From an uncultured Dehalococcoidia bacterium (GTDB taxonomy: Bacteria > Chloroflexota > Dehalococcoidia > Lucifugimonadales > G958296245): a DNA stretch of 64,000 nt. Under the pieces are notes generated by a model. The model did not search any database, had not been told where the DNA came from, and was given only the letters and a program-made list of their open reading frames with translations. Positions 1 through 64,000 of the stretch are shown here, piece by piece. Each line of letters opens with the position of its first letter. Positions within the stretch are counted from its first letter, which is position 1. The position numbers and the translations under genes were made by a program. The stretch lies in NCBI GenBank assembly GCA_958296245.1, contig OY282458.1, forward strand, positions 2,422,197 to 2,486,196, given 5' to 3'.

Positions 1-535
1 AGACGGCGTGAGCGTCGGGGTTTTGAGCTTTGACCTCCAGGTCGGCGAGGATGACGTTTATGTAGTTGTGCATCTTCGCCCTAGGGCTCATCGACTCAGG
101 AGGGGTCCTGCGTATGGACGGCACCACGACGGGCAGGCCGTCCCTGTAGTACCGCGCCCTTTCCTTGAATGGCAGCGGCCAGCACTCGATGACGACCGTT
201 GGGCCGCTTTCCGGGGCGCCACGGACTCCCCTGCTGACCCTTTGCGCTATCCAGTAGTCGTCATCGTCGTCCAGGAGGGGCAGGTTGGCGTTGAGGACTT
301 CCATCGTGATGCGGACGAATCCTTGCTTGTCGATTCCGGGGTCGATGCGCATGTACTTCAGCGAGTTGAAGAACCGGTCCAGGTGCTCTTCGAGCTTGAA
401 TATGCGGTGCCCGAAGGTCCTGGTCATATCGAAAGCCGCGTCGCCGTAGAGGAAGCCAAAGTCGTTGGTCGAGATCTTCGCGCCGCTCTCCGGCACGATT
501 TCGCCGTTCACGTAAGCAACCCTTTCTTGCGCCAT
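1..535 (-). CDS. Class IV aminotransferase (IlvE/D-amino-acid transaminase-like), 3' end missing
   Basis: PLP-dependent fold type IV transaminase or lyase acting on branched-chain or D-amino acids, or on aminodeoxychorismate; the substrate cannot be decided. The 178 visible residues start MAQERVAYVNGEIVPESG and carry the family pattern FGFLYGDAAFD, RTFGHRIFKLEEHLDR, then RAKMHNYIN. K154 in that last motif is the expected Schiff-base lysine. The gene reads off the left edge of the window, so roughly the last 100 or more residues are absent, including the usual Glu and C-terminal phosphate-binding loop. The ATG at 535 is the natural start because the protein begins at the usual YVNGE strand. 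An element with inverted-repeat ends lies upstream. The plus-strand reading frame over the same bases is a shadow. Confidence 0.85.
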   Translation of the reverse strand, partial: MAQERVAYVNGEIVPESGAKISTNDFGFLYGDAAFDMTRTFGHRIFKLEEHLDRFFNSLKYMRIDPGIDKQGFVRITMEVLNANLPLLDDDDDYWIAQRVSRGVRGAPESGPTVVIECWPLPFKERARYYRDGLPVVVPSIRRTPPESMSPRAKMHNYINVILADLEVKAQNPDAHAV

Positions 536-595
536 TACCGTCCTCCTAGTGGCCTCTTACTGCTTCTTCGAGAGAGAAGCAGGCTCCTGTCCTTA

Positions 596-735
596 AGCAG
601 GTTGCGGAAGAACCCTTCCGTACCTTCTAGTTTTCCTTCCTGATGGGAAGGAAAATGGAATTATATCTGAGGGACACCCTCAGACACCCGGCAAAGGGGA
701 TGCGCTCCTGCACACCCCGTATTTGCGCAGCCTAA
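596..735 (+). repeat. Family 1 inverted-repeat element, copy 1
   Basis: The left end AGCAGGTTGCGGAAG and the right end CGCAGCCTAA are imperfect inverted repeats. The interior has the family hallmarks: a GGAAGG-type hairpin, an ATATCTGAGGGACACCCTCAG palindrome and a CACCCCGTATTT stretch. It has no coding capacity and lies between two minus-strand genes. It overlaps the stop codon of the response regulator. Related copies lie at about 40150, 52575, 59149 and 61927 (inverted), with a stub at 36523. Confidence 0.7.
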
Positions 736-1412
736 CACTCTGCGCCGTCCCTGATACGGTATCCAACGTTCCATATGGTCTCGATGTATGAGCGGTCGAC
801 ATCCTCGATCTTGCTCCGAAGGCGGCGCACGTGGACGTCGACTGTGCGGGTGCCTCCGAGGTACTCGTAGCCCCATACCTGCTTGAGCAACGCTTCACGG
901 CTGTAGACGCGGCCCGGATTGCTGGCCATGAGCAGCAGGAGCTCGTACTCCTTGAATCTCAGGTCCACGCGCCGACCCCTCACCGATACCTCGTAGTTAG
1001 TCGGGTTGATGGCGAGGTCGCCGATCCTTACGACGTCCTCGCCCATCCCGTCGACGGCGCGCTCTACCAGACGCCGCGCCCGCAACGCGAGCTCTTCCCG
1101 GGAAAACGGGCTGACGATGAAGTCGTCTGGGTGGTCAGCCGCATTCCCAATTTCCTCAATGCTGTCTGCGTCCAGTATCAACAGCACAGGCGCTTTGAGG
1201 CGTGCGCATCGGTCCAGACACGACCGCAATAGTTGCCTCGATACGGCGCTCGACTCTATCAGCACGAGGGTGGATCTGGGATCGATGGATTCGGCGTCCG
1301 CAGGCGACGAGATCAAGGCGGCGTCGATCCCAAGGTCTGCCAGCACCTCCTCGGGCGTGGGCGCGGCGATAGCCCTCCGCCTTGGCATTGCCTGCATAGG
1401 GCTATAGGTCAT
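732..1412 (-). CDS. OmpR/PhoB-family winged-helix regulator with degenerate receiver
   Basis: Transcription factor of 226 residues. Residues about 127-222 form a typical OmpR/PhoB winged helix, with RFKEYELLLLMASNPGRVYS, the recognition-helix segment TRTVDVHVRRLRSKIE and the C-terminal IWNVGYRI strand. Residues about 30-120 have the size and spacing of a receiver domain, but the phosphorylation machinery is not recognisable: no clear acidic pair is seen, the usual Asp strand reads TLVLIES, and the conserved KPF motif is SPF (about 101-103). It is therefore probably not controlled by a histidine kinase in the usual way, and no kinase gene is adjacent. The start is ATG at 1412, with AGGAG only two bases upstream; the ATG at residue 6 is an alternative. 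Confidence 0.85.
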   Translation of the reverse strand: MTYSPMQAMPRRRAIAAPTPEEVLADLGIDAALISSPADAESIDPRSTLVLIESSAVSRQLLRSCLDRCARLKAPVLLILDADSIEEIGNAADHPDDFIVSPFSREELALRARRLVERAVDGMGEDVVRIGDLAINPTNYEVSVRGRRVDLRFKEYELLLLMASNPGRVYSREALLKQVWGYEYLGGTRTVDVHVRRLRSKIEDVDRSYIETIWNVGYRIRDGAEC

Positions 1413-1508
1413 TGCTCCTAGCCGTTTCCGTCTTGCGGTCTCGATCTTGAGAGCGCGCGCCGCCCCTCGGGGGTGTGGACGGCCGGCGAGGTACGGGAGG
1501 CTGTGCCT

Positions 1509-2375
1509 TCATCCACGAGGGCCCGTCCCCGTCTCGATGGGAACGCCGGCGGAGTTTCCCCACTCCGTCCAAGACCCATCGTAGTTCTTCACCCTCTCGA
1601 AACCCAGCAGGTACTTCAACACGAACCAGCTGTACGACGCCCTAACCCCCAAGCGGCAATAGGGGATTATCTCATCGGACTGTTCCAGCCCTTGGCCCGC
1701 ATAGAGCGCGGCCAGATCGGCGGCCGGCTTGAACGTCCCATCCTCAGCCGACCCGTCGTCCCAGGGCACGTGCACCGCCCCCGGTATGCGGCCCTTGCGG
1801 TAGATGTCCGGCTGAGGCGTACCCGGCGCCGAGGTCATATCCCCCGTGTACTCCTCGATAGTCCTGGTGTCCAGCAGCTTGACGCCGGGGCGCCGGTGGC
1901 TCTCCACGACGTAGTCCTTCATGGCGCGCAGCGACTTATCCGGTGCGGAGATAGGGTAGTCAACAGGGCTAACCACTCTCGAGACCTTGGACAGCGGCTT
2001 CCCTTCCAGCAGCCACTTCGCGCGTCCACCATTCATGATGCGTACGTCAGGGTGCCTATAGTACTTGAGCACCCAGAATCCCCAGGTCGCGGACCGGTTG
2101 TTCCCGTCTCCGTAGAGAACCACGGTGGAGCTTTTGCGAATGCCGGACCTGCTCAAGAGCTCCTGCATCTGGCGCACGCCCGGCACGTCTCTCCGCACCT
2201 GGTCTTCCAAGTCGGCGTGGAGCCCCCATCCGAGCGCCCTCGGCACGTGTCCAAGCCGGTAAGCGCTCTCCAGATCGGTGTTGACCTCCACGATGACCAC
2301 TGACGGGTCCGTGGTGTGGTCGGCGGCCCAATCGGTGCTCACCAAGGCAGCCGGGTCGGCGTAGGAGTCGGTCAT
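1509..2375 (-). CDS. Two-domain rhodanese (sulfurtransferase)
   Basis: Thiosulfate/3-mercaptopyruvate sulfurtransferase type protein of 288 residues, the usual length for tandem rhodaneses. The N-terminal half is an inactive rhodanese domain. The C-terminal domain carries the active-site loop CRLGVRAS with catalytic C240, which would hold the persulfide. Other family marks are GHVPRALGW in the first domain and GRIPGAVHVPW in the second. The CRLGVRAS loop fits actinobacterial/Chloroflexota thiosulfate sulfurtransferases; the donor is not proven. It is probably cytosolic, as no signal peptide is seen. A good promoter lies at 2403-2432 and AGGA precedes the ATG, so it is likely transcribed on its own. 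Confidence 0.9.
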   Translation of the reverse strand: MTDSYADPAALVSTDWAADHTTDPSVVIVEVNTDLESAYRLGHVPRALGWGLHADLEDQVRRDVPGVRQMQELLSRSGIRKSSTVVLYGDGNNRSATWGFWVLKYYRHPDVRIMNGGRAKWLLEGKPLSKVSRVVSPVDYPISAPDKSLRAMKDYVVESHRRPGVKLLDTRTIEEYTGDMTSAPGTPQPDIYRKGRIPGAVHVPWDDGSAEDGTFKPAADLAALYAGQGLEQSDEIIPYCRLGVRASYSWFVLKYLLGFERVKNYDGSWTEWGNSAGVPIETGTGPRG

Positions 2376-2402
2376 CGGGGCATCCTATGTGAGTGATGGC
2401 AC

Positions 2403-2432
2403 AATATAACCGCACCTCCGCTTCCTAATCAA
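2403..2432 (-). promoter_or_regulatory. Sigma70-type promoter of the rhodanese gene
   Basis: Read on the minus strand: TTGATT (-35, 2432-2427), 18-base spacer, TATATT (-10, 2408-2403). Transcription would start near 2396, about 20 bases before the rhodanese ATG at 2375. Confidence 0.55.
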
Positions 2433-2459
2433 GCTTGGGTTTTTCCGTCCGCCTTCCGC

Positions 2460-3557
2460 TCATACAGACCATTTCTCTACCGAATACGGGTCCAGCTCAA
2501 GGCCGAGGCCGGGCTTGTCATGATAGGGGGCCAGGGTCCCGTCCTTCTGGGTGGGAAACTCCGTATACCAGACTTGATCTGCCGCAAGGTACATGTTCGC
2601 GTACTCCATCGCCTTGAGGTTGGGGATGGCGCAGCATACGTGCAGGTGCACGAGTTGCGCCATGTGAGGCGCGACCTTTAGGTTGAATGCCTCGGCCAGA
2701 TGGGCTATCTTCATCCACTCAGTCACCCCGCCGACGCGCACGACGTCCGGCTGTACGATGTCGGCGCCGCCGCCCGCTATCAGCTCTCTGAAGCCATACT
2801 TGGTGTATTCCATCTCCCCGCTGGCTACGGGGATTGTGGTGGCGCGTCTGACCTCCGCGAGTCCGGGGACATCGTCGGCCAGCACCGGCTCCTCGTACCA
2901 TCCGACCTGATACTGCTCGAACTCGCGGGCCATGTAGATGGCCTGCTTGGTGTAGTAGCCGTTGTTGGCGTCGACGTAGAGCGCCACGTCGTTGCCCACG
3001 GCGGACCTTACGGCTGCGACCCGCTCGATGTCCTCGCGCTCGGCGTTCCCGAAGTCTTTGCCGACCTTCATCTTCACCCGGCTGATGCCCTGATCGACGT
3101 ATCCTTCCATCTCCGCGACCAGTTCCTCGGTCGTGTAGTTCGTCCATCCTCCACTGCCGTACACAGGTACGGCCTCCCTATACGGCCCAAGCAGCTTGAA
3201 TAGAGGCAGACCGAGGGCTTTGGCTTTCAGGTCCCATAGCCCTATGTCGAGAGCCGAGACGGCGCAGAACGCCAATCCCTTGCGGCCGTAGCCGCGTACG
3301 GCCCAGAACATGTCGGACCAGATCTTCTCTATGTTCATCGGGTCCTGTCCGATGAGTACGTGGCGCAGGTCGGAGTCTATAACCTGTCGGACCCCTGGGG
3401 AGGCCTGCCCAATCCCCAGCCCTTCGAAGCCCTCGTCGGTCTTGACGTGCGCGAATATCTGGCTCCGGCCTGGAACGGGCTTTGCCATGGTGGCGTCTTG
3501 GAAGCCGGGCACGTCCGGGTAGTGTAATAGCGTCGTCGAGACGTCGGTGATCTTCAT
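2460..3557 (-). CDS. Mandelate racemase/muconate-lactonizing enzyme family (enolase superfamily)
   Basis: Enolase-superfamily enzyme of 365 residues that would abstract the proton alpha to a carboxylate, as in sugar-acid dehydratases or racemases. Catalytic signatures are complete: K162-x-K164 (VKMKVGKD), metal ligands D196 (YVDANNG), E222/E223 (WYEEP) and E248 (SGE), and a D271/H298 dyad (PDVVRVGG, APHMA). This is the mandelate-racemase arrangement. The ATG at 3557 (MKITDV) is chosen over an upstream in-frame start because a GGAG lies eight bases before it and MKIT is the usual family start. The substrate is not predictable. The surrounding PhyH, aldo/keto reductase and Gfo/Idh genes suggest catabolism of a hydroxylated or sugar-acid compound. 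Confidence 0.9.
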   Translation of the reverse strand: MKITDVSTTLLHYPDVPGFQDATMAKPVPGRSQIFAHVKTDEGFEGLGIGQASPGVRQVIDSDLRHVLIGQDPMNIEKIWSDMFWAVRGYGRKGLAFCAVSALDIGLWDLKAKALGLPLFKLLGPYREAVPVYGSGGWTNYTTEELVAEMEGYVDQGISRVKMKVGKDFGNAEREDIERVAAVRSAVGNDVALYVDANNGYYTKQAIYMAREFEQYQVGWYEEPVLADDVPGLAEVRRATTIPVASGEMEYTKYGFRELIAGGGADIVQPDVVRVGGVTEWMKIAHLAEAFNLKVAPHMAQLVHLHVCCAIPNLKAMEYANMYLAADQVWYTEFPTQKDGTLAPYHDKPGLGLELDPYSVEKWSV

Positions 3558-3670
3558 GCGCGTGTCTCCGGGCCGCGGCAGGCGGCGGCTCGTAGGATAC
3601 GGCCAGCGGCCAGCCCTGGTCAATTCTGCGCGGGCGCGGCGGACTCCGCCCGACGCTCAAGGGCTCGGCG

Positions 3671-3699
3671 TTGCCGAGGACCGGCCCCCTTGCTATGAT
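3671..3699 (+). promoter_or_regulatory. Promoter of tRNA-Ser
   Basis: TTGCCG, 17-base spacer, TATGAT with an extended TGC in front of the -10. It is placed 28 bases before the tRNA 5' end. Confidence 0.6.
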
Positions 3700-3727
3700 T
3701 CCCAAGGCACGGCAGGCAAGGCCTACG

Positions 3728-3817
3728 GGAGAGGTGGCCGAGCGGTTTAAGGCGCCGGTCTCGAAAACCGGTATGGGAGCAATCTCATCGTGGGTTCGAA
3801 TCCCACCCTCTCCGCCA
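3728..3817 (+). tRNA. tRNA-Ser (anticodon CGA)
   Basis: Complete class II tRNA. The acceptor stem GGAGAGG (3728-3734) pairs with CCTCTCC (3807-3813), followed by discriminator G and an encoded CCA. The D arm reads GGCCGAGCGGTTTAAGGC. The anticodon stem CCGGT/ACCGG encloses the loop CTCGAAA, giving anticodon CGA (reads UCG). A long variable arm follows, as expected for serine, and then the T arm GTGGGTTCGAATCCCAC. Confidence 0.95.
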
Positions 3818-3997
3818 GGTAGCGGCGGCCGTCTGTCTTGCGCCGCGCGGCAACCCCAACGCGCATCGCCTCCGCCCCTGATGCCGGGATGCCCGGCTCT
3901 GCGGCTGGATCACAGCCCTTTTGGCCCCGGGCGGCTCAACCCGGGAACGGCTCCCGTAACCCACGCTGGCCGCTCTTTGAAGGCGGCCCACTGTCTC

Positions 3998-5209
3998 CTA
4001 TCCGCCGGCCCAGCTCGCAATGAAGGACTCGGTGTCAGCGCCATCCGGCAGTTCGTTGAAGTAGTAGTGCATCGGGCCGGACTGGAAGGCAGGCTCGAAC
4101 ATCTCCGTGTCGTCTTGGAGAATGGCGTCGAGTCCCTCGAACCGACCCCACAGCGTCACTGATTCCTCGGTGGTGAATCTGTCCGCGAAATCGGGTCCCC
4201 AGTTCAAGGTGATGGGCTCGGCTCTTGCCGCCCAGAACCGCGAGGGCGCCGCGAATTCAGGGTCCTTCAGAGCGCGCATCTGGAGCGCCGTCTTGGACAA
4301 GTAGATCGTGAGCACGGTCTTGCCGTGGGGCCCTGCCCCGGGCTGCAGCGCCTCCAGTCCCGCCCGGTAGCCGTCCGCGTCCCTGTTTATGACCGCGCGG
4401 AGCGTCCGGTCGGTCACGTCCTTCATCCGCTCGCCGCGGTCGGCGAACGTCTCGAACCTCTCGCGGGCCCACGGAGCTAGGCTATCGGCGAAGCCTCGCT
4501 CCGGGTATGCCCCGTAGATGGCGTGGCCGCCGTGAAGGGTGCGCCGCTTCTTGGTCGTATAGTTGCTCCCCGTGTGGATGAGGAAGTTGCTGTAGACCAC
4601 ACCATCGCCGGCGTTAAGCTCGACCGGTACGCCTCCGGTGACGGGCTTCTTGGGGTCCTTCAGCAGCTCGTCGTTCTCCTGCTCAGTGTTTCGCCTCCGG
4701 TGGCTGCCTGGGACCACCCAGAGAACGTTGTCGTCGTACATGGGCACGTTCCATTGCGTATATCTCGGCCCGTTCTCCACGACGTCCGCTGTCAGGGCGT
4801 CCAGCGGGGCCATGTCCACGGGGTGAATGTCGCGGTGCCATCCCGTGCCGCCGGGCCAGTCGCGCACCGGGCTGCACATCATCATCATCTCGGTGACGTT
4901 GGGCTCGGGGTTGCACAGAAGCTGGCTGGCGACGCCGAGGGTCTCGTCGGCGACCCAGAAGTCCTCCACGACGTTGGCCGTCTCCTCGTCGACGAGCCCC
5001 AGGGACCCCATAAAGACGCGGGGCTGCCTGGCCTTTTCGTACTCGCCGCCCGGAGGGTCGCCGGGGCCGCGCTCGCGGGCCCAGTTCACCTTCTGCCGCT
5101 CCAATATCGTCTCGCAGCTCGCCCGCATGGCCTCGAGCTTGTCCGCCGGGATGACGTTCCGGAGGATCAGGTATCCTTGGTCCATGAACTGGTCTCTATC
5201 TACCTTCAC
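3998..5209 (-). CDS. Phytanoyl-CoA dioxygenase (PhyH) family protein
   Basis: Non-haem Fe(II)/2-oxoglutarate oxygenase of about 403 residues. The facial triad is visible: H125-R-D127 in GWHRDIHP and distal H212 in NFLIHTG, followed by an Arg-rich segment (KKRR) suited to binding the 2-oxoglutarate carboxylate. The protein is longer than a minimal PhyH domain, with an extra C-terminal stretch of about 150 residues. A GTG start at 5209 is preferred because GGAGAG lies five bases upstream and the sequence begins KVDRDQFMDQGY, the normal start of the fold. The longer in-frame reading from 5251 has no such site. The substrate is unknown; such paralogues hydroxylate diverse organics. Confidence 0.88.
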   Translation of the reverse strand: MKVDRDQFMDQGYLILRNVIPADKLEAMRASCETILERQKVNWARERGPGDPPGGEYEKARQPRVFMGSLGLVDEETANVVEDFWVADETLGVASQLLCNPEPNVTEMMMMCSPVRDWPGGTGWHRDIHPVDMAPLDALTADVVENGPRYTQWNVPMYDDNVLWVVPGSHRRRNTEQENDELLKDPKKPVTGGVPVELNAGDGVVYSNFLIHTGSNYTTKKRRTLHGGHAIYGAYPERGFADSLAPWARERFETFADRGERMKDVTDRTLRAVINRDADGYRAGLEALQPGAGPHGKTVLTIYLSKTALQMRALKDPEFAAPSRFWAARAEPITLNWGPDFADRFTTEESVTLWGRFEGLDAILQDDTEMFEPAFQSGPMHYYFNELPDGADTESFIASWAGG

Positions 5210-5302
5210 GTTATCTCTCCTCGGCGCGACGCTTACGCCCGATCGCGCCACCCTGTAATTCCGTGGAATCTAACCCCGTAGCCTACTACTCGTCAAGCGC
5301 CC

Positions 5303-5386
5303 GATGCCGTCTTTGATCCCCCCAGTCCCCCTGCCAGAGGGGAGAACCTCTGGACTTCCATTTTCGGGCTCACAGAGTCTGAACAG
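5303..5386 (-). repeat. Family 2 inverted-repeat element, short inverted copy
   Basis: Reading on the minus strand, the copy starts with CTGTTCAGACTCTGTGAG and contains the GTCCAGAGGTTCTCCCCTC and GGGGGGATCAAAGACGGC segments shared with other family 2 copies, here internally deleted to about 84 bases. It sits in the gap between PhyH and tRNA-Asn. Confidence 0.65.
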
Positions 5387-5518
5387 TTTCTGCCGGTCTG
5401 TAGTCGTCAATGGTTACGTCAGGGGTATAAGTGTTCAGGGCTGGTGACACGAATGCCTCCTGAGCGCGTGGGCTACGACCCTGCCCAAAGCAGTGAGGCG
5501 GACGCAACGGCAGATGGT

Positions 5519-5593
5519 TGGCTCCGCAGGTAGGATTCGAACCTACGACCAATCGGTTAACAGCCGACCGCTCTACCACTGAGCTACTGCGGA
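5519..5593 (-). tRNA. tRNA-Asn (anticodon GTT)
   Basis: On the minus strand the acceptor TCCGCAG (5593-5587) pairs with CTGCGGA (5529-5523), followed by discriminator G and an encoded CCA at 5521-5519. The D arm is GCTCAGTGGTAGAGC. The anticodon loop holds GTT between TCGGC and the matching strand. The T arm is GTAGGTTCGAATCCTAC. All arms are intact. Confidence 0.95.
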
Positions 5594-5645
5594 GCGTCGA
5601 GGCGGGCCTCAGCGGGACGGGGTATTCTGAGGCTACGAATGGGTA

Positions 5646-5675
5646 ATTGTAGCACCCGTCCAGTTATAGGGCCAA
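5646..5675 (-). promoter_or_regulatory. Possible promoter of tRNA-Asn
   Basis: Minus strand TTGGCC (5675-5670), 18-base spacer, TGC-TACAAT (-10, 5651-5646). It lies about 52 bases before the tRNA, a leader length acceptable for a processed tRNA. Confidence 0.4.
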
Positions 5676-5740
5676 CACCCCGTCTCGCGTGCTGCTCCGT
5701 ACCGCGCGGCGAGGCGGTACGTTGCGCCGCCCGGCCCGTG

Positions 5741-6766
5741 TCAGGGGATGGGGCCGGTGGTCCAGGATGACATCTCGGCGCGCAGGCCGGGGTCGAGACT
5801 CATCCTCAGCGCCTCCAAGGCGTTATCGACCTGACCTGGGTTGCGCGCTCCAATGAGCGCTGCCGTGATGGCCGGGTGGGTCATGACCCATGCCATAGCC
5901 AGTCTGACGGGGGGGACTCCCATCTCCTTCCCCTTCTCCTCGAGTAACTCCACGATGCGGAAGTTCCTGTCCGAGAAGTACACGTCTGCATGTGCCGGCA
6001 TGATGTGGTATCGGCTGCCTCGGGGCCAGGTCGACGGGTCGCGGCCGTACTTCCCGGTCAGGAATCCGGCGGCCAGCGGGCTGTAGGGCGTGACGGCCAC
6101 CTCCTCGCGCTGGCACAGGGGCAGCAGTTCCACCTCCGCGCTCGGGTCGGCCAGGCTGTAGGGCGGTTGGGTGACCTCGAAGCGCGCCCAGCCCCTGGCT
6201 GCGCTCATCTCCAAGGCGCCGCGAAGGTCGTCGGCGGAGTGGTTGCTGCAACCCAAGACTCCCACGCGCCCGGCGCGGACCTCTTCGTCCATGGCCTGCA
6301 AGGTCTCGTCCAGCGGAACATCGGGGTACGTGGTGTGAAGCTTGAATATGTCCAAGCGGTCGACGCCGAGCCGTTCCAGGCTGCCCGCTACCACTCGGTG
6401 GACGTTCTCCGGACTCCCTCCGGTGCCGATCTTGGTGCATATCTGGATCCGGTCGCGGCAACCGCGCGAGCGCATCCATCTACCGATGATCTTCTCCGAT
6501 GAGTACATCTCCAAGGTGGTCTCGCGCTGGTCGTTCGTCCCGTAGGCCTGCTTGCGGGACCGCCAGGACTGCCCCCCGCCGTAACTGTCTCCGGTGTCGA
6601 AGAAGGTGATTCCCTTCTCGAAGGCGTAGTCCATAACGCGGTAGGACGACGCCTCGTCGATCTCCCTTCCCCAGTTGCCGCCGCCCAGTCCAATGGCGCT
6701 TATCGTGGCGCCGCCCCGGACCAGAGGGCGTCGTTCGAGCGGTCCGGCTTCGATAGGCATGTCCAT
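5741..6766 (-). CDS. Aldo/keto reductase
   Basis: NADPH-dependent oxidoreductase of about 341 residues. The complete catalytic tetrad is present: D57 and Y62 (FFDTGDSYGGG), K112 (ICTKIG) and H144 (KLHTTYP). The motifs TPYSPLAAGFLTGKYG and the C-terminal cofactor-binding IGARNPGQV are typical of the bacterial YajO/Tas-like subgroup. The substrate is unknown. Starts at ATG 6766 or 6760 are both possible; the in-frame GTG at 6793 has no ribosome site. It is divergent from the VOC-protein gene, with its own promoter at 6824-6852. Confidence 0.88.
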   Translation of the reverse strand: MDMPIEAGPLERRPLVRGGATISAIGLGGGNWGREIDEASSYRVMDYAFEKGITFFDTGDSYGGGQSWRSRKQAYGTNDQRETTLEMYSSEKIIGRWMRSRGCRDRIQICTKIGTGGSPENVHRVVAGSLERLGVDRLDIFKLHTTYPDVPLDETLQAMDEEVRAGRVGVLGCSNHSADDLRGALEMSAARGWARFEVTQPPYSLADPSAEVELLPLCQREEVAVTPYSPLAAGFLTGKYGRDPSTWPRGSRYHIMPAHADVYFSDRNFRIVELLEEKGKEMGVPPVRLAMAWVMTHPAITAALIGARNPGQVDNALEALRMSLDPGLRAEMSSWTTGPIP

Positions 6767-6823
6767 AACCCCATGCTGACGCACGTGTCCCACTGTCTTG
6801 TGGTACGCGCCGCGGATGGCGGC

Positions 6824-6852
6824 ATTGTATGCCTGCGGCGCCGGCGTGACAA
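6824..6852 (-). promoter_or_regulatory. Promoter of the aldo/keto reductase gene
   Basis: Minus strand TTGTCA (6852-6847), 17-base spacer, TACAAT (6829-6824); five of six bases match consensus in each box. It is back to back with the plus-strand promoter at 6895-6923. Confidence 0.65.
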
Positions 6853-6894
6853 CGCCTCACCGGCAAGGCCCTCTTTCGGAGCGCCTGCTCTGAA

Positions 6895-6923
6895 TTGTGT
6901 TACGCGGCGGCCCGGCATACAAT
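6895..6923 (+). promoter_or_regulatory. Promoter of the VOC-protein gene
   Basis: TTGTGT, 17-base spacer, TACAAT. The predicted start near 6930 gives a leader of about 37 bases containing the GGGAGG ribosome site. Confidence 0.5.
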
Positions 6924-6966
6924 CGGTGCCGCCAGTCAAGCATTCCACGGAAAAAGGGAGGCTCTT

Positions 6967-7875
6967 ATGATAACGGGGATTGCCTACGTCGAGATGCGGA
7001 CGCGCTTTTGGGACGAATGTAGGGAGGTCTACGGGGTCCACCTCGGCCTGACCGAGCTGCAAAACACGACAGCAGTGTTGAACGAGAAGGGGGAATGGGT
7101 AGACAGCGCTTCTGCCGAGAGCGGCAACCGTGAAGCTGTCCTCCAGGTCGGAGACTCGTTCCTCATCCTGCACGAGGACGAGACCGCCCCCACGCAGGTG
7201 TCTCCCAAGGGCGAGCGGATGCGGGAGGCCTGGGGCTCGGTCGGGCATTACTCCTTCTTCGTCGAAGGCAACTACCACGCCTTCTCGCATCTGAAGGACT
7301 TCTTCGCCTTCAACAGGTTCCCCGGGACCAAGGACGGGCCCAGCGTCCAGCCCATGAACCACGCCTACATGCAGAGGACTCTGTTGGAGTTTGCGGACCC
7401 GAACGGATACACGATCCAGATATCCGAGATAATCGACCCCAGGCTGCGGAACCAGGAGAGGCGCAGGGAGAAACAGAGGATAGCCAACCTCTCCACCGGC
7501 GGCCTCCTCAAGGGATTCGATCACGTGAACATGCTCTGCCCGGACATCGGCAAGGGGAAAGAGATGTACGGGGACAAGCTGGGCATGCGCATCATCGACC
7601 ACTCCGACAGCGATACGCATGAGGGGTATGTTTTCGTCGCGGGCATGTGCGACATAGAACTGAGCGCTCAGAAAGACGGCGAGAATGCCGGCCGCCTGGG
7701 CAGGGGTGTCGTTGGGTCGTTCGGCCTGTGGACCGATGACGTGGACGCGCTGGCAAGGGACATAGGGCACGGCAGCCCGCCGGCGGAGCGCGACCTCGCC
7801 CTGGGGGTGCCTGTACGGTCGATCACGCTGGACGTCGGAGACGGCCTCCCCGTGGAGGTTGCCCAGCGCCTATGA
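6967..7875 (+). CDS. VOC (glyoxalase/extradiol dioxygenase superfamily) protein with two VOC modules
   Basis: Protein of 302 residues with two vicinal-oxygen-chelate regions. The first (about 1-165) contains GHYSFFVEGNYHAF and LLEFADPNGYTIQISE, the last carrying the metal-ligand Glu position. The second (about 178-302) starts GFDHVNMLCPDI, the classical DHV strand, and ends near PVRSITLDVGDGLPVEV. The doubled layout resembles extradiol ring-cleavage dioxygenases, but the reaction is not assignable. ATG 6967 is chosen because GGGAGG lies just upstream. The gene converges on the PhyH gene with seven bases between the stops. Confidence 0.8.
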   Translation: MITGIAYVEMRTRFWDECREVYGVHLGLTELQNTTAVLNEKGEWVDSASAESGNREAVLQVGDSFLILHEDETAPTQVSPKGERMREAWGSVGHYSFFVEGNYHAFSHLKDFFAFNRFPGTKDGPSVQPMNHAYMQRTLLEFADPNGYTIQISEIIDPRLRNQERRREKQRIANLSTGGLLKGFDHVNMLCPDIGKGKEMYGDKLGMRIIDHSDSDTHEGYVFVAGMCDIELSAQKDGENAGRLGRGVVGSFGLWTDDVDALARDIGHGSPPAERDLALGVPVRSITLDVGDGLPVEVAQRL

Positions 7876-7882
7876 CGCTCAG

Positions 7883-8764
7883 CTACGAGGCGGGCACCAC
7901 CGTGCTCGATCCGTACCGGTCGAATTCGAGCCGCAGGCCGGTCTGACCTTCCGGGATGTTGCTCAGTTCCTCTATGGCGTCGATCCATGACTGCCGCTTG
8001 GCGCTTCGGGGCCGGTTGGACAGCCATTGCGCCCTGACGCCATCGTTCCACGGCATCGCCGTGCTTGGGCCGGGCCTCAAGTACTTCGGCGCGATGTCTC
8101 GCATAGTCTCGATCTCTTCGGGGGTTTCGGGATAGTGGAAGAAGCTGACGCAACTCATATGGCGGTCAGCGCCGCCGCCCCACGTGGCGTGGAATATCCT
8201 CAGGTCGAAGGCCACCGCGTCGCCGGGGCCGTATTCGCAGACGTGGCACGGGATACTGTCGATGGCCTCCCACGCTTGGGCGGTGTCGTACCACGGACGG
8301 CCCAGAGGAGGCGTTGAGGCCAAGACGTCCTGGTAGGAACCGAGGTGTGAGCCGGGAATGAATCTCAGGGCGCCGCTGCTTCCGTCCACAGGCTGGAGGG
8401 CGAACTGGAACTTTATGCCGTAGCCGTTGATGTTGCTGGAACCGTCGTTGTAATGCCACCGGGTGTCGCCCACGTACCGATAGGCGTTGCTCTCGAAGGC
8501 GAAGGCCCTCCCGCCGAAGAGCTGCTCGGCGACCTCATAGAATCGGGGTAGCTCCGGCAGAGACGCGTAGAAAGGCGTCTCTTCCCCCAGCATGTTGAAG
8601 TACTGCATCTTGGTGCCGTCGAAGGGCTGGAACGCAGAAGCCCGCGCCGCCGCTAAGTCGAAGTCCGAACGGATGGCCTCGAGCTCATCGGCGTCGAAGA
8701 AGTCCCTTAGCACCACGAACCCGAAGGCCTTGAACTGCGTCTCCTGCTCAGGCGTGAGCCTCAT
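7883..8764 (-). CDS. Phytanoyl-CoA dioxygenase (PhyH) family protein with unusual HxD site
   Basis: PhyH-type Fe(II)/2-oxoglutarate oxygenase of 293 residues. Family marks: N-terminal FGFVVLRDFFDADEL, central GALRFIPGSH, GDAVAFDLRIFHATWGG with distal His H192. The first metal motif reads W-H104-Y105-N106-D107, so the residue two after the histidine is Asn rather than Asp, with an Asp one position later. Either the helix register shifts or the iron site is altered. ATG at 8764 has GGGAGAG upstream. It is only distantly similar to the PhyH at 3998-5209, so the pair is not a recent duplication. Confidence 0.85.
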   Translation of the reverse strand: MRLTPEQETQFKAFGFVVLRDFFDADELEAIRSDFDLAAARASAFQPFDGTKMQYFNMLGEETPFYASLPELPRFYEVAEQLFGGRAFAFESNAYRYVGDTRWHYNDGSSNINGYGIKFQFALQPVDGSSGALRFIPGSHLGSYQDVLASTPPLGRPWYDTAQAWEAIDSIPCHVCEYGPGDAVAFDLRIFHATWGGGADRHMSCVSFFHYPETPEEIETMRDIAPKYLRPGPSTAMPWNDGVRAQWLSNRPRSAKRQSWIDAIEELSNIPEGQTGLRLEFDRYGSSTVVPAS

Positions 8765-8944
8765 GCCGCTTCTCTCCCGTTCTGGATGCGGGCCAGTCTA
8801 GAGCCAACCCCTGCGCATGTCAAAGCCGGTGGGCTGCCGCGGCGTTCCCCAGGGACAGAGCGTCAACGCAGCCTGGCTACTGTTATAGTTGTACCAGTGG
8901 TGGGCAGCCCCTTCGTTGGGAGACTGCCCCGCCGGCAGATATGG

Positions 8945-9607
8945 ATGAATAACATCAACTCGATCGTCTCGACGCTGGCGGCGCGGGTGTACTGGCGCCG
9001 CGTGGGCTACTCAGCCTCACTCGGCCTCCTGGGCGCCGCCGTAGGCGCCGCTGCAATACTCGTCAATCTCCTGTCCCGGACCCCGGTCTACCTCGAAGCG
9101 GAGCACGTACGGACGACGCCGCACGTGCTTGCAGCCGCTGCTGGGGCTGTCGACGGTCTGATCATAGCCTCGGCCGCCGCCTACGTCATCCACGGCGACA
9201 GATTCTCCGCTGCCATGCGTCGGGCGCTGCCCCTCTGGTGGTGGATCGCCCTCGGTTTCGGCTTCGGCATAATGCACTCCCTCGCCGCCGGCGGGTTCTT
9301 TCTCCCTGCCGCCGAGCTTGCGTACGCCGCCTATCTTAGGCTGCTAACCCCTCTGGAGACCTTGAACGCCTCCCTCGATCTGCTCCTTTTGACTCCCTGG
9401 AGGGCGTTCACTTCCGGCGCCGCCTTCCTATTCACAGGCATTATTGCCGGGCTGACATTCGGGGCGTGCGCCCTGCTGGTGGATATGGCGAGTGTCTCCG
9501 GCAGGCGTCCGGCAACCAGGGCGTGGAGCGCTTCGGCGGCGTTGAGCGCGGCGGTTGTGGCCGCTGCCGCCTTCGGTCCGCCGGCGTTGCTAGCAAGGCT
9601 CGGGTAA
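8945..9607 (+). CDS. Hypothetical multi-pass membrane protein
   Basis: About 220 residues, rich in Ala, Leu and Gly, with four to six predicted membrane segments: near 18-40 (SLGLLGAAVGAAAILVNLL), 58-78, 93-112 (LWWWIALGFGFGIMHSL), 113-135, 160-185 and 200-220. I recognise no family. ATG 8945 (MNNINSIV) is chosen because the residues encoded upstream are not membrane-like and have the composition of non-coding frame. A structured RNA and terminator follow about 85 bases downstream. Confidence 0.6.
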   Translation: MNNINSIVSTLAARVYWRRVGYSASLGLLGAAVGAAAILVNLLSRTPVYLEAEHVRTTPHVLAAAAGAVDGLIIASAAAYVIHGDRFSAAMRRALPLWWWIALGFGFGIMHSLAAGGFFLPAAELAYAAYLRLLTPLETLNASLDLLLLTPWRAFTSGAAFLFTGIIAGLTFGACALLVDMASVSGRRPATRAWSASAALSAAVVAAAAFGPPALLARLG

Positions 9608-9652
9608 TCGACGGCGCGTCCGTCAGCGCGGGGTCCTGTTCCACAGGATATT

Positions 9653-9690
9653 GCATACTGGTTGACAGTATGCACATCATGTGGTACAAA
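9653..9690 (+). promoter_or_regulatory. Consensus promoter overlapped by a perfect inverted repeat
   Basis: TTGACA (9662-9667), 17-base spacer, TACAAA (9685-9690). The inverted repeat GCATACTG-gttga-CAGTATGC (9653-9673) is perfect over eight base pairs and covers the -35 box, as a repressor operator would. No protein-coding start follows within 200 bases, so the promoter appears to serve the RNA at 9693-9799. Confidence 0.6.
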
Positions 9691-9692
9691 TT

Positions 9693-9799
9693 GGGAGCCA
9701 GTGCTGAAGGATTGACGCTTTCCCCCGAAACTGGAAGTTTAACGGCATTGGCTCTCCCAAAAGTGGACCCCCCGGCGAGCTGAGTGCCGGGGGGTTCCG
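9693..9799 (+). ncRNA. Candidate small structured RNA
   Basis: Directly after the promoter at 9662-9690 comes a sequence able to fold into one long stem: GGGAGCCAGTGC (9693-9704) pairs with GCATTGGCTCTCCC (9745-9758), twelve pairs with one two-base bulge and one G-U. This is followed by a separate GC-rich terminator hairpin at 9767-9795 and a T-rich tail. The transcript would be about 100 bases. No open reading frame of note lies inside. It lacks the GGAA-tetraloop and asymmetric-loop pattern of small SRP RNA and does not match a riboswitch I know. It could instead act as a leader of the DUF1801 gene at 9912, but the terminator argues for a free RNA. Confidence 0.5.
9767..9799 (+). terminator. 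Rho-independent terminator
   Basis: The perfect stem ACCCCCCGGC/GCCGGGGGGT (9767-9776 and 9786-9795) with a nine-base loop is followed by TCCGCTTTT. Confidence 0.7.
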
Positions 9800-9911
9800 C
9801 TTTTCCGGCCGGATGACGGCGAACGCGCGTGTATGATTGAATGGCCTCCGGCTGCCTTTACGCCTGCGGGCAAGCCGGGGCGCGGCAATCGTGTCGGAAG
9901 GAGATATTGTG

Positions 9912-10364
9912 ATGGCCTACAGCAAGGCTGCGACAGTCGAGGAGTACCTAGATGAACTGCCCGCCGACCGGAGTCAGGTCGTGGAAGCCGTGCGGAGGGT
10001 CATCTTGGACAGCCTCCCTGAAGGCTACGAAGAGACTATGCAGTTCGGCATGATCAACTACGTCGTCCCGCTGGGAAGGTACCCGGAGACGTACAACGGC
10101 CAGGCGCTGAGCTACGCCGCGCTGGCGTCTCAGAAGAACTACGTCTCCGTATACCTGATGAACATCTACGGCGACGCCGATACGGAGCGGTGGTTCACCG
10201 AGCGCTACAAGGCCAGTGGGAAAAGGCTCGACATGGGCAAGTCCTGCGTCCGCTTTAGGAAACTCGACGACCTTCCCCTCGACCTGATCGCGGAGGCCGT
10301 CGCCCTGACGAGCTTGGAGGACTTCATAGAGTACTACGAGGCGAGCCGAGCCAAACCACGTTAG
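9912..10364 (+). CDS. DUF1801 (YdhG-like) domain protein
   Basis: Small cytosolic protein of 150 residues with the DUF1801 pattern: TVEEYLDELPADRSQVVEAVRRVI at the start, then the central EETMQFGMINYVVPLGRYPETYNGQALSYAALASQK and SCVRFRKLDDLPLDLI near the end. The biochemical role of this family is not established. ATG 9912 has GGAAGGAG eight bases upstream, clearly better than the in-frame codons from 9837. Its last four bases overlap the stop of the convergent REC-DUF3052 gene. Confidence 0.85.
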   Translation: MAYSKAATVEEYLDELPADRSQVVEAVRRVILDSLPEGYEETMQFGMINYVVPLGRYPETYNGQALSYAALASQKNYVSVYLMNIYGDADTERWFTERYKASGKRLDMGKSCVRFRKLDDLPLDLIAEAVALTSLEDFIEYYEASRAKPR

Positions 10365-11146
10365 CGGACGTCCCTCCGCCGCGTGAACAGCAGCCCCGAC
10401 CAAGTCGAGTCGACTGAGCAAATCTTGAAGTCGACTAGGCCGGCGGCGAGCCCGGTCTCCCGCACCAGTTGTTGTGTAACGTCGGTGGATACCCCCGACG
10501 CCTTCTTGGGCCAGATTATCCACAGACGCCCGCCTCCCAAGCGGGCCGCTGTCCGGTCGATGCCCCGTTCCAGCTCCGCCCACGATCTCACGAACCACAG
10601 GGCCACGTCACCGGGGCCGCGTTCGCCGCGCGTTAGGACGAGCCCATCGGGCAGTTCGCCAAGGGTCTCCTCGAATCCGTCCGGGGCATTCAGCAACGCG
10701 GCGGTCGATGCCGGCTTCAGGCCGAGCTTACGAGCCAGAGGGACCCCGGAGTACCCACTCATCGGCGGCGGCGGCGCCACGGGGTCGTCCGGGGGCCGAC
10801 TGAGCGCATCCGCCACGGCGTTGGCCGCATCGCTCCAGACAGCGTAAGCGGCGTCAGGAAGCAGTTCCCGGATGGGGCGTACCTTGTCAGGGTCCCCGCC
10901 CAGCAAGACCAGCGGCACGTTGCGGGTGTCCCTATACCGGCGCAGTGCGTGGGCTATGTCCCTGCCGTAGGCGGGGCGCCGCGACAGGTCTATGACTATG
11001 ACGTCCGGCGGCGCGTCCCGCATCATGCTCAGACCTGGGTAGCCCCTCGGGGCCGCGCACTCTACGTCGTAGCCGAGCGCCCGCAGGCTAGAGGCTCTCT
11101 TTTCAGCCTCCGCAATGTCCCAATGCACCAGACATAGCCGCCTCAT
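10361..11146 (-). CDS. Receiver-like domain fused to DUF3052
   Basis: Protein of 261 residues with two parts. Residues 1-118 look like a response-regulator receiver: the start MRRLCLVHWD, then PPDVIVIDLSRR with D53 at the phospho-acceptor position. The helix-5 lysine motif is not evident. Residues about 130-258 match DUF3052: GYSGVPLARKLGLKP, LLNAPDGFEETLGELPDG, GRLWIIWPKKASGVSTDVT and STWSGLLF. In most genomes DUF3052 is a free-standing protein of about 130 residues. ATG 11146 is chosen because the upstream in-frame sequence is Arg-rich junk overlapping the next gene. It is fourteen bases downstream of the small membrane-protein gene and probably in its operon. Confidence 0.75.
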   Translation of the reverse strand: MRRLCLVHWDIAEAEKRASSLRALGYDVECAAPRGYPGLSMMRDAPPDVIVIDLSRRPAYGRDIAHALRRYRDTRNVPLVLLGGDPDKVRPIRELLPDAAYAVWSDAANAVADALSRPPDDPVAPPPPMSGYSGVPLARKLGLKPASTAALLNAPDGFEETLGELPDGLVLTRGERGPGDVALWFVRSWAELERGIDRTAARLGGGRLWIIWPKKASGVSTDVTQQLVRETGLAAGLVDFKICSVDSTWSGLLFTRRRDVR

Positions 11147-11160
11147 CGGCGAGGCGCTCC

Positions 11161-11505
11161 CTACCCCCGGGTGGCCAGTACGGCCATGGCTCCCAGGAAC
11201 ACCACTGCCCCCGCGGCCAACTCGATCGCCACCACTACGACCGGCATATCGCCGAACATGCCTATTACACCGGCTGCCAGTAGCGCAAATCCGACTCCAC
11301 TCGCCATGCTGGGCCGCAGGTGCTCGACGCGCAGGTATTGCGCTAAGGCGAAGAGCAAGGCGGAGGCGGCTACCCGGATGGCCACGTGCACCCACCCGGA
11401 GCCCGCTACGATGCTGGTAAGGGCCGATCCCAAGAAGTACCCGGAGAAGGCCGCAACCATTTGTCCGGCATGGCCTCTCAGCACGCCGGACGGGATCATC
11501 TTCAA
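11161..11505 (-). CDS. Small four-helix membrane protein
   Basis: Hypothetical protein of 114 residues made almost entirely of four hydrophobic segments, near 14-34, 41-58, 67-85 and 88-110, with short charged loops. It has no recognised family. The start is either TTG at 11505, with GAGAGGA six bases upstream, or the ATG two codons later. The AlkZ-like glycosylase gene ends ten bases upstream and the REC-DUF3052 gene starts fourteen bases downstream, so the three are probably one transcript. Confidence 0.6.
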   Translation of the reverse strand: MKMIPSGVLRGHAGQMVAAFSGYFLGSALTSIVAGSGWVHVAIRVAASALLFALAQYLRVEHLRPSMASGVGFALLAAGVIGMFGDMPVVVVAIELAAGAVVFLGAMAVLATRG

Positions 11506-11515
11506 TGGCGTCCTC

Positions 11516-12646
11516 TCAAGAAGCGCCTCCCGTTGCGAGTCGGACGGGAGCCTCGACCCTCAGGGTCGCTTCCGTTCCCAGGAATCTGCCGACGTCCTCA
11601 GCTTCCTTCCCGACAGCCTCTGCTATCTTTGCAAGCAGTACCTCGAAAGGGCTGACTTGTATGGCGGCCCGACCCCTGACACGCCGAATCGCCCAGGTCC
11701 CGGCGGCGCGTCCATCAACCAAGAGCATGGGGCGTATCACGCCGCCGCCGGGATGGACGCGCCGAACGAAATCGCTGCGAACGCCGAGGTCGCGGCGCCT
11801 ATATCCTAGCAGGTACGGATCGAAGGAGGGCAACAGGCGGACGACCGGCTCGCTCCCTGTCTGATCCTCCAGGCAGCCGGCTCGGCCCTTCGGCATCCAC
11901 GAACGCGAGCCGGCGACGTCAACCTCATCCAGGCCGTCCGCCGCCATCTCGAACGCGGCGCGCGCCTGCTTCATCGGAAGCCCCGACCAGGCGGCGAGGT
12001 CTGCCTGGTCGGCCGGTCCGTAGGCCCGCAGGTACCGGACAGCCATCTCGCCCAGCCGGTTGGCGGCCCCATCCTTGGGAGGGGGTCCCGCGGTCTCCAT
12101 GAGGGTGTAGGACGGCGCGCCGTCAAGGTCAGGCCCGAAGCGGACCACGCCTTCCAACGCGGCCCGCCTCAACAGATGGTATGGAGCCTGCCCCTCGACC
12201 GGGATACCGCTTTTCGCCAAGTGGCTCGAAATGCCTCTACGAGTCATCGGGCCATGCTCCCCGAGCGTCTCCCGCACGGCAACCACAGCCTTGGCGCAGA
12301 CCTCCTCGCTCAGTCCGAGCTCGGCGTACCTGCGGCTGCTGCTCCGTATGGCCGGCGGTCCTACGAGGGGCAGCAGCCGCAGGACGTCCTCCAACGTCAT
12401 GATATGTATCGTGCCGCGCATGGCCCAGGTGCGAACGACGGAGCGTTTCACCAGCGCCCGCTCCACGTCTCCCGCGGCGCCGGACGCGCGTAGCCGTATT
12501 GCCAGTGCCGCCTGTGCGGCGTCCTGGGCCTGCACCCCGTACAGGCGGCGCACGGCCTGCTCCACGCCGGACGCAGGCCTGGCATGAAGGTGTTGGGCCC
12601 GGAGACGGAGAACCCGGGCTTGCCCCCGCGTCAGGGAGATAGGCAA
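11516..12646 (-). CDS. Winged-helix DNA-binding protein, AlkZ-like DNA glycosylase
   Basis: Protein of 376 residues of the HTH_42 (AlkZ/YcaQ) group: N-terminal RLYGVQAQD, RTWAMRGTIHIMTLEDV, then GVVRFGPDLDG, RYLRAYGPADQADLAAWSGLP, LLPSFDPYLLGYRRR and HPGGGVIRPMLLVDGRAAGTW. Q39-A-Q41 matches the Q-hydrophobic-Q catalytic motif described for AlkZ-type glycosylases that unhook interstrand crosslinks and remove bulky alkylated bases. The activity here is inferred from family and motif. It is cytosolic, and first gene of a probable three-gene unit with the small membrane protein and the REC-DUF3052 protein. Confidence 0.8.
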   Translation of the reverse strand: MPISLTRGQARVLRLRAQHLHARPASGVEQAVRRLYGVQAQDAAQAALAIRLRASGAAGDVERALVKRSVVRTWAMRGTIHIMTLEDVLRLLPLVGPPAIRSSSRRYAELGLSEEVCAKAVVAVRETLGEHGPMTRRGISSHLAKSGIPVEGQAPYHLLRRAALEGVVRFGPDLDGAPSYTLMETAGPPPKDGAANRLGEMAVRYLRAYGPADQADLAAWSGLPMKQARAAFEMAADGLDEVDVAGSRSWMPKGRAGCLEDQTGSEPVVRLLPSFDPYLLGYRRRDLGVRSDFVRRVHPGGGVIRPMLLVDGRAAGTWAIRRVRGRAAIQVSPFEVLLAKIAEAVGKEAEDVGRFLGTEATLRVEAPVRLATGGAS

Positions 12647-12668
12647 ATGTGTCCTCCGGCGCCGTCGG

Positions 12669-13778
12669 CTACCGGAACCAGTCGTAGTCCAGACGCAGGG
12701 ACCGGTCCGCCAACGGCAGGTCTACCCGAGACCCTCCGCGGGCCGAGGACTGCTTCAGCGCTATCTCTACCTCCAAGGCGGTGGCAACCCGCCGTCCGGA
12801 ATTCTTGGGCTCGTCCAGCCTGCCTTCCATGCAGTCGATCACGTCGTTGAGGCCGTAGACGGCTCCCATTGCGGAGACGATCTGTGGACCAGGCCACGGC
12901 ATGGGTACGCGGCCCGATACGCCGTTGGCGTCCACGTCTTGCCACAGGCGCCAGGGCTGGAGCTGGGTATGCGCCATCTCTCCCGTCGTCCCCGTGAGGC
13001 GCACCATGGGAGCGCCCTTGCGAAAGTGGACCACGAACCCGTCGCTGCCTACGGCGAACCCCTGTCCGCTGAACTCGTCGCTGCCAGTGCTTCGGCGCGG
13101 CGTGTCCCCTGTTCCCACGACCCAGGCCGGGGAGCTTTCCATGAAATAGGTCCAGTTCTGGTGCTGCGACCCCGACGTGGCCTCGATCGAGAGCAGGTCG
13201 CCGATGGCGCCGTCTCTGACGAGCTTCTTGGCGGCGGCGAAGGAGGGGTGGCTGGTCGAGATGGCGCCGCACACCAGAGGCACGCCGCCGGCGGCGCACG
13301 AGCTCACCATCAGGTCGGTCTCTTCCAAGCTATTCGCCATCGGCTTCTCGGTCACTATCCCCTTGACGCCGTGCTCGACCGCTAGGGCGGTGAGATCCGC
13401 GCGCCCCGCGATGTTGGTGGCGATGGCGACGAGGTCCAGGTTGGATTCGCGCAGCATCTCGGCCGCGTCCGTGTACAGGCCGGAGGCCCCGTAGCGCTCC
13501 GCGAAGACGGCGAGCCGCTTCTCGTCGCGCTCCGCCGCGGCTACCAGCTCCACGTCGGGGCGGTCGGCCATAGCCTCGGCGTAGCTGGTAACCAAAGATT
13601 CCTGCCCGGGATGGTCATGGATATGGAAGGTCCGGTGAACGTCCAGTTCAGGCGTGGGCCTGTCCACGGACTCCAAGTCGTACCTCGGTTGGCCCACGGC
13701 TGGACCTGGGCGGTGCGCCAAGTCGTACATCATGCCCATCCATCCAAGCCCTATCACGCCCGCACGGTATTTGGTCAT
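12669..13778 (-). CDS. Gfo/Idh/MocA family oxidoreductase
   Basis: NAD(P)-dependent sugar or inositol dehydrogenase type protein of 369 residues. The Rossmann fingerprint GLGWMG is at 10-15 and the catalytic-loop E144-K145-P146 (IVTEKPMANS) is intact. The C-terminal half is the alpha/beta substrate domain ending in RVDLPLADRSLRL. ATG 13778 is chosen because GGAGG lies eight bases upstream. The gene at 41392-42513 is a diverged paralogue with the same start (MTKYRAGVIGLGWMG versus MAKYRAAVIGLGRMG) and the same ending. The substrate is not predictable. The stop is 22 bases from the start of the AlkZ-like gene. Confidence 0.88.
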   Translation of the reverse strand: MTKYRAGVIGLGWMGMMYDLAHRPGPAVGQPRYDLESVDRPTPELDVHRTFHIHDHPGQESLVTSYAEAMADRPDVELVAAAERDEKRLAVFAERYGASGLYTDAAEMLRESNLDLVAIATNIAGRADLTALAVEHGVKGIVTEKPMANSLEETDLMVSSCAAGGVPLVCGAISTSHPSFAAAKKLVRDGAIGDLLSIEATSGSQHQNWTYFMESSPAWVVGTGDTPRRSTGSDEFSGQGFAVGSDGFVVHFRKGAPMVRLTGTTGEMAHTQLQPWRLWQDVDANGVSGRVPMPWPGPQIVSAMGAVYGLNDVIDCMEGRLDEPKNSGRRVATALEVEIALKQSSARGGSRVDLPLADRSLRLDYDWFR

Positions 13779-13910
13779 TTGGGAACCTCCGGTTGCTCTA
13801 CCCACTCGTTGGAGGGTAGCCTTGCCTATCACTGAAGCCCTCGTATTACTCGTTACTCAGTGATTATCTCAAAAGCCTGAGTCGATACCAACGGCTGCGT
13901 CAGGAGGTAG

Positions 13911-14030
13911 AAGGTCCTTTCCGACTGGCGTAGCCCCGACAAAGCAGACGTCTTTGATCCCCACCCGCCCGCACCTTGGTAACTTGGGCACAGCCCCCAG
14001 ACCCCCTGCCGGAGGGGAGAACATCTCTGC
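13911..14030 (-). repeat. Family 2 inverted-repeat element, inverted copy
   Basis: On the minus strand the copy reads GTTCTCCCCTCCGGCAGG, then GGGTCTGGGGGCTGTGCCC, then GGGGATCAAAGACGTCTGC, ending GGCTACGCCAGTCGGAAAGG. The CTGTTCAGA end is lost. It fills the gap between two minus-strand genes. Confidence 0.65.
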
Positions 14031-14044
14031 TTTGAGATGGTTCC

Positions 14045-15583
14045 TTAGCCGTCCACCCGGGGCCAGGGGTGGTTCTCCGGGTCCATGACGCGGCTCGGCG
14101 CGAAGAACTCCTCAGGGTAGTCGTCGGGGCCGTCCAGCCCGAGAATCCGCTGCACGACGTGCCGGGCGCCGTTGAAGTGGACGGACGAGCCCGAACCGCA
14201 CATCCCGCCGATGACGTACTGACGCTTGCCGTCGATGAGTCCTACTATCGGAAACTCGTCATCCGTGAAGCCGGCGGTGCAACTCCACTCCCGCGTGACC
14301 TTCATTTCGCTTTGTCCGAAGTAGCGGTGCACCTCGCCGATGAGAAACTTGGTGATGAATCTGGACGGCCTGTTGCGGCCGGCATGGTCGTAGGGTACGA
14401 AGGTCCCGTCCGAGCCGAAGAGCACCCCCTCATCTACTCGACCGAAGAAGGCCACCCCCGCTGAGAGTCCGACGTCAGACTTCATGGCGGCCGGGCCGCC
14501 CTCCGCGAACGCCGCCTGCGTCTGCAAGGGTTTTAGGACGCCCCGCAGATCGGGATGGAGCATGGCGGTGTAAGATTCGGTGGCGTTGATAACGTACCGC
14601 GCCCGGAGGGCGCCTCGGTCGGTGAGCACCGCGTAGTATTCGCCCATGTCCTTGACGCCCAGGACCTTGGTATGGGTGAAGAGGTCGACGTTGTCCGATG
14701 CGAGCGCCGCGCGCAGCAGGCACCATACCCAGCGCGCGGGATGCCAAGAGGCCGTCTGCCGGGAAAAGCCCGCGTCGCCGCTAAGCCTGATGCCGCCCAG
14801 ATCCTCGGCTTCCCCCGGGCCCATCGTCGTGTAGTCGTCGAAGCCGGCCTCCCGGCCAAGGCGCACGTCCTCGGCCAGATCGGCGGCGTCGCCGCCCCCC
14901 TGGATCCAGCCGGCGCGGACATAGCCGCAGTCGAAGCCCTCTTCCCGGATGGCCTTCTCTATGAGGTCCGAGTTCCGGTAGGCGCTCTTGGAGTAGGCAG
15001 CCGCGAACATCGACGCCAGCTCTGCCCGCCGCTCCGGCGAAAGGTCCCGGCGCACGCGCGCCAAGCTCTGCTCCACCGTGCCCCTGACCATTGCGTAGAA
15101 TCGGCCCATCACGACCAGCCCCTCGTTGCGTCCGCTGGCCCCCGAAGACGCCTCGTTCATCTCGAGGACGACCATGCGGCCGGCGCCGCTGCGCTTCGAC
15201 CAGTGATAGGCGCACGCGGCGCCCGTGAACCCGGCGCCTACCGCTACCACTTCGACCTCCCGGGGCAGCTCGGCGCCGGGTTCGTTGGCCCAGGGAACGT
15301 TGGCTACCGGGTTATCGCTCGACAGCCATATCGACGTCCTAGACACCCGACCCGCGAACGCAGCCGTCATCAAGGCGTCAGGTATCACGCTGAACATCTG
15401 ATCCAACGCCCAGCGCGCAAACTTGGCCATCCGGGTCGCCTGCCCGTCGTTTGGGAAGACCCTCGACATGAAGGACAGCGCCGCCGCGAAGTCGTGGCCC
15501 CTAAGGCCCGCCAGCAACCCGATTGCCACGCCCACCCTGCCCAGAATGCCCGGCCCCCCGCCGGTCTTGTGTGGGTTGGTCAT
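14045..15583 (-). CDS. FAD-dependent oxidoreductase (DAO family)
   Basis: Flavoprotein of 512 residues of the D-amino-acid oxidase/glycine oxidase fold. The dinucleotide fingerprint G116-A-G-F-T-G121 (EVVAVGAGFTGAACAYHWS) is followed by the flavin-contact segment EASSGASGRNEG. Near the C-terminus, GFTDDEFPIVGLIDG and IGGMCGSGSSVHFNGARHV form the typical second flavin-binding part. It carries an unusual N-terminal extension of about 110 residues, mildly hydrophobic near 15-27, which could be a regulatory or membrane-contact segment. The substrate amine is unknown. It stands alone between a family 2 repeat and RNase D. Confidence 0.85.
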   Translation of the reverse strand: MTNPHKTGGGPGILGRVGVAIGLLAGLRGHDFAAALSFMSRVFPNDGQATRMAKFARWALDQMFSVIPDALMTAAFAGRVSRTSIWLSSDNPVANVPWANEPGAELPREVEVVAVGAGFTGAACAYHWSKRSGAGRMVVLEMNEASSGASGRNEGLVVMGRFYAMVRGTVEQSLARVRRDLSPERRAELASMFAAAYSKSAYRNSDLIEKAIREEGFDCGYVRAGWIQGGGDAADLAEDVRLGREAGFDDYTTMGPGEAEDLGGIRLSGDAGFSRQTASWHPARWVWCLLRAALASDNVDLFTHTKVLGVKDMGEYYAVLTDRGALRARYVINATESYTAMLHPDLRGVLKPLQTQAAFAEGGPAAMKSDVGLSAGVAFFGRVDEGVLFGSDGTFVPYDHAGRNRPSRFITKFLIGEVHRYFGQSEMKVTREWSCTAGFTDDEFPIVGLIDGKRQYVIGGMCGSGSSVHFNGARHVVQRILGLDGPDDYPEEFFAPSRVMDPENHPWPRVDG

Positions 15584-15725
15584 GTGGTTATCCTAAGGCC
15601 GCCATCAGTCAGATTCCCAAGGCAGAGGGCCAAGCCTCTGCTTGCCCGTATTGCGAGAAGGATATCGGATAAACATCAATGCATGACGCCATATTCAGAG
15701 TCGGGAACTGACTCCCCGGGGCGGC

Positions 15726-16874
15726 TCAGACCAGGGTTGCGAGAACCTCCCTCAACGCCCCGCCGAACTCGCGCTTCTGCCAGCTTCGGACATCAGGACC
15801 ATCAAGCTCGGAATCCAGGCTGCAAGGACGCCGAGCGAGGCGTTCCAAGCTAACGTTCGGCCACAGCAGGGCTGAGCTCAATTGCATGTCCTGACCCAAC
15901 CGGTTGCGCCACGCCTTGAGGCTCTTAAGGCGTGACGCAACCCTCTTCCGCTCCTCCGGCCCCAATACGTCCTCGGCCCTGTTCCGCTTCGGTCGGGCTA
16001 CGGGCCGTGACCTGAGTCCTTTGTCGATAGCCGCTTTCAGGCCTACGTTGGCAGGCCTACGACCGAACCGGCCCAGCCCCTTGACCATAGAGAGGTTGGC
16101 CGCGGGATCGGAAGACAGTTGCAGAAGCGCCGAATTCGGCATCACCTTGAAGGGTGGACGGTCGAGACGGCTGGCCTCCCGTTCGCGGAATTGAAAGAGG
16201 GACCGCAGGATGGCAAGGCCTCTTCCGTCCAGATCGCGGCTGCCCTTGACAGCAAGAAAGGCCCATTCGCGTTCGGGAGGAGTATGCCTTATCCCCTCTA
16301 GGCGTTCGAACTCCTCTTTCGCCCATTCGAGCCTCGACAGATTCCCTAACCGCGCCGACAGTGCTTCGCGTACCTGCAGGAGGTGTAGGACGTCGTCGGA
16401 CGCATACTTCAGCGACTCGTGGCTAAGAGGGCGCTTTGTCCAGTCCGACCGCTGAAGCTTCCGTTGCTTGGTTATCTCCACCCCTCCATGCTCCTTCAGT
16501 ACGGACTGCAGACCCAGCTGCGAGGAGCCGACGAAGGCGGCGGCAATAGCGGTGTCGAACAGGTTGACGACCCGGAATCCCCAATCCCGGTCGAGGCTGC
16601 GGAGGTCGTAGTCAGAGGCATGGAAGACCTTCTCCACCGATCGGTCGGCGAGAAGGCCGCCAAGCGGGCGGACGTCGTCAATCGCCAGCGGGTCTACGAG
16701 GAAGGCGGTTTCCGCTGCTGCCAACTGTACGAGGCAAACGCGCTCGTGATACCTGAAGAACCCGTTCGACTCTATGTCGACGGCGACACGGGAGACCCTC
16801 GACATCCCATCGACGACCTCGGCCAAGCGCGGCGCCCTGTCGACTAGCTCGATCCGGTCCGTTTCAACAGACAT
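15726..16874 (-). CDS. rnd: Ribonuclease D
   Basis: 3'-5' exoribonuclease for tRNA and small RNA 3' maturation, 382 residues, the normal length. The DEDD-type exonuclease residues are present: D33/E35 in VAVDIESNGFF, D90 in FHASDYDLRSL, and Y157/D161 in KYASDDVLHLL. An HRDC-type helical domain follows (about 215-290), with the usual WR(N/E)xxA-like helix replaced by REREASRLDRPPFKVMPN. It is cytosolic. The start at 16874 gives MSVETDRIELVDR. The long plus-strand frames across the neighbouring genes are shadows. Confidence 0.92.
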   Translation of the reverse strand: MSVETDRIELVDRAPRLAEVVDGMSRVSRVAVDIESNGFFRYHERVCLVQLAAAETAFLVDPLAIDDVRPLGGLLADRSVEKVFHASDYDLRSLDRDWGFRVVNLFDTAIAAAFVGSSQLGLQSVLKEHGGVEITKQRKLQRSDWTKRPLSHESLKYASDDVLHLLQVREALSARLGNLSRLEWAKEEFERLEGIRHTPPEREWAFLAVKGSRDLDGRGLAILRSLFQFREREASRLDRPPFKVMPNSALLQLSSDPAANLSMVKGLGRFGRRPANVGLKAAIDKGLRSRPVARPKRNRAEDVLGPEERKRVASRLKSLKAWRNRLGQDMQLSSALLWPNVSLERLARRPCSLDSELDGPDVRSWQKREFGGALREVLATLV

Positions 16875-16949
16875 CCCGATGCTGTGGTCGATTGATCAGA
16901 TTTTCTGAGGATGGCTGCTCCCCGCCCCAGTCATCATGGCGCGTCGTGC

Positions 16950-19178
16950 TCAGGCGCCGTTTCGCCCATTAACGGCCTCGACGATGGAGGCCGGGTTGAT
17001 GGGCAAGTTGGTCATGCGCTTGCCGGTGGCGTGGTATATGGCGTTTGCTGTCGCGGCGACCGGAGGCACGAGGGGAACCTCGGCCACACCCCTGACGCCG
17101 TACGGATGCTGAGGGTTGGCCACCTCCACGATGACCGTGTCGATCATCGGCAGATCCAAGGCCGTGGGCATCCGGTAATCGAGCAGACTGTCGTTGAGCA
17201 TCTGCCCATCGTCGCTCATGAAGTACTCTTCGTTGAGCGCCCACCCGATACCCTGCGCAACCCCGCCCTGCATCTGTCCCTCGACGTAGCCGGGATGCAC
17301 GGCCTTGCCTGCGTCCTGAGCGATGGTGCACCGGAGGATGTCCACTTTGCCCGTCTCCGGGTCCACCTCCACGTCTACTATCGCCGTGGCGAATGCGCTC
17401 CCGGCGCCGGCGGGGTCCATGTTGGCGCGCCCGACCACCGGGCCGCCGGTCTCCGGCAACATGCCCGCGAGCTCCTTGAAGCTCATCCTGAGCTCAGGGT
17501 CCGAGCCATGACGGAACGTCCCGCGCTCCAGTTCCACCTGGTCCGGGGAGGTCTCCCAAAGCAGGGCCGCGCGTTCCAGCATCTGCCGCTTGACGTCCTG
17601 GCCTGCCTCGTAGCAGGCCCAACCCGTCTTGAATGCGGCGCCGCTCCCGCCGGTCATGGACGTGTACCCGATGGACTCGGTGTCGCCGACCTGCGGGCTC
17701 ACGTCCTCGGCGGGGATGCCGAGAACCTCCGCGAACTGCTGTGCAGCCACCGGGCGTGTCCCGCCGATGTCTACCGACCCGATGATGAGGCTAACCGTGC
17801 CGTCGTAGTTGACGTTCGCCGTGGCGCAAGCGGGGCCGGCGCCATTGACCCAGAACCCGGAGGCGACGCCGCGCCCGCGGTTGGCCCCCTCCAGGGGCGT
17901 TCCATAATGGTCGTGGTCCCTAGCCGCCTCAGCAGTCTCGATGCACCCGATCCTCGGGTTGACTTGTCCCGTGCTCCGCCGCGTACCCTCTTTTGCCGCG
18001 TTCATTATCCGGAACTCCAGCTGGTCCATGCCGATCTTCTCGCATATCTCGTCGACCAGCGTTTCGACTGCAAACGAGCCGATAGGCGCGCCGGGGGCGC
18101 GGTACGCCGTCGTCTTCGGCTTGTTCGTCACCACGTCGTAGGCGTCGATGAGCAGGTTATCCAGGTCGTACGGTGTGAACATGCACATCGCCGCGGCGCC
18201 GACGGGGGAGCCGGCGTACCCGCCCGCCTCGAACATCAGGCTCGCCTGACCGGCAGTCAGCTTCCCGTCCTTGGTGACTCCCATCTTAACCTTCATGTAG
18301 GAGCCGGACGTCGGCCCGCTGGCTTCCAACACCTCAGCCCGCGTCATCGTGAGCTTCACGGGGCGGCCGCTCTTCTTGGATAATAGGGCGGCGACCGGCT
18401 CGAGGTATATGGTCGTCTTGCCCCCGAAGCCGCCCCCGATCTCCATCGGGATGACCTTGACCTGCGAAGACGCAATCCCCAATACGGTCGCGGTGTTCTC
18501 GCCGATCTGGAAATGGCCCTGGGAGCTGCACCACAGGGTGATCTTGTCCTCCTCAGCGGCCCACCACGCCGTGGCGGTGTGAGGCTCGATATATCCCTGA
18601 TGCACCGTCTTGGTGCGGAACTCACGCTCCACCACCACGTCGGCTTCCGAGAAGCCCTTGTCGACGTCGCCCAACTTGGATTGGTCGAACGAGGTAACGT
18701 TGCCCTGGTACTCCGGGTGAAGCTGCGGCGCGCCGGGCGCCATCGCCTCCTCGGCGTTGGTGACGGCTGGCAGGACGTCGTATTCCACGTCGATTAGCGA
18801 GAGCGCCTCTTCGGCCCCGTGCTGTGTAGTCGCGGCCACGGCGGCGACCGCGTGACCCTTGAATACCACTTTGCCGGCGGCGAAGATCTTATTGCTCAGG
18901 TGCCTATCCCCGATCTCCCACCCGGCGGTGCTGGTGAGGTCCTCAGACGTGGCGACCGCCTTGACCTCTGGGTGGGCTTCCGCTCGGCTCGTGTCGATCG
19001 AGAGCACGTTGGCGTGCGCGTGAGGGCTGCGGAGTATCTTGCCGTGGAGCAGGCCCGGCGGGCTTATGTCGGCCCCATACTTCGCTTTGCCGGTCACCTT
19101 GTCGTACCCGTCGTGCCGGATCGGGCGCTTCCCTACCACCTCGTATTCGGTTTGAGATAGCACGATGCCTGACGTCAT
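16950..19178 (-). CDS. Molybdopterin-binding large subunit of xanthine dehydrogenase/aldehyde oxidase family
   Basis: Molybdenum hydroxylase catalytic subunit of 742 residues. Residues 1-110 are the a/b hammerhead domain (GYDKVTGKAKYGADI, LRSPHAHA). The molybdopterin-binding part includes GGGFGGKTTIYLEP, YRAPGAP, and GVAQGIGWALNEEYF. The catalytic glutamate is E700 (GVRGVAEVPLVPPVAA). The start at 19178 has GGAGG upstream. Such enzymes normally need an FAD subunit and a [2Fe-2S] subunit, and neither lies beside it. The next gene upstream (19256) is an HbpS/GlcG-like protein with which it may be co-transcribed. The substrate is unknown. Confidence 0.9.
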   Translation of the reverse strand: MTSGIVLSQTEYEVVGKRPIRHDGYDKVTGKAKYGADISPPGLLHGKILRSPHAHANVLSIDTSRAEAHPEVKAVATSEDLTSTAGWEIGDRHLSNKIFAAGKVVFKGHAVAAVAATTQHGAEEALSLIDVEYDVLPAVTNAEEAMAPGAPQLHPEYQGNVTSFDQSKLGDVDKGFSEADVVVEREFRTKTVHQGYIEPHTATAWWAAEEDKITLWCSSQGHFQIGENTATVLGIASSQVKVIPMEIGGGFGGKTTIYLEPVAALLSKKSGRPVKLTMTRAEVLEASGPTSGSYMKVKMGVTKDGKLTAGQASLMFEAGGYAGSPVGAAAMCMFTPYDLDNLLIDAYDVVTNKPKTTAYRAPGAPIGSFAVETLVDEICEKIGMDQLEFRIMNAAKEGTRRSTGQVNPRIGCIETAEAARDHDHYGTPLEGANRGRGVASGFWVNGAGPACATANVNYDGTVSLIIGSVDIGGTRPVAAQQFAEVLGIPAEDVSPQVGDTESIGYTSMTGGSGAAFKTGWACYEAGQDVKRQMLERAALLWETSPDQVELERGTFRHGSDPELRMSFKELAGMLPETGGPVVGRANMDPAGAGSAFATAIVDVEVDPETGKVDILRCTIAQDAGKAVHPGYVEGQMQGGVAQGIGWALNEEYFMSDDGQMLNDSLLDYRMPTALDLPMIDTVIVEVANPQHPYGVRGVAEVPLVPPVAATANAIYHATGKRMTNLPINPASIVEAVNGRNGA

Positions 19179-19255
19179 TTGGCGTCAACCTCCTAAATGG
19201 GTTGTCTGGGAACTGCTCACCGCATTGTACAACATGCCGGGCCGGGGCGAGCGTC

Positions 19256-19669
19256 TCAAGGCCATTGGGCGCCTATAGCCGCGATCCCGGCTCTGGCGCA
19301 CTCCTCGTCCTCCTGGGGAGTCCCGCCGCCCACACCGCAGGCGCCGGCTATCTGGCCGTCTCTCGATATTGGGACTGCCCCCTGACCCATTATGAAACGC
19401 CCCCCGTACTGCAACAGGATGGCCCTAAACGTTGGGCGATCCGCGCGGGCCTCCAGCTCGCCGCTGGGTTGGCCGAAGAAGACGGAGGCCACCGCCTTGC
19501 CGCGGCTGCCCTCCACGCCAAGGATCATAGAGCCGTCCATCCGGTGGGTGGCCAGCAGGTTGGAACCCGAGTCGACCACCGAGACGGATACCCTGATGCC
19601 GAGGTCTTCAGCCTTCGCGATCGCCGCGTCGCATATCTTGATCGCCTCTTCGAGAGTCACGGTAGCCAT
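19256..19669 (-). CDS. HbpS/GlcG-like (DUF336) protein
   Basis: Small protein of 137 residues of the GlcG/HbpS family: VTLEEAIKICDAAIAKAEDLGIRVSVSVVDSGSNLL, then the conserved KAVASVFFGQPS and GGRFIMGQGAVPI, and the Gly-rich IAGACGVGGGTPQEDEECARAGI. Members bind haem or small carboxylates and often sit beside dehydrogenase genes. Here it precedes the orphan molybdenum hydroxylase by 77 bases on the same strand. AGGAGGG lies just before the ATG. Its role as an accessory to that enzyme is inferred only from position. Confidence 0.85.
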   Translation of the reverse strand: MATVTLEEAIKICDAAIAKAEDLGIRVSVSVVDSGSNLLATHRMDGSMILGVEGSRGKAVASVFFGQPSGELEARADRPTFRAILLQYGGRFIMGQGAVPISRDGQIAGACGVGGGTPQEDEECARAGIAAIGAQWP

Positions 19670-19907
19670 AGCCCCCTCCTAGCCTCCGATTCTATCTTTC
19701 CCGGACGTAGCTCTCAACCCGCAGCGGGCCCGCTCGGGGCCTGTGCATCGCGGAAGGGTCCCGTGCGCCGAGGAGATCTTTCCTCGTGTCAACGTGCTGT
19801 TGGTTACGCCAGTAAGCAGTCTCTCACCTCTGGGAAGCTTAGGATGATGGGTTGTCATCTCCAGCTTCATGGAGTTTGGGCGAGCTGCGTGTGTTGAGGA
19901 TACGAGA

Positions 19908-20057
19908 CTGTTCAGCCTCTGTGAGACCCGCAGGGGGAAGTCCAGAGAGGTTCTCCCCTCTGGCAGGAGGCCTGCGGACTGTGCCCCCAGTTACCAAGGG
20001 GCGGGCGGGTGGGGATCAAGAGATATCTGCTTTTTATCGAGGGTACGATTGGAGTTA
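19908..20057 (+). repeat. Family 2 inverted-repeat element, near full length
   Basis: Starts CTGTTCAGCCTCTGTGAG, continues with AGTCCAGAGAGGTTCTCCCC, then CTGTGCCCCCAGTTACCAAG and GGGCGGGCGGGTGGGGATC; the right end is degraded near 20057. With the preceding bases 19670-19907, in which I see no gene, it fills the 470-base gap between the HbpS-like gene and the DUF262 cassette. A small hairpin, CGAGGA...TCCTCG, lies at about 19777-19795. Confidence 0.65.
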
Positions 20058-20063
20058 CAAAGG

Positions 20064-20069
20064 TATAAT
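20064..20069 (+). promoter_or_regulatory. Possible -10 box of the DUF262 cassette
   Basis: A perfect TATAAT lies 72 bases before the DUF262 ATG, just past the right end of the family 2 element. No convincing -35 box lies at 16-18 bases. Confidence 0.35.
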
Positions 20070-20141
20070 GAAATGGTATGATGACGTCTTGAAGTTTGCT
20101 AGGCCGCTTGCGTGATGGGCATGCGCTGAAACGAGGAGCAC

Positions 20142-21239
20142 ATGACGACACCTAACTCTGTGGATCCCGAAGAGATAGAGGGCTTGGAAGACGACCCTGT
20201 CGCTTCTTGGGGTGACTATCCCATAGACACTTTGCTGATCCGGAACGATCAGCGCACAGTGGAAACCGTTCTGGGCCGGATAAAGATGGGGCGTTACGTC
20301 ATGAACCCAGATTTCCAGCGCGACTTCATCTGGGATGAGGGCAAGCAGAGCAAGCTCATCGAGTCGGTGATGATGAGAATACCGCTCCCCGTCTTCTATC
20401 TTGCAGAGGACCCTCAGGGGCGTATGATTGTGGTGGACGGGTTGCAACGGCTGTCCACCTTCGACAGCTTTGTGAATAACGATCTCAGGCTTCGACTTAA
20501 AGACAGGCCAGAACTTCACAGGAAGAGATTCAATGACCTGAACCCTAAGCTCCAAGAGCGCGTTCTGGACTGCAGTCTCATCCTGTACATCATTGACTCG
20601 AAGGTGCCCGATCAGGCTCGGCTGGACATCTTCGAGCGTGTCAACAGCGGCGTACCATTGACGCGGCAGCAGATGCGCAATTCTCTGTACGTGGGCGATG
20701 CTACACGATTCCTCAAGGAAGAATCCAGAACTGACATCTTCTTGCAGGCGACAGGCGGAAGTCTGAGAACTACGACGATGAGGGACCGCGAATTCATCAA
20801 TCGGTTCTGCGCGTTCCAGATACTAAGCCTTGACGAATATAAAAAGGACATGGACGAGTTTCTCGGGGCGAGTTTGCGGAAGATGAACGCCGAAACAGAG
20901 TTACTGCCGTTGTTGTCGGAGCAGTTCAAGGCCACTCTCCACAACAACTTCCATTTGTTCGGCAAGCATGCATTCCGCAAGCATGAGCGAGAACAGAAAG
21001 ATCGCAGTGTACTCAATGCGTCGCTCTGGGACGTCATGTCCACTGGCCTATCACGATACCCACAGGAAATTGTAGAGAAACGCTCCGACGCGTTGAAAGA
21101 GGGATTCTATCAACTACTAGGAGACGAGGAGTTCGCTGATTCGATCACTCGAGGTACTAACAGTGGGGAGCAAGTAAGGTGCCGGTTCCGCATGGCTGGG
21201 GCAATGTTCGAGGAGGTGTTTAGTGCTCACCCGGCTTGA
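20142..21239 (+). CDS. DUF262 domain protein (GmrSD N-terminal-like)
   Basis: Protein of 365 residues with a ParB/Srx-like DUF262 domain: NPDFQRDFIWDEGKQSKLIES (about 55-75), PLPVFYLAED, the nucleotide-handling motif D99-G-L-Q-R103 (GmrS and related proteins usually have DGQQR), and FERVNSGVPLTRQQMRN (164-180). In GmrSD this domain powers modified-DNA cleavage with a DUF1524 nuclease domain; here no DUF1524 HNH signature is visible in the C-terminal 180 residues. ATG 20142 has GAGGAG eight bases upstream. The stop overlaps the next gene by 17 bases, so the three genes are translationally coupled. Base composition is lower in G+C than the neighbours. Confidence 0.88.
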   Translation: MTTPNSVDPEEIEGLEDDPVASWGDYPIDTLLIRNDQRTVETVLGRIKMGRYVMNPDFQRDFIWDEGKQSKLIESVMMRIPLPVFYLAEDPQGRMIVVDGLQRLSTFDSFVNNDLRLRLKDRPELHRKRFNDLNPKLQERVLDCSLILYIIDSKVPDQARLDIFERVNSGVPLTRQQMRNSLYVGDATRFLKEESRTDIFLQATGGSLRTTTMRDREFINRFCAFQILSLDEYKKDMDEFLGASLRKMNAETELLPLLSEQFKATLHNNFHLFGKHAFRKHEREQKDRSVLNASLWDVMSTGLSRYPQEIVEKRSDALKEGFYQLLGDEEFADSITRGTNSGEQVRCRFRMAGAMFEEVFSAHPA

Positions 21240-22365
21240 TCTGCACTCCTTCAAGTGCTTCGCGGTTCTCCGGTTGCCGCTTGCGCCCCTTACACTGCTC
21301 ACGGGCCTCAACGCCTCGGGCAAGTCCTCGGTTCTGCAGGCGCTTGCGCTGTTGCACCAAACTATGCGTGAACGCGAATGGTCAACACGCCTTGGGCTCA
21401 ACGGGTCTGACGTTCGCTTGGGCGCGGCCACTGACGTGGTTGATGATGTCGAAGGCAGCCGCAGTTTTGAGATTGCCTTGCATGATGAAGAGAACGTATG
21501 TGAATGGGTGTTCAGAGGCACACCGCACGAGATGTCAATGGTAGTGCAACGTGTATCAGTCAACGGCCGAACATCCGAGCAGCCCCAGGAGCTACGATAC
21601 CTGATGCCCTCGGATGAGAATAGGTCTGCCACGTCACTGACTCGCCTCGTGCGTGACCTCACTTACATCACCGCGGAACGTATAGCGCCCCAGTCTGTCT
21701 ATGCCCTCGAAGACCCCCACTCCATTAGTGTCGTAGGTCCTCGCGGCGAGCACGCGGCGAGCATTTTGTATTGGGGTAGTGATGAACCCGCGCTAAATGG
21801 ACTCATCCTACCAGGCTCTCCCAATACCCTCTTACGCCAAGTGGAAGAACGAATGCGCACTCTCTTTCCGGGCTGCACGTTGGATCTGCAGCCAGCGCTT
21901 CAATCTAACACCGTAACGTTGGGATTGCGCACGACAGATGCCACGAGGTTCCACAGGCCAGCCAACACAGGATTCGGCCTCACCCAGGTCTTGCCCATCG
22001 TGGTGGCCGCTCTGTCCGCATCCAAAGGCGACATCATCCTGATAGAGAACCCCGAAGTGCATCTCCATCCTGCCGGACAGACCCTAATGGGGCAGTTCAT
22101 GGCAGAGATCGCGAGTGCTGGAATACAGGTGATTTTGGAGACGCACAGCGACCACGTGCTGAACGGCGTCCGCCGCGCGGTCAAGGACGATGCGCTCCCA
22201 GCAGATCAGGTTGGCATCCACTTCTTCAGGCCACGGTCCGAAGAACATCCCCAAGTCCTGAGCCCCACACTGGACGACTCCGGCAACATCGACGACTGGC
22301 CTGAAGGGTTCTTCGATCAGTTCGACAAGGATTCCAGCTACTTCGCCGGATGGGGATGGGATTGA
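21223..22365 (+). CDS. AAA family ATPase of the DUF3696 type
   Basis: SMC/OLD-like ATPase of 380 residues. Walker A G28-LNASGKSS-36 follows LHSFKCF. An ABC-signature-like NTGFGLTQVLPIVVAAL is at 248-264, Walker B and adjacent Glu in DIILIENPEVHLHP (270-283), and the switch histidine in LETHSDHVLNGVRR (305-318). The C-terminal PEGFFDQFDKDSSYF corresponds to the DUF3696 end. No TOPRIM or nuclease domain is present, so the effector must lie in another subunit. GTG 21223 is preceded by AGGAGG and overlaps the DUF262 gene. The stop is one base before the GTG of the third gene. Confidence 0.9.
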   Translation: MLTRLDLHSFKCFAVLRLPLAPLTLLTGLNASGKSSVLQALALLHQTMREREWSTRLGLNGSDVRLGAATDVVDDVEGSRSFEIALHDEENVCEWVFRGTPHEMSMVVQRVSVNGRTSEQPQELRYLMPSDENRSATSLTRLVRDLTYITAERIAPQSVYALEDPHSISVVGPRGEHAASILYWGSDEPALNGLILPGSPNTLLRQVEERMRTLFPGCTLDLQPALQSNTVTLGLRTTDATRFHRPANTGFGLTQVLPIVVAALSASKGDIILIENPEVHLHPAGQTLMGQFMAEIASAGIQVILETHSDHVLNGVRRAVKDDALPADQVGIHFFRPRSEEHPQVLSPTLDDSGNIDDWPEGFFDQFDKDSSYFAGWGWD

Positions 22366-22366
22366 A

Positions 22367-23317
22367 GTGGAGCTGATCTTCAACGACCTCTCCATACATG
22401 GGCAGTTTCACGACTTGGAGGCTTTCCGAGATGCCATTGGCCGCGTGATGACTATCCGGTCGACAGCGCGCAGGTTCGGGATACAATTACAGTGCCACCG
22501 CAACATCGGCAATGCCAAAGTGACGCCCGAATTGACGATGCCCGAGGTGGCCCACTCCTTGGGCAAGGACAAGTGCAGGGTGTTGATGCAGTGGCTGACG
22601 CAGCGCGGCCCCTTCTGGGAAGATGCCAGAGAACATTCCTGCAACGACTGGCTGGAATGCAACGGCGAGATTGTCACCGACTACGCGATAGGCGAGGCAG
22701 CCTATTGCCTCTTCCAGGGTATTGAATGCAGCCTCGTAAGCATGGACCCTTCACGCTGGTTGACGTCATCCTTGACCGTGGTTTGGCGAGAGAACGACAG
22801 ATCGTGTAGCATCACCATCCCCAACTATTGGGATGCCGACACCGTGAAAACCGTCATCGAGGACCGGCCGGTTACCCTCGAATCGTGGAAAGGCCTCGAA
22901 TCTACTGCCCAGAGCCGCTGCCCGGACCTGACGTTTTCGAAGGACAGCTTCAAGCCGCTCGATGGACTCCCCTTCAGTAGAGGTACTGCCGAAGGGCTGT
23001 TGTTTCGTCTCGCCGTCTTGAACAACCTCAAGAATTGCTTTGATGAACAAGGCATGTTCACACCTGAAGGACACCAGCTGTATCAGAAACATTTCACAGG
23101 CGACAAGGCTTGGTTTTCCGACTCATCTGATACAGAGAAGGTTAAATTCAAGGCAGACCTGACGTTCCGGCATCCGACCAATGATGGAGAGTTCTTGCTC
23201 TGCACGTGGCACGGCAAGGTCAAGACGCCTCAGCTACGGGTCCACTTCTCGTGGCCAATACAAGCGAATGAACCGCTGTATGTTGTGTACGTTGGACCGA
23301 AAATCACCAAACGGTGA
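22367..23317 (+). CDS. Unassigned third protein of the DUF262-ATPase cassette
   Basis: Protein of 316 residues starting at GTG 22367, one base after the ATPase stop, so it belongs to the same unit. No signal peptide or membrane segment is seen. The middle contains RGPFWEDAREHSCNDWLECNG and PNYWDADTV. The last 60 residues form a compact, aromatic-rich module (KAWFSDSSDTEKVKFK, FRHP, CTWHGK, LRVHFSW, VYVGPKITKR) whose pattern of alternating strands, basic and His residues recalls RelE/ParE-type toxin folds. That is an inference from pattern only. I have the impression that this C-terminus recurs in other ATPase-linked operons, but cannot verify it here. It is the best candidate for effector or specificity subunit. 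Confidence 0.75.
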   Translation: MELIFNDLSIHGQFHDLEAFRDAIGRVMTIRSTARRFGIQLQCHRNIGNAKVTPELTMPEVAHSLGKDKCRVLMQWLTQRGPFWEDAREHSCNDWLECNGEIVTDYAIGEAAYCLFQGIECSLVSMDPSRWLTSSLTVVWRENDRSCSITIPNYWDADTVKTVIEDRPVTLESWKGLESTAQSRCPDLTFSKDSFKPLDGLPFSRGTAEGLLFRLAVLNNLKNCFDEQGMFTPEGHQLYQKHFTGDKAWFSDSSDTEKVKFKADLTFRHPTNDGEFLLCTWHGKVKTPQLRVHFSWPIQANEPLYVVYVGPKITKR

Positions 23318-23365
23318 ACGCCAATCACGTTGAATGCGGTTGAATACTGGCAGGACAATCACATC

Positions 23366-23725
23366 TTATTGAGCGAGTACCTTGATGAGGTAATCGGTGT
23401 CCCAGCCAGCCCTCTTGAGCCTGGCAGCGATGCCTCCCTTTGACGTGGTCTCTGCCTGATGAGGTTGAGATCCATGCGTCGCAGGGTCGCCAGGTTCTCG
23501 TGAGAGTTGCCCGTTCTCACCCTGCTGGCATCCTCATGGGAAGGCGACGTCGAGTACCCAGTGGACCGAGTTCTCAATGCCCCAGTGACCTCGGATGGCT
23601 TCGAGCAGGGCTCTTGGCATGGTTGGGCAGGCCGGAGACGTAGAAGCGAGACTCCACAGACTTGGCGCCATCAACGATTGCCGCACGAGGGATGCCGATG
23701 GTCTGTCTAAGCTCGGCTTCTGTAT
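23366..23725 (-). pseudogene. Decayed ISAs1-family transposase, C-terminal part
   Basis: On the minus strand, conceptual translation across several frames gives IRGHWGIENSVHWVLDVAF, then EDASRVRTGNSHENLATLRR, then GWDTDYLIKVLAQ and a stop at 23368-23366. These are the C-terminal signatures of ISAs1/H-repeat DDE transposases. At least three frame breaks (near 23400, 23535 and 23605) and loss of the N-terminal catalytic region make it non-functional. It lies directly downstream of the DUF262-ATPase cassette. The rest of the 527-base gap (23318-23365 and 23726-23844) holds only the small reading frame before argJ. Confidence 0.8.
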
Positions 23726-23759
23726 GTTATACTCGCGCCTGTTCGAGGCTGGAGGCGGT

Positions 23760-23840
23760 ATGTACGAAGCGGATGGGGTCCGCGGGGGCTGTTGGCCGGA
23801 TTCCAGCTGGTCGACGGTGACCGCACCGGAGCGCGCATAG
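23760..23840 (+). CDS. Possible 26-residue leader peptide upstream of argJ
   Basis: ATG 23760 is preceded at good distance by GGAGG (CTGGAGGCGGT), the strongest ribosome site in this gap, and by TGT-TATACT at 23728-23733 as an extended -10. It reads MYEADGVRGGCWPDSSWSTV and six more residues to a TAG. That stop is four bases before the argJ ATG, which has only a poor site of its own. The arrangement suggests translational coupling. The peptide has two or three Arg codons but no Arg run, so classical attenuation is not evident. Confidence 0.35.
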   Translation: MYEADGVRGGCWPDSSWSTVTAPERA

Positions 23841-23844
23841 GCAA

Positions 23845-25053
23845 ATGATAGAGTTGGTGAGAGGCGGCAGCGTCACCTCGGCCAAGGGATTCGTGGCCGG
23901 CGGCGCGTACGCCGGGCTGAAGACGGCCGGCGACGGCGTTCTGGACCTGGGCATCCTGAAGTCGGAGCGCCCGGCCGGAGTGGCCGGTACGTTCGCCAGA
24001 GGCAGCGTCCTGTCCCCTTCGGTAACCCTCAGCAAGGAACGGGTTGCGAACGGGCGCGCCCGCGCCGTGGTCGCTAACAGCGGCTGCGCAAATTGTTGCG
24101 TGGGAGAGCAGGGCCTCAGCGACGCTGAGGAGATGGCCGCGCTGGCCGCCGATCATGCCGGCGTCCCGGCGGAAGAGGTGCTCGTGTGCAGCACGGGCCT
24201 GATAGGCGTCGAGCTTCCCATGGCACTGATCAGGCAGAACATCGGCAACGTGCGGCTGGGTGAGCGCGGCGGCAACGAGTTCGCACGGGCCATCATGACG
24301 ACCGACTCGCGGGCCAAAGAGATGGCCGTCACCGTGGAGGCGTCGGACCGGCGCGTGACACTCGGCGGCGCAGCCAAGGGAATCGGGATGATCCACCCCG
24401 ACATGGCGACCATGCTCGCCTTCATCGCCGCGGACGCGGACGTCGAGGCGTCGTTCCTTCAGAGGGCCTTGCGGGAGGCCGTTGACGCCTCGTTCAACAT
24501 GATCGACGTGGACGGCGACACGAGCACGAACGACACGGTTCTGGCTTTTGCCAACGGCGCCGGCGGCGGGCAGGAGATCCGGGAAGGAACGGAGGATGGA
24601 AGGGCCTTCCAGGAGGCGTTGACCTACATCTGTACTGCGCTGGCAAAGGAGCTGGTCCGGGACGGCGAGGGCGCCAAACGGCTCATCGAGGTCGTTATCG
24701 AGGGCGCCGCCACCCCGGAAGACGCCAGGGCTGCGGCTCGGGAGGTCGCAAGCTCGCTGCTCGTCAAGACCATGGTACACGGACGCGACCCCAACTGGGG
24801 CCGCGTCATGGCGGCTATCGGCAAGAGCCGCGTCGACATGTCCGAGTCCAACGTGGACATCTTCATCAACGACATCCACATCGTTCACGAGGGCAAGGCA
24901 TTCTCCTTCCTCAAAGAGGCCGTGATAAGCTCCATGAGCGGCGAGGATGTATGCTTCCGGGTCGATCTGCACCGGGGGGGCCACAGCGCGACCGCTTGGG
25001 GCTGCGACCTCACGGAGGAGTACGTGGTCTTCAATTCCGCCTACAGCACGTGA
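23845..25053 (+). CDS. argJ: Bifunctional ornithine acetyltransferase/N-acetylglutamate synthase
   Basis: Transfers acetyl from N-acetylornithine to glutamate, recycling the acetyl group in arginine biosynthesis. 402 residues, normal length. The autocleavage site is in HPDM-A188-T189-MLAF, where T189 becomes the N-terminal nucleophile of the beta subunit; the preceding GGAAKGIGMIHPDMATM is highly typical. Other marks are VVANSGCANCCVGEQG and STGLIGVELP, and the C-terminal WGCDLTEEYVVFNSAYST is complete. It is first gene of the arginine block. It is probably coupled to the short frame at 23760-23840. argC was not found in the window. Confidence 0.95.
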   Translation: MIELVRGGSVTSAKGFVAGGAYAGLKTAGDGVLDLGILKSERPAGVAGTFARGSVLSPSVTLSKERVANGRARAVVANSGCANCCVGEQGLSDAEEMAALAADHAGVPAEEVLVCSTGLIGVELPMALIRQNIGNVRLGERGGNEFARAIMTTDSRAKEMAVTVEASDRRVTLGGAAKGIGMIHPDMATMLAFIAADADVEASFLQRALREAVDASFNMIDVDGDTSTNDTVLAFANGAGGGQEIREGTEDGRAFQEALTYICTALAKELVRDGEGAKRLIEVVIEGAATPEDARAAAREVASSLLVKTMVHGRDPNWGRVMAAIGKSRVDMSESNVDIFINDIHIVHEGKAFSFLKEAVISSMSGEDVCFRVDLHRGGHSATAWGCDLTEEYVVFNSAYST

Positions 25054-25204
25054 ATCTCCGGCGACGGGTATTGATCCGCGTCCGTCTTACCGGATGTCCC
25101 TTCCGTCGCAACCGGATGCCGCAGCCATGATGAATGCAAGAGCACGGTGCAGGCTGACGGAGGCCGGAGCGCCGCCCGAGGCCGTGCGGTCCGCCGACGT
25201 GGAG

Positions 25205-25999
25205 ATGAACTTAGGCAAGGAGCACGCCGCAAATGGGACGACTCTAGTAAAGATAGGCGGCAGCACGCTCGGGGAGCATGACACGACGCTGGAGGACCTG
25301 GTCGCGATGCAGCGCGGCGGCGCGCAGCCGGTGGTGGTGCATGGGGGCGGCAAGGTCGTCAGTAGGTGGATGGAAAGGCAGGGCGTGCGCCCCAGATTCG
25401 TCCGAGGGCTGCGAGTTACCGACGAGCCCGGCCTCGAGATCGTGGTAGCCGTCCTGACCGGCTTGGTGAACAAGACACTGGTCGCGGCGGTGCATGCCAT
25501 GGGCGGCAAGGCCATCGGGCTGTCCGGAGCCGACGGGGGCCTGATCAAGGCCGTGCAATCGGACCCGGACTTAGGCCGCGTGGGCAGGGTGGTCGAGGTG
25601 GACACGGGGCCGATAACGGCAGTGGCCGCAGCAGGCTATATGCCGATCATAGCCTCCGTAGCCGTGTCGGCTTCTCCGGGCGCCGACGCCCTCTTCAACG
25701 TCAACGCGGACACGGCCGCCGGCGAGATAGCGTCGGCCCTCTCAGCCGAGAGGCTGGTGCTCATGACCGACGTGGCCGGCGTCCAGGACACGTCGAGGAG
25801 GGTTATCCCGAGGCTAACTCGTAGGCAGGCCGAAGGGTTGGTGCGTTCGCGAGTAATCGATGGGGGGATGCTGCCGAAGATAGACGCCTGCCTGACCGCC
25901 TTGGGGCGGGTACGGACGGCGCACGTCGTCGACGGACGGCGCCCACACGCGTTGAGAGATATTCTTGCAGGTGAGCCCATGGGCACTAGGGTAGGATAA
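25205..25999 (+). CDS. argB: Acetylglutamate kinase
   Basis: Phosphorylates N-acetylglutamate, second step of the acetylated arginine pathway. From ATG 25205 it has 264 residues. Motifs: LVKIGGSTLGEHD (phosphate-binding Lys and Gly), PVVVHGGGKVVSRWMERQGV, AIGLSGADGGLI, and FNVNADTAAGEIASAL, with C-terminal GGMLPKIDACLTAL. The start is uncertain. The reading frame continues upstream to at least ATG 25127 without a ribosome site, while at 25205 a GGAG is immediately adjacent rather than spaced. The TAA shares one base with the ATG of the UPF0182 gene (ATAATGG), indicating coupled translation. Confidence 0.93.
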   Translation: MNLGKEHAANGTTLVKIGGSTLGEHDTTLEDLVAMQRGGAQPVVVHGGGKVVSRWMERQGVRPRFVRGLRVTDEPGLEIVVAVLTGLVNKTLVAAVHAMGGKAIGLSGADGGLIKAVQSDPDLGRVGRVVEVDTGPITAVAAAGYMPIIASVAVSASPGADALFNVNADTAAGEIASALSAERLVLMTDVAGVQDTSRRVIPRLTRRQAEGLVRSRVIDGGMLPKIDACLTALGRVRTAHVVDGRRPHALRDILAGEPMGTRVG

Positions 26000-28785
26000 T
26001 GGCAAAGCACTTCCAGCAACAGCGGCCGGACTTCCCAATCGACTTCGGCGCGGCTATGTCGCCCTTAACGGGTGGTAGGGTCAGATGGATAATCGGCGCA
26101 GGCGTCGTTGTCCTTCTATTCGTGGGGATCTCGTTCCTCCGAGGCGTCTATACCGACCTCCTGTGGTTCGAGCAACTCGGGTTCAGGAGTATCTTCCTCA
26201 AGGTCGTGTACACGAGGATCGCGTTGTTCGCGGCCGGGGCGCTGCTCTTCGCGGGCCTCGCGGGCATCAGCTTGTACTTTGCCTATCGGTTCTCACAGGG
26301 CCCGGAAGAGCAGGCGCTGCCCGCCGCCACGCGGGGCTTCTTGCGGAAGCTGATAATCTGGGGGGGCGCGGCGGCGGTGGCCGTACTCAGCGTGATATTT
26401 GGCACACTTGCCGCGGCCCAGTGGGAGGCGTTCCTCAGGCTGGCGAATGCGGCGTCCTTCGGCATACAGGACCCAGTCTACGGCAATGACATTTCTTTCT
26501 ACGTGTTCACCCTCCCCGTGTACGACTTCGTGCAGAGCTGGCTCTTGGGCAGCGCCATAGCGGTCCTGCTCGCGAGCCTGGGATACTACTTCGTCAACTT
26601 CAGCTTCCGGGGGACCGGCTTCCTGATCACACCGGCTTTCAAGATCCACATATCGATCATCGCGGCGTTCATAATGTTCGTGCTCGCCTTCGGCCACTGG
26701 CTGGACCGCTGGGCGCTGCTGCTGTCGGACCAGGGCGCTGTGTTCGGCGCGGCCTACGCCGACTTGAACGCCCGCAGGCCGGCTCTGGCTATCCTCACGG
26801 TCATTGCCGCCGCGTCAGGCGTCCTCATCCTCGTGAACGCGTATATGCGGGGATTGCGTCTGCTGGTGGGAGGGCTCGCGCTCTGGGCCGTGATGGCCTT
26901 TCTGCTGAGCATGGCTTGGCCGTCTACGATGCAGCGCCTTACCGTCAGGCCCAACGAGTTTGCCCGTGAGGAGCCGTTCATAGCCCGCAACATAGAGTTC
27001 ACGCGCGCCGGGTTCGGCCTGAGCGACATCGCCGAAGAGCTGTACGACGTGAACACCTCCCTGACGGCAGACTTGGTGCGGCAGAACCAGGAGACGATAG
27101 ACAATATACGCCTGTGGGACAACGGGCCTCTGGCAAGGGTCTACAGGCAGATACAGCTCATCAGGCCGTACTATGACTTCAAGGACGCCGACGTCGACCG
27201 GTACTCCGTCGGCGGCGAATACCGGCAGGTGATGTTGGCAGCCCGGGAGGTGGCGCACGAGAAGCTGAACCCCGAGGCCCAGACGTGGATCAACACCAGG
27301 CTGCGCTATACGCACGGGTTCGGCCTCGCCATGAGCCCGGTTACGGAGTTTACCCCGGAGGGCCGACCCCAGTTCTTCGCCAAAGACATACCGCCGGACG
27401 GGATTATCAAGATACAGAGGGACGGCTCCGACGACGGGGCCGCGGACACCATCTCGAATCCGCGCATCTATTACGGCGAGAAGACCGTCGACTACGTTAT
27501 CGTGGACACCAATACGGAGGAACTCGACTTCCAGGCCGAAGGAGGCGACGTCCGAAGCACCCGGTACGACGGCGAGGGAGGGGTGTCCGTAGGCTCGCTG
27601 ATAAGAAGGCTCGCTTACGCCTGGCAGATGTCCGACGTCAACATACTGATCACCGGAGAGATCAACGCGGACAGCCGCATCCAGTACCGCCGGGAGATAC
27701 AGGAGCGGATATCCACGGTCGCCCCATTCCTACTCCTTGACAACGACCCGTACCTCGTGGCCGCCGACGGTCAGCTTTTCTGGATACAAGACGCCTACAC
27801 GGTTAGCGACCGGTACCCGTATTCGGAGCCCGGCGACGAGTCGTTCAACTACATCCGCAACAGCGTGAAGGTAGTGGTGGACGCCTACGACGGCTCCCTC
27901 AAGTTCTACGTGTGGGACCAAAGCGACCCGATGATCCAGACCTACCAGAGCATCTTCCCGAAGCTATTTTCGCTAAGAGAAGACATGCCGGAGGCCCTGC
28001 AACCCCACGTGCGTTACCCCCAGGACATGTTCCGGTTTCAGGCGACCAAATACCTGAAGTACCACATGACCAAGCCGGTGGACTTCTACAACCTCGAGGA
28101 CCTGTGGGCAATCCCCGATGAGAAGGTCGGACAGAGCGGCACGTTGGCGCCCGTCCAGCCCTATTACGCCATCATGAAACTACCGGGGGAGGAGGCAGCG
28201 GAGTTCATCCTGCTTCTGCCATACACCAGAAACGTTCCGCCCATCCTCGCCGGATGGCTCGCGGCGCGGAACGACGGGGACCGCTACGGCGAGCTAATCT
28301 CGTTGACATTCCCAAAGGACCGGCAGCTCGACAGCCCGGTCCAAGTCGAGGCCAAGATCGACAACGACAAGGACATCTCCCCGGAGCTTACCCTCCTGTG
28401 CCAGGAGGGATCGGACTGCATCAGGGGCAACCTCCTCGTGCTTCCCCTAGCGACCCAGGACCAGTTTAGCCTTCTCTACGCCGAGCCGATCTACCTTCAG
28501 GCGGAGGGGGTCGAGTTCCCCGAGCTGAAGAAGGTGATCCTGGCCAGCCAAGAGCGTGTGGTCATGAGGGACTCCGTCCTGGAGGCCATAGACGCCCTGA
28601 CCGGGTTCGTTCCATCGACCGACGCGCCCACCGAAACGGTCACGGACCCCTCCGGCCCGCCGTCGACGGAGCCGCTTCAGGCTGGAATCGAGTCGATGGC
28701 CGAGGCGCTGGAGGACTTGAGACGCGGCCTAGAGGGCTTGGAACAGGCCCTGGATAACCTCAGAGAGCTAACGGGAGGCCAGTAG
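25999..28785 (+). CDS. UPF0182 family large membrane protein
   Basis: Protein of 928 residues with about seven membrane segments in the first 300 residues (for example 31-49, 75-95, 115-135, 170-195, 215-235, 255-275, 285-305), followed by a large, probably extracellular domain of about 550 residues. Family marks are YTDLLWFEQLGFRSIF near the start, WPSTMQRLTVRPNEFAREEPFI, and later RNSVKVVVDAYDGSLKFYVWD and DMFRFQATKYLKYHM. The C-terminal 70 residues are an acidic, Pro/Thr-rich linker and a short coiled coil (ALEDLRRGLEGLEQALDNLREL). The function of UPF0182 is unknown. It sits within the arginine operon, one base overlapping argB and one base before argD. Confidence 0.93.
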   Translation: MAKHFQQQRPDFPIDFGAAMSPLTGGRVRWIIGAGVVVLLFVGISFLRGVYTDLLWFEQLGFRSIFLKVVYTRIALFAAGALLFAGLAGISLYFAYRFSQGPEEQALPAATRGFLRKLIIWGGAAAVAVLSVIFGTLAAAQWEAFLRLANAASFGIQDPVYGNDISFYVFTLPVYDFVQSWLLGSAIAVLLASLGYYFVNFSFRGTGFLITPAFKIHISIIAAFIMFVLAFGHWLDRWALLLSDQGAVFGAAYADLNARRPALAILTVIAAASGVLILVNAYMRGLRLLVGGLALWAVMAFLLSMAWPSTMQRLTVRPNEFAREEPFIARNIEFTRAGFGLSDIAEELYDVNTSLTADLVRQNQETIDNIRLWDNGPLARVYRQIQLIRPYYDFKDADVDRYSVGGEYRQVMLAAREVAHEKLNPEAQTWINTRLRYTHGFGLAMSPVTEFTPEGRPQFFAKDIPPDGIIKIQRDGSDDGAADTISNPRIYYGEKTVDYVIVDTNTEELDFQAEGGDVRSTRYDGEGGVSVGSLIRRLAYAWQMSDVNILITGEINADSRIQYRREIQERISTVAPFLLLDNDPYLVAADGQLFWIQDAYTVSDRYPYSEPGDESFNYIRNSVKVVVDAYDGSLKFYVWDQSDPMIQTYQSIFPKLFSLREDMPEALQPHVRYPQDMFRFQATKYLKYHMTKPVDFYNLEDLWAIPDEKVGQSGTLAPVQPYYAIMKLPGEEAAEFILLLPYTRNVPPILAGWLAARNDGDRYGELISLTFPKDRQLDSPVQVEAKIDNDKDISPELTLLCQEGSDCIRGNLLVLPLATQDQFSLLYAEPIYLQAEGVEFPELKKVILASQERVVMRDSVLEAIDALTGFVPSTDAPTETVTDPSGPPSTEPLQAGIESMAEALEDLRRGLEGLEQALDNLRELTGGQ

Positions 28786-28786
28786 C

Positions 28787-29989
28787 ATGGCGCGGGACTG
28801 GAAAGAAGTCGAGCATAAGTACTACATGCCCTGTTTCCGCAGGCAGCCTATGGTGCTGGTGCGGGGCGAGGGGGCGCGGGTCTGGGACGATACGGGCAAG
28901 GAGTACCTGGACTTCGTTGCCGGGTGGGCCGTCGACAACCTTGGCCACTCGCACCCGGCCATTGCCGACGCGGTGGCCGAGCAGGCCCGGGTCCTGGTCC
29001 AGACCTCCAACCAGTTCTACACGGTGCCGCAACTCGAACTGGCCGAGGTGCTGGTCGAGAACAGCTGCCTCGACAGGGTCTTCTTCTGCAACAGCGGGGC
29101 CGAGGCCAACGAGGGCGCCGTCAAGCTGGCCAGGAAGTACGGTGGGCTGCGCCGCAACGGCGCGTACGAGATCATCACGGCGGGGAACTCATTCCACGGC
29201 AGAACGCTCGCGACCTGGTCGGCGACCGGAAAACCGCACGAAGAGGACCCGTTCCAGCCGCTGCCGGTCGGGTTCGTCCACGTTCCCTATGCCGACCTTG
29301 AGGCGGTCTCCGGAGCAACCACCGATAGGACCGTTGCCGTGATGCTCGAACCGGTGCAAGGAGAGGGCGGCGTAAACGTCCCGCCGCCGGACTATCTGAA
29401 GGACGTGCGGCGGTGGTGCGACGAAAATGGCCTGCTGCTGATACTGGACGAGGTGCAGACGGGGTTGGGGCGGTTGGGAACCCTGTTCGGCTATGAGCAG
29501 TTCGACGTCGAGCCGGACGTGATGACGCTTGCCAAGGGACTCGGAGGCGGCGTGCCAATCGGCGCCTTCCTATCCAAGGAGGACGCCGCCGTCCTCGAGC
29601 CGGGCGACCACGGCTCTACCTTCGGGGGTAACCCGCTGGCCTGCGCCGCGGCCACCGCGTCCACCCGGTTCATAATAGAGCACGGCGTCCCGGAGAACGC
29701 CCGGAGGATGGGCGCCGTCCTGGGCAAACTCCTCACCGGCATCATGGACAAGCACGATTCCGTAACGTCCGTCCGGGGGGTGGGACTGCTCCACGCAGTG
29801 GACTTCGCTTCTGAGATGTCGGCGGCGGTGCTGACGGCCTGCAATGAGGCAGGCTTGCTGCTTAACGCGATAGGCCCCGCTACTATCAGGCTCATGCCCC
29901 CGCTCACCATTACGGAGCGCGAAATTGTGACCGCAATGGACCGGCTGAATACCGGGATACGAGAAGCTGCGAAAGGTCTCGCCGCGTGA
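28787..29989 (+). CDS. argD: Acetylornithine aminotransferase
   Basis: Class III PLP aminotransferase of 400 residues converting N-acetylglutamate semialdehyde to N-acetylornithine with glutamate. The PLP lysine is K250 (VMTLAKGLGGGVPIGAFL), the cofactor Asp is D221 (LLILDEVQTGLGR), and CNSGAEANEGAVKLARKY binds phosphate. A related 4-aminobutyrate or ornithine activity cannot be excluded from sequence alone, but location between argB and argG supports argD. The stop overlaps the argG GTG by four bases. Confidence 0.92.
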   Translation: MARDWKEVEHKYYMPCFRRQPMVLVRGEGARVWDDTGKEYLDFVAGWAVDNLGHSHPAIADAVAEQARVLVQTSNQFYTVPQLELAEVLVENSCLDRVFFCNSGAEANEGAVKLARKYGGLRRNGAYEIITAGNSFHGRTLATWSATGKPHEEDPFQPLPVGFVHVPYADLEAVSGATTDRTVAVMLEPVQGEGGVNVPPPDYLKDVRRWCDENGLLLILDEVQTGLGRLGTLFGYEQFDVEPDVMTLAKGLGGGVPIGAFLSKEDAAVLEPGDHGSTFGGNPLACAAATASTRFIIEHGVPENARRMGAVLGKLLTGIMDKHDSVTSVRGVGLLHAVDFASEMSAAVLTACNEAGLLLNAIGPATIRLMPPLTITEREIVTAMDRLNTGIREAAKGLAA

Positions 29990-31248
29990 GATGGCGTGAA
30001 CTGAAGGACAAGGGCGTCGTAGTCCTGGGCGGCGCCGTCTCCGGCGGTCTGGATAGCTGCACCGTAACCCACTGGCTCCGCAGCAAGGGTTTCGAAGTAC
30101 GCTCCTTCACAGTCGACCTTGGACAACCGGACGAAGAGAGCCTCGACGCCATAACCGGCCGGATGCTCGGATGCGGCGCGTCCGAGGCCAGAATCGTGCC
30201 CGGTCAAGACGCTCTGGCGCAGGCCGGGCTCAAGGTGCTCCAGGCCCAGGCGCGATACGAGGGCGGCTACTGGAACACCACAGGCATAGCGCGCCCAATT
30301 ACGGTGCGCCAGATCCTACCGCACCTCCAGGACGCCGATATCGGCGTCCTCTTCCACGGCTCCACCGGGCGAGGCAACGACCAGGTCCGGTTCCAGCTCA
30401 GCGCCAATATGCTGGCGCCGGAGATCGACGTCTACGCCCCCTGGCGGGACCCCGACTTCGTGGCCCAGTTCCCGGGCAGACAGCAGATGATCGAGTACTG
30501 CGAGGCCAACGAACTGCCCATCAAGCCGGCCCGCGAGTCCCGGTACTCGACCGACGCCAACTTCCTCGGCCTGACGCACGAGGCCGGCGATCTGGAGAAG
30601 GTGACCATCTCTCCGACCTTCGTTGAGCCTGGTATGGGGGTCTGGTCGTGGGACGCCCCGGACCAGGCCGAGGTCGTAACCCTGCGATGGGAAGAGGGCG
30701 TGCCGGTGGCCGTGAACGGGGAGCGCCTCGACGTAGTTGACGTGTTCGATCTCTGCAACCGCGTTGCCGGCCGCCATGGCGTGGGTATAGGCGCACACGT
30801 CGTCGAGAATCGTTTCGTCGGGGTCAAGTCTCGGGGCATCTACGAAGCGCCCGGCATGGAGCTGCTTGGGCGCACGTTCGAGTTCTTGCTCCAGTTCGTC
30901 CTGGATCGGCGGGCTCGCGAGCTGTTCGACAGGCTGTCCTCTTTCATCAGCACCCAGATATATCAGGGCTACTGGTACGATCTTGGGACCACTGCGGCGC
31001 TCGCCGCCCTCGAACCGATCGTTAGACTGGCCACGGGGTCCATCTCGGTGCGCCTCTACAAAGGCAACGTCTTCTTCGATTCCGCCGAGGATACCCCTCA
31101 GGCCATGCCCCACTCACTCTATACGGACGACTCCTCCATGGAGGCGCTGGGGACATACGACCACGCCGACGCCGAGGGCTTCCTCAGAGTGCTGCAAGTC
31201 TCGGCTAGAAACGTGGGGGCCAGGCAGCGCCCACATTCCGGCCGGTAG
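29986..31248 (+). CDS. argG: Argininosuccinate synthase
   Basis: ATP-dependent ligation of citrulline and aspartate. 420 residues. The PP-loop reads AVSGGLDSC (residues 17-25) instead of the commoner AFSGGLDTS. Citrulline and Asp-binding segments include YWNTTGIARP, FHGSTGRGNDQVRF, RESRYSTDANFLG and GVKSRGIYEAPG. A GTG start at 29986 overlaps the argD stop (GTGA); the gene has no independent promoter visible. The replacement of the loop Thr by Ser-Cys and the overall sequence suggest the long-branch bacterial ArgG type. Confidence 0.94.
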   Translation: MRWRELKDKGVVVLGGAVSGGLDSCTVTHWLRSKGFEVRSFTVDLGQPDEESLDAITGRMLGCGASEARIVPGQDALAQAGLKVLQAQARYEGGYWNTTGIARPITVRQILPHLQDADIGVLFHGSTGRGNDQVRFQLSANMLAPEIDVYAPWRDPDFVAQFPGRQQMIEYCEANELPIKPARESRYSTDANFLGLTHEAGDLEKVTISPTFVEPGMGVWSWDAPDQAEVVTLRWEEGVPVAVNGERLDVVDVFDLCNRVAGRHGVGIGAHVVENRFVGVKSRGIYEAPGMELLGRTFEFLLQFVLDRRARELFDRLSSFISTQIYQGYWYDLGTTAALAALEPIVRLATGSISVRLYKGNVFFDSAEDTPQAMPHSLYTDDSSMEALGTYDHADAEGFLRVLQVSARNVGARQRPHSGR

Positions 31249-31278
31249 GGTCCCGGGCAGTCAGCGTCCGAGCGGCAC

Positions 31279-32451
31279 GTGTCTGACACATCACCCTCCC
31301 CCACCCCTCCCGGCGTACGGTCCCAGATAGTCAGCCTCGTGCGCGACTTCGTGCGCCGGGACGTGGAGCCCGTCGCGGCCCGCCACGACGAGGAGGACAC
31401 GTATCCCTTCGATCTCGTGGAGAAGATGAAGGAAATGGGTCTGTTCGGCATATCCATCCCCGAGGAGTATGGAGGGATGGGGCTGGACCATACGACCTTC
31501 GCCCTCATCTTCGAGGAACTCAGCAAGGGTTGGATGAGCGTCACGGGGATCATCGGCACCCACCACGTCATGAGCGCCATGATCTCCGGGTACGGGACCG
31601 AGGAGCAGAAGCGCCGTTTTCTGCCCAGAATGGCCGAAGGGTCGCTCAGGGGAGGGCTTGCCATCACCGAGCCCGACGCGGGCAGCGACGTACAGAACAT
31701 CCAGACCTCGGCAGTCAGGGAGGGGGATGAGTACGTCCTGAACGGCAGCAAGATGTTCATCACCAACGGCCTGCATGGCAACGGCTTCGCAGTGATGGCC
31801 AAGACGGACCCAGGAGCGGACCCGCCGTACAGAGGCATTTCCTGCTTCATCGTGGAGAAGCCAAGGCCGGGCTTCTCTGTGGGGCAGAAGCTGAACAAGC
31901 TGGGTTACAGAGGCGTCGATACATGCGAGCTGCTCTTCGAAGGCTGCCGAGTCCCGGCGGACAGCCTGCTCGGCGGTGAGGAAGGGCAGGGTTTCAAGCA
32001 GGTCATGAGCGGCCTGGAAGGGGGGCGGATCAACATCGCGGCGAGGGCGGTTGGAGTGTCTACGGCGGCTCTCGAAGCGTCGATCGAGTACGCCAAACAA
32101 CGCAAGGCCTTCGGCGTCCCCATCGCCCAGCACCAGGCCATCCAGATCAAGTTGGCCGACATGGCCGCCAAGGTGCAGGCCGCCAGGCTACTGACCTACG
32201 ACGCGGCGGCCAAGAAGGACTCGGGGGAGAGGGTTGATCTGGAGGCAGGCATGGCAAAGCTGTTCGCCACCGAGGTGTGCGGCGAAGTGACCCTTGAGGC
32301 CATGAGAATCCACGGCGGCTACGGCTATATCAAAGACTACCCTGTGGAGCGCTACTACCGCGACGCCCCTCTCATGATAATCGGAGAGGGCACCAACGAG
32401 ATACAGAAGCTGATCATCGCGCGGCGCCTCCTCCAAGAGCGTAAGCCGTAG
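31279..32451 (+). CDS. Acyl-CoA dehydrogenase
   Basis: FAD-dependent short/medium-chain acyl-CoA dehydrogenase of 390 residues. The N-terminal helical domain has IPEEYGGMGLDHTTFALIFEEL. FAD- and substrate-binding ITEPDAGSD and NGSKMFITNG are present. The catalytic base is E370 in IIGEGTNEIQK. A GTG at 31279 starts the protein, in the same direction as argG and 30 bases after it. Acyl-chain specificity is unknown. With the following MaoC hydratase it may form a small beta-oxidation or acid-degradation pair, which is unrelated to the arginine genes that surround it. Confidence 0.93.
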   Translation: MSDTSPSPTPPGVRSQIVSLVRDFVRRDVEPVAARHDEEDTYPFDLVEKMKEMGLFGISIPEEYGGMGLDHTTFALIFEELSKGWMSVTGIIGTHHVMSAMISGYGTEEQKRRFLPRMAEGSLRGGLAITEPDAGSDVQNIQTSAVREGDEYVLNGSKMFITNGLHGNGFAVMAKTDPGADPPYRGISCFIVEKPRPGFSVGQKLNKLGYRGVDTCELLFEGCRVPADSLLGGEEGQGFKQVMSGLEGGRINIAARAVGVSTAALEASIEYAKQRKAFGVPIAQHQAIQIKLADMAAKVQAARLLTYDAAAKKDSGERVDLEAGMAKLFATEVCGEVTLEAMRIHGGYGYIKDYPVERYYRDAPLMIIGEGTNEIQKLIIARRLLQERKP

Positions 32452-32515
32452 TACGCAGGGAACGTAAGGTCTGACCGGGCCCCGGTGCGGGATGGTAGGA
32501 TGTGGCTCATAGGGC

Positions 32516-32721
32516 GCGCCGGCGCCCGCCGGGAGCGGTGTCAGATTACAGGGGTCTAGGGTTTCAAGGGCCCGGTGCGCCGGCGCCCGCCGGGAGCGGT
32601 ATCAGATTACAGGGGTCTAGGATTTCAAGGGCCCGGTGCGCCGGCGCCCGCCGGGAGCGGTATCAGATTACAGGGGTCTAGGATTTCAAGGGCCCGGTGC
32701 GCCGGCGCCCGCCGGGAGCGG
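32516..32721 (+). repeat. 61-bp tandem repeat, 3.4 copies
   Basis: The core GCGCCGGCGCCCGCCGGGAG starts at 32516, 32577, 32638 and 32699, exactly 61 bases apart. The 38-base spacers between cores (containing TCAGATTACAGGGGTCTAGG and CAAGGGCCCGGTGCG) are nearly identical, with two base differences in the first. The array ends at the ribosome site of the MaoC gene. The core is itself an inverted repeat (GGCGCC, GGCGGGCGCC). No CRISPR: spacers are the same sequence. Confidence 0.9.
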
Positions 32722-32724
32722 CAG

Positions 32725-33204
32725 ATGATCCACGACGCGCGAGACAGCTTTGGCGGCTGCTTGGAGGACTTCGAGCCGGGACAGGTGTTCAAGCACTGGC
32801 CCGGCAAGACCGTGACCGAGGCCGACAACCACCTTTTCTCCCTGCTGACTATGAACGACAACCCGCTTCATACGGACGAGAACTACATGAAGGACCACCA
32901 ACACGGGAGGGTCTTGGTTGTAGGCACCCTCGTCCTGAGCTTGGTCGTGGGGATGAGCGTCCGGGACACGTCGGGCAAGGCCATCGCCAACCTGGAGTAC
33001 GAGCGCATCACCCACGACGCGCCCGTATTTCAGGGCGACACCCTCTACGCCGAGAGCGAGATCCTCGAAGTGCGGGAATCGCGCAGCCGCCCCGACCGCG
33101 GAGTCGTCTACATGGAGAGCCGCGGCCTCAACCAGCGCGGCGAGAAGGTGCTCACGCTCAGGCGGCGGTTCCTGGTGGCAAAGAAGTCTGAGGGCCGCAC
33201 TTGA
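32725..33204 (+). CDS. MaoC-like dehydratase (R-hydratase family)
   Basis: Hot-dog-fold hydratase of 159 residues, probably acting on an enoyl- or mesaconyl-CoA. The hydratase motif is in VTEADNHLFSLLTMNDNPLHTDENYM, with the catalytic Asp/His pair (D and H of NDNPLHTD). Later FQGDTLYAESEILEVRESRSRPDRGVV and LNQRGEKVLTLRRRFLV are typical of the MaoC group. ATG 32725 is the start; the reading frame extends back into the tandem repeat, but that part is repeat-encoded Arg/Pro sequence. The ribosome site GGGAG lies in the last repeat core. Confidence 0.9.
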   Translation: MIHDARDSFGGCLEDFEPGQVFKHWPGKTVTEADNHLFSLLTMNDNPLHTDENYMKDHQHGRVLVVGTLVLSLVVGMSVRDTSGKAIANLEYERITHDAPVFQGDTLYAESEILEVRESRSRPDRGVVYMESRGLNQRGEKVLTLRRRFLVAKKSEGRT

Positions 33205-33231
33205 CTGGCGCCGTTTAGGAGGGAGCGCAGA

Positions 33232-33588
33232 ATGGGATTCATTCACGTCGACGTGGGGGTGTCGAATCCATCGACGCCGGACGTCAGCGAGAAGGTCACC
33301 GTGCTGGTGGACACGGGGGCTACACTCAGCGTCCTACCTGCCATCCTGCTGGAGAGGTTGGGCATCCCGCGGCGCGGCAGACGACGGCTCCGCGGGTTCG
33401 GCGGCGCGGTGACGCGCGACGTCGGCACCGTGGACATGTATTACGACGGCGTCCTCGGAGGCGTGACGGCGATATTCGGAGACGAGGACGACCCGCCGAT
33501 CATGGGCGTCACGGCCCTGGAGTCCCTGGGCTTCGAGGCCGATCCCGTGTCCGGGAAGCTGAATCGCGTCGAGATGCTGATGCTGTAA
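33232..33588 (+). CDS. Retropepsin-like (clan AA) aspartic protease
   Basis: Single-domain protein of 118 residues. D27-T-G-A in VTVLVDTGATLSVLP is the catalytic flap-family triad, and IMGVTALESLGFEADPVSGKL is the matching C-terminal hydrophobic-hydrophobic-Gly element. It would be active as a homodimer. No membrane anchor or signal is seen, so it is cytosolic. GGAGGGAG precedes the ATG. It is followed by argH three bases after its stop, so co-transcribed. Its target is unknown. Confidence 0.85.
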   Translation: MGFIHVDVGVSNPSTPDVSEKVTVLVDTGATLSVLPAILLERLGIPRRGRRRLRGFGGAVTRDVGTVDMYYDGVLGGVTAIFGDEDDPPIMGVTALESLGFEADPVSGKLNRVEMLML

Positions 33589-33591
33589 GCC

Positions 33592-34941
33592 ATGGACACG
33601 GCATTAAGCTATACGGTCTCGATTCACTACGACCGCCGCCTGTACAGACAGGACTTGACCGGCTCGATAGCGCACGCGCACATGCTCGGCCGCCAGGGCA
33701 TCATCCCGGAGCGGGAAGCTGACGAGATCGTGCAGGCCCTTTCTGAGATAGCCAACGAGATCGAGGCCGGCGAGTTCCCTTGGCGCGAGGAGCTCGAAGA
33801 CATCCACATGAACGTGGAGCGCCGGCTCATAGAGAAGATAGGAGACACGGCAGGCAAGCTGCATACTGCCCGCTCCCGCAACGATCAGGTCGCCACGGAC
33901 GTGAGGCTATACGTCAAGGAGGCTGCCGACCGCGTTCTCACGGCGATTCACCGGCTTAGGCGGGCGCTGGTATCGCAGGCCGAGAACAATATAGAGGTGG
34001 TGATGCCCGGCCACACCCATCTGCAGCGAGCCCAGCCGGTGCTCTTCGCGCACCACGCGCTCGCCTATTTCGAAATGCTGGGCCGGGACGCGGAGCGTTT
34101 CAGGCAAGCGCGCTCTAGGGCCGACGTGCTGCCCCTGGGCAGCGGCGCGCTGGCCGGCGTTCCCTATCCGATCGATAGGGAGTACGTCGCCGGCGAACTG
34201 GGATTCGCCTCGGTCTCCGCCAACAGCATGGACGCCGTTTCCGACCGTGACTTCCTGTTGGACTTCCATTCGGCTGCGGCAATATGCATGATGCACCTGT
34301 CGCGTTTCGCCGAGGAGATCGTCCTGTGGTCCTCAGACGACCTCCGCTTCATCAAGCTCGACGACCGCTACACGACCGGCAGCAGCATGATGCCGCAGAA
34401 GCGCAATCCCGACTTCGCCGAGCTGGGACGAGGCCGTACAGGAAGGGTCTACGGCGGCCTGATTGCTCTGCTGACGGTTCTCAAAGGCCTTCCACTGACC
34501 TACAACCGGGACCTGCAGGAGGATAAGGAGGGCTTCTTCGACACCTTCGACACCCTTCTCGCTACCCTGGAGGTCTTCGCTGGAATGGTCTCCACCATGA
34601 CCTTGAACCCCGATAGGATGCTCGCCGCAGCGGTCGACAGCAACGCTGTCGCAACGGACCTCGCCGACTATCTTGTCGGCAAGGGGATGCCGTTCCGGGA
34701 GGCGCACGGCGTTGTTGCAAAGCTATCGTCCCATTCGTCGGCCAGCGGGGTGAGCCTACAAGACATCCCACTGGATACGTACCGCAGCTTCTCCGACCTC
34801 TTCGACGAAGACGTCAAGGCCATCAGCGTGACGTCTTCCCTCGAATCGAGGACCAGCCGCGGAGGGACGGCGCCTTCACGGGTCAGAGCAGCGCTCGAAG
34901 AGGCGAAGGCCGTCCTGGAGCGGGAGGGTAACAACGTCTAG
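33592..34941 (+). CDS. argH: Argininosuccinate lyase
   Basis: Final step of arginine synthesis, cleaving argininosuccinate to arginine and fumarate. 449 residues. Motifs: HTARSRNDQVATDVRLY, MPGHTHLQRAQPVLFAHHAL, the conserved superfamily signature GSSMMPQKRNPD, and the C-terminal TSSLESRTSRGG. The N-terminus lacks the usual LWGGRF opening but retains SIHYDRRLYRQDLTGSIAHAHML, so the start at ATG 33592 gives a slightly short but functional-looking enzyme. It is separated from argG by three non-arginine genes. Its last eight bases overlap the proposed rpe start. Confidence 0.94.
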   Translation: MDTALSYTVSIHYDRRLYRQDLTGSIAHAHMLGRQGIIPEREADEIVQALSEIANEIEAGEFPWREELEDIHMNVERRLIEKIGDTAGKLHTARSRNDQVATDVRLYVKEAADRVLTAIHRLRRALVSQAENNIEVVMPGHTHLQRAQPVLFAHHALAYFEMLGRDAERFRQARSRADVLPLGSGALAGVPYPIDREYVAGELGFASVSANSMDAVSDRDFLLDFHSAAAICMMHLSRFAEEIVLWSSDDLRFIKLDDRYTTGSSMMPQKRNPDFAELGRGRTGRVYGGLIALLTVLKGLPLTYNRDLQEDKEGFFDTFDTLLATLEVFAGMVSTMTLNPDRMLAAAVDSNAVATDLADYLVGKGMPFREAHGVVAKLSSHSSASGVSLQDIPLDTYRSFSDLFDEDVKAISVTSSLESRTSRGGTAPSRVRAALEEAKAVLEREGNNV

Positions 34942-35605
34942 ACACGTCAAGATCGCGCCGTCCATACTGGCCGCCGACTTCAGCCGAATGGGAGAGCAGG
35001 TCGCCGAAGCGGCCGAGGGCGGCGCCGACTACGTCCACGTTGACGTCATGGACGGCCGCTTCGTGCCTAACCTGACCTTCGGCCCGGCCATGGTGCAGGC
35101 GATCCGCCGCTGGACAGACCTCCCCCTCGACGTGCACATGATGGTGGCGTCGCCTGAGCAGTACGTGGAAGAGACGGCACAGGCCGGGGCCGACATAATC
35201 ACCGTCCACGCCGAATCGAGCGCCCATCTTCACAAGGTCGTGCAGGCGGTACGGGACGCCGGCTCCAAACCCGGCGTCGCGATCAACCCGGCAACGCCGC
35301 CCTCCGCAATCGAGGAGATAGTCGCCGAGGTGGATATGGTGCTCGTCATGAGCGTCAACCCCGGTTGGGGAGGGCAGAAGTTCATCAGCGGCGCCGTCGA
35401 CAAGATTCGCCGCGTTAGAGCCATGCTCGACGAGCTCGGCTTGGATGCCGAGATCGAGGTTGACGGGGGAATCGACCCCAATACCGCGCGGGCGGTTGCC
35501 GAGGCCGGCGCCGACGTCCTGGTTGCGGGGAGCGCCGTATACGGCGGCGCGGCTGCCGTTGCGGATGCTATCGCCCGGATCAGAGCCAAGGCAATGGGAG
35601 CCTGA
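34934..35605 (+). CDS. rpe: Ribulose-phosphate 3-epimerase, probable ACG start
   Basis: TIM-barrel epimerase interconverting ribulose-5-phosphate and xylulose-5-phosphate. The first ATG in frame, 34988, would cut off the essential strand KIAPSILAADFSRM. No ATG, GTG or TTG lies between the upstream in-frame stop near 34831 and 34988. ACG at 34934 is placed five bases after GGGAGGG and gives MSRHVKIAPSILAADFSRMG, 223 residues, the normal length and N-terminus. Metal ligands H35 and D37 (VHVDVMDG), DVHMM and EVDGGIDPNT are present. The alternative is a base error turning ATG into ACG. Confidence 0.9.
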   Translation, partial: TSRHVKIAPSILAADFSRMGEQVAEAAEGGADYVHVDVMDGRFVPNLTFGPAMVQAIRRWTDLPLDVHMMVASPEQYVEETAQAGADIITVHAESSAHLHKVVQAVRDAGSKPGVAINPATPPSAIEEIVAEVDMVLVMSVNPGWGGQKFISGAVDKIRRVRAMLDELGLDAEIEVDGGIDPNTARAVAEAGADVLVAGSAVYGGAAAVADAIARIRAKAMGA

Positions 35606-35610
35606 GCGCC

Positions 35611-36525
35611 ATGCCAGCCGCCGGCCATGAGAGGACACCCCCCGACTGGGACGAACGTATCCGGGACGCCTCCGCTCGATTGACGCAAGCAAGACGCGAC
35701 CTCGAGGAGGCGCGCGACGCTCTCTTGAAGGCGAGAAGGCGATACGACCGTTTGCGAAGCGCACTCGACCGCGCCGTCAAGCACGCCTCGCAGGCGCGCT
35801 CCAATGAAGCCGACGTCAGGCGAAGGGCCGAGGAGGCTCGCCGACAGGCTGCGGAGGCTGGGAAATGGTCCCAACGCAAGCTCGACCAACCCGGTCAGGG
35901 GCAGCCCGAACAATCGCGCTTCAGACTCGACGCCGAGTCGATCAGGCTCGGGAACAGCCTGCGCACCATCGAGGCTGAGATGGACCGCAGAGCCGCCGAG
36001 GTGCGGCGCGGAGAGACGGCGCTCAGGTCTACCGCAGACAACATCAGGTCACTTGGCTCAGACGTAGCGGCGCTTGAGCGGCGCGTGCTCGACCTGGACC
36101 AGGCGGTCAGGCGTTCAGCTCGCCTAAGAGACCTGGCGAGACTGTCTGGACCGACGGAGAAGACGAGGCGACAGGACACGCAGAATGATAGTGCGGCAGC
36201 GGCGCCCGCCGGTACGGAACCAGACCCGGACTCCGCGCCGCTCACCATCACGGACAGGGCCGCCGTCTACCTCAGGAGCGTCCTGTACGGCATGAGGCGC
36301 CGCCCGGGCCAGATCCTTAGATTCATTCCAGAGGCCGACGGCGGCGTCACACTTGCCCTGGACACGCCAAGGCACGGCGACGAGGTCGTCTCGGTCGGCG
36401 ACGCATCAGTATTGCTGGTGCAGGCCCCGCTCCCGCCGGACCTGCAGGGGACGACCGTCGACGTACGGGGGTCAGCCTATGGCCTCGAACTCGTGATCAA
36501 GCCTCGAGGCCTACCACAGGGCTAG
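35611..36525 (+). CDS. Coiled-coil protein with cysteine-free HesB-like C-terminal domain
   Basis: Protein of 304 residues. Residues about 14-180 are long charged heptads, strongly coiled coil (RLTQARRDLEEARDALLKAR, LERRVLDLDQAVRRSARLR). After an acidic linker, residues about 212-300 (LTITDRAAVYLRSVLYGMRR, GQILRFIPEADGGVTLALD, GDEVVSVGDASVLLVQAPLP) have the strand pattern of HesB/IscA scaffold domains but contain no cysteine at all, so they cannot bind an Fe-S cluster in the normal way. I do not recognise the fusion. It starts six bases after rpe and its TAG stop lies in a family 1 repeat end (TAGCAGG). Function unknown. Confidence 0.7.
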   Translation: MPAAGHERTPPDWDERIRDASARLTQARRDLEEARDALLKARRRYDRLRSALDRAVKHASQARSNEADVRRRAEEARRQAAEAGKWSQRKLDQPGQGQPEQSRFRLDAESIRLGNSLRTIEAEMDRRAAEVRRGETALRSTADNIRSLGSDVAALERRVLDLDQAVRRSARLRDLARLSGPTEKTRRQDTQNDSAAAAPAGTEPDPDSAPLTITDRAAVYLRSVLYGMRRRPGQILRFIPEADGGVTLALDTPRHGDEVVSVGDASVLLVQAPLPPDLQGTTVDVRGSAYGLELVIKPRGLPQG

Positions 36526-36556
36526 CAGGGCACGGAAGAACCCTTCCTGACCATCC

Positions 36557-37534
36557 TTAGAAGGTCAGAGAGACCTTCAACGCGCCGTCGTCCTTGGAGT
36601 GCGCCAACTCGAACGCCTCGCCAACTTCCCAAATAGGGAACTGGTGCGTAACAAGGGGCGACACGTCGACCTCCCCGTTGCGGATGAAGTCCACGGCCAG
36701 CCGAAAATCGGGCAGCCCGGGCTCGTCCTGACCCCCATGTACCGAATGCATGGTCAGCCGCCGCCGGAAGAAGGTGTCCCAATCGAAAGGCGCCATCTCC
36801 ATGTTCGGCGGCAGGCCGAAGACAGCGACTCGCCCCCGGTCCCGGGCGAGCATCATCGACTGGTTCAGGGTATCGGCGCTGCCCACCGCCTCGACGACAA
36901 GATCGGCCCCCTGACCGTCGGTCAGATCGAGCACGGCCTCGGTGGCCTTCTGCCCAGTCAGACCGATCGCCTCGTCTACGCCCATCGCCACGCCTGCGGC
37001 TAGGCGGTCGGGGATCGGCTCTATTGCGATTATCCGGTGCGCTCCCAATCTCCTCAGCATGAAATCATGGAACAGCCCAACGGAACCCTGTCCTATGACG
37101 ACTACCGTTCGACCCAGCAACGGGGGCAGCAGCTTGCATCCGTAAACGACCGTTCCGAGCTGCTGGGCCATGAGCAGATGCGCGAGCGGGACGTCACCCG
37201 GTAGGCGGATCAAGAACCGGGGATCGATCAGCTGGTAGCCGGCGAAGACCCGTGAGCTCCAGATATTGGGGGCGGTCAAGACGACGGCGCCCGTCTCAAA
37301 GGCCGAGTCCCCGCCGTCAACCACTTCGCCGACGCCCTCATGCCCTGGATAGCCCGGAGCCAAGGGCAGGTCCCGCACGTTCCAGCCCATGTAGGCGATG
37401 TGTAGGTCGCTCCCGCAGATCGAGGCCAATCTGGTGCGGACGAGCACGCGCCCCGGCTCCACGTCGGGTACGGGCACCTCGTGACACTCGACCTCCTTCA
37501 AGGCTGTCGTCACTGCTGCCGGCATAGTAGACAA
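36557..37534 (-). CDS. Zinc-type medium-chain alcohol dehydrogenase
   Basis: MDR-family NAD(P) dehydrogenase of 325 residues. The catalytic zinc site is visible as ICGSDLH and PGHEGVGEV. The nucleotide-binding GQGSVGLF is near 150. The four-cysteine structural-zinc loop is absent, which explains the short length compared with about 345. The start is TTG 37534, with GGAGGAG nine bases upstream; an ATG three codons later is possible. It converges on the coiled-coil gene, and a small hairpin (CTGACC...GGTCAG, 36548-36568) covers the junction and may serve both. The substrate is unknown. Confidence 0.88.
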   Translation of the reverse strand: MSTMPAAVTTALKEVECHEVPVPDVEPGRVLVRTRLASICGSDLHIAYMGWNVRDLPLAPGYPGHEGVGEVVDGGDSAFETGAVVLTAPNIWSSRVFAGYQLIDPRFLIRLPGDVPLAHLLMAQQLGTVVYGCKLLPPLLGRTVVVIGQGSVGLFHDFMLRRLGAHRIIAIEPIPDRLAAGVAMGVDEAIGLTGQKATEAVLDLTDGQGADLVVEAVGSADTLNQSMMLARDRGRVAVFGLPPNMEMAPFDWDTFFRRRLTMHSVHGGQDEPGLPDFRLAVDFIRNGEVDVSPLVTHQFPIWEVGEAFELAHSKDDGALKVSLTF

Positions 37535-37557
37535 GGCGGCGAACTCCTCCTACGGGG

Positions 37558-38883
37558 TCACTTCGGCTGTTGGGCCGTAAAACGGTATATTACACCTTCG
37601 AACGTCAGAACGTAGACCTCCCCGGACGCGTCCTCGCCGAACGACGAGATCGACAGGCCGGTATCCGCAATCTCCACGTGCTCCGTCACCGAGGCGCCGT
37701 CGTACCTGAGCGCCCATATCTTCCCGCTGCAGAAGTCGCCGTACAGGTAAGCGCCGTGAAGAGACGCCATACTCCTCCCCCTGTAGACGTGCCCGCCAAT
37801 GACCGAGCAGCCGCCCCCGCGGCCGTACTCCGCAACCGGCATCTCCAGGCCGTCGGCGTCGCAGCGAGCTTGGCCGAAGCAGTGCGACCCCTCCATGACG
37901 TTCCAGCCGTAATTGAGGCCCGGCCTGATTACGTTCACCTCTTCATAGAGGTTCTGACCCACGTCGGCCGCCCAAAGGATACCGGTCTCCCGGTCGAAGC
38001 TGAATCGCCAGGGGTTTCGGAGGCCGTAAGCCCAAATCTCCCCACGGGCATCCCCCCCGCTTCCGGCGAAGGGGTTGTCTTCCGGGACCGCATAGCTCCC
38101 CTGCGCGTCGACCGAGCTCACGTCGACGCGCAGGACGCTGCCGAGGAGGGTGGAAATGTCCTGCCCGTTATCGTGCGGGTCCCCGGCTGCGCCTCCGTCT
38201 CCAAGGCCGGCATAGAGCATACCGTCGGGGCCAAAGACGAGGTGGCCGCCGTTGTGGTTGCTGAAAGGCTGCCCGACTTCCAGCAGAACAAGCTCTGAGG
38301 CGGGGTCACCCCGATTGGCGTCGCCCGGGCTGACCGAAAAGCGCGAAATGACAGACCTGCGCGGGCCCGAGGCCGAGTAGTAGACGTAGAAGTACCCATT
38401 CTCAGAATAGCCGGGATCGAACGCCAGCCCCAACAACCCCTCCTCGCTCCCGTAGCTCTCGGGAGCGCTGACTCGTTCGCGGATGTCCAAGAAGGTTTGC
38501 GCCGATTCGACGCCCGGGTCGTTCTCGAACACGACGACCCGGCCCGGCTGGAGCACGAGGAACAGCCTGTTGGTCCCGTCGCCGGCATGGGTCAAATGGA
38601 CCATCTTGTCGAACCTGATGCCTGGGAAAGCAGGCTCTAGCCCCACTGGGGCGAGCGGCGGATCGGACGTGGCCGGAGAGGGCGTGGAGGGTCTTGGCGC
38701 AACGGCCGTCGGCGACGTTGCGCCTGCTGGCGGTTGCTCTTCCGTCGTACTCCCCACGCAAGCCGGGAGCAGAAGCGCCGCAATCATTGCAGTCAGAGCG
38801 GCGATGGCTACGCGCAACGGCATCGGTAGGGCCAACCGGCGGGGAGACCCTGGCCCCCGGCCAGAGGCGGCGGTACTGGACAT
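37558..38883 (-). CDS. Glucose/sorbosone dehydrogenase-like lipoprotein (soluble quinoprotein beta-propeller)
   Basis: Secreted beta-propeller of the PQQ-dependent sugar dehydrogenase family, 441 residues, or 421 if read from Met21. The lipoprotein signal ends in LLLPAC with C42 as the lipidated residue. Propeller marks: HAGDGTNRLFLVLQPGRV, LGLAFDPGYSENGYFYVYYSA, HNGGHLVFGPDGMLYAGLGDGG, YGLRNPWRFSFDRETG, and DVGQNLYEEVNVIRPGLNYGWNVMEG. It likely oxidises sugars at the cell surface; PQQ use is inferred. The ATG lies one base after the recF stop, so the two are co-transcribed. Met21 (MPLRVAIAALTAM) gives a cleaner signal peptide. Confidence 0.88.
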   Translation of the reverse strand: MSSTAASGRGPGSPRRLALPMPLRVAIAALTAMIAALLLPACVGSTTEEQPPAGATSPTAVAPRPSTPSPATSDPPLAPVGLEPAFPGIRFDKMVHLTHAGDGTNRLFLVLQPGRVVVFENDPGVESAQTFLDIRERVSAPESYGSEEGLLGLAFDPGYSENGYFYVYYSASGPRRSVISRFSVSPGDANRGDPASELVLLEVGQPFSNHNGGHLVFGPDGMLYAGLGDGGAAGDPHDNGQDISTLLGSVLRVDVSSVDAQGSYAVPEDNPFAGSGGDARGEIWAYGLRNPWRFSFDRETGILWAADVGQNLYEEVNVIRPGLNYGWNVMEGSHCFGQARCDADGLEMPVAEYGRGGGCSVIGGHVYRGRSMASLHGAYLYGDFCSGKIWALRYDGASVTEHVEIADTGLSISSFGEDASGEVYVLTFEGVIYRFTAQQPK

Positions 38884-38884
38884 C

Positions 38885-40153
38885 CTACGAGCCCCGCCCG
38901 TCGGGCTCGAACGGCGACACCTTGCCGCCCGCCACGCTGAACTTCGACATACGATCGATGAACGTCCTGTCCACAGACTCCAACGTTGCGGCTGTCACAA
39001 AGCACTGCTGGTACAGCCCCGCTCTGTCCAAGACCCTGGCGCGGCGGCTGGAGTCCAGCTCCGACAGTATGTCGTCCAAGAGAAGGATCGGCTCCTGCCC
39101 CCGCTCGTCCTGGAGGAAGCGCGCCTCGGCCAGCTTCAAGGCGAGAACAAGGGTGCGGCACTGTCCCCTGGAAGCGCTGCTGCCCGCCTCCAAGCGGCCC
39201 AGTAGCATAAGGAGGTCGTCACGATGCGGCCCCACCACCGTGAATCCCTGCGCGGCCTCCCTGGGCCGGCTGCGCTCCAAGGCCTCCCTCATGGCCTGAT
39301 CCAATCCCTGCCCATCCGTTCCGCAGCCGACGTTGGGTTTGTAGACGACCTGAAGCTCCTCTTCACCCCCGGACAACTCCTCGTGCAGTGGCGCGGCGAG
39401 CGCTGCAATAGCGCTTACCGTACAGGCGCGCCGCCGCATGATGTACACGCCGGACTCGACCAGTTCACGATCCCAGAACCCCAGTTCCGCCGGCTGCGAC
39501 CTACCGTCTCTGACCGCCTTCAAGAGCCGGTTCCGGTGGGCCATCACCTGTTGGTACTTCTGAAGGAGCCTAAAGTAACGGCTGTCGACCTGGGAAATCA
39601 ATATGTCGACGTAGCGGCGGCGGGAGGAGGGCGGCCCAAGCACGATGTCCATGTCCTGAGCGGTAAAGAGCACGGCGTTCACCTCGCCCACGAGGGCAGA
39701 GATACGTCTGGGAGCCCCATTGACCCGTACCTGCTTCTGTACGGAGCTCGTCGATTCTACGGCCTCCGATGCGCTCGGCGCCGTAGCGCCGTCTGCGTGA
39801 ACAGCCGGCAGCGCCATCTTCTGCAGCCCGATTATCACCCGGAGCGGCGCGCCGTCTCGTTGAACGACCGCGGAAACCTGGGAATGTTCCCCTCGCTCCA
39901 GGGCCTCGCGGCGCACCAGATCCCGGTCCGAAGACGCCCTCGGCGACTTCACGACCGCCAGCATGTAGATGGCCTCCAAGATGTTCGTCTTGCCCTGGCC
40001 GTTGCTGCCGTAGAGCAGCACTATCCCGGGCGGCAGGTCAACCTGGAGGCTCTCGTAGTTGCGGAAGTTCGTCAGATTCAGGCGGCTAACGTAGATGAGA
40101 TAATCTCCTACGACCCATACGGGGCTGACAGGCTGCCTCCGGCTTCCTTGCAT
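38885..40153 (-). CDS. recF: DNA replication and repair protein RecF
   Basis: SMC-like ATPase that loads RecA at single-strand gaps. 422 residues with Walker A GSNGQGKT (49-56), preceded by LNLTNFRNYESLQVDLP. A signature-like motif in GGEEELQ is not clear. Late motifs are SRGQCRTLVLALKLAEA and ILLLDDILSELDSSRR (Walker B). The N-terminus is about 20 residues longer than usual. A TAGGAG lies before an ATC codon at the position (IYVSRLNLTNF) where most RecF proteins begin, so the true start is uncertain. It is not next to dnaA, dnaN or gyrB, the common setting. A family 1 repeat remnant lies just upstream. Confidence 0.9.
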   Translation of the reverse strand: MQGSRRQPVSPVWVVGDYLIYVSRLNLTNFRNYESLQVDLPPGIVLLYGSNGQGKTNILEAIYMLAVVKSPRASSDRDLVRREALERGEHSQVSAVVQRDGAPLRVIIGLQKMALPAVHADGATAPSASEAVESTSSVQKQVRVNGAPRRISALVGEVNAVLFTAQDMDIVLGPPSSRRRYVDILISQVDSRYFRLLQKYQQVMAHRNRLLKAVRDGRSQPAELGFWDRELVESGVYIMRRRACTVSAIAALAAPLHEELSGGEEELQVVYKPNVGCGTDGQGLDQAMREALERSRPREAAQGFTVVGPHRDDLLMLLGRLEAGSSASRGQCRTLVLALKLAEARFLQDERGQEPILLLDDILSELDSSRRARVLDRAGLYQQCFVTAATLESVDRTFIDRMSKFSVAGGKVSPFEPDGRGS

Positions 40154-40225
40154 CTCTCTTCTTGGGCCAAGAAGGGGAGAATAGATTATATACGAGGGGC
40201 GCCCTCAGCCACCCGTAGAGGAGCC
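40150..40225 (+). repeat. Family 1 repeat remnant
   Basis: Carries the family interior only: CTTCTTGGGCCAAGAAGG hairpin, ATTATATACGAGGGGCGCCC, and CTCAGCCACCCG. Both terminal inverted repeats are missing. It lies between the divergent recF and cyclase-family genes and overlaps the recF start. Confidence 0.45.
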
Positions 40226-40316
40226 TTGATTCGTCTTCCCCTCGGTGACATCCAAGAGCGAGTGCAATATACTTGTGCCTTGCGGCGGACCGTACACTGA
40301 CAAGGGAGGGGTTCCG

Positions 40317-41237
40317 GTGCCAGTTAGCATCCCCAGCGAAGATGAGGTCCTCGCCTACTTCAAATCATTGAGCAACTGGGGTAGATGGGGCGGCGACGAC
40401 CAGCTCGGCACCCTTAACCTGCTCTCGCCGGACTCTGCCCGCAGGGGATTCTCCACGGTAACAGAGCACGTCACCGTCTCATGCGCCCGCACCGTCGCGT
40501 ATGAGCCAAGCTTGGACGCCCCAAAGCCCGCCCTGCACTTCATGACCCACAGCGGCGAGGCGGATAACCCGCGCGTTGCAGTCGACTTCGTCGGTATGGT
40601 CTTCCACGGGGCCACGATTACGCACGTGGACAGCCTCGCTCACTTCTTCTGGGAGGGTCGGATGTACAATGGCCGTCCCTCCAGCCTGGTGTCCACGTCC
40701 GAGGGCGCAACCGCGGGATCCATCGAGCTCGCGGGAGGCGGGATCGTCACACGGGGGATACTGGTCGACGCTCCGCTCATTCGAGGCGTCCGCTGGCTGG
40801 AGCGAGGCGAGGGCGTCATGCCTGACGACATCCTGGAGGCGGAGCGGCGCCACGGATTCAGGATCACTGAGGGCGACGCCCTGCTGATCAGAACGGGCCA
40901 GCTGACGCGCAGGGGCGTTGAGGGCCCTGCGGATCCGGACGCCGGCTCCACCGCGTGTCAGGCCGCCTGCCTGCCCCTGTTCCACGAACGCGGCATTGCC
41001 GTCTTGGGCACGGACACGGGCAACGACGTTAAGCCCACCGGCTATCCTTCCCTGACGAACCCCATACACCAGGTGGGGATCGTCGCCATGGGCCTGTGGA
41101 TACTCGACAACGCCAACTTGGACGACCTCGCGATGGAATGCAGGAAGCGAGGCCGCTACGAATTCCTACTGATGACGTCGCCGCTCAAGCTCTCCAACAC
41201 CACCGGGTCCCCTGTCAATCCCCTTGCCGTCTTCTAG
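40317..41237 (+). CDS. Cyclase family protein (kynurenine formamidase-like)
   Basis: Metal-dependent hydrolase of 306 residues. The cyclase signature is HGATITHVDSLAHFFWEGRMYNG, with the His/Asp/His metal ligands (HxxTxxHxDxxxH spacing), and GDALLIRTG follows. A GTG start at 40317 has GGGAGGGG upstream; the frame before it reads through junk. Family members hydrolyse N-formylkynurenine or act as isatin hydrolase-type enzymes; the substrate here is unknown. SNWGRWGGDDQLGTLNLLSP at the start is typical for the larger bacterial branch of about 300 residues. Confidence 0.88.
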   Translation: MPVSIPSEDEVLAYFKSLSNWGRWGGDDQLGTLNLLSPDSARRGFSTVTEHVTVSCARTVAYEPSLDAPKPALHFMTHSGEADNPRVAVDFVGMVFHGATITHVDSLAHFFWEGRMYNGRPSSLVSTSEGATAGSIELAGGGIVTRGILVDAPLIRGVRWLERGEGVMPDDILEAERRHGFRITEGDALLIRTGQLTRRGVEGPADPDAGSTACQAACLPLFHERGIAVLGTDTGNDVKPTGYPSLTNPIHQVGIVAMGLWILDNANLDDLAMECRKRGRYEFLLMTSPLKLSNTTGSPVNPLAVF

Positions 41238-41304
41238 AAGACTGCGGAAGGTACGAATGGGCAGAATGGCAGAGCCCGCCGGGAGTTTGAGGGGATTCAT
41301 CAGA

Positions 41305-41310
41305 TATAAT
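41305..41310 (+). promoter_or_regulatory. Possible -10 box of the second Gfo/Idh/MocA gene
   Basis: Perfect TATAAT, 82 bases before the ATG at 41392, in an AT-rich patch. No clear -35 at 16-18 bases. Confidence 0.3.
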
Positions 41311-41391
41311 CTATTCCCATTCCTAGTCAAGTAAAGAAGGGCTGCAAGGAAGCCTGAAGCGTTTTCCCGCAGCCTGCTAAAGGAGGCACAG

Positions 41392-42513
41392 ATGGCAAAG
41401 TATCGAGCAGCAGTGATAGGCCTTGGCCGAATGGGCAGCACCTTTGATGACGAGATCCAACGCGGAGGGTCGGTCTTCACGCCATACTGTCACGGGCCCG
41501 CCTACTCCGGCTCCCCCCTGACGGACCTCGTCGCGGGGGTTGACCTGCACAAAGGCCAGCGTGAGTCGTTCGGCCAGCGTTGGGGTCTCTCCGACGGCCA
41601 ACTCTACGACGACTACAAGGCGATGCTCGAAGAGGAAAAGCCCGACGTCGTCAGCGTATGCACGTCGACCAGGCACCGGGCCGCCATCGTCAAGGACGTG
41701 GCAGAGGCGGGGGTAAAGGCCATATGGGCCGAGAAGCCGATGTCGCTGAGCTTGGCGGAAGCGGACGAGATGGTGGAGGTGTGCCGCGAGCAGGGAGTGG
41801 CGCTGGCCGTCAACTGCGTCAGGCGGTGGACCCCGGCGTTCGCCGAGGCGCGTAGGATAATCGACAGCGGCGAATTGGGCGGCATCCTACAGGTAACCGC
41901 GTACGCGCAGTGTCCGCTGTCCGCCAACGGCAGTCACATGCTCGACGCCATCCGGTTCCTGGCAGGCGGTGACGTCCAGTGGGTCTTCGGGGAGATGGAA
42001 TCGGACGCGGCCGCCGCTCGGGACGACGACCTGATGGGCAACGGCTACCTCGCCTTCGACAACGGGGTTCGGGCGTACGTCCGAGGCATGGAGACCGGCG
42101 CCGCCGTTTGGGACTTCGACGTCATCGGGGAGAACGGCAGGATACGGATACTGAACAACTCCCTGCAGGCCGAACTGACGCTGTTGCAATCCGTAGACGC
42201 GAACGCCGTAGGCTCCAGGTCGATCTCGACTCGCTTTCCGGTTACCCTGCCCGCCGTCTACCCCTACCCCTGGCCGCCGCATATCCAGGGCACAGGGCTG
42301 ACGGTCATAGAGGACCTTGCGGACTGCATCGAATCGGGCGGAGAGCCGTCGTGCTCGGGGCTGGATGGCCGCGCCGCGCTCGAGGTAGCCATAGCCATGA
42401 GGGAGTCGCACCGCGCCGGCGGCGTAAAGGTAGACCTGCCGATTGAGGACCGCAGCCTCAAGATACTGTCCAGTGAGATCCAGGGCGACGAGACGCCCAG
42501 GCGCTTTAGGTAA
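41392..42513 (+). CDS. Gfo/Idh/MocA family oxidoreductase
   Basis: NAD(P)-dependent dehydrogenase of 373 residues. Rossmann GLGRMG at 10-15, catalytic AEKPMSLSLAEAD, and NCVRRWTPAFAEARRII after it. AAAGGAGG lies nine bases before the ATG. It resembles the gene at 12669-13778 in both termini (MAKYRAAVIGLGRMG; KVDLPIEDRSLKI), so the two are paralogues that have diverged substantially in the middle. No transporter or sugar-kinase gene flanks it to indicate substrate. Confidence 0.88.
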   Translation: MAKYRAAVIGLGRMGSTFDDEIQRGGSVFTPYCHGPAYSGSPLTDLVAGVDLHKGQRESFGQRWGLSDGQLYDDYKAMLEEEKPDVVSVCTSTRHRAAIVKDVAEAGVKAIWAEKPMSLSLAEADEMVEVCREQGVALAVNCVRRWTPAFAEARRIIDSGELGGILQVTAYAQCPLSANGSHMLDAIRFLAGGDVQWVFGEMESDAAAARDDDLMGNGYLAFDNGVRAYVRGMETGAAVWDFDVIGENGRIRILNNSLQAELTLLQSVDANAVGSRSISTRFPVTLPAVYPYPWPPHIQGTGLTVIEDLADCIESGGEPSCSGLDGRAALEVAIAMRESHRAGGVKVDLPIEDRSLKILSSEIQGDETPRRFR

Positions 42514-42616
42514 TGATCCGAGGCTGTCCCGCCTCCAAGCCGGAGATGAAAGACATACGGGCCCATGCGCAGCGCGCCATCAGAATCTGTCCCAGATCGG
42601 TAGGCGCCTCCCGGGA

Positions 42617-42637
42617 GCGCGGGCGTCTCGCCCGCGC
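42617..42637 (+). repeat. Perfect GC-rich hairpin
   Basis: GCGCGGGCG-tct-CGCCCGCGC: nine perfect base pairs with a three-base loop. No T tract follows, so it is not a standard terminator. A TTGACA lies at 42654-42659, between it and the zinc-ribbon gene. Confidence 0.5.
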
Positions 42638-42690
42638 CATCCCCGTCGCATGGTTGACAGGCCGTAAGACACGAGTAACGCGGGGGCGGT

Positions 42691-42876
42691 ATGCCTGACG
42701 ATGAACTGATAGACGCCGCGGTGGAATGGCTCGCGGAGATGCGGGTGTGCCCACAGTGTGCGACGAGGATCCGGTTCGGCGACTACGAGTGCCCCCATTG
42801 CGGAGCGGACCTCGAGGATGCGTTGCGCGAGTGGGCGGGCAGCCTCGTAGCCGAGCTGCAGTCGAAAGAGGGATAG
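42691..42876 (+). CDS. Zinc-ribbon miniprotein
   Basis: 61-residue protein with a double-knuckle zinc ribbon: CPQC at 20-23 and CPHC at 34-37, separated by ATRIRFGDYE. The helical, acidic C-terminus (LEDALREWAGSLVAELQ) might bind a partner. Cytosolic. GGGGGCGGT precedes the ATG. A TTGACA at 42654-42659 with TAACGC 16 bases on is a weak promoter. It is followed 42 bases later by the acetoacetyl-CoA synthetase gene. No function known. Confidence 0.7.
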   Translation: MPDDELIDAAVEWLAEMRVCPQCATRIRFGDYECPHCGADLEDALREWAGSLVAELQSKEG

Positions 42877-42918
42877 CGAGGTCGGCCCCGCCGGGTTACT
42901 GGACTACGGTTCTCTGCG

Positions 42919-44907
42919 TTGGGATCATTCGAGACTACCCCGAGGCCGATAGACGAGGGCGCTCTCCTGTGGGAGCCGCCGGACGGGGCGGCGTCTTCGG
43001 CGAACGTCACCGCTTACATGCGGTGGCTGAGAGAGACTCGGGATCTAAACTTCGACACCTACCAGGAGCTGTGGCGTTGGTCGACCACCGACCTCGACGC
43101 GTTCTGGGGGTCGATATGGGACTACTTCGACGTCAGGGCTCGGAGCCCGTATGATGCCGTCTTGGACGGCGGCGCCATGCCCGGCGCAGTGTGGTTCCCG
43201 GGGGCGCGGCTCAACTACGCTGAACATGCGCTCCGGCGGCGCTCCGGCGGCGTGGCGGTCGTCTCCAGCTCCGAGCTGCGCCCCGTAGCCCACCTGACCC
43301 ACGCCGACCTCTACAGGCGCGTGGCTGGGTTCGCCGAGGGGCTCAAGCGGCGCGGAGTCCGGCGCGGCGACCGCGTCGCCGCGTACATGCCCAATATCCC
43401 GGAGACGCTGGTCGCTTTCCTCGCGGCCGCGTCCATCGGCGCGGTCTGGTCCGCCTGCTCGCCTGAGTTCGGCGCCCGCAGCGTGGTGGAGCGCTTTCAG
43501 CAGATAGAGCCGACGGTGCTCGTAGCCGTAGACGGTTACCGCTACGGGGGCCGCGACTTCGACCGCATCGGCGAGGTTGCGGCAATCCAAGAGCAATTGA
43601 CGTCCCTCAAAGTCACCGTGCTCGTGCCGTATCTCCACCAGGAGGCGAGGACGTCCGGGCTGAACAACGCGGCCCCCTGGTCCGACGTGAACGTCGCCGG
43701 AGGGGACGCCGCCTTCGAGCCGGTGCCATTCGACCATCCGCTTTGGGTGCTCTACTCTTCCGGTACGACGGGGCTACCCAAACCCATCGTCCAAGGGCAC
43801 GGCGGAATACTCCTAGAGCACCTCAAGTACCTCTCGCTTCACGGGGACCTGAAGCCCGGGGACAGGTTCTTCTGGTTCACGACGACCGGATGGATGATGT
43901 GGAACCTGCTCATCGGAGGGTTGCTGCTCGGTACGACTGTGGTGCTGTTCGACGGCGACCCCGGCCACCCTGACATGGGGGCTCTGTGGCGTCTTGCCGA
44001 GGAGACCGGCGTGACCTACTTCGGCGCGTCCGCGCCGTATATCCAAGCTTGCATCAAGGCCGGCGTCCGACCCGGCGAACAGTTCGGCTTGGGTCGGGTC
44101 CGAAGCATCGGCTCTACCGGCGCGCCGCTTTCGCCGGAGGCGTTCCGGTGGGTCTATGACCGAGTGAAGGCCGACGTGCACCTGGGGTCAATCAGCGGGG
44201 GTACGGACCTGTGTACGGCCTTCGTAGGCTCCTGCCCGCTTCTGCCCGTCCACGCGGGCGAAATCCAGTGTCTGTGCCTCGGGGCCAGCGTTGAAGCCTA
44301 TGGCCCCGTGGGACAGCCCCTGACGGAGGAGGTTGGGGAACTGGTCATCACGAAGCCCCTCCCCTCCATGCCGCTGCGCCTGTGGAACGACCCCGGCGGC
44401 CGGCGCTACCGCGAAAGCTACTTCGAGACCTACCCGGGGGTGTGGAGGCATGGCGACTGGATCAAGGTGACCGAACGCGGCAGTTGCGTCATCTACGGAC
44501 GGTCGGATTCGACCCTGAACCGAGGCGGAGTCCGCATGGGCACCAGCGACTTCTACCGCGTCGTGGACGACGTGGAGGAGGTGTTGGATAGCTTGGTGAT
44601 CGACACCGGCCACGCCGGTATGGATGGCCGGCTCATTCTATTCCTCGTTCTCGGCAACGCCCGGGCGCTGGACGACGACCTAAGGGAGCGTATCGCAGCC
44701 AAGCTGCGCAGGGAGCTTTCGCCGCGTCACGTACCGAACGAGATGCACGCCGTGCCTGACATTCCCAAGACGATCAACGGTAAGAAGATGGAGGTCCCCA
44801 TCAAGCGCATCCTGTCCGGCGAGCCCGTTGCCGCCTCCATCAGCAAAGACGCCATGTCCAACCCGGAATCTCTACAGCCGTTCTTGGATCTGGCAGAGCA
44901 GCTATAG
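42919..44907 (+). CDS. aacS: Acetoacetyl-CoA synthetase
   Basis: Acyl-adenylate-forming enzyme of 662 residues activating acetoacetate (or a related short acid) to the CoA ester. The AMP-binding P-loop is YSSGTTGLPKPIVQGHGG, the central adenine motif SGGTDLCTAF, and the C-terminal lysine region is PKTINGKKMEVPIK. N-terminal WGSIWDYFDVRARSPYDAVL and GARLNYAEHAL are characteristic of the AacS branch. The start is TTG 42919; no earlier in-frame start is close. It stands without ketone-body transferase or HMG genes nearby. Confidence 0.92.
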   Translation: MGSFETTPRPIDEGALLWEPPDGAASSANVTAYMRWLRETRDLNFDTYQELWRWSTTDLDAFWGSIWDYFDVRARSPYDAVLDGGAMPGAVWFPGARLNYAEHALRRRSGGVAVVSSSELRPVAHLTHADLYRRVAGFAEGLKRRGVRRGDRVAAYMPNIPETLVAFLAAASIGAVWSACSPEFGARSVVERFQQIEPTVLVAVDGYRYGGRDFDRIGEVAAIQEQLTSLKVTVLVPYLHQEARTSGLNNAAPWSDVNVAGGDAAFEPVPFDHPLWVLYSSGTTGLPKPIVQGHGGILLEHLKYLSLHGDLKPGDRFFWFTTTGWMMWNLLIGGLLLGTTVVLFDGDPGHPDMGALWRLAEETGVTYFGASAPYIQACIKAGVRPGEQFGLGRVRSIGSTGAPLSPEAFRWVYDRVKADVHLGSISGGTDLCTAFVGSCPLLPVHAGEIQCLCLGASVEAYGPVGQPLTEEVGELVITKPLPSMPLRLWNDPGGRRYRESYFETYPGVWRHGDWIKVTERGSCVIYGRSDSTLNRGGVRMGTSDFYRVVDDVEEVLDSLVIDTGHAGMDGRLILFLVLGNARALDDDLRERIAAKLRRELSPRHVPNEMHAVPDIPKTINGKKMEVPIKRILSGEPVAASISKDAMSNPESLQPFLDLAEQL

Positions 44908-44977
44908 GGCGGCCCTGCGCCTTCCGCACTGGCCGCGGCCTCAAGGTCGTGGGAATGTTGGTACTAGCCCGGCCTGT

Positions 44978-46852
44978 CTACCGGATCTCCCACTGTTCCG
45001 GGTGGTAGGACAGGTGGTCATCACGGCCTATATGTACGGGGAATACCTTGATGCCGCCGAGCGTATCCGGCTTCGGGATGTCTCCATAGATCGGCATGTA
45101 AAAGCGCCGGTTCTTGACCCTCACGCCGGCCCCTATCCAACTGCCGACGACCGGGAGATCTTCGAGTAAATACTCTTCGTTGAGCATCCGCCAATGCTCG
45201 GTTGCCCGCGCCCGATTGGTGGTCCGTATGCCCCTGAGCACGAGCTCTTCCCATGCGGGTTTCCTGTACTCGGCATAGCCCCACGGGTCGCAGCTCGGAT
45301 TGCCCGGCTGGGTCTCGCAGGTGATCCAGCCTCTGCCCAAGTATTGGCCCGGGCCTCCCAGCATGGGACCCCCGCCGCCGAAAGTCACCTCGTAGTCCTT
45401 CTGTTCGTAGAACCTCGCTGAGGATATGGCCGCGTCCACGGTTTCGATCTCGATATTGATCCCGGCTTCCTGCAGATACTGCCGTCTCGCCGCGCGATCG
45501 GCAGTATCCTCCTCGCTCAGGGACGGGCCCACCGTTACCGTCAGCGTCCGGCCGGGGTCCCATCCCATCTCTTCGAGCAGTTCCCTGGATGCCGCGGGAT
45601 CGTACGGGTACAGGTCGCCCCATTCCTCCTTGTAGTACCAGGAGTGGGCGAGAGGTGTCCACACCTTCATACCCAACCCTCGCGCAAACGTGAGGAACAG
45701 CGCGTCCTTATCTATCGCCTGGGCCCATGCCCGGTGCAGGCGCGGGTCGTTGACGGTGTCCCTGCGCATGTTGAAGGAACCCAATCCTCCGGTGTTCTGC
45801 TCCAGTGTGGCCCAGACGTCGAACCGTGGGTCCCTCAGGAAGACCTCTTCGGCCTCCCGACTAAAGCCGCCTTGGATGCTCGTGTCTATCTCTCCGCGCT
45901 GCATGGCGTCGCGCGCGGCGTCGGGAGAGGGGATGGATGCCATGATGACTCTGTCGATGCCCGGACGTCCAAAGTAGAAGTCGTCGAAGGCCTCCATCTC
46001 CAATATCTGGCCTGGTACGTGCTGGACGAGCTTCCAAGGGCCTGATCCCGTCAAGTCGGTGGAAAAGTATTCATGCTCGAACAGCTCATCATCCGGCACG
46101 CCGCCCAGGATATGCTCCGGCAGTATGGGGATCGGGGCCTCGCCGGCGAGGCTATTCAGGTCGTCTAGGAAGAAGGGTGAGACCGTCTCGAAATCGAGCC
46201 TGATAGTGTGCTCGTCGATGACCTCCACACCGGGAATCGGCCAGTTGCCCTCACCCTGTTGGAAGTCCCTGGCGCCCTTCAGGGCGTGGAAGGTATTCAG
46301 CACCCATCCGGACGAGTCCGGGGCCAAGAACGTCCTGACCGTGTACGCTACGTCGTCGGACGTCACCGGCTCTCCGTCGTGCCAAAAGGCGTTCTTCCGC
46401 AGGTAGAAGGTCATCGAGCTGAAGTCCGACGCTAGGTCCCAACGTTCGGCCAAGTCGGGGTCCCATCTGCCGGTCTGAGGGTTGGCCTGCGCCAACCGCG
46501 ACCATATCCACCCCCCTACTTGGGCCATACCGCCGCCGGCCTGTACGTGGGGTACGAACTGCGGCGCGATGGTGTCCAAACGCATCCGCAGGACGCTTTC
46601 CCCGGGCCGCGCCGACGTATCGACCTCCCGCACCACCTCCTTCTCCACCGTGATGACCTTTTCGACAGGCACCTCTCTCACCACCTGCTTCTCTACCACC
46701 ACAACCCTTTCTACAGGCACCTCCTTGATGACCTGCCGCTCGACTATGACAGGTTTCTCTACGGCGACCTCTTTGATCACCTCCCGCGTACACGCTGCCG
46801 CGGCTGCCGCGAATACTAGGACCAAGGCAAACATCAGCGGGTGTCGATTCAC
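44978..46852 (-). CDS. ABC transporter substrate-binding lipoprotein, family 5 (DppA/OppA-like)
   Basis: Extracellular solute-binding lipoprotein of 624 residues. The signal peptide ends at AAAAC with lipidated C21. Residues about 22-78 form an unusual repetitive linker of VEK/VPVEK units (for example EVPVERVVVVEKQVVREV) before the SBP_bac_5 domain: LAERWDLASDFSSMTFYLRKNAFWHDG, SDDVAYTVR, TGSGPWKL and PYDPAASRELLEEMGWD. It binds peptides, nickel chelates or similar ligands. No permease or ATPase genes lie next to it. A strong promoter at 46900-46929 precedes it, consistent with a highly expressed monocistronic gene. Confidence 0.92.
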   Translation of the reverse strand: MNRHPLMFALVLVFAAAAAACTREVIKEVAVEKPVIVERQVIKEVPVERVVVVEKQVVREVPVEKVITVEKEVVREVDTSARPGESVLRMRLDTIAPQFVPHVQAGGGMAQVGGWIWSRLAQANPQTGRWDPDLAERWDLASDFSSMTFYLRKNAFWHDGEPVTSDDVAYTVRTFLAPDSSGWVLNTFHALKGARDFQQGEGNWPIPGVEVIDEHTIRLDFETVSPFFLDDLNSLAGEAPIPILPEHILGGVPDDELFEHEYFSTDLTGSGPWKLVQHVPGQILEMEAFDDFYFGRPGIDRVIMASIPSPDAARDAMQRGEIDTSIQGGFSREAEEVFLRDPRFDVWATLEQNTGGLGSFNMRRDTVNDPRLHRAWAQAIDKDALFLTFARGLGMKVWTPLAHSWYYKEEWGDLYPYDPAASRELLEEMGWDPGRTLTVTVGPSLSEEDTADRAARRQYLQEAGINIEIETVDAAISSARFYEQKDYEVTFGGGGPMLGGPGQYLGRGWITCETQPGNPSCDPWGYAEYRKPAWEELVLRGIRTTNRARATEHWRMLNEEYLLEDLPVVGSWIGAGVRVKNRRFYMPIYGDIPKPDTLGGIKVFPVHIGRDDHLSYHPEQWEIR

Positions 46853-46899
46853 GCTCTACCTCTCGTCGGCATCATCGCGCTCGCCAAAGGGTTGATTGC

Positions 46900-46929
46900 C
46901 TTATAGCACGGGCATTCGAACAGGGTCAA
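46900..46929 (-). promoter_or_regulatory. Promoter of the solute-binding lipoprotein gene
   Basis: Minus strand TTGACC (46929-46924), 18-base spacer ending TGC, TATAAG (46905-46900). Each box matches consensus at five of six positions. The start would be near 46893, 40 bases before the ATG. Confidence 0.65.
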
Positions 46930-47001
46930 CAAGCGCCAAGGTCACTGTAGGGTCACTGTGAACTCTGATTTAGCGTCTACCCACAAACGGGGGCGCGAAA
47001 A

Positions 47002-47219
47002 CTGTTCAGACTCTGTGAGACCTAAAGGGGGGAGTCCAGAGAGGTTCTCCCCTCCGGCAGGGGGGCTAGGGCAGGCCCCCACGTTGGGGAGCTCCCCAAA
47101 TCCGGTTCTCCCGTCCGGCAGGGGGGCTAGGGGGTGTGCCCCCAGCTACAAAGGGGCGGGCGGGTGGGGATCAAAGACGTCTGCTTCTATCGGGGCTACG
47201 CCGGTCGAAGTCTGAACGG
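47002..47219 (+). repeat. Family 2 inverted-repeat element, longest copy
   Basis: Terminal repeats CTGTTCAGACTCTGTGAG at the left and AGTCTGAACGG at the right. The interior contains an internal duplication of the CTCCGGCAGGGGGGCTAGGG unit (about 47048 and 47112), which explains the greater length. The shared CAGCTACAAAGGGGCGGGCG, GGGGATCAAAGACGTCTGC and GGCTACGCCGGTCGAAG blocks follow. The 433-base gap 46853-47285 holds this element, the promoter at 46900-46929 and no gene. Confidence 0.7.
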
Positions 47220-47285
47220 TTACGGGGGCGGCGCATCCCGTCCCCGCCTCAGTGTGTGTTACCTTACCCTTGGCGCAGGCCACCC

Positions 47286-48518
47286 ATGCGGATACTCCAC
47301 TTCAGCGACGTACACGTCGGCGTAGAGACCTACGGGCGGACCGACCCGGAGACGGGGCTGTCCACGCGGCTGCTGGACTTTCTGAAGACCTTCGACGAGC
47401 TCGTAGACTTCGCCATCGAAGAACAGGTGGACTTGGCGCTGTTTTGCGGGGACGCGTACAAGAGCCGCGATCCCAGCCAGACTCACCAGCGCGAGTTCGC
47501 ACGACGCATCGCTCGCCTGTCTTTCGCCGGCGTCCCCGTGTTTCTGCTGTTGGGTAACCACGACATGCCCCACGTCACCAGCAGGGCCACTGCCATCGAG
47601 ATCTTCCGTACGCTCGACGTCCGGAACGTGTACGTCGGCGACACGCTGCGGACCTACTCCGTGCCCACCCGTTCCGGGCCGATACAGATCGTGGCCCTGC
47701 CTTGGGTCCGGCGCAGCGACTTCCTGACGCGGGAAGACACGCGCTCGATGTCCCCCCCGGACGTAAACGAGGCCATACAGCGTCGATTGGCGGACGGAAT
47801 CGCCGCCCGGGCTGCGGCGCTGGACCCGGGCGTGCCCGCCGTGTTCGCGGGGCACGTCTCAGTTGCTCAGGCGAAGACCGGCTCGGAGCAGGCAATGATC
47901 CTTGGCCACGACCACGTGCTCCTAAAGAGCGACGTCGCCTTGCCGCAGTTCGACTACGTGGCGCTCGGCCACGTCCACCGGCACCAGCGCTTGGGGGACG
48001 CTCCGCCCGTCGTATACTCCGGTAGCTTGGAACGCGTCGACTTCGGCGAAGAAAACGACGAGAAGGGGTTCTGCGTTATAGAGTTAGACCCGGCAGAGCA
48101 GCTGGGGCGAAGACTAAAGAGCCTCAGATTCCAGCTGGTTGACGCCAGGCGGTTCACGACGGTCTCAGTCTCTGTTCCCAAGGACGACCTCGACCCGACG
48201 GCAACGGTCGTCCGGGCCATACGGGCGTGCCGCGTACAGGACGCCATAGTGAGGGTGCTCATAGAGGTCAGCAGCGAATTGGCGAGCCACGTCCGGGACA
48301 ACGACGTGCGGGCCGCCCTGGACGGCGCTCACTACGTGGCTACCATCTCCAAGGACGTCACCGCCGACTCGACCACAAGGCTGCCCCCTGGCTCCGCGGT
48401 CCTCAAGCCGCGTGACGCCTTGAAGCTGTACCTGGAGGGGCGAAGCCTCCCGACGGGCAGGATCGAAAGGCTGCTGCGCCACGCGGACAAGTTGATGGAG
48501 GACGTTTCGCTGGAGTAG
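47286..48518 (+). CDS. sbcD: SbcD-like DNA exonuclease (metallophosphoesterase)
   Basis: Calcineurin-fold nuclease subunit of 410 residues. Metal-binding residues: D8/H10 (FSDVH), D56 (FCGDAYKS), N91-H92-D93 (LLGNHDMP), H in FAGHVSVAQ, and H-x-H in YVALGHVHRHQ. The C-terminal capping region ends LLRHADKLMEDVSLE. ATG 47286 (MRILHFSDVH) is chosen; the frame upstream belongs to the family 2 repeat. SbcD works with the SbcC ATPase on DNA hairpins and double-strand ends, but no sbcC follows here; downstream is another repeat. It may pair with an sbcC elsewhere. Confidence 0.9.
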   Translation: MRILHFSDVHVGVETYGRTDPETGLSTRLLDFLKTFDELVDFAIEEQVDLALFCGDAYKSRDPSQTHQREFARRIARLSFAGVPVFLLLGNHDMPHVTSRATAIEIFRTLDVRNVYVGDTLRTYSVPTRSGPIQIVALPWVRRSDFLTREDTRSMSPPDVNEAIQRRLADGIAARAAALDPGVPAVFAGHVSVAQAKTGSEQAMILGHDHVLLKSDVALPQFDYVALGHVHRHQRLGDAPPVVYSGSLERVDFGEENDEKGFCVIELDPAEQLGRRLKSLRFQLVDARRFTTVSVSVPKDDLDPTATVVRAIRACRVQDAIVRVLIEVSSELASHVRDNDVRAALDGAHYVATISKDVTADSTTRLPPGSAVLKPRDALKLYLEGRSLPTGRIERLLRHADKLMEDVSLE

Positions 48519-48555
48519 CTCAGCATCCCACCGCCTGATATGGCATCATAAGAAA

Positions 48556-48650
48556 CTGTTCAGACCCTGTGAGACACGAAGGGGGGAAGTCCAGAGAGGT
48601 TCTCCCCTCCGGCAGTGGGTCTGGGGGCTGTGCCCCCAGACGACATTTAG
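48556..48650 (+). repeat. Family 2 inverted-repeat element, left half
   Basis: Starts CTGTTCAGACCCTGTGAGAC, then AAGTCCAGAGAGGTTCTCCC and GGGGGCTGTGCCCCCAGACG, and ends there. The right half with the GATCAAAGACG block is missing. It sits between sbcD and the TlpA-like gene. Confidence 0.6.
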
Positions 48651-48659
48651 GAGAACCAA

Positions 48660-49259
48660 GTGGTGCAATACGCAGTTCTCATGGCGCCCTGGAAGAAGTT
48701 CCTGCTCGGAATGGTCCTAGCCGTGCTGCTTCTCGCAGCCGCTTGCACCTCCGCCGGCGTCGGCGAGGAGACGCCCCCAGGCGAGGAGACGCCCCCCGGC
48801 GAGGTAGGCGAGGCCTCTACGTCCGAGGCTGAGGCCGCTCCCGACTTCGAGATAGAGGTATTCGGAAATGAGTCGTACTCCAAGGGAGAACGAGTCGGGC
48901 TGTCCGATTTCGAAGGCATGCCCGTGGTCATCAACTTCTGGTACCCGTCCTGCCCGCCGTGTCGGCTGGAGATGCCCGACTTCGAAGCCGCCTCGGTAAA
49001 GCACCGGGGTGACGTGGTGTTCCTTGGGGTGCAGCTCCTTGGGCTCGACTCGGTTCAAGACGGCCAGGACTTCGTGGACGAATTCGGCATCACGTACGCC
49101 ATTGGTCCCGACGCGGACGGGAGCATCGTAATCGACTACAACGTCATCGGCTTTCCGACCTCCGTATTCTTGGACAGGGATCACAATATCGCCAGGAAGT
49201 GGTCCGGCGCCCTTAACGCCGAGAAGCTGGAGGAGCTCGTCCAAGGGTTGTTGCAGTAG
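48660..49259 (+). CDS. TlpA-like thioredoxin lipoprotein
   Basis: 199-residue exported thiol-disulfide protein. Lipobox LLAAAC with C29, then a Pro/Glu-rich linker with a repeated EETPPGE unit, then a thioredoxin-fold domain with active-site C98-P-P-C101 (NFWYPSCPPCRLEMP). Later GFPTSVFLDRDHNIARKWSG contains the cis-Pro (FPTS). It probably reduces or isomerises extracytoplasmic disulfides, or acts in cytochrome maturation. GTG 48660 has TAGGAG upstream. Next gene is a CopD-like membrane protein 28 bases on. Confidence 0.9.
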   Translation: MVQYAVLMAPWKKFLLGMVLAVLLLAAACTSAGVGEETPPGEETPPGEVGEASTSEAEAAPDFEIEVFGNESYSKGERVGLSDFEGMPVVINFWYPSCPPCRLEMPDFEAASVKHRGDVVFLGVQLLGLDSVQDGQDFVDEFGITYAIGPDADGSIVIDYNVIGFPTSVFLDRDHNIARKWSGALNAEKLEELVQGLLQ

Positions 49260-49287
49260 GCCCCGGTCTCCCTGAACGGGGCGTTGC

Positions 49288-49785
49288 ATGAACGGCGGTG
49301 AAGTATTTCTCCTGATAGCGAAGTGGCTTCACCTGCTGGCCGCCGCCGCCTGGCTGGGCGGGGGCATCTTCTACCTGCTGGCGCTGAAGCCGGCTTCTCG
49401 GAAGGTCGGGCCGCCGCGCGGCTTCCTGGCCGCGGCGAGCGCCGAGTTCGGCACGCTCGTCAACACGTCTGTGATAATACTCGTAGCCACGGGGGTTGTC
49501 CTGGCGTTGAACCGGCTAAGCTCCGGGGCCGCCGGCGCGCCCTACATAGTGACGCTGGGAGTCAAGACCGCGCTATCGCTATGGATGTTCCTGATGGTGC
49601 AGGACCTCAGGCGTCAAAGCCGGTCCCGGGAAACCCTCGAACAACTGGCCCTGAAGACCAGCAGGAAGGCCCGGTTGAGGAAGGTCTTATCCAGCTACGA
49701 GACCTTAGTGGCGCTGGGGCTGCTCGTATTCCTACTCTCGAGTCTGCTCGGAGACCTATTCGAGGCCGCGCTCTCCCGCGGGTAG
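49288..49785 (+). CDS. CopD-like four-helix membrane protein
   Basis: Protein of 165 residues with four membrane segments, near 6-28, 50-72, 83-100 and 135-158. The opening AKWLHLLAAAAWLGGGIFYLLAL matches CopD/DUF2269-type proteins, which carry His residues in the first helix (KWLH) thought to bind metal or haem. The loop between segments three and four is basic (RRQSRSRETLEQLALKTSRKARLRK) and probably cytoplasmic. It follows the TlpA-like gene and precedes the Trm112-like gene, so is probably co-transcribed. Exact role unknown. Confidence 0.7.
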   Translation: MNGGEVFLLIAKWLHLLAAAAWLGGGIFYLLALKPASRKVGPPRGFLAAASAEFGTLVNTSVIILVATGVVLALNRLSSGAAGAPYIVTLGVKTALSLWMFLMVQDLRRQSRSRETLEQLALKTSRKARLRKVLSSYETLVALGLLVFLLSSLLGDLFEAALSRG

Positions 49786-49816
49786 ACTCAGCCGCGCCGA
49801 TTACAGGAGTAGAGGC

Positions 49817-49999
49817 ATGAAACGGGACCTGTTGGAGATACTCGCCTGCCCCGTCTGCAAGGGGGACCTGACGTTGACTTTCGACTTGGAAGAAGGAGAC
49901 GAGGTCGTTCAGGGCGCGCTGGGGTGCGGGGCCTGCGACGAGACGTATCCGATCAAGGACTCCCTTCCCAACCTGCTGCCCCCGTCCCTCAGGGAGTAG
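49817..49999 (+). CDS. Trm112-like (UPF0434) zinc-binding protein
   Basis: 60-residue Trm112/YcaR family protein: RDLLEILACPVCKGDL with CPVC at 11-14, then GCGACDETYPIKDSLPNLLP. CPVC and the second CGAC pair form the zinc site. Eukaryotic/archaeal Trm112 activates methyltransferases; the bacterial role is unclear. It is at the end of the plus-strand unit and converges on folK. Confidence 0.88.
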   Translation: MKRDLLEILACPVCKGDLTLTFDLEEGDEVVQGALGCGACDETYPIKDSLPNLLPPSLRE

Positions 50000-50011
50000 C
50001 GCAGTCTCCGG

Positions 50012-50506
50012 TTAGACCTCTCCAAGCCGCCCGGCCATCCGCACGCTTCCTCTAAACGGGAGGCGGCGCAACAGCTCGATGACGGTCTGATTCCTGACTG
50101 GATGCACGAGGCCCGGGGCTATCTCGGCCAGCGGCGCCAGCACGAATTCCCTATCGCACATCCTGGGATGCGGGACTACGAGATGGGGCAGATCGATCAC
50201 CGCCCCCGCGTACAACAGCACGTCTACGTCTACGTCCCTGGGACCATTCACGAACGCGGGCCTCGCGCCAGCCGCCTGGACGCGCCGGAGTGCGTCGAGG
50301 AGGTCGAACGGGCCGAGCCGGGTCCAGACGCGGCACACGGCGTTCAGGAAAGCGGGCTGGGCCTGGAACCCCTGGGGCTGCGTCTCATACAATGCGGACA
50401 CCCGCACGTCCGACGCCAGACCGCTAATGCTATCCAATGCCTCCCGCAGCCGACGGCGCCGGTCTCCCAGATTCGAGCCCAAACCGAGATACGCCTCCGC
50501 CTGCAA
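50012..50506 (-). CDS. folK: HPPK (2-amino-4-hydroxy-6-hydroxymethyldihydropteridine pyrophosphokinase)
   Basis: Folate pathway kinase of 164 residues, transferring pyrophosphate from ATP to the pterin. Family marks: AYLGLGSNLGDRRRRLREA, ALYETQPQGFQAQPAFLNAV, and the metal- and ATP-binding GPRDVDVDVLLY with HPRMCDREFVLAPLAEIAP. The start appears to be TTG 50506; no ATG is available before the essential AYLGLGSN strand. It is 18 bases downstream of folP, same strand, so the two form a folate operon. Confidence 0.93.
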   Translation of the reverse strand: MQAEAYLGLGSNLGDRRRRLREALDSISGLASDVRVSALYETQPQGFQAQPAFLNAVCRVWTRLGPFDLLDALRRVQAAGARPAFVNGPRDVDVDVLLYAGAVIDLPHLVVPHPRMCDREFVLAPLAEIAPGLVHPVRNQTVIELLRRLPFRGSVRMAGRLGEV

Positions 50507-50524
50507 GGGATGCCTGCCTCTCGC

Positions 50525-51388
50525 TCAGGGCCCGTGCCAGCCGCGTACGACGGCGTCGCTCATGCGGGCGACACGCGCCATCTCCTTGACGTCATGCACC
50601 CGCACCACGTCGGCCCCGGCAGCGATGCTCAGAGCCACCGTGGCCGCCGTGCCCTCGATTCGTTGGTCCGCCGGAAGGCCCAGGACGCGGCCTATCGTCG
50701 ACTTCCTGGACGTGCCGACGAGCAGCGGGCACCCAAGCTCGCCCAGTTCGTCGAGCCTCCTGAGCAGCTCCAGATTCTGTTCCGCCGTCTTGCCGAACCC
50801 GATCCCCGGGTCGAGGATGATGTTCCCGGCGACGATGCCGCCCTGTACTGCGCGCAGCCGCGCCCCGCGCAGCGCCTCCACTACGTCCGGCACCAAGTCC
50901 GTGTAGGCGGTGTTCCGGCGGTTGTGCATCAGCACGACCGGTACGCCGGCCCTCGAGACCACCTCCAGCATTCTCTCATCGGCGCTCAGCGCCCACTGGT
51001 CGTTGACCATGGCCGCGCCCGCGGCGATAGCCTCCTCGGCCACCGCCGCTTTGGTGGTGTCTATGCTGACCGGAACGTCGACCTCGTGCGCGATGGCCTG
51101 TATGGCGGGCACGACCCGCGCCAACTCCTCGTCTACCCCCACGGGACCGGCGCCAGGGTATATGGACGGGGGCCGCGTCGACTCCCCGCCAACGTCGAGG
51201 ACGTCGGCCCCCCACTCCCGGAACAGCGCGGCCCTCCTGACAGCGGCGGACACGTCCGTACCCAAACCGTCACCCGAGAACGAGTCAGGAGTGACGTTGA
51301 TCACCCCCATGATGAAGGTTCTTTCGCCCCAGACGAAGGTTCTACCGCCTATGAGCGTGCGTCCTCTTTTCGATCTGAGAAGTTCCAC
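50525..51388 (-). CDS. folP: Dihydropteroate synthase
   Basis: Joins 4-aminobenzoate to the pterin pyrophosphate. 287 residues. Signatures: MGVINVTPDSFSGDG, WGADVLDVGGESTRPPS, DVPVSIDTTKAAVAEEAI, DPGIGFGKTAEQNLELLRRLDEL and VGTSRKSTIG, all as in functional DHPS. The start is GTG 51388, which gives the short N-terminal strand seen in the family; an ATG at 51310 would lie inside the first core motif. It is first gene of folP-folK. The 369-base gap upstream (51389-51757) holds only the transposase remnant at 51660-51758 and otherwise no feature I can recognise. Confidence 0.94.
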   Translation of the reverse strand: MELLRSKRGRTLIGGRTFVWGERTFIMGVINVTPDSFSGDGLGTDVSAAVRRAALFREWGADVLDVGGESTRPPSIYPGAGPVGVDEELARVVPAIQAIAHEVDVPVSIDTTKAAVAEEAIAAGAAMVNDQWALSADERMLEVVSRAGVPVVLMHNRRNTAYTDLVPDVVEALRGARLRAVQGGIVAGNIILDPGIGFGKTAEQNLELLRRLDELGELGCPLLVGTSRKSTIGRVLGLPADQRIEGTAATVALSIAAGADVVRVHDVKEMARVARMSDAVVRGWHGP

Positions 51389-51659
51389 GGCGCTTGTGTT
51401 CTCGGCGGCCTACCGCAGGCGGCGGGCTGTTCTTCCTCCCGTGGCTCCTGACGTATCCGCGCCGACAGGTGAAAACAATCCAACAGCCGCTGCGATCTTA
51501 TCGAGGCTGCCGGCGCTGGCGGGCATACGTCCAGGTCGGCGGCGCCTCAGAATCGGGCATGTATGGGGAAGGACAGTTTAGGGAGCGTATCCCATGCTCA
51601 TCATAGAGGCTTGCATGGCAGACCGTCGAGTCCCAACCTCAGGCCGTATTGTGGGCCAA

Positions 51660-51758
51660 TCATGCCGCCGCGTACCGCTCCTCTGTCATCAAGCCGGGGA
51701 GTCCCAACAGCAACGACACCCGTTTCGTGTTCTTCGCCAGCCCACGATAACGCGCCTC
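51660..51758 (-). pseudogene. IS5-like transposase C-terminal remnant
   Basis: Minus-strand translation reads RYRGLAKNTKRVSLLLGLPG and then LMTEERYAAA to a stop at 51662-51660. RYRGLAKNT is the terminal motif of many IS5-group DDE transposases. Only about 30 residues remain and no inverted ends are visible. It abuts the rsmI stop codon at 51758. Confidence 0.6.
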
Positions 51759-52522
51759 TACTCAATCTCCGCCTCGAGCGGTTCGGGCTGGCCGCCGTCT
51801 GCGCCGGCTATCACCACCGTCGCCTCACCCCTGATCTTCACGCTACTGAGACGTGTCAACAGCTCCGACAGATGGCCCCGCTCGACCCGCTCGAACTTCT
51901 TGGTCAGGTCGATGCAAACGGCAGCCATGCGGTCGCCCAACACGGCGCGCGCCTCCTCGAGAAGGCCGGCCACACGTAACGGCGACTCGAACAGTACCAG
52001 GGTGTGGCGGCTGGCGGCCTCTGCTTCCAAGAAGCGCAGGCGCCGCCCCCGCTTGCGAGGCGGGAACCCCTTGAAGGTGTAGCTCGACGTCGGGAGACCC
52101 GAGGCTACCAGCGCCGCCGACACCGCCCCCGCGCCCGGCAGCACCTCGACTCGAAATCCTCGGTCGAGCGCCGCCGAGACTATCCTGTAACCCGGATCCG
52201 AGACTCCAGGGTAGCCTGCGTCGGAGCAGAGCGCGATCGACCTGCCCTGCTCCAGCAACCTAAGGATGCGGGCCCCTGCCCGCTGCTCGCTGTGCTCCCT
52301 GTACGAGATGAGGACCGGAGGCCTGCGGATCTCGTAGTGCTGAAGGATCTTGCGCGTACGGCGCGTGTCCTCGCACGCCAGCGCGTCCACCTCTCCGAGC
52401 GCCCGCACCGCCCTGAACGTGATGTCCCCCATGTTGCCTATGGGCGTGGCTACTACGATGAGGCCTCCGCCATGACTTGGCGCCGGGGCGTGCCCGTCGG
52501 CTATGCTCACGATACTGACCAC
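51758..52522 (-). CDS. rsmI: 16S rRNA (cytidine-1402-2'-O)-methyltransferase
   Basis: SAM-dependent tetrapyrrole-methylase-fold enzyme modifying C1402 in the ribosomal P-site. 254 residues. Motifs: GLIVVATPIGNMGDITFRAV, ACEDTRRTRKILQHY, SYREHSEQRAG, CSDAGYPGVSDPGY, EVLPGAGAVSAALVASGLP and TLVLFESPLRVA. It lacks the C-terminal helical extension of the E. coli type (about 286 residues); the end coincides with a transposase remnant, so a truncation is possible, though short members exist. GTG 52522 is the start. Monocistronic by position. Confidence 0.92.
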   Translation of the reverse strand: MVSIVSIADGHAPAPSHGGGLIVVATPIGNMGDITFRAVRALGEVDALACEDTRRTRKILQHYEIRRPPVLISYREHSEQRAGARILRLLEQGRSIALCSDAGYPGVSDPGYRIVSAALDRGFRVEVLPGAGAVSAALVASGLPTSSYTFKGFPPRKRGRRLRFLEAEAASRHTLVLFESPLRVAGLLEEARAVLGDRMAAVCIDLTKKFERVERGHLSELLTRLSSVKIRGEATVVIAGADGGQPEPLEAEIE

Positions 52523-52574
52523 CCCCTGCCGTCCGGTACGAGTCCGCCCCGGGGCCGCGCTGCAACGCCATTCT

Positions 52575-52746
52575 AGCAGGCTGCGAAAGAACCCTTTCCT
52601 TGCCCCATCCCTTCGGGCCGTTACCTGGTTCAGGGAGGGGAATAGATATATATCTGAAGGGCGCCCCTCCGGCAGGCTCAGGGCAGGCTCTCAGGCGCCG
52701 GGCGAGGGGCTGCGCACCTCTGCACACCCGTATTTTCGCAGCCTGC
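52575..52746 (+). repeat. Family 1 inverted-repeat element, best-preserved copy
   Basis: The ends AGCAGGCTGCGAAAG and TTTTCGCAGCCTGC are inverted repeats over at least 13 bases. The interior has GATATATATCTGAAGGGCGC and CACACCCGTATTTTCG, with an inserted GGCAGGCTCAGGGCAGGCTC doublet. A TA dinucleotide overlaps the left end (CTAGCAGG). It lies between rsmI and the MetE-like gene, upstream of both. The 336-base gap 52523-52858 holds this element and the promoter at 52820-52846, and no gene. Confidence 0.75.
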
Positions 52747-52819
52747 CGGCGTACCTTGAAGTTGTACGCACGTACTTGGCGCCGGAGCGGGGATGGGAAC
52801 AGGCGGACATCCGGGCTGA

Positions 52820-52846
52820 TGCTATAATGTCACGGCTCAAGAGCCG
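52820..52846 (+). promoter_or_regulatory. Extended -10 promoter and 5' hairpin of the MetE-like gene
   Basis: TGC-TATAAT (-10 at 52823-52828) 31 bases before the ATG. The transcript would begin near 52835, inside the perfect hairpin CGGCTC-aa-GAGCCG (52833-52846), followed by AAAGGAT and the ATG at 52859. Confidence 0.55.
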
Positions 52847-52858
52847 AAAGGATCCGAT

Positions 52859-53899
52859 ATGAGCCGGCAACCTAACAGATTGCTCCCGACCACGGTCATA
52901 GGAAGCCACGGAATACCGGGCTGGATGTGGACAGCCATCGATCAGATCGACAAGGGCAACTACGGCCAGACCGACGTCCGGGAGACCTTCGACGACGCGG
53001 TCAACCTTGCGATCCTGGACCAGCAACGCGCCGGGGTGGACGTCATCACCGATGGAGAGATGCGCCGCTGGTACTTCGTCCAAGGTTTCTACCGCCGCAT
53101 GGACGGCCTCGAAGTCGAGCCTCCGTTGCGCAGTGTCGGTCTCTACGGATACGACACCCCTAAGCGCTACCGCGCCTCCGAGAAGCTCACCGTACCTGAC
53201 GGACTGGGCATCGTGGAAGAGTTCGAGTATACCAAGAAGCTCGCCGACAGGCCGATCAAAGTCACCTGTCCGGGGCCGCTCACGCTCACCATCCACGTCC
53301 GCCCCGGGCCGGCCTACAAGACCCGGACAGAACTGGCGTGGGACTTCGTGGAGGTCATCAACACCGAGCTGAAGTCGCTCGCCGCAGCCGGCGCGGACTT
53401 CATCCAGCTCGACGAACCCTCCTTTGCCATAATACCCGGCGCGATGAAGGACTGGCTTGACATGTACAACGCTACCGTAGAGGGCGTGGATGCCAAGCTG
53501 GCGCTCCACGTATGCTTCGGCAACCTGACCAGCCGCCCCAGAGGCAAGCGGACCTACCGGTGGATGTTCCCCGCGCTGCTGGAGGCCAGGGCCGATCAGC
53601 TCGTCTTGGAGTTCGCCAACAGGGAGATGAGCGAGAGCGGCCTCTGGCGGGAGTTCTCAGTCGAAAAGGAGCTGGGCGCCGGCGTGGTCGACGTCAAGTC
53701 CTTCTACCAAGAGACCCCTGAAGATGTCGCAGAGCGTATCCGCGAACTGCTCCGGTACGTCTCGCCGGAGAAGCTCTACGTCAGCCCCGACTGCGGCTTC
53801 TTCCAGCTTCCACGTTGGCTGACCTACGTGAAGTTGGAGGCCATGGTGGCGGGAGCGGCTATCGTCAGGCGGGAGATCGAAGGCGGCAATGGCCGCTAG
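52859..53899 (+). CDS. MetE C-terminal-like (cobalamin-independent methionine synthase II family) protein
   Basis: 346-residue barrel protein of the UROD/MetE-like superfamily: TVIGSHGIPGWM, DVITDGEMRRWYFVQGFYRRMDGLE, VTCPGPLTLT, FIQLDEPSFAI, and the zinc site HVCFGN with the later C in YVSPDCGFFQLP. Without the MetE N-terminal folate domain it may act as a methyltransferase with another donor, or on an organosulfur substrate. ATG 52859 has AAAGGAT upstream. It overlaps the following GNAT gene by 11 bases. Confidence 0.87.
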   Translation: MSRQPNRLLPTTVIGSHGIPGWMWTAIDQIDKGNYGQTDVRETFDDAVNLAILDQQRAGVDVITDGEMRRWYFVQGFYRRMDGLEVEPPLRSVGLYGYDTPKRYRASEKLTVPDGLGIVEEFEYTKKLADRPIKVTCPGPLTLTIHVRPGPAYKTRTELAWDFVEVINTELKSLAAAGADFIQLDEPSFAIIPGAMKDWLDMYNATVEGVDAKLALHVCFGNLTSRPRGKRTYRWMFPALLEARADQLVLEFANREMSESGLWREFSVEKELGAGVVDVKSFYQETPEDVAERIRELLRYVSPEKLYVSPDCGFFQLPRWLTYVKLEAMVAGAAIVRREIEGGNGR

Positions 53900-55085
53900 C
53901 AGGCCGGTCGTGGACGGCCCGAGGGCATGCGCCCCGACTGACTTCGAGGACGCGCTCGCGCTCATCAACAAGGTGTTCCGCGAGGGCACCAGCCAAGACG
54001 TCAGGACGGACTACCCGCTGGTCTACCACCCGTCCGCAATGCGCCTGCAGCGCATCATCAGGGTAGACGGCGAACTCGTGGCGCACGTCCCGGTCGCGCC
54101 CAGGGGAATCGTCGCCGGAGGCGGCGCCTTTACCGCCGCTATGATCAGCGCTACGGTCACCCACCCCGGCTACAGACACCGAGGTTACGCCAGCGCTTGC
54201 TTGCTGGACTGCATACGGACGATGGACGAGGAGGGCTGGCCCGTATCGGTACTGTGGACCTTGGAGCGGACCTTCCCCTTCTACCAGCAGGCGGGGTACG
54301 AGGCTGTCGCGTCGCAGGGGTGGGTTTATACCATAGGGCCGAAAGACCTCGACGCGCTCCGGCGCGGCCGGTTCGGTGTGGTGGAATACGACAGCGCAGA
54401 CCCTCGGCTCCTCGACGCAATCATGAAGATGCACGAAGGCGAGCCGCTCCGAGTCGCCAGGTCGCGGAGCGACTACGAGGCGCTGTTCAGCCTGCCCAAG
54501 GTTTCGACCTTCCTGGCTATGGAAAGCGGACGCTTTGCGGGCTATCTGACGTACGGCGAGTCCACCAACAAGCCTGGCCTGATCGAAGCCGGCGGCCGCG
54601 TGGAGGCGGTCGAGGCCCTGACCGCCCACGTCGTGCGCCGCGCGGACCGGGACGTCCAGGTCATAACGCCCCTCACGCCCACGGCCTTGGGCGCCCTCTG
54701 CGAGGCGAGGGCGGCGGAGACTAAGCAGCCTGTGGAGAAGGCCGCCGGCGTCGGCAATCAGATGCACCGGATCAACAACCTCGAAGTCCTGCTCCGCAGC
54801 ATCCGAGGCCATCTTGGCGCCAAGTCGGGCGGTCACAGCGGCCGGGTCTCCATCGTGTGCACCGACTCGGGCGAGGCGGTAACCCTGGACTTCGCGGGCG
54901 GCGAAGCGGCTGTCTCCACCGGCGCCTCGGCGGGCCCCATCGCTCTGACGCGGCGTGAACTAACCAAGCTCGTCTTCGGAAGCCACCCATCCTTGGATCC
55001 CCTGCGCGTGGACGGCCCCGGCGCCGACCTCCTCAAGCTCGTCTTCCCCTACTACTTCCCGATCTGGGAGCTTGACCACTGTTAG
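53889..55085 (+). CDS. GNAT family N-acetyltransferase, Eis-like two-domain type
   Basis: 398-residue protein. The N-terminal acetyltransferase includes acetyl-CoA loop VTHPGYRHRGYASACL and FYQQAGYEAVASQG. The middle (about 150-280) is a second GNAT-like unit, and the C-terminal 100 residues (GRVSIVCTDSGEAVTLDFAGG, LTRRELTKLVFG) resemble the SCP2-like domain of Eis proteins. The Eis fold is plausible from length and order; the acceptor substrate is unknown. Overlaps the MetE-like gene, so is translationally coupled. Confidence 0.82.
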   Translation: MAASRPVVDGPRACAPTDFEDALALINKVFREGTSQDVRTDYPLVYHPSAMRLQRIIRVDGELVAHVPVAPRGIVAGGGAFTAAMISATVTHPGYRHRGYASACLLDCIRTMDEEGWPVSVLWTLERTFPFYQQAGYEAVASQGWVYTIGPKDLDALRRGRFGVVEYDSADPRLLDAIMKMHEGEPLRVARSRSDYEALFSLPKVSTFLAMESGRFAGYLTYGESTNKPGLIEAGGRVEAVEALTAHVVRRADRDVQVITPLTPTALGALCEARAAETKQPVEKAAGVGNQMHRINNLEVLLRSIRGHLGAKSGGHSGRVSIVCTDSGEAVTLDFAGGEAAVSTGASAGPIALTRRELTKLVFGSHPSLDPLRVDGPGADLLKLVFPYYFPIWELDHC

Positions 55086-55101
55086 CGCCCTCCGTCTTGC
55101 C

Positions 55102-55938
55102 ATGACTCGAAACAGGCTCAACATCGGAAACGTCGAGGTGATCGCCGTGTCCGACGGAAGCATCGAGTTCGGAACCTCCGAGTTCTTCCCCGGCGTGCCG
55201 GACGAGGCTTGGGCGCCGTATAGGGGCCTCTTGGGGGATGGTCACACGCTGTTGTTCAACCTCGGCTCCTTCGTGCTCGTATCGGAGGGGAAGACGATCC
55301 TGGTGGACGCCGGACTCGGCGAGAGTCCTTCCGGGTCGTGGACAGGCTCCAGCGGAGACCTGATAGCCGACCTGGGGCGCAACGGCGTACGGCCGGAGGA
55401 CGTGGACATGGTCGTCTTGACTCACCTTCACCCCGACCACGTGGGGTGGAACGTAACGCGCTCCGACGGCCAAGCGGTTCCGACATTCCCCGGGGCCCGC
55501 TACTGGGTACCGAAGGCCGACTGGGATCTGTTCTCCCGGCGTGACAGGATGCGCCAATTCGCACACATAAGGGAACAGGTGAGGCCCCTGGCCGAAATGG
55601 GCCTGATGGAGCTGATGGACGGCGAGACGGCGCTGACCGGGGAGGTGAGCTCGCTGCCCGCCCCCGGACACACGCCGGGCCACACGTGCGTTGCCATCTC
55701 GTCCGGAAGGGAGAAGGGCATCGTCTTGGGCGACGCCATTCACCACCCCGCCCAAATCGAGGAGCCCGGCTGGTCGCCTCGACCCGACCACGACCCGAGG
55801 CTTTCCGCGGAGACGCGCGCCGCGCTGGTGAAACGGCTGGAGGCCGGAGGCTCCGTCGGTCTCGGAGGGCACTTCCCCAGTCCAGGCTTTGGCCGCGTTG
55901 CGCGGCAGCGCGGCCAATCCGCCTGGCAGCCGTTGTAA
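55102..55938 (+). CDS. MBL-fold metallo-hydrolase
   Basis: Metallo-beta-lactamase-fold hydrolase of 278 residues. The motif THLHPDHVGW (H108-x-H110-x-D112-H113) is complete, with the later PGHTPGHTCVAIS (His ligand) and GDAIHHPAQ (Asp/His ligands). Likely a lactonase or thioesterase-type hydrolase; substrate unknown. ATG 55102 (MTRNRLNIGNVEVIAVSDGS) is preferred over TTG 55072, which overlaps the GNAT stop and has GGGAG too close. Same strand as and close to the GNAT gene. Confidence 0.87.
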   Translation: MTRNRLNIGNVEVIAVSDGSIEFGTSEFFPGVPDEAWAPYRGLLGDGHTLLFNLGSFVLVSEGKTILVDAGLGESPSGSWTGSSGDLIADLGRNGVRPEDVDMVVLTHLHPDHVGWNVTRSDGQAVPTFPGARYWVPKADWDLFSRRDRMRQFAHIREQVRPLAEMGLMELMDGETALTGEVSSLPAPGHTPGHTCVAISSGREKGIVLGDAIHHPAQIEEPGWSPRPDHDPRLSAETRAALVKRLEAGGSVGLGGHFPSPGFGRVARQRGQSAWQPL

Positions 55939-56063
55939 CCCCCGCCGCCTCCATACCCGGACTCCGCCTGCCGAACCTGCCTGCGCGCTTGTCCCGCGTT
56001 GCGCGTGGCCTTACAATCCCCACGAACTAGGAACGCACTTCATACAGCCTGGGGAGGCTTTGC

Positions 56064-56840
56064 ATGTATGCGATCGACATGGAGGGCAAGACCGGCGTCG
56101 TGTTTGGGGTCGCCAACCACCGCAGCATCGCTTGGGCGATAGCCCGGATCCTGCACGAGGCGGGCGCCACCCTCGCCATCGCCTACCAGAACGAGCGCGT
56201 GAAGAGGAGCGTAGCCAAGCTGGTGGAGCCCTGGGGGGATACGCCGATCGTAGAGTGCGACGTGTCCGCGGACGAGAACGTCGAGGATGCGTACGAAAAG
56301 GTCGGGGAGACGCTCGGCGGCTTGGACGTCGTGGTCCACTCGATCGCGTATGCGGACCGGAACGACCTCGGAGGCCCTTTCATAAAGACTGGGCGCGAGG
56401 GGTTCAGGCTGGCTCTGGACGTGAGCGCGTATTCGCTGCTGCCCGTAGCCCGCTACGCCGCGCCGCTTATGAACCGCGGCGGAGGCAGCATCGTCACCCT
56501 GACGTTTCAGGCGGCAACCCGCGTCTTCCCGGGCTACAACGTGATGGGCACGGCGAAAGCAGCCTTGGAGAACGAAGTCAGGCAGTTGGCCGCCGATCTG
56601 GGCCCGGACGACATCAGGGTCAACGCAATCTCCGCCGGCCCGTTGGACACGCTGTCCTCCAGAGTAATCAGCCACTACCGAGACATGAAACGTATCCATG
56701 CCGAGCGTTCACCCATGCGCCGTAACATTACGGCCGACGAGGTGGCCAAGACCGCGCTGTACCTATGCAGCGACCTATCCAGCGGCGTCACGGGCGAGAT
56801 CGTCCACGTGGACACCGGCTACAACATCATGGGCATCTGA
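56064..56840 (+). CDS. fabI: Enoyl-[acyl-carrier-protein] reductase (NADH), FabI
   Basis: Short-chain dehydrogenase completing each fatty-acid elongation cycle. 258 residues. FabI-specific features: GVANHRSIAWAIA at the cofactor loop (instead of a TGxxxGxG motif), HSIAYADRNDLGGPF, and catalytic Y158 with K165 (GYNVMGTAKAALE). Ends GEIVHVDTGYNIMGI, typical. GGGAGG lies before the ATG. The next gene starts 12 bases after its stop. Confidence 0.94.
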   Translation: MYAIDMEGKTGVVFGVANHRSIAWAIARILHEAGATLAIAYQNERVKRSVAKLVEPWGDTPIVECDVSADENVEDAYEKVGETLGGLDVVVHSIAYADRNDLGGPFIKTGREGFRLALDVSAYSLLPVARYAAPLMNRGGGSIVTLTFQAATRVFPGYNVMGTAKAALENEVRQLAADLGPDDIRVNAISAGPLDTLSSRVISHYRDMKRIHAERSPMRRNITADEVAKTALYLCSDLSSGVTGEIVHVDTGYNIMGI

Positions 56841-56852
56841 AGGCGTGATGAT

Positions 56853-57215
56853 ATGCCTGAGAACATCTACGTCGAGGTGGACGAGAACGACAACTCCGAA
56901 TACATGCCGATGCAGGTGTTCGAGGCGCTGGCCGACCCGGCGCCGGTGAGCCGGGTCCGGCTCTTCGAGCCGGGCAGACAGCACGGCGTCTACGAAGTTA
57001 CCGGCTGGTCGAGCGAGGACGGCGGGTCTCCGTGCCCCGCAATGTATGCCCCCGTGTCCGACTCCGGGCAAGCCGAGGCCCACCTGGTGTTCGGCGGAGA
57101 TTGGGGGGTCCGGCTAAGGAGCGAGCTGAGCCGCGCTGTCTGGGACACCGGCAACGGCGACCAGTGGGGCGAGCCGTTCTTGGTGCTGACCGACCGCGCC
57201 GACGTGCTGACGTAG
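56853..57215 (+). CDS. Hypothetical protein, 120 residues
   Basis: Acidic protein with no signal, membrane segment or cysteine cluster (one Cys, in GGSPCPAMYAP). Sequence motifs: YVEVDENDNSEYMPMQVFEAL at the start and VRLRSELSRAVWDTGNGDQWGEPFLVLTDRADVL at the end. I do not recognise a family. It is 12 bases after fabI and 54 bases before uvrC, same strand, so probably a real gene in that run. Confidence 0.6.
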   Translation: MPENIYVEVDENDNSEYMPMQVFEALADPAPVSRVRLFEPGRQHGVYEVTGWSSEDGGSPCPAMYAPVSDSGQAEAHLVFGGDWGVRLRSELSRAVWDTGNGDQWGEPFLVLTDRADVLT

Positions 57216-57269
57216 GATGGCTGCGTACGCCGGCGCACCGGTCCGAAGGGGCTATTTGCGGGCTGCAAA

Positions 57270-59150
57270 GTGGCCGCACTGGTAAGCGCAAGGAAGGGAT
57301 TCACCGAGCGCCTGGCGGCGACCCCGGCAGGTCCCGGCGTCTATCTCATGCGGGACGGGGCGGGCGGCGTTCTGTACGTTGGGAAGGCGGCTAGCCTTCG
57401 CAACCGGCTGCGCTCATATTTCGCCTCGCAGTCGGGCCTCGAACCCAAAATCCGCAAGATGGTGGCCCAAGTGGCCGACTTCGACTTCATCGTGACCGAG
57501 ACGGACTCGGAGGCGGTCATCCTCGAATGCAACCTCATCAAGCAACACAAGCCGCCGTACAATGCCCGGTTGAAGGATGACAAGAGCTATCCGTTCATCA
57601 AGATCGACTATTCCGAGGACTTCCCGCAGGTCTACGTCACGCGGCGGGTGACCAAGGATGGCTCGCGGTACTTCGGCCCCTTCGCCAGCGCCTACAGCGT
57701 GCGGCGCACACTGGCGCTTCTGAAGAAGCTGTTCCCCTACAGGTCCTGCACGAAGACGATAACGGGCAACGACCCGCGGCCCTGCCTCGACTACCACATA
57801 CACCGTTGCATCGGCCCGTGCATAGGCGCAGTGGACAAGCGGCAGTACGCCGACGTGATCGACCAGGTGGTCATGTTCTTGGAGGGCAAAGCGGACAGGG
57901 TCGCAAGGGGAATCGGCAGTCGCATGTATGAGGCTGCCGAGGCCCTCGAGTTCGAGCGCGCCGCGGCGCTCCGGGACCAGCTCAGGGCCATAGAAAGGGT
58001 CAACGAGGGCCAGAAGGTGCTCCACCTGACCAACGAGAACATGGACGTGCTGGCTGTGGCGCCGGGGCTGGCAGAGGCGATGGTGGAGGTGTTCTTCGTG
58101 CGCCAAGGCAAGCTGGTTGGGCGCGACCAGTTCGTCATGGCAGGCACGGCGGAGGACGACCCCCGCGAGATACTGGGCGCCTTCGTTGGTCAGTTCTACG
58201 ACGCCAACCCGTACGTCCCGCCGCGCATACTCCTACAACACCCGCTGGAGGATGCGGACGCCATCCAGAAATGGTTGGAGCACAAGAGGGGCGGCCGGGT
58301 CGTACTGCACGTCCCGCAGCGCGGAGAGAAGCGCAGGCTGGTCCAGATGGTGTCGGAAAATGCCGCGCAGGGGCTCGAGCAACTCAAGGTAAAGCGGGCC
58401 AACGACGGAGACCTGCCCAACGCAATGGAGGAGTTGCAGGAAGCCCTGAGCCTGCCTAGGCCGCCGCACCGAATCGAATGCTACGATATTTCCAATATCC
58501 AAGGATCGAATCCGGTCGGCAGCATGGTGACCTTCGAGGACGGCAGGCCCAAGAAGTCTGACTACCGACGCTTCAAGATCAAGTCGGTCGACGGCGTTGA
58601 CGACTACTCGATGATGAGGGAGGTGTTGACGCGCAGGTTCCGCAGGTTAGCCAAGTCGAAGGACAGCGCCGACGCCGCCGGGGAGTCCGCCGCCGCGCCA
58701 ACCGAGGCCCAGTCAGCTTGGCGGTCACCGCCGGACCTGGTGCTCATCGACGGCGGAAGGGGACACTTGGGGGCCGCGCTCCAAGTCTTCCTGGAACTTG
58801 GGATAGACGGGATCCCGCTATCCAGCCTAGCCAAGGAGAACGAGGAGCTGTTCGTACCGCAGACGCCTGAACCCATCGTCCTTCCGCGCACCTCGCAGGC
58901 CCTATTCCTGGTACAACGCCTGCGCGACGAGGCTCACCGGTTTGCCGTAACCTTCCACAGGCAGCGCAGATCGAAGCGGGCCACCGCCTCGGTAATCGAC
59001 GATGTCTCGGGCATAGGTCCGAAGAGGCGCCGCCTTCTTCTAAGGCGCTTCGGCTCCGTAACCGGCATCCGCGAGGCCCCGTTGGACGACATAGCAGCCG
59101 TGCCGGGCATGACCATGAAGCTCGCTCAGCGTCTGAAGGAGTACCTATAG
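57270..59150 (+). CDS. uvrC: Excinuclease ABC subunit C
   Basis: Nucleotide-excision-repair endonuclease of 626 residues making both incisions with UvrB. The N-terminal GIY-YIG domain starts PGVYLMRDGAGGVLYVGKAASLRNRLRSYF. A UvrB-interacting UVR segment lies near 200-235 (YEAAEALEFERAAALRDQL). The RNase H-like C-terminal nuclease has ECYDISNIQGSNPVGSMV and DLVLIDGGRGHLGAA, and the tandem HhH end is SVIDDVSGIGPKRRRLLLRRFGS. GTG 57270 starts it. The TAG stop is within a family 1 repeat end (TAGCAGG). Confidence 0.95.
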   Translation: MAALVSARKGFTERLAATPAGPGVYLMRDGAGGVLYVGKAASLRNRLRSYFASQSGLEPKIRKMVAQVADFDFIVTETDSEAVILECNLIKQHKPPYNARLKDDKSYPFIKIDYSEDFPQVYVTRRVTKDGSRYFGPFASAYSVRRTLALLKKLFPYRSCTKTITGNDPRPCLDYHIHRCIGPCIGAVDKRQYADVIDQVVMFLEGKADRVARGIGSRMYEAAEALEFERAAALRDQLRAIERVNEGQKVLHLTNENMDVLAVAPGLAEAMVEVFFVRQGKLVGRDQFVMAGTAEDDPREILGAFVGQFYDANPYVPPRILLQHPLEDADAIQKWLEHKRGGRVVLHVPQRGEKRRLVQMVSENAAQGLEQLKVKRANDGDLPNAMEELQEALSLPRPPHRIECYDISNIQGSNPVGSMVTFEDGRPKKSDYRRFKIKSVDGVDDYSMMREVLTRRFRRLAKSKDSADAAGESAAAPTEAQSAWRSPPDLVLIDGGRGHLGAALQVFLELGIDGIPLSSLAKENEELFVPQTPEPIVLPRTSQALFLVQRLRDEAHRFAVTFHRQRRSKRATASVIDDVSGIGPKRRRLLLRRFGSVTGIREAPLDDIAAVPGMTMKLAQRLKEYL

Positions 59151-59266
59151 CAGGCTGCGGAAGACCCTTCTCCCCTTCTTGGTAGAGGGGATTTATATCT
59201 GAGGGGCACCCCCAGAATCCCGGCAAGGGGGATCTGCTACTTGCACCCCGTATTTCCATATCCTGG
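59149..59266 (+). repeat. Family 1 inverted-repeat element, copy after uvrC
   Basis: Left end AGCAGGCTGCGGAAG, interior CTCCCCTTCTTGGTAGAGGG, then TTATATCTGAGGGGCACCCC and CACCCCGTATTT; the right end is eroded near 59260. The preceding T makes TAGCAGG, whose TAG is the uvrC stop. Confidence 0.7.
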
Positions 59267-59331
59267 TAGAGGACGTGGATCCGAGCAAGGGGCGGCATCA
59301 GCGCCGGGCACACATTCTGAAAGGAGATCAA

Positions 59332-60081
59332 ATGCGAGAGGACGACGGCAGAAGGATAGAGGTAAAGGGCGCCTGGAACGTTCGAGATATTGGAGGTTAT
59401 CCGACGGTAGACGGAGGCCGGGTACGTATGGGCGCCTTCTTTCGCGCCGACAGCCTGCACAAGCTGACGGAGAAGGACCGGCAGGTACTCTTGGGACGCG
59501 GGCTGAGGTCGGTCATCGACCTGCGCCAGTCCCACGAACTCGCGGAGTTCCCCAACGTCTTCGCCGGCTCGGCAGAAGTGAGCTATTACCACCACGACGT
59601 CATCGGCGGCGACCCCATACACTACTCCCCTGTAATCGGGACACCCGCGGATGACGTGCTGATGTCGTATTCAGCTTGGCTGGAGCAACGGCGCGCCCAA
59701 ATCGGCGCGGTGTTGGCAACGATGGCTCAGCCCAACGCCCTGCCCGCCGTGTATCACTGCGCCGGGGGCAAGGACCGGACGGGGGTGATAACGGCGCTGC
59801 TCCTAGAGATCGCCGGCGTGCCGGAAGATACCATTGCCGAGGACTACGGCCTCACGGCGATATACCTATGGGAACGATGGCAGGTCGAGATGCCTGGGAT
59901 CGAGGCTGGCGTCCACCTCCGGGGCTGGCGCGATTACCAGCGTGCGTACTGCCCGCCCGACGGAATGCGCAAGGTATTGGCCTTCCTTAAGGCCAGGTAC
60001 GGCGGGGCGGAGGGATACGCCCTAGCCGCCGGGCTCACTGCCCGGCAGATCGAAAGCCTCAGAGAGGCCCTCGTAGAATAG
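59332..60081 (+). CDS. Tyrosine/dual-specificity protein phosphatase (Y_phosphatase3 type)
   Basis: 249-residue cysteine phosphatase. P-loop H-C143-A-G-G-K-D-R149-T-G in AVYHCAGGKDRTGVIT is complete. The N-terminal NVRDIGGYPTVDGGRVRMGAFFRADSLHKL is the typical opening of this LMW-unrelated family, which includes protein-tyrosine and phosphoinositide phosphatases. ATG 59332 has AAAGGAG eight bases upstream, better than the upstream in-frame ATG 59275 inside the repeat flank. Substrate unknown. Confidence 0.88.
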   Translation: MREDDGRRIEVKGAWNVRDIGGYPTVDGGRVRMGAFFRADSLHKLTEKDRQVLLGRGLRSVIDLRQSHELAEFPNVFAGSAEVSYYHHDVIGGDPIHYSPVIGTPADDVLMSYSAWLEQRRAQIGAVLATMAQPNALPAVYHCAGGKDRTGVITALLLEIAGVPEDTIAEDYGLTAIYLWERWQVEMPGIEAGVHLRGWRDYQRAYCPPDGMRKVLAFLKARYGGAEGYALAAGLTARQIESLREALVE

Positions 60082-60084
60082 AGG

Positions 60085-60207
60085 GCCTCGTCCGGCAGGG
60101 GGTCTGGAGGCCGTGCCCCCAGTTACCTAGAGGCGAGTGGTGAGGATCAAAGACGTCTGCTTATCCGGGCTACGCCAGTCGAAAAGGACCTCACGAAATC
60201 TGAACAG
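60085..60207 (+). repeat. Family 2 inverted-repeat element, right part
   Basis: Lacks the CTGTTCAGA left end but keeps TCCGGCAGGGGGTCTGGAGG, GAGGATCAAAGACGTCTGCT, GGCTACGCCAGTCGAAAAGG and the intact right end ACCTCACGAAATCTGAACAG. Comparing this end with the left end of other copies shows that the two ends are inverted repeats. It is directly upstream of the sdhA promoter. Confidence 0.65.
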
Positions 60208-60235
60208 TACCGATCTAACCCCTATGGGGCTCTTA

Positions 60236-60244
60236 TGGTATATT
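60236..60244 (+). promoter_or_regulatory. Extended -10 of sdhA, predicting a leaderless transcript
   Basis: TGG-TATATT with the -10 at 60239-60244. The expected start (six to seven bases on) falls at 60250-60252, the sdhA ATG itself. No -35 consensus and no ribosome site are seen before the ATG. Confidence 0.4.
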
Positions 60245-60251
60245 CATAGCT

Positions 60252-61928
60252 ATGTATGACCACGACGTGCTTGTGATCGGGGCTGGGCTCGCGGGTATGC
60301 GGGCGGCCCTAACGGCCCGCGAGAACGGCGTCGACGTTGCCGTTGTCACCAAGGTACACCCGGTCCGGAGCCACTCCAACGCGGCGCAGGGCGGCATCAA
60401 CGCGGCGCTGACTGACCGGGGGGACGCGTGGGAGGACCACGCGTTCGACACGATCAAGGGCAGCGACTACCTGGCAGACCAGGACGCCGTGGAGGTGATG
60501 TGCCGCGAGGCGGGCAACGAGGTCATCGCCATGGAGCACATGGGGGTGATCTTCAACCGGGACGAGGACGGCCGCCTCGGGACACGCGCCTTCGGCGGAC
60601 AGCGGCAGGCCCGCACCTTCTTCGTCGCCGACTTCACCGGACAGGCGCTGCTCCACGTCCTGTACGAGCAGGTGATGAAGGCGGGCGTTCGCGTATACGA
60701 GGAGTGGTTCGTGCTGTCCCTGATCGTCCGGGACGGGGAATGCGGCGGCGCCGTACTGATGGACATCAGAACAGGCGGCATACACGTCGTCCGCGCCAAG
60801 GCGGTCATAGTGGCTACGGGCGGCCTTGGGCGAGTCTTCGAGCCGAGCACCAACGCCCTCATCTGTACAGGCGACGGCATGGCGCTGACGTATAGGGCGG
60901 GCGCCCCGCTGATGGACATGGAGATGGTGCAGTACCACCCGACGACGTTGGCCGGCAGCGGCGTACTCATTACGGAGGGCGCTAGGGGGGAGGGCGCTCA
61001 TCTGCTCAACGCAGAGGGTGAGAGGTTCATGGAACGGTACGCCCCCAACATGATGGAGTTGGCGTCGCGGGACGTCGTATCCCGGTCGGAGCAGACCGAG
61101 ATCGACGAAGGGAGAGGGGTCAACGGCGGGGTACTGTTGGACTGCCGACACCTCGGAGAGAAGACCATCAGGGAGAGGCTCTCGCAGATACTGGAGATCG
61201 CCAGGGATTTTGCGGGCGTGGACATCTTCACGCAGCCCATCCCCATCAGGCCCGGCATGCACTACCAGATGGGGGGTGTGAAGACGGACGTCGACGGTTT
61301 AACGCCGCTCGCAGGCCTGTATGCTGCCGGCGAGGCTGCTTGCGTCAGCGTACACGGGGGCAACAGGCTCGGCGCCAACTCGCTCCTCGATACCCTGGTC
61401 TTCGGACGACGGTCCGGGCAGCACGCCTCGGACAGGGCGAAGTCGACCGCGTACTTGGACGTAGACGACTCCGCCGCCGGCAGCGACCGTCAGCAGGTCC
61501 GGGACATGCTGGAGCATGACGACGGAGGCGACACCTTCGCTTCGATCCGCCGGGACCTCGGCGAGGCCATGAACCGGCATCTCGCTGTGTTCCGCAGCCA
61601 AGCCGGAATGGAGGAAGCCCTTGCCATTCTGGGCGAGTTGAAGGAGCGCTACAGTCGGGTCAGGGTGGCGGACAAGGGCAAGACCTTCAACACGAACCTA
61701 ATCTTTACCCTGGAACTCGGTTTCATGCTGGACTGCGCCGAGACGATAATCATGGGCGCCTTGGAGCGCAGGGAAAGCCGCGGCGCGCACACTCGGACCG
61801 ACATGCCCGAGCGGGACGACGAGACTTGGCTCAAACACATCGTCATAGCCAAGGGGCCCGAGGCGCCGTCGGTGGAGTACCAACCCATAACAATCACCCA
61901 GTGGGAACCCCAAGCCAGGAGCTACTAG
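60252..61928 (+). CDS. sdhA: Succinate dehydrogenase/fumarate reductase flavoprotein subunit
   Basis: FAD-linked catalytic subunit of 558 residues oxidising succinate (or reducing fumarate). Dinucleotide fold VLVIGAGLAGMRAAL at the start, flavin-attachment region TKVHPVRSHSNAAQGGINAAL (the His of RSHSNAAQGG carries covalent FAD), active-site QYHPTTLAGSGVLITEGARGEGA, and HYQMGGVKTDVDG. Compared with typical SdhA (about 590) it is slightly short at the C-terminus. sdhB and a CCG-domain subunit follow, after a 389-base gap holding an inverted family 1 element. Its TAG stop lies in that element. Confidence 0.93.
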   Translation: MYDHDVLVIGAGLAGMRAALTARENGVDVAVVTKVHPVRSHSNAAQGGINAALTDRGDAWEDHAFDTIKGSDYLADQDAVEVMCREAGNEVIAMEHMGVIFNRDEDGRLGTRAFGGQRQARTFFVADFTGQALLHVLYEQVMKAGVRVYEEWFVLSLIVRDGECGGAVLMDIRTGGIHVVRAKAVIVATGGLGRVFEPSTNALICTGDGMALTYRAGAPLMDMEMVQYHPTTLAGSGVLITEGARGEGAHLLNAEGERFMERYAPNMMELASRDVVSRSEQTEIDEGRGVNGGVLLDCRHLGEKTIRERLSQILEIARDFAGVDIFTQPIPIRPGMHYQMGGVKTDVDGLTPLAGLYAAGEAACVSVHGGNRLGANSLLDTLVFGRRSGQHASDRAKSTAYLDVDDSAAGSDRQQVRDMLEHDDGGDTFASIRRDLGEAMNRHLAVFRSQAGMEEALAILGELKERYSRVRVADKGKTFNTNLIFTLELGFMLDCAETIIMGALERRESRGAHTRTDMPERDDETWLKHIVIAKGPEAPSVEYQPITITQWEPQARSY

Positions 61929-62091
61929 CAGGCTGTGAAACACGGGGTGCGCAGAGGGGCGAAGCCCCTTTGCCGGGAGTCTGAGATCCCGCCCTGAGCC
62001 TGCCGAAGGGTGTCCCTCAGATATATTTTCTTCCCCTCCTGTATCAGGAAGGGGTCCGAATGAAGGCTAGGGAGAGTTCCGGCAATCTGCT
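61927..62091 (-). repeat. Family 1 inverted-repeat element, inverted copy with TA flanks
   Basis: Read on the plus strand it begins AGCAGGCTGTGAAACACGGG and ends CCGGCAATCTGCT. Relative to the other copies it is reversed, so the CACCCCGT end comes first. Both ends are flanked by TA (CTAGCAGG and CTGCTAG), as expected for a TA target duplication. It separates sdhA from sdhB, and the sdhA TAG stop is in the first flank. Confidence 0.75.
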
Positions 62092-62223
62092 AGAGGAGTC
62101 GATAGGATTGACAGCGGCATCGCCGCCGGACTTGGGCCTCTATCCGGGCGACGTGATGGCCTGGTATCAGGCATGGCCCGCCCCTTCGGACGCATCGCAC
62201 GATATGGGATAATGGACGACTAT

Positions 62224-62310
62224 ATGACGGCGACAAGGGGAATCGAGGTTCGGGGAATCCCAGCGAAAGACTGGGCGGACTTCTTCAAACATCACAAGGA
62301 CGGTGATTAG
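62224..62310 (+). CDS. Possible 28-residue peptide upstream of sdhB
   Basis: ATG 62224 (or in-frame ATG 62212) begins MTATRGIEVRGIPAKDWADF, continues FKHHKDGD, and stops at 62308-62310, six bases before the sdhB ATG. GATAAT at 62208-62213, with TTCGGA 17 bases before it, is a possible promoter. The composition looks coding and the tight spacing suggests coupling, but the frame is short and no family is known. Confidence 0.35.
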   Translation: MTATRGIEVRGIPAKDWADFFKHHKDGD

Positions 62311-62316
62311 ACACAC

Positions 62317-63276
62317 ATGGACGTTTCGCTGAGCGTCAGGCGGTTCAATCCCGACGCGAGTAGGCCAGAACCCTACTTCCAAGAGTACGGGATCCAGGTG
62401 GAGAAGTCGGCCACCGTCTTGGATGCGCTGATCAAGATCCGCGAGGAGGTCGACGGGACCCTCACCCTGCGCTGCTCGTGCCGCAGCGCCATCTGCGGCT
62501 CCTGCGCCATGAGGGTCAACGGCCAAGCCGCCTTGGCGTGCAACACCAAGGTGGTCGACGCAGTGGAGCAGGCCGGCGGCTCCGTGGTCGTTGAGCCCGC
62601 CGGTAATCTGGAGGTGATCAAGGACCTGGTCGTAGACTTTCAGCCCTTCTGGGGCAAGGTGAGAGACGTGGAGCCGTGGCTCCAGACGGCAGGCCCGGAG
62701 CCCGAGCAAGAATACATAGCGCCCAACGAGGACATGCTGCACCTGGCGGGCGTCATGAGCTGCATCATGTGCGGCGCCTGCGTGTCGGACTGCACCGTCC
62801 TGGAAGTGGACCCCAACTTCCTGGGACCCGCAGCGCTCGCCAAGGCCTACCGCTTCGTCGGAGACCCTCGGGACGACGCCAACGCCGGACGGCTGAGCAA
62901 CCTCAACGAGTACGGCGGCGTGTGGGACTGCACCAGGTGCATGCAGTGCGTCGAGGCCTGCCCCAAGGGGGTGGACCCGATGGGCCGCATCATGGCCCTC
63001 CGCGACCGGGCGATGGAGGCGGGCTTTACGAACAGCCACGGCGCCCGTCACGCCGAAGCTTTCACCGAGTCCGTCGAGCACAGCGGCAGGGTGGACGAAC
63101 TCAGGCTCCCGATAAAGTCGAAGGGAGGGATCTTCAACGTGCCCGAGATGCTCAAACTGGTCCCGGTTGGGCTCCGCGCCCAGATGAAGGGAAAACGGCC
63201 TCCCATCATCCACAGGAAGAACCCCGGCCAACATAACGTCCGCCGGATATTCGAGAAGGTTGAGGATAAGAGATGA
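62317..63276 (+). CDS. sdhB: Succinate dehydrogenase/fumarate reductase iron-sulfur subunit
   Basis: Electron-transfer subunit of 319 residues. The plant-type [2Fe-2S] site is C53-S-C55...C60-G-S-C63...C75 (LRCSCRSAICGSCAMR). The [4Fe-4S] and [3Fe-4S] sites are in SCIMCGACVSDCTVLE and CTRCMQCVEACPKGVDP; the central CIMCGAC replaces the common CxxCxxC...CP arrangement but keeps all cysteines. It is longer than usual SdhB (about 235-260), with extra C-terminal residues, as in SdhABEF-type complexes. Its stop overlaps the next gene. Confidence 0.92.
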   Translation: MDVSLSVRRFNPDASRPEPYFQEYGIQVEKSATVLDALIKIREEVDGTLTLRCSCRSAICGSCAMRVNGQAALACNTKVVDAVEQAGGSVVVEPAGNLEVIKDLVVDFQPFWGKVRDVEPWLQTAGPEPEQEYIAPNEDMLHLAGVMSCIMCGACVSDCTVLEVDPNFLGPAALAKAYRFVGDPRDDANAGRLSNLNEYGGVWDCTRCMQCVEACPKGVDPMGRIMALRDRAMEAGFTNSHGARHAEAFTESVEHSGRVDELRLPIKSKGGIFNVPEMLKLVPVGLRAQMKGKRPPIIHRKNPGQHNVRRIFEKVEDKR

Positions 63277-64000
63277 AGTACGCATTCTATCCGGGCTGCG
63301 TGTCGCGCGGCGCCGCGCCCGAACTGTTCGCGGCCACCGTCGAGGCGTGCGCTAAGCTCGGCATCGAGCTGGACTTCGAGCCCATGAAGACGGCCTCCTG
63401 CACGGGGTCCGGGGTCCTTCAGGAGAAGAACCAACGGCTGGGCGATACGCTGAACGCCCGCACCTTCGCTCTAGCGGAACGTTCCGGGCTGCCTCTGCTG
63501 ACGATCTGCAGCACCTGCCAGGGGGTGATGTCACAGGCGAACCAGAGGCTCAAGTCCGACCCGGGCTATCTGGCCGAGGTCAACGCGGACCTCTCCGAAG
63601 AAGGACTCGAATACGGAGGGAATGCAGACCCGAGGCATCTGCTCTGGGTGCTCGTCGAGGACCTAGGCCTCGATAAGCTCAAGTCCATGGTTGTTCGACC
63701 CATGACCGGGTTCAGGGTGGCCCCCTTCTACGGCTGCTATCTGGTCCGTCCCTCCTCCGCTCTGGACCTCGACGAGAAGCCGGAGAGGCGCGACTCGCTG
63801 GAAAGGGTCATCGAAGCAGTCGGAGCGCAGGTTGTGGACTTCCCGGGGAAGACCCTGTGCTGCGGTTTCCCCATCCTGATGATCAACGAGACCAATGCCG
63901 TGAAGATGGTGGCCAACCACACGACGGACGCGAAGAGCAGAGGCGCCGACGCCATGGTAACCCCGTGCCCGCTGTGCCACCTGAACCTAGACGGCTACCA
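63273..64000 (+). CDS. CCG-domain (HdrB/SdhE-like) subunit of succinate dehydrogenase, 3' truncated
   Basis: The ATG at 63273 overlaps the sdhB stop (ATGA). The visible 242 residues contain the two cysteine-rich CCG motifs of heterodisulfide reductase subunit B: FYPGCVSR, TASCTGSG, ICSTCQGVM in the first, and FYGCYLVRP, LCCGFPI, CPLCHLNLD in the second. Subunits of this type replace the haem-containing SdhC/SdhD anchors in SdhABEF enzymes of archaea and some bacteria. The gene runs off the window edge, so only a short end is missing. Confidence 0.87.
   Translation, partial: MKYAFYPGCVSRGAAPELFAATVEACAKLGIELDFEPMKTASCTGSGVLQEKNQRLGDTLNARTFALAERSGLPLLTICSTCQGVMSQANQRLKSDPGYLAEVNADLSEEGLEYGGNADPRHLLWVLVEDLGLDKLKSMVVRPMTGFRVAPFYGCYLVRPSSALDLDEKPERRDSLERVIEAVGAQVVDFPGKTLCCGFPILMINETNAVKMVANHTTDAKSRGADAMVTPCPLCHLNLDGY

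Follow-up and report, generated by a model that had tools for sequence, protein, structure and literature searches.

The window, i.e., the whole 64-kb stretch of DNA analyzed here, comes from an uncultured Dehalococcoidia-type bacterium of the Chloroflexota and contains a gap of 304 nt between an upstream membrane-protein gene, whose stop lies at 9607, and a DUF1801 gene beginning at 9912. Within this gap, a promoter whose -35 box is overlain by a palindrome is followed by a long hairpin and then a strong terminator; together they make up an element found only once in the genome. The predicted small RNA and the DUF1801 gene lie on the same strand, with 108 nt separating the terminator from the start of the gene; a moderate promoter match at 9813–9842 (score 9.5, ninth on the + strand) falls between the two and could be the gene's own promoter. 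The first-pass annotation had seen no open reading frame of note between promoter and terminator, and indeed there is only a 37-codon frame (MHIMWYKLGASAEGL..., 9670–9783) running across the small RNA; it has no Shine-Dalgarno sequence, shows no convincing similarity among the comparison loci and is probably a chance occurrence.

Two further observations concern the surroundings. A homologue of the upstream membrane protein in another genome (G022, L045 954–2181) has no Pfam match and has directly downstream a gene that, from the look of its sequence, resembles Fur-family regulators, hinting at a metal-related role. Elsewhere in the window, three consecutive hairpins at 595–690 (z -6.1), one of which reads TCTGAGGG-TGT-CCCTCAGA on the - strand with TATAAT immediately after it, constitute a second structured intergenic element, possibly another RNA or a control region.

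The promoter and the palindrome over its -35 box

The promoter consists of a -35 box TTGACA (9662–9667, + strand) and an extended -10 element TGG-TACAAA (9682–9690, + strand), in which TACAAA occupies 9685–9690, directly preceded by TGG and separated from TTGACA by 17 bases. The TTGACA/TACAAA pair with this spacing had been proposed from reading the sequence, and it is borne out by a promoter matrix trained on 18 tRNA promoters of the same genome: the candidate scores 14.8 and ranks first of the 63,969 + strand positions in the window. The same matrix also finds the tRNA promoter at 3671, which had been left out of the training. A generic promoter scan overlooked the candidate because it requires a T at the last position of the -10 element, which here is A (T in 18/18 of the tRNA promoters used). 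The match to the tRNA promoters supports placing the predicted promoter in the genome's own, sigma-70-type class. Thus, in keeping with an independent intergenic small RNA, the element has a promoter of its own, with the top score on the + strand and a counterpart kept in the homologue described below.

The -35 box is covered by a perfect palindrome, TGCATACTG-GTTGA-CAGTATGCA (9652–9674). A perfect inverted repeat had been recognized here as 8+8; it is in fact 9+9, with five bases between the arms. Shuffling the 304-nt gap gives a perfect 9+9 repeat with a loop of 3–10 in 0.95% of cases, and shuffling the flanks gives one centered on the -35 box in 0.01%; hence, a chance origin of the palindrome where it sits is very unlikely. 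No second copy was found in the genome with two mismatches allowed, and its sequence is not kept in the homologue, where the corresponding position has no more than a dyad that is short or slipped (AGTGC/GCACT, CATATA/TATATG); about 10% of shuffles contain one of that size. The palindrome is a candidate operator, and control of the promoter by a local repressor acting through it is possible, though unproven. The pattern TGCATACTG-N5-CAGTATGCA also occurs in three IMG/VR phage contigs (L184–L186), one of which has two copies; they take the form of AT-rich hairpins, and a T run follows two of them. We set these matches in AT-rich phage contigs aside as unrelated, as they look like hairpins before a T run or occur without this promoter.

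The predicted RNA and its fold

From the promoter, the RNA is predicted to start at G9697, seven positions after the -10 element; at the corresponding position the homologue also has a G, with a C after it. A long stem had been noted between 9693–9704 and 9745–9758. The stem is real, but its limits are now drawn at 9693–9706 (GGGAGCCAGTGCTG) with 9743–9756, and in this full form it has a z-score of -4.94. In the window it begins 4 bp ahead of the predicted start, whereas those upstream bases are unpaired in the homologue. As the part from +1 pairs in both sequences (each with a GC start), the transcribed stem is, in the folding models, most likely formed by GCCAGUGCUG (9697–9706) with CGGCAUUGGC (9743–9752), and the RNA most likely extends about 108 nt from G9697 (9697–9804, + strand). 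The 107-nt RNA from G9697 has a z-score of -6.5, its fold being far more stable than those of shuffled sequences; in raw folding energy, 91 of 1881 windows match or beat the hairpin.

Above the basal stem, a second short helix pairs GGAUU (9709–9713) with AGUUU (9736–9740), and the apical part of the hairpin carries a C-rich segment, CUUUCCCCC (9718–9726), which is a candidate seed for pairing with Shine-Dalgarno sequences. The hairpin is followed by a CU-rich linker, UCUCCCAAAA (9753–9762), in which UCUCCC is predicted to be unpaired and provides a second candidate seed. The intrinsic terminator (9760–9803) has arms at 9767–9776 and 9786–9795, extended by AAAAGUGG and CCGCUUUU, and a loop GAGCUGAGU. 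By arm length it is the strongest in the window, in agreement with its earlier description as a strong terminator. An independent small RNA should also end at a terminator of its own, and this one is kept in the homologue together with GCUGAG in its loop, which is common to both.

A homologue outside the element's own family

We searched for relatives of the element at several levels of sensitivity. Neither the window element nor its homologue matches any Rfam family above the gathering cut-off, and the matches below it were taken as chance; the identification of the element as 6S RNA (no RF00013 match in the genome at E ≤ 1) or as the small SRP RNA (RF00169; the genome's SRP RNA lies elsewhere, at C1:2653572–2653672) was likewise discarded. 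In a whole-genome Rfam scan the SRP RNA and 45 tRNA matches were found and 6S RNA was not recognized. BLAST with the element against phages, plasmids and 59 genomes of the order gave nothing usable, a weak match in one genome (G007) lying inside a dienelactone-hydrolase-like gene. The genomes compared belong to other families, the element's own family not being represented among them. With strict settings, a single-sequence covariance model recovered only the window itself from 250 genomes of the order and 393 of the class. With lax filters on 40 genomes, the same model yielded a match at G002:C20:4578-4698 (L189; 23.6 bits, E 0.09). Other matches were rejected as lying inside a coding gene (L069), as comprising the terminator alone (G006/L190) or, in the case of an 18-base match in a viral contig, as falling in what looks like coding DNA; the promoter pattern has two matches in viral contigs. 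The neighborhoods of the DUF1801 and upstream genes in about 40 relatives contained no further member.

An E-value of 0.09 is by itself not convincing, and the significance of the match depends on features beyond the model. The G002 locus (L189/L191), from a genome of the same order but a different family, carries two that the model did not contain: a TTGACA box spaced exactly 17 bp from TACAAA, and TGG in front of the latter. The two loci thus share TTGACA-17-TGGTACAAA, the basal stem, the C-rich apical loop, the CU-rich linker and the terminator. Aligned locally, they score 57, whereas 2000 shuffles reach 31 at most and the best of 14,092 chunks of other DNA reaches 43; for the transcribed part alone the score is 38 and the shuffle maximum 32. 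We take the G002 locus to be a true homologue.

The first-pass annotation had proposed covariance and Rfam searches and a comparison of relatives for compensatory changes in the stem. The former gave no Rfam family and a single homologue through the lax search; the latter did bring such changes to light, between the window and this one homologue. All 20 pairs tested (10 in the basal stem and 10 in the terminator) are kept in both sequences, with double-sided changes in three and single-sided changes in five. In slid controls 30–55% of the cells still pair (about 44–55% with a slide of one column), and 60 of 500 shuffles reach the observed level of covariation, two sequences giving this control little power. 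The inner helix, aligned by eye, reads GAUU/AGUU in the window and GAUG/CAUC in the homologue. The apical C-rich segment (CUUUCCCCC in the window) is CCCCUUCCCCUCC in the homologue, and the linker UCUCCC corresponds to UCCUCC, which is the core of the anti-Shine-Dalgarno sequence. The structure expected of an independent small RNA is therefore conserved, in one homologue only. That homologue sits in a different neighborhood, with a tRNA-Met gene downstream on the other strand and, on the other side, a divergent gene that seems thioredoxin-like, and for this reason the element does not appear to be the leader of a particular gene.

An independent small RNA and its likely mode of action

Together, these observations favor, with somewhat better than even confidence, the reading of 9662–9804 as an independent gene for a predicted small RNA of about 108 nt, whose C-rich loop and CU-rich linker would pair with Shine-Dalgarno sequences in trans. 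It is probably a real and so far unnamed RNA, with two members known. The first-pass annotation had described an independent, repressible RNA of about 100 bases: its independence is supported by the promoter, the strong terminator and the homologue in an unrelated neighborhood, but repressibility is not established, the palindrome being single and the dyad in the homologue weak.

In the proposed mechanism, transcription from the sigma-70-type promoter would begin at about G9697. The resulting RNA would form a long imperfect hairpin, C-rich in its apical segment, and end in a strong terminator hairpin, with the short CU-rich linker left unpaired between the two. Translation of target mRNAs would then be lowered as the C-rich loop and the linker (predicted pairing segments UUUCCCCC and UCUCCC) pair with the Shine-Dalgarno sequences of these mRNAs. 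The mean unpaired probability over the CU run is 0.86 and 0.83 in the RNAs with the UCUCCC and UCCUCC linkers, respectively; C-rich segments arise also in GC-rich DNA with strong terminators.

The closest analogy is with LhrC of Listeria monocytogenes, an RNA made up of a stem-loop, a single-stranded stretch and a terminator, which blocks the Shine-Dalgarno sequence of its target. Its first loop and its single-stranded stretch carry CU-rich motifs (CUCCC), a third such motif lies in the terminator loop, and it is present in five copies and induced through LisRK (PMC4132741). The window RNA resembles LhrC in its loop, with CUUUCCCCC, and in its single-stranded stretch, with CUCUCCCAAAA; in contrast, its terminator loop GAGCUGAGU lacks a CU-rich motif, and there is one copy, in a member of the Chloroflexota. 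The likeness is one of layout, with no sequence homology claimed, and because the terminator-loop motif is missing we do not classify the RNA as LhrC but suggest only that it works like it. By this analogy, it most likely acts in trans by masking Shine-Dalgarno sequences. In Rhizobiales, the trans-encoded small RNAs SmelA075 and SmelA099 have three or four hairpins, each presenting a perfect anti-Shine-Dalgarno motif CCUCCUCCC in its loop (PMC3927594). The window RNA resembles them in having an anti-Shine-Dalgarno-type segment in a hairpin loop but differs in having one such loop plus a linker, with imperfect motifs.

An independent small RNA could instead act on a protein, as a 6S-like binder of RNA polymerase or a sponge for an RNA-binding protein. 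The long, nearly straight hairpin would suit such a role, as would the fact that Rfam recognizes no 6S RNA in this genome. Nevertheless, 6S RNA is about 185 nt long with a large bubble at its center, as opposed to the small internal loops and about 108 nt seen here, and the conserved accessible CU-rich segments favor base pairing; we therefore regard action on a protein as unlikely. Slightly less probable still is a role as the 5' leader (attenuator or riboswitch) of the DUF1801 gene, with the promoter at 9662 driving the gene and the hairpin deciding whether the terminator forms. The shared strand, the short distance of 108 nt and the presence of only a moderate promoter match in between (9813, score 9.5) are compatible with this, and the order of promoter, structured RNA, terminator and gene is that of terminator-type leaders and attenuators in general. 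Against it, no switch is apparent in the form of mutually exclusive pairing between the hairpin and the terminator, and the homologue has no co-oriented gene directly downstream, being followed by the opposite-strand tRNA and then an unrelated gene. Moreover, no leader conserved upstream of DUF1801 genes was found in relatives, where the genes examined lack a strong terminator close upstream (in a single case there is one 248 nt away).

The structure might also belong to the membrane-protein gene ending at 9607 as its 3' untranslated region and terminator, the promoter-like match being incidental; in favor of this, no strong terminator of that gene precedes 9767. This we consider improbable, given that the promoter is the best on its strand and keeps its exact spacing in the homologue, that the structure is missing downstream of the upstream gene's relatives (a strong terminator follows just one of them) and that no such gene adjoins the element in the homologue's genome. 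A functionless chance assembly of GC-rich hairpins and a promoter-like match is the least credible option: stable hairpins are common in GC-rich DNA, as the 91 windows that fold at least as well by raw energy attest, but the z-scores, the promoter rank and, above all, a homologue with promoter, stem, loop and terminator kept speak against it.

Returning to the independent RNA that pairs in trans, we offer as a tentative and rather doubtful extension that it represents an unnamed trans-acting family in at least two families of this order of uncultured Dehalococcoidia, which silences many genes by masking their Shine-Dalgarno sequences and is itself under a repressor of its own at the -35 box. 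For SAR202 and Dehalococcoides, a literature search on small RNAs turned up no paper; thus, little seems to be known of post-transcriptional control in these uncultured Chloroflexota. For searches of this kind, single-sequence covariance models with lax filters can uncover RNAs overlooked by BLAST and by strict settings. For the biology of the order, an RNA kept together with its promoter across families offers a defined locus, along with a covariance model and two candidate seed segments, from which such control may be approached.
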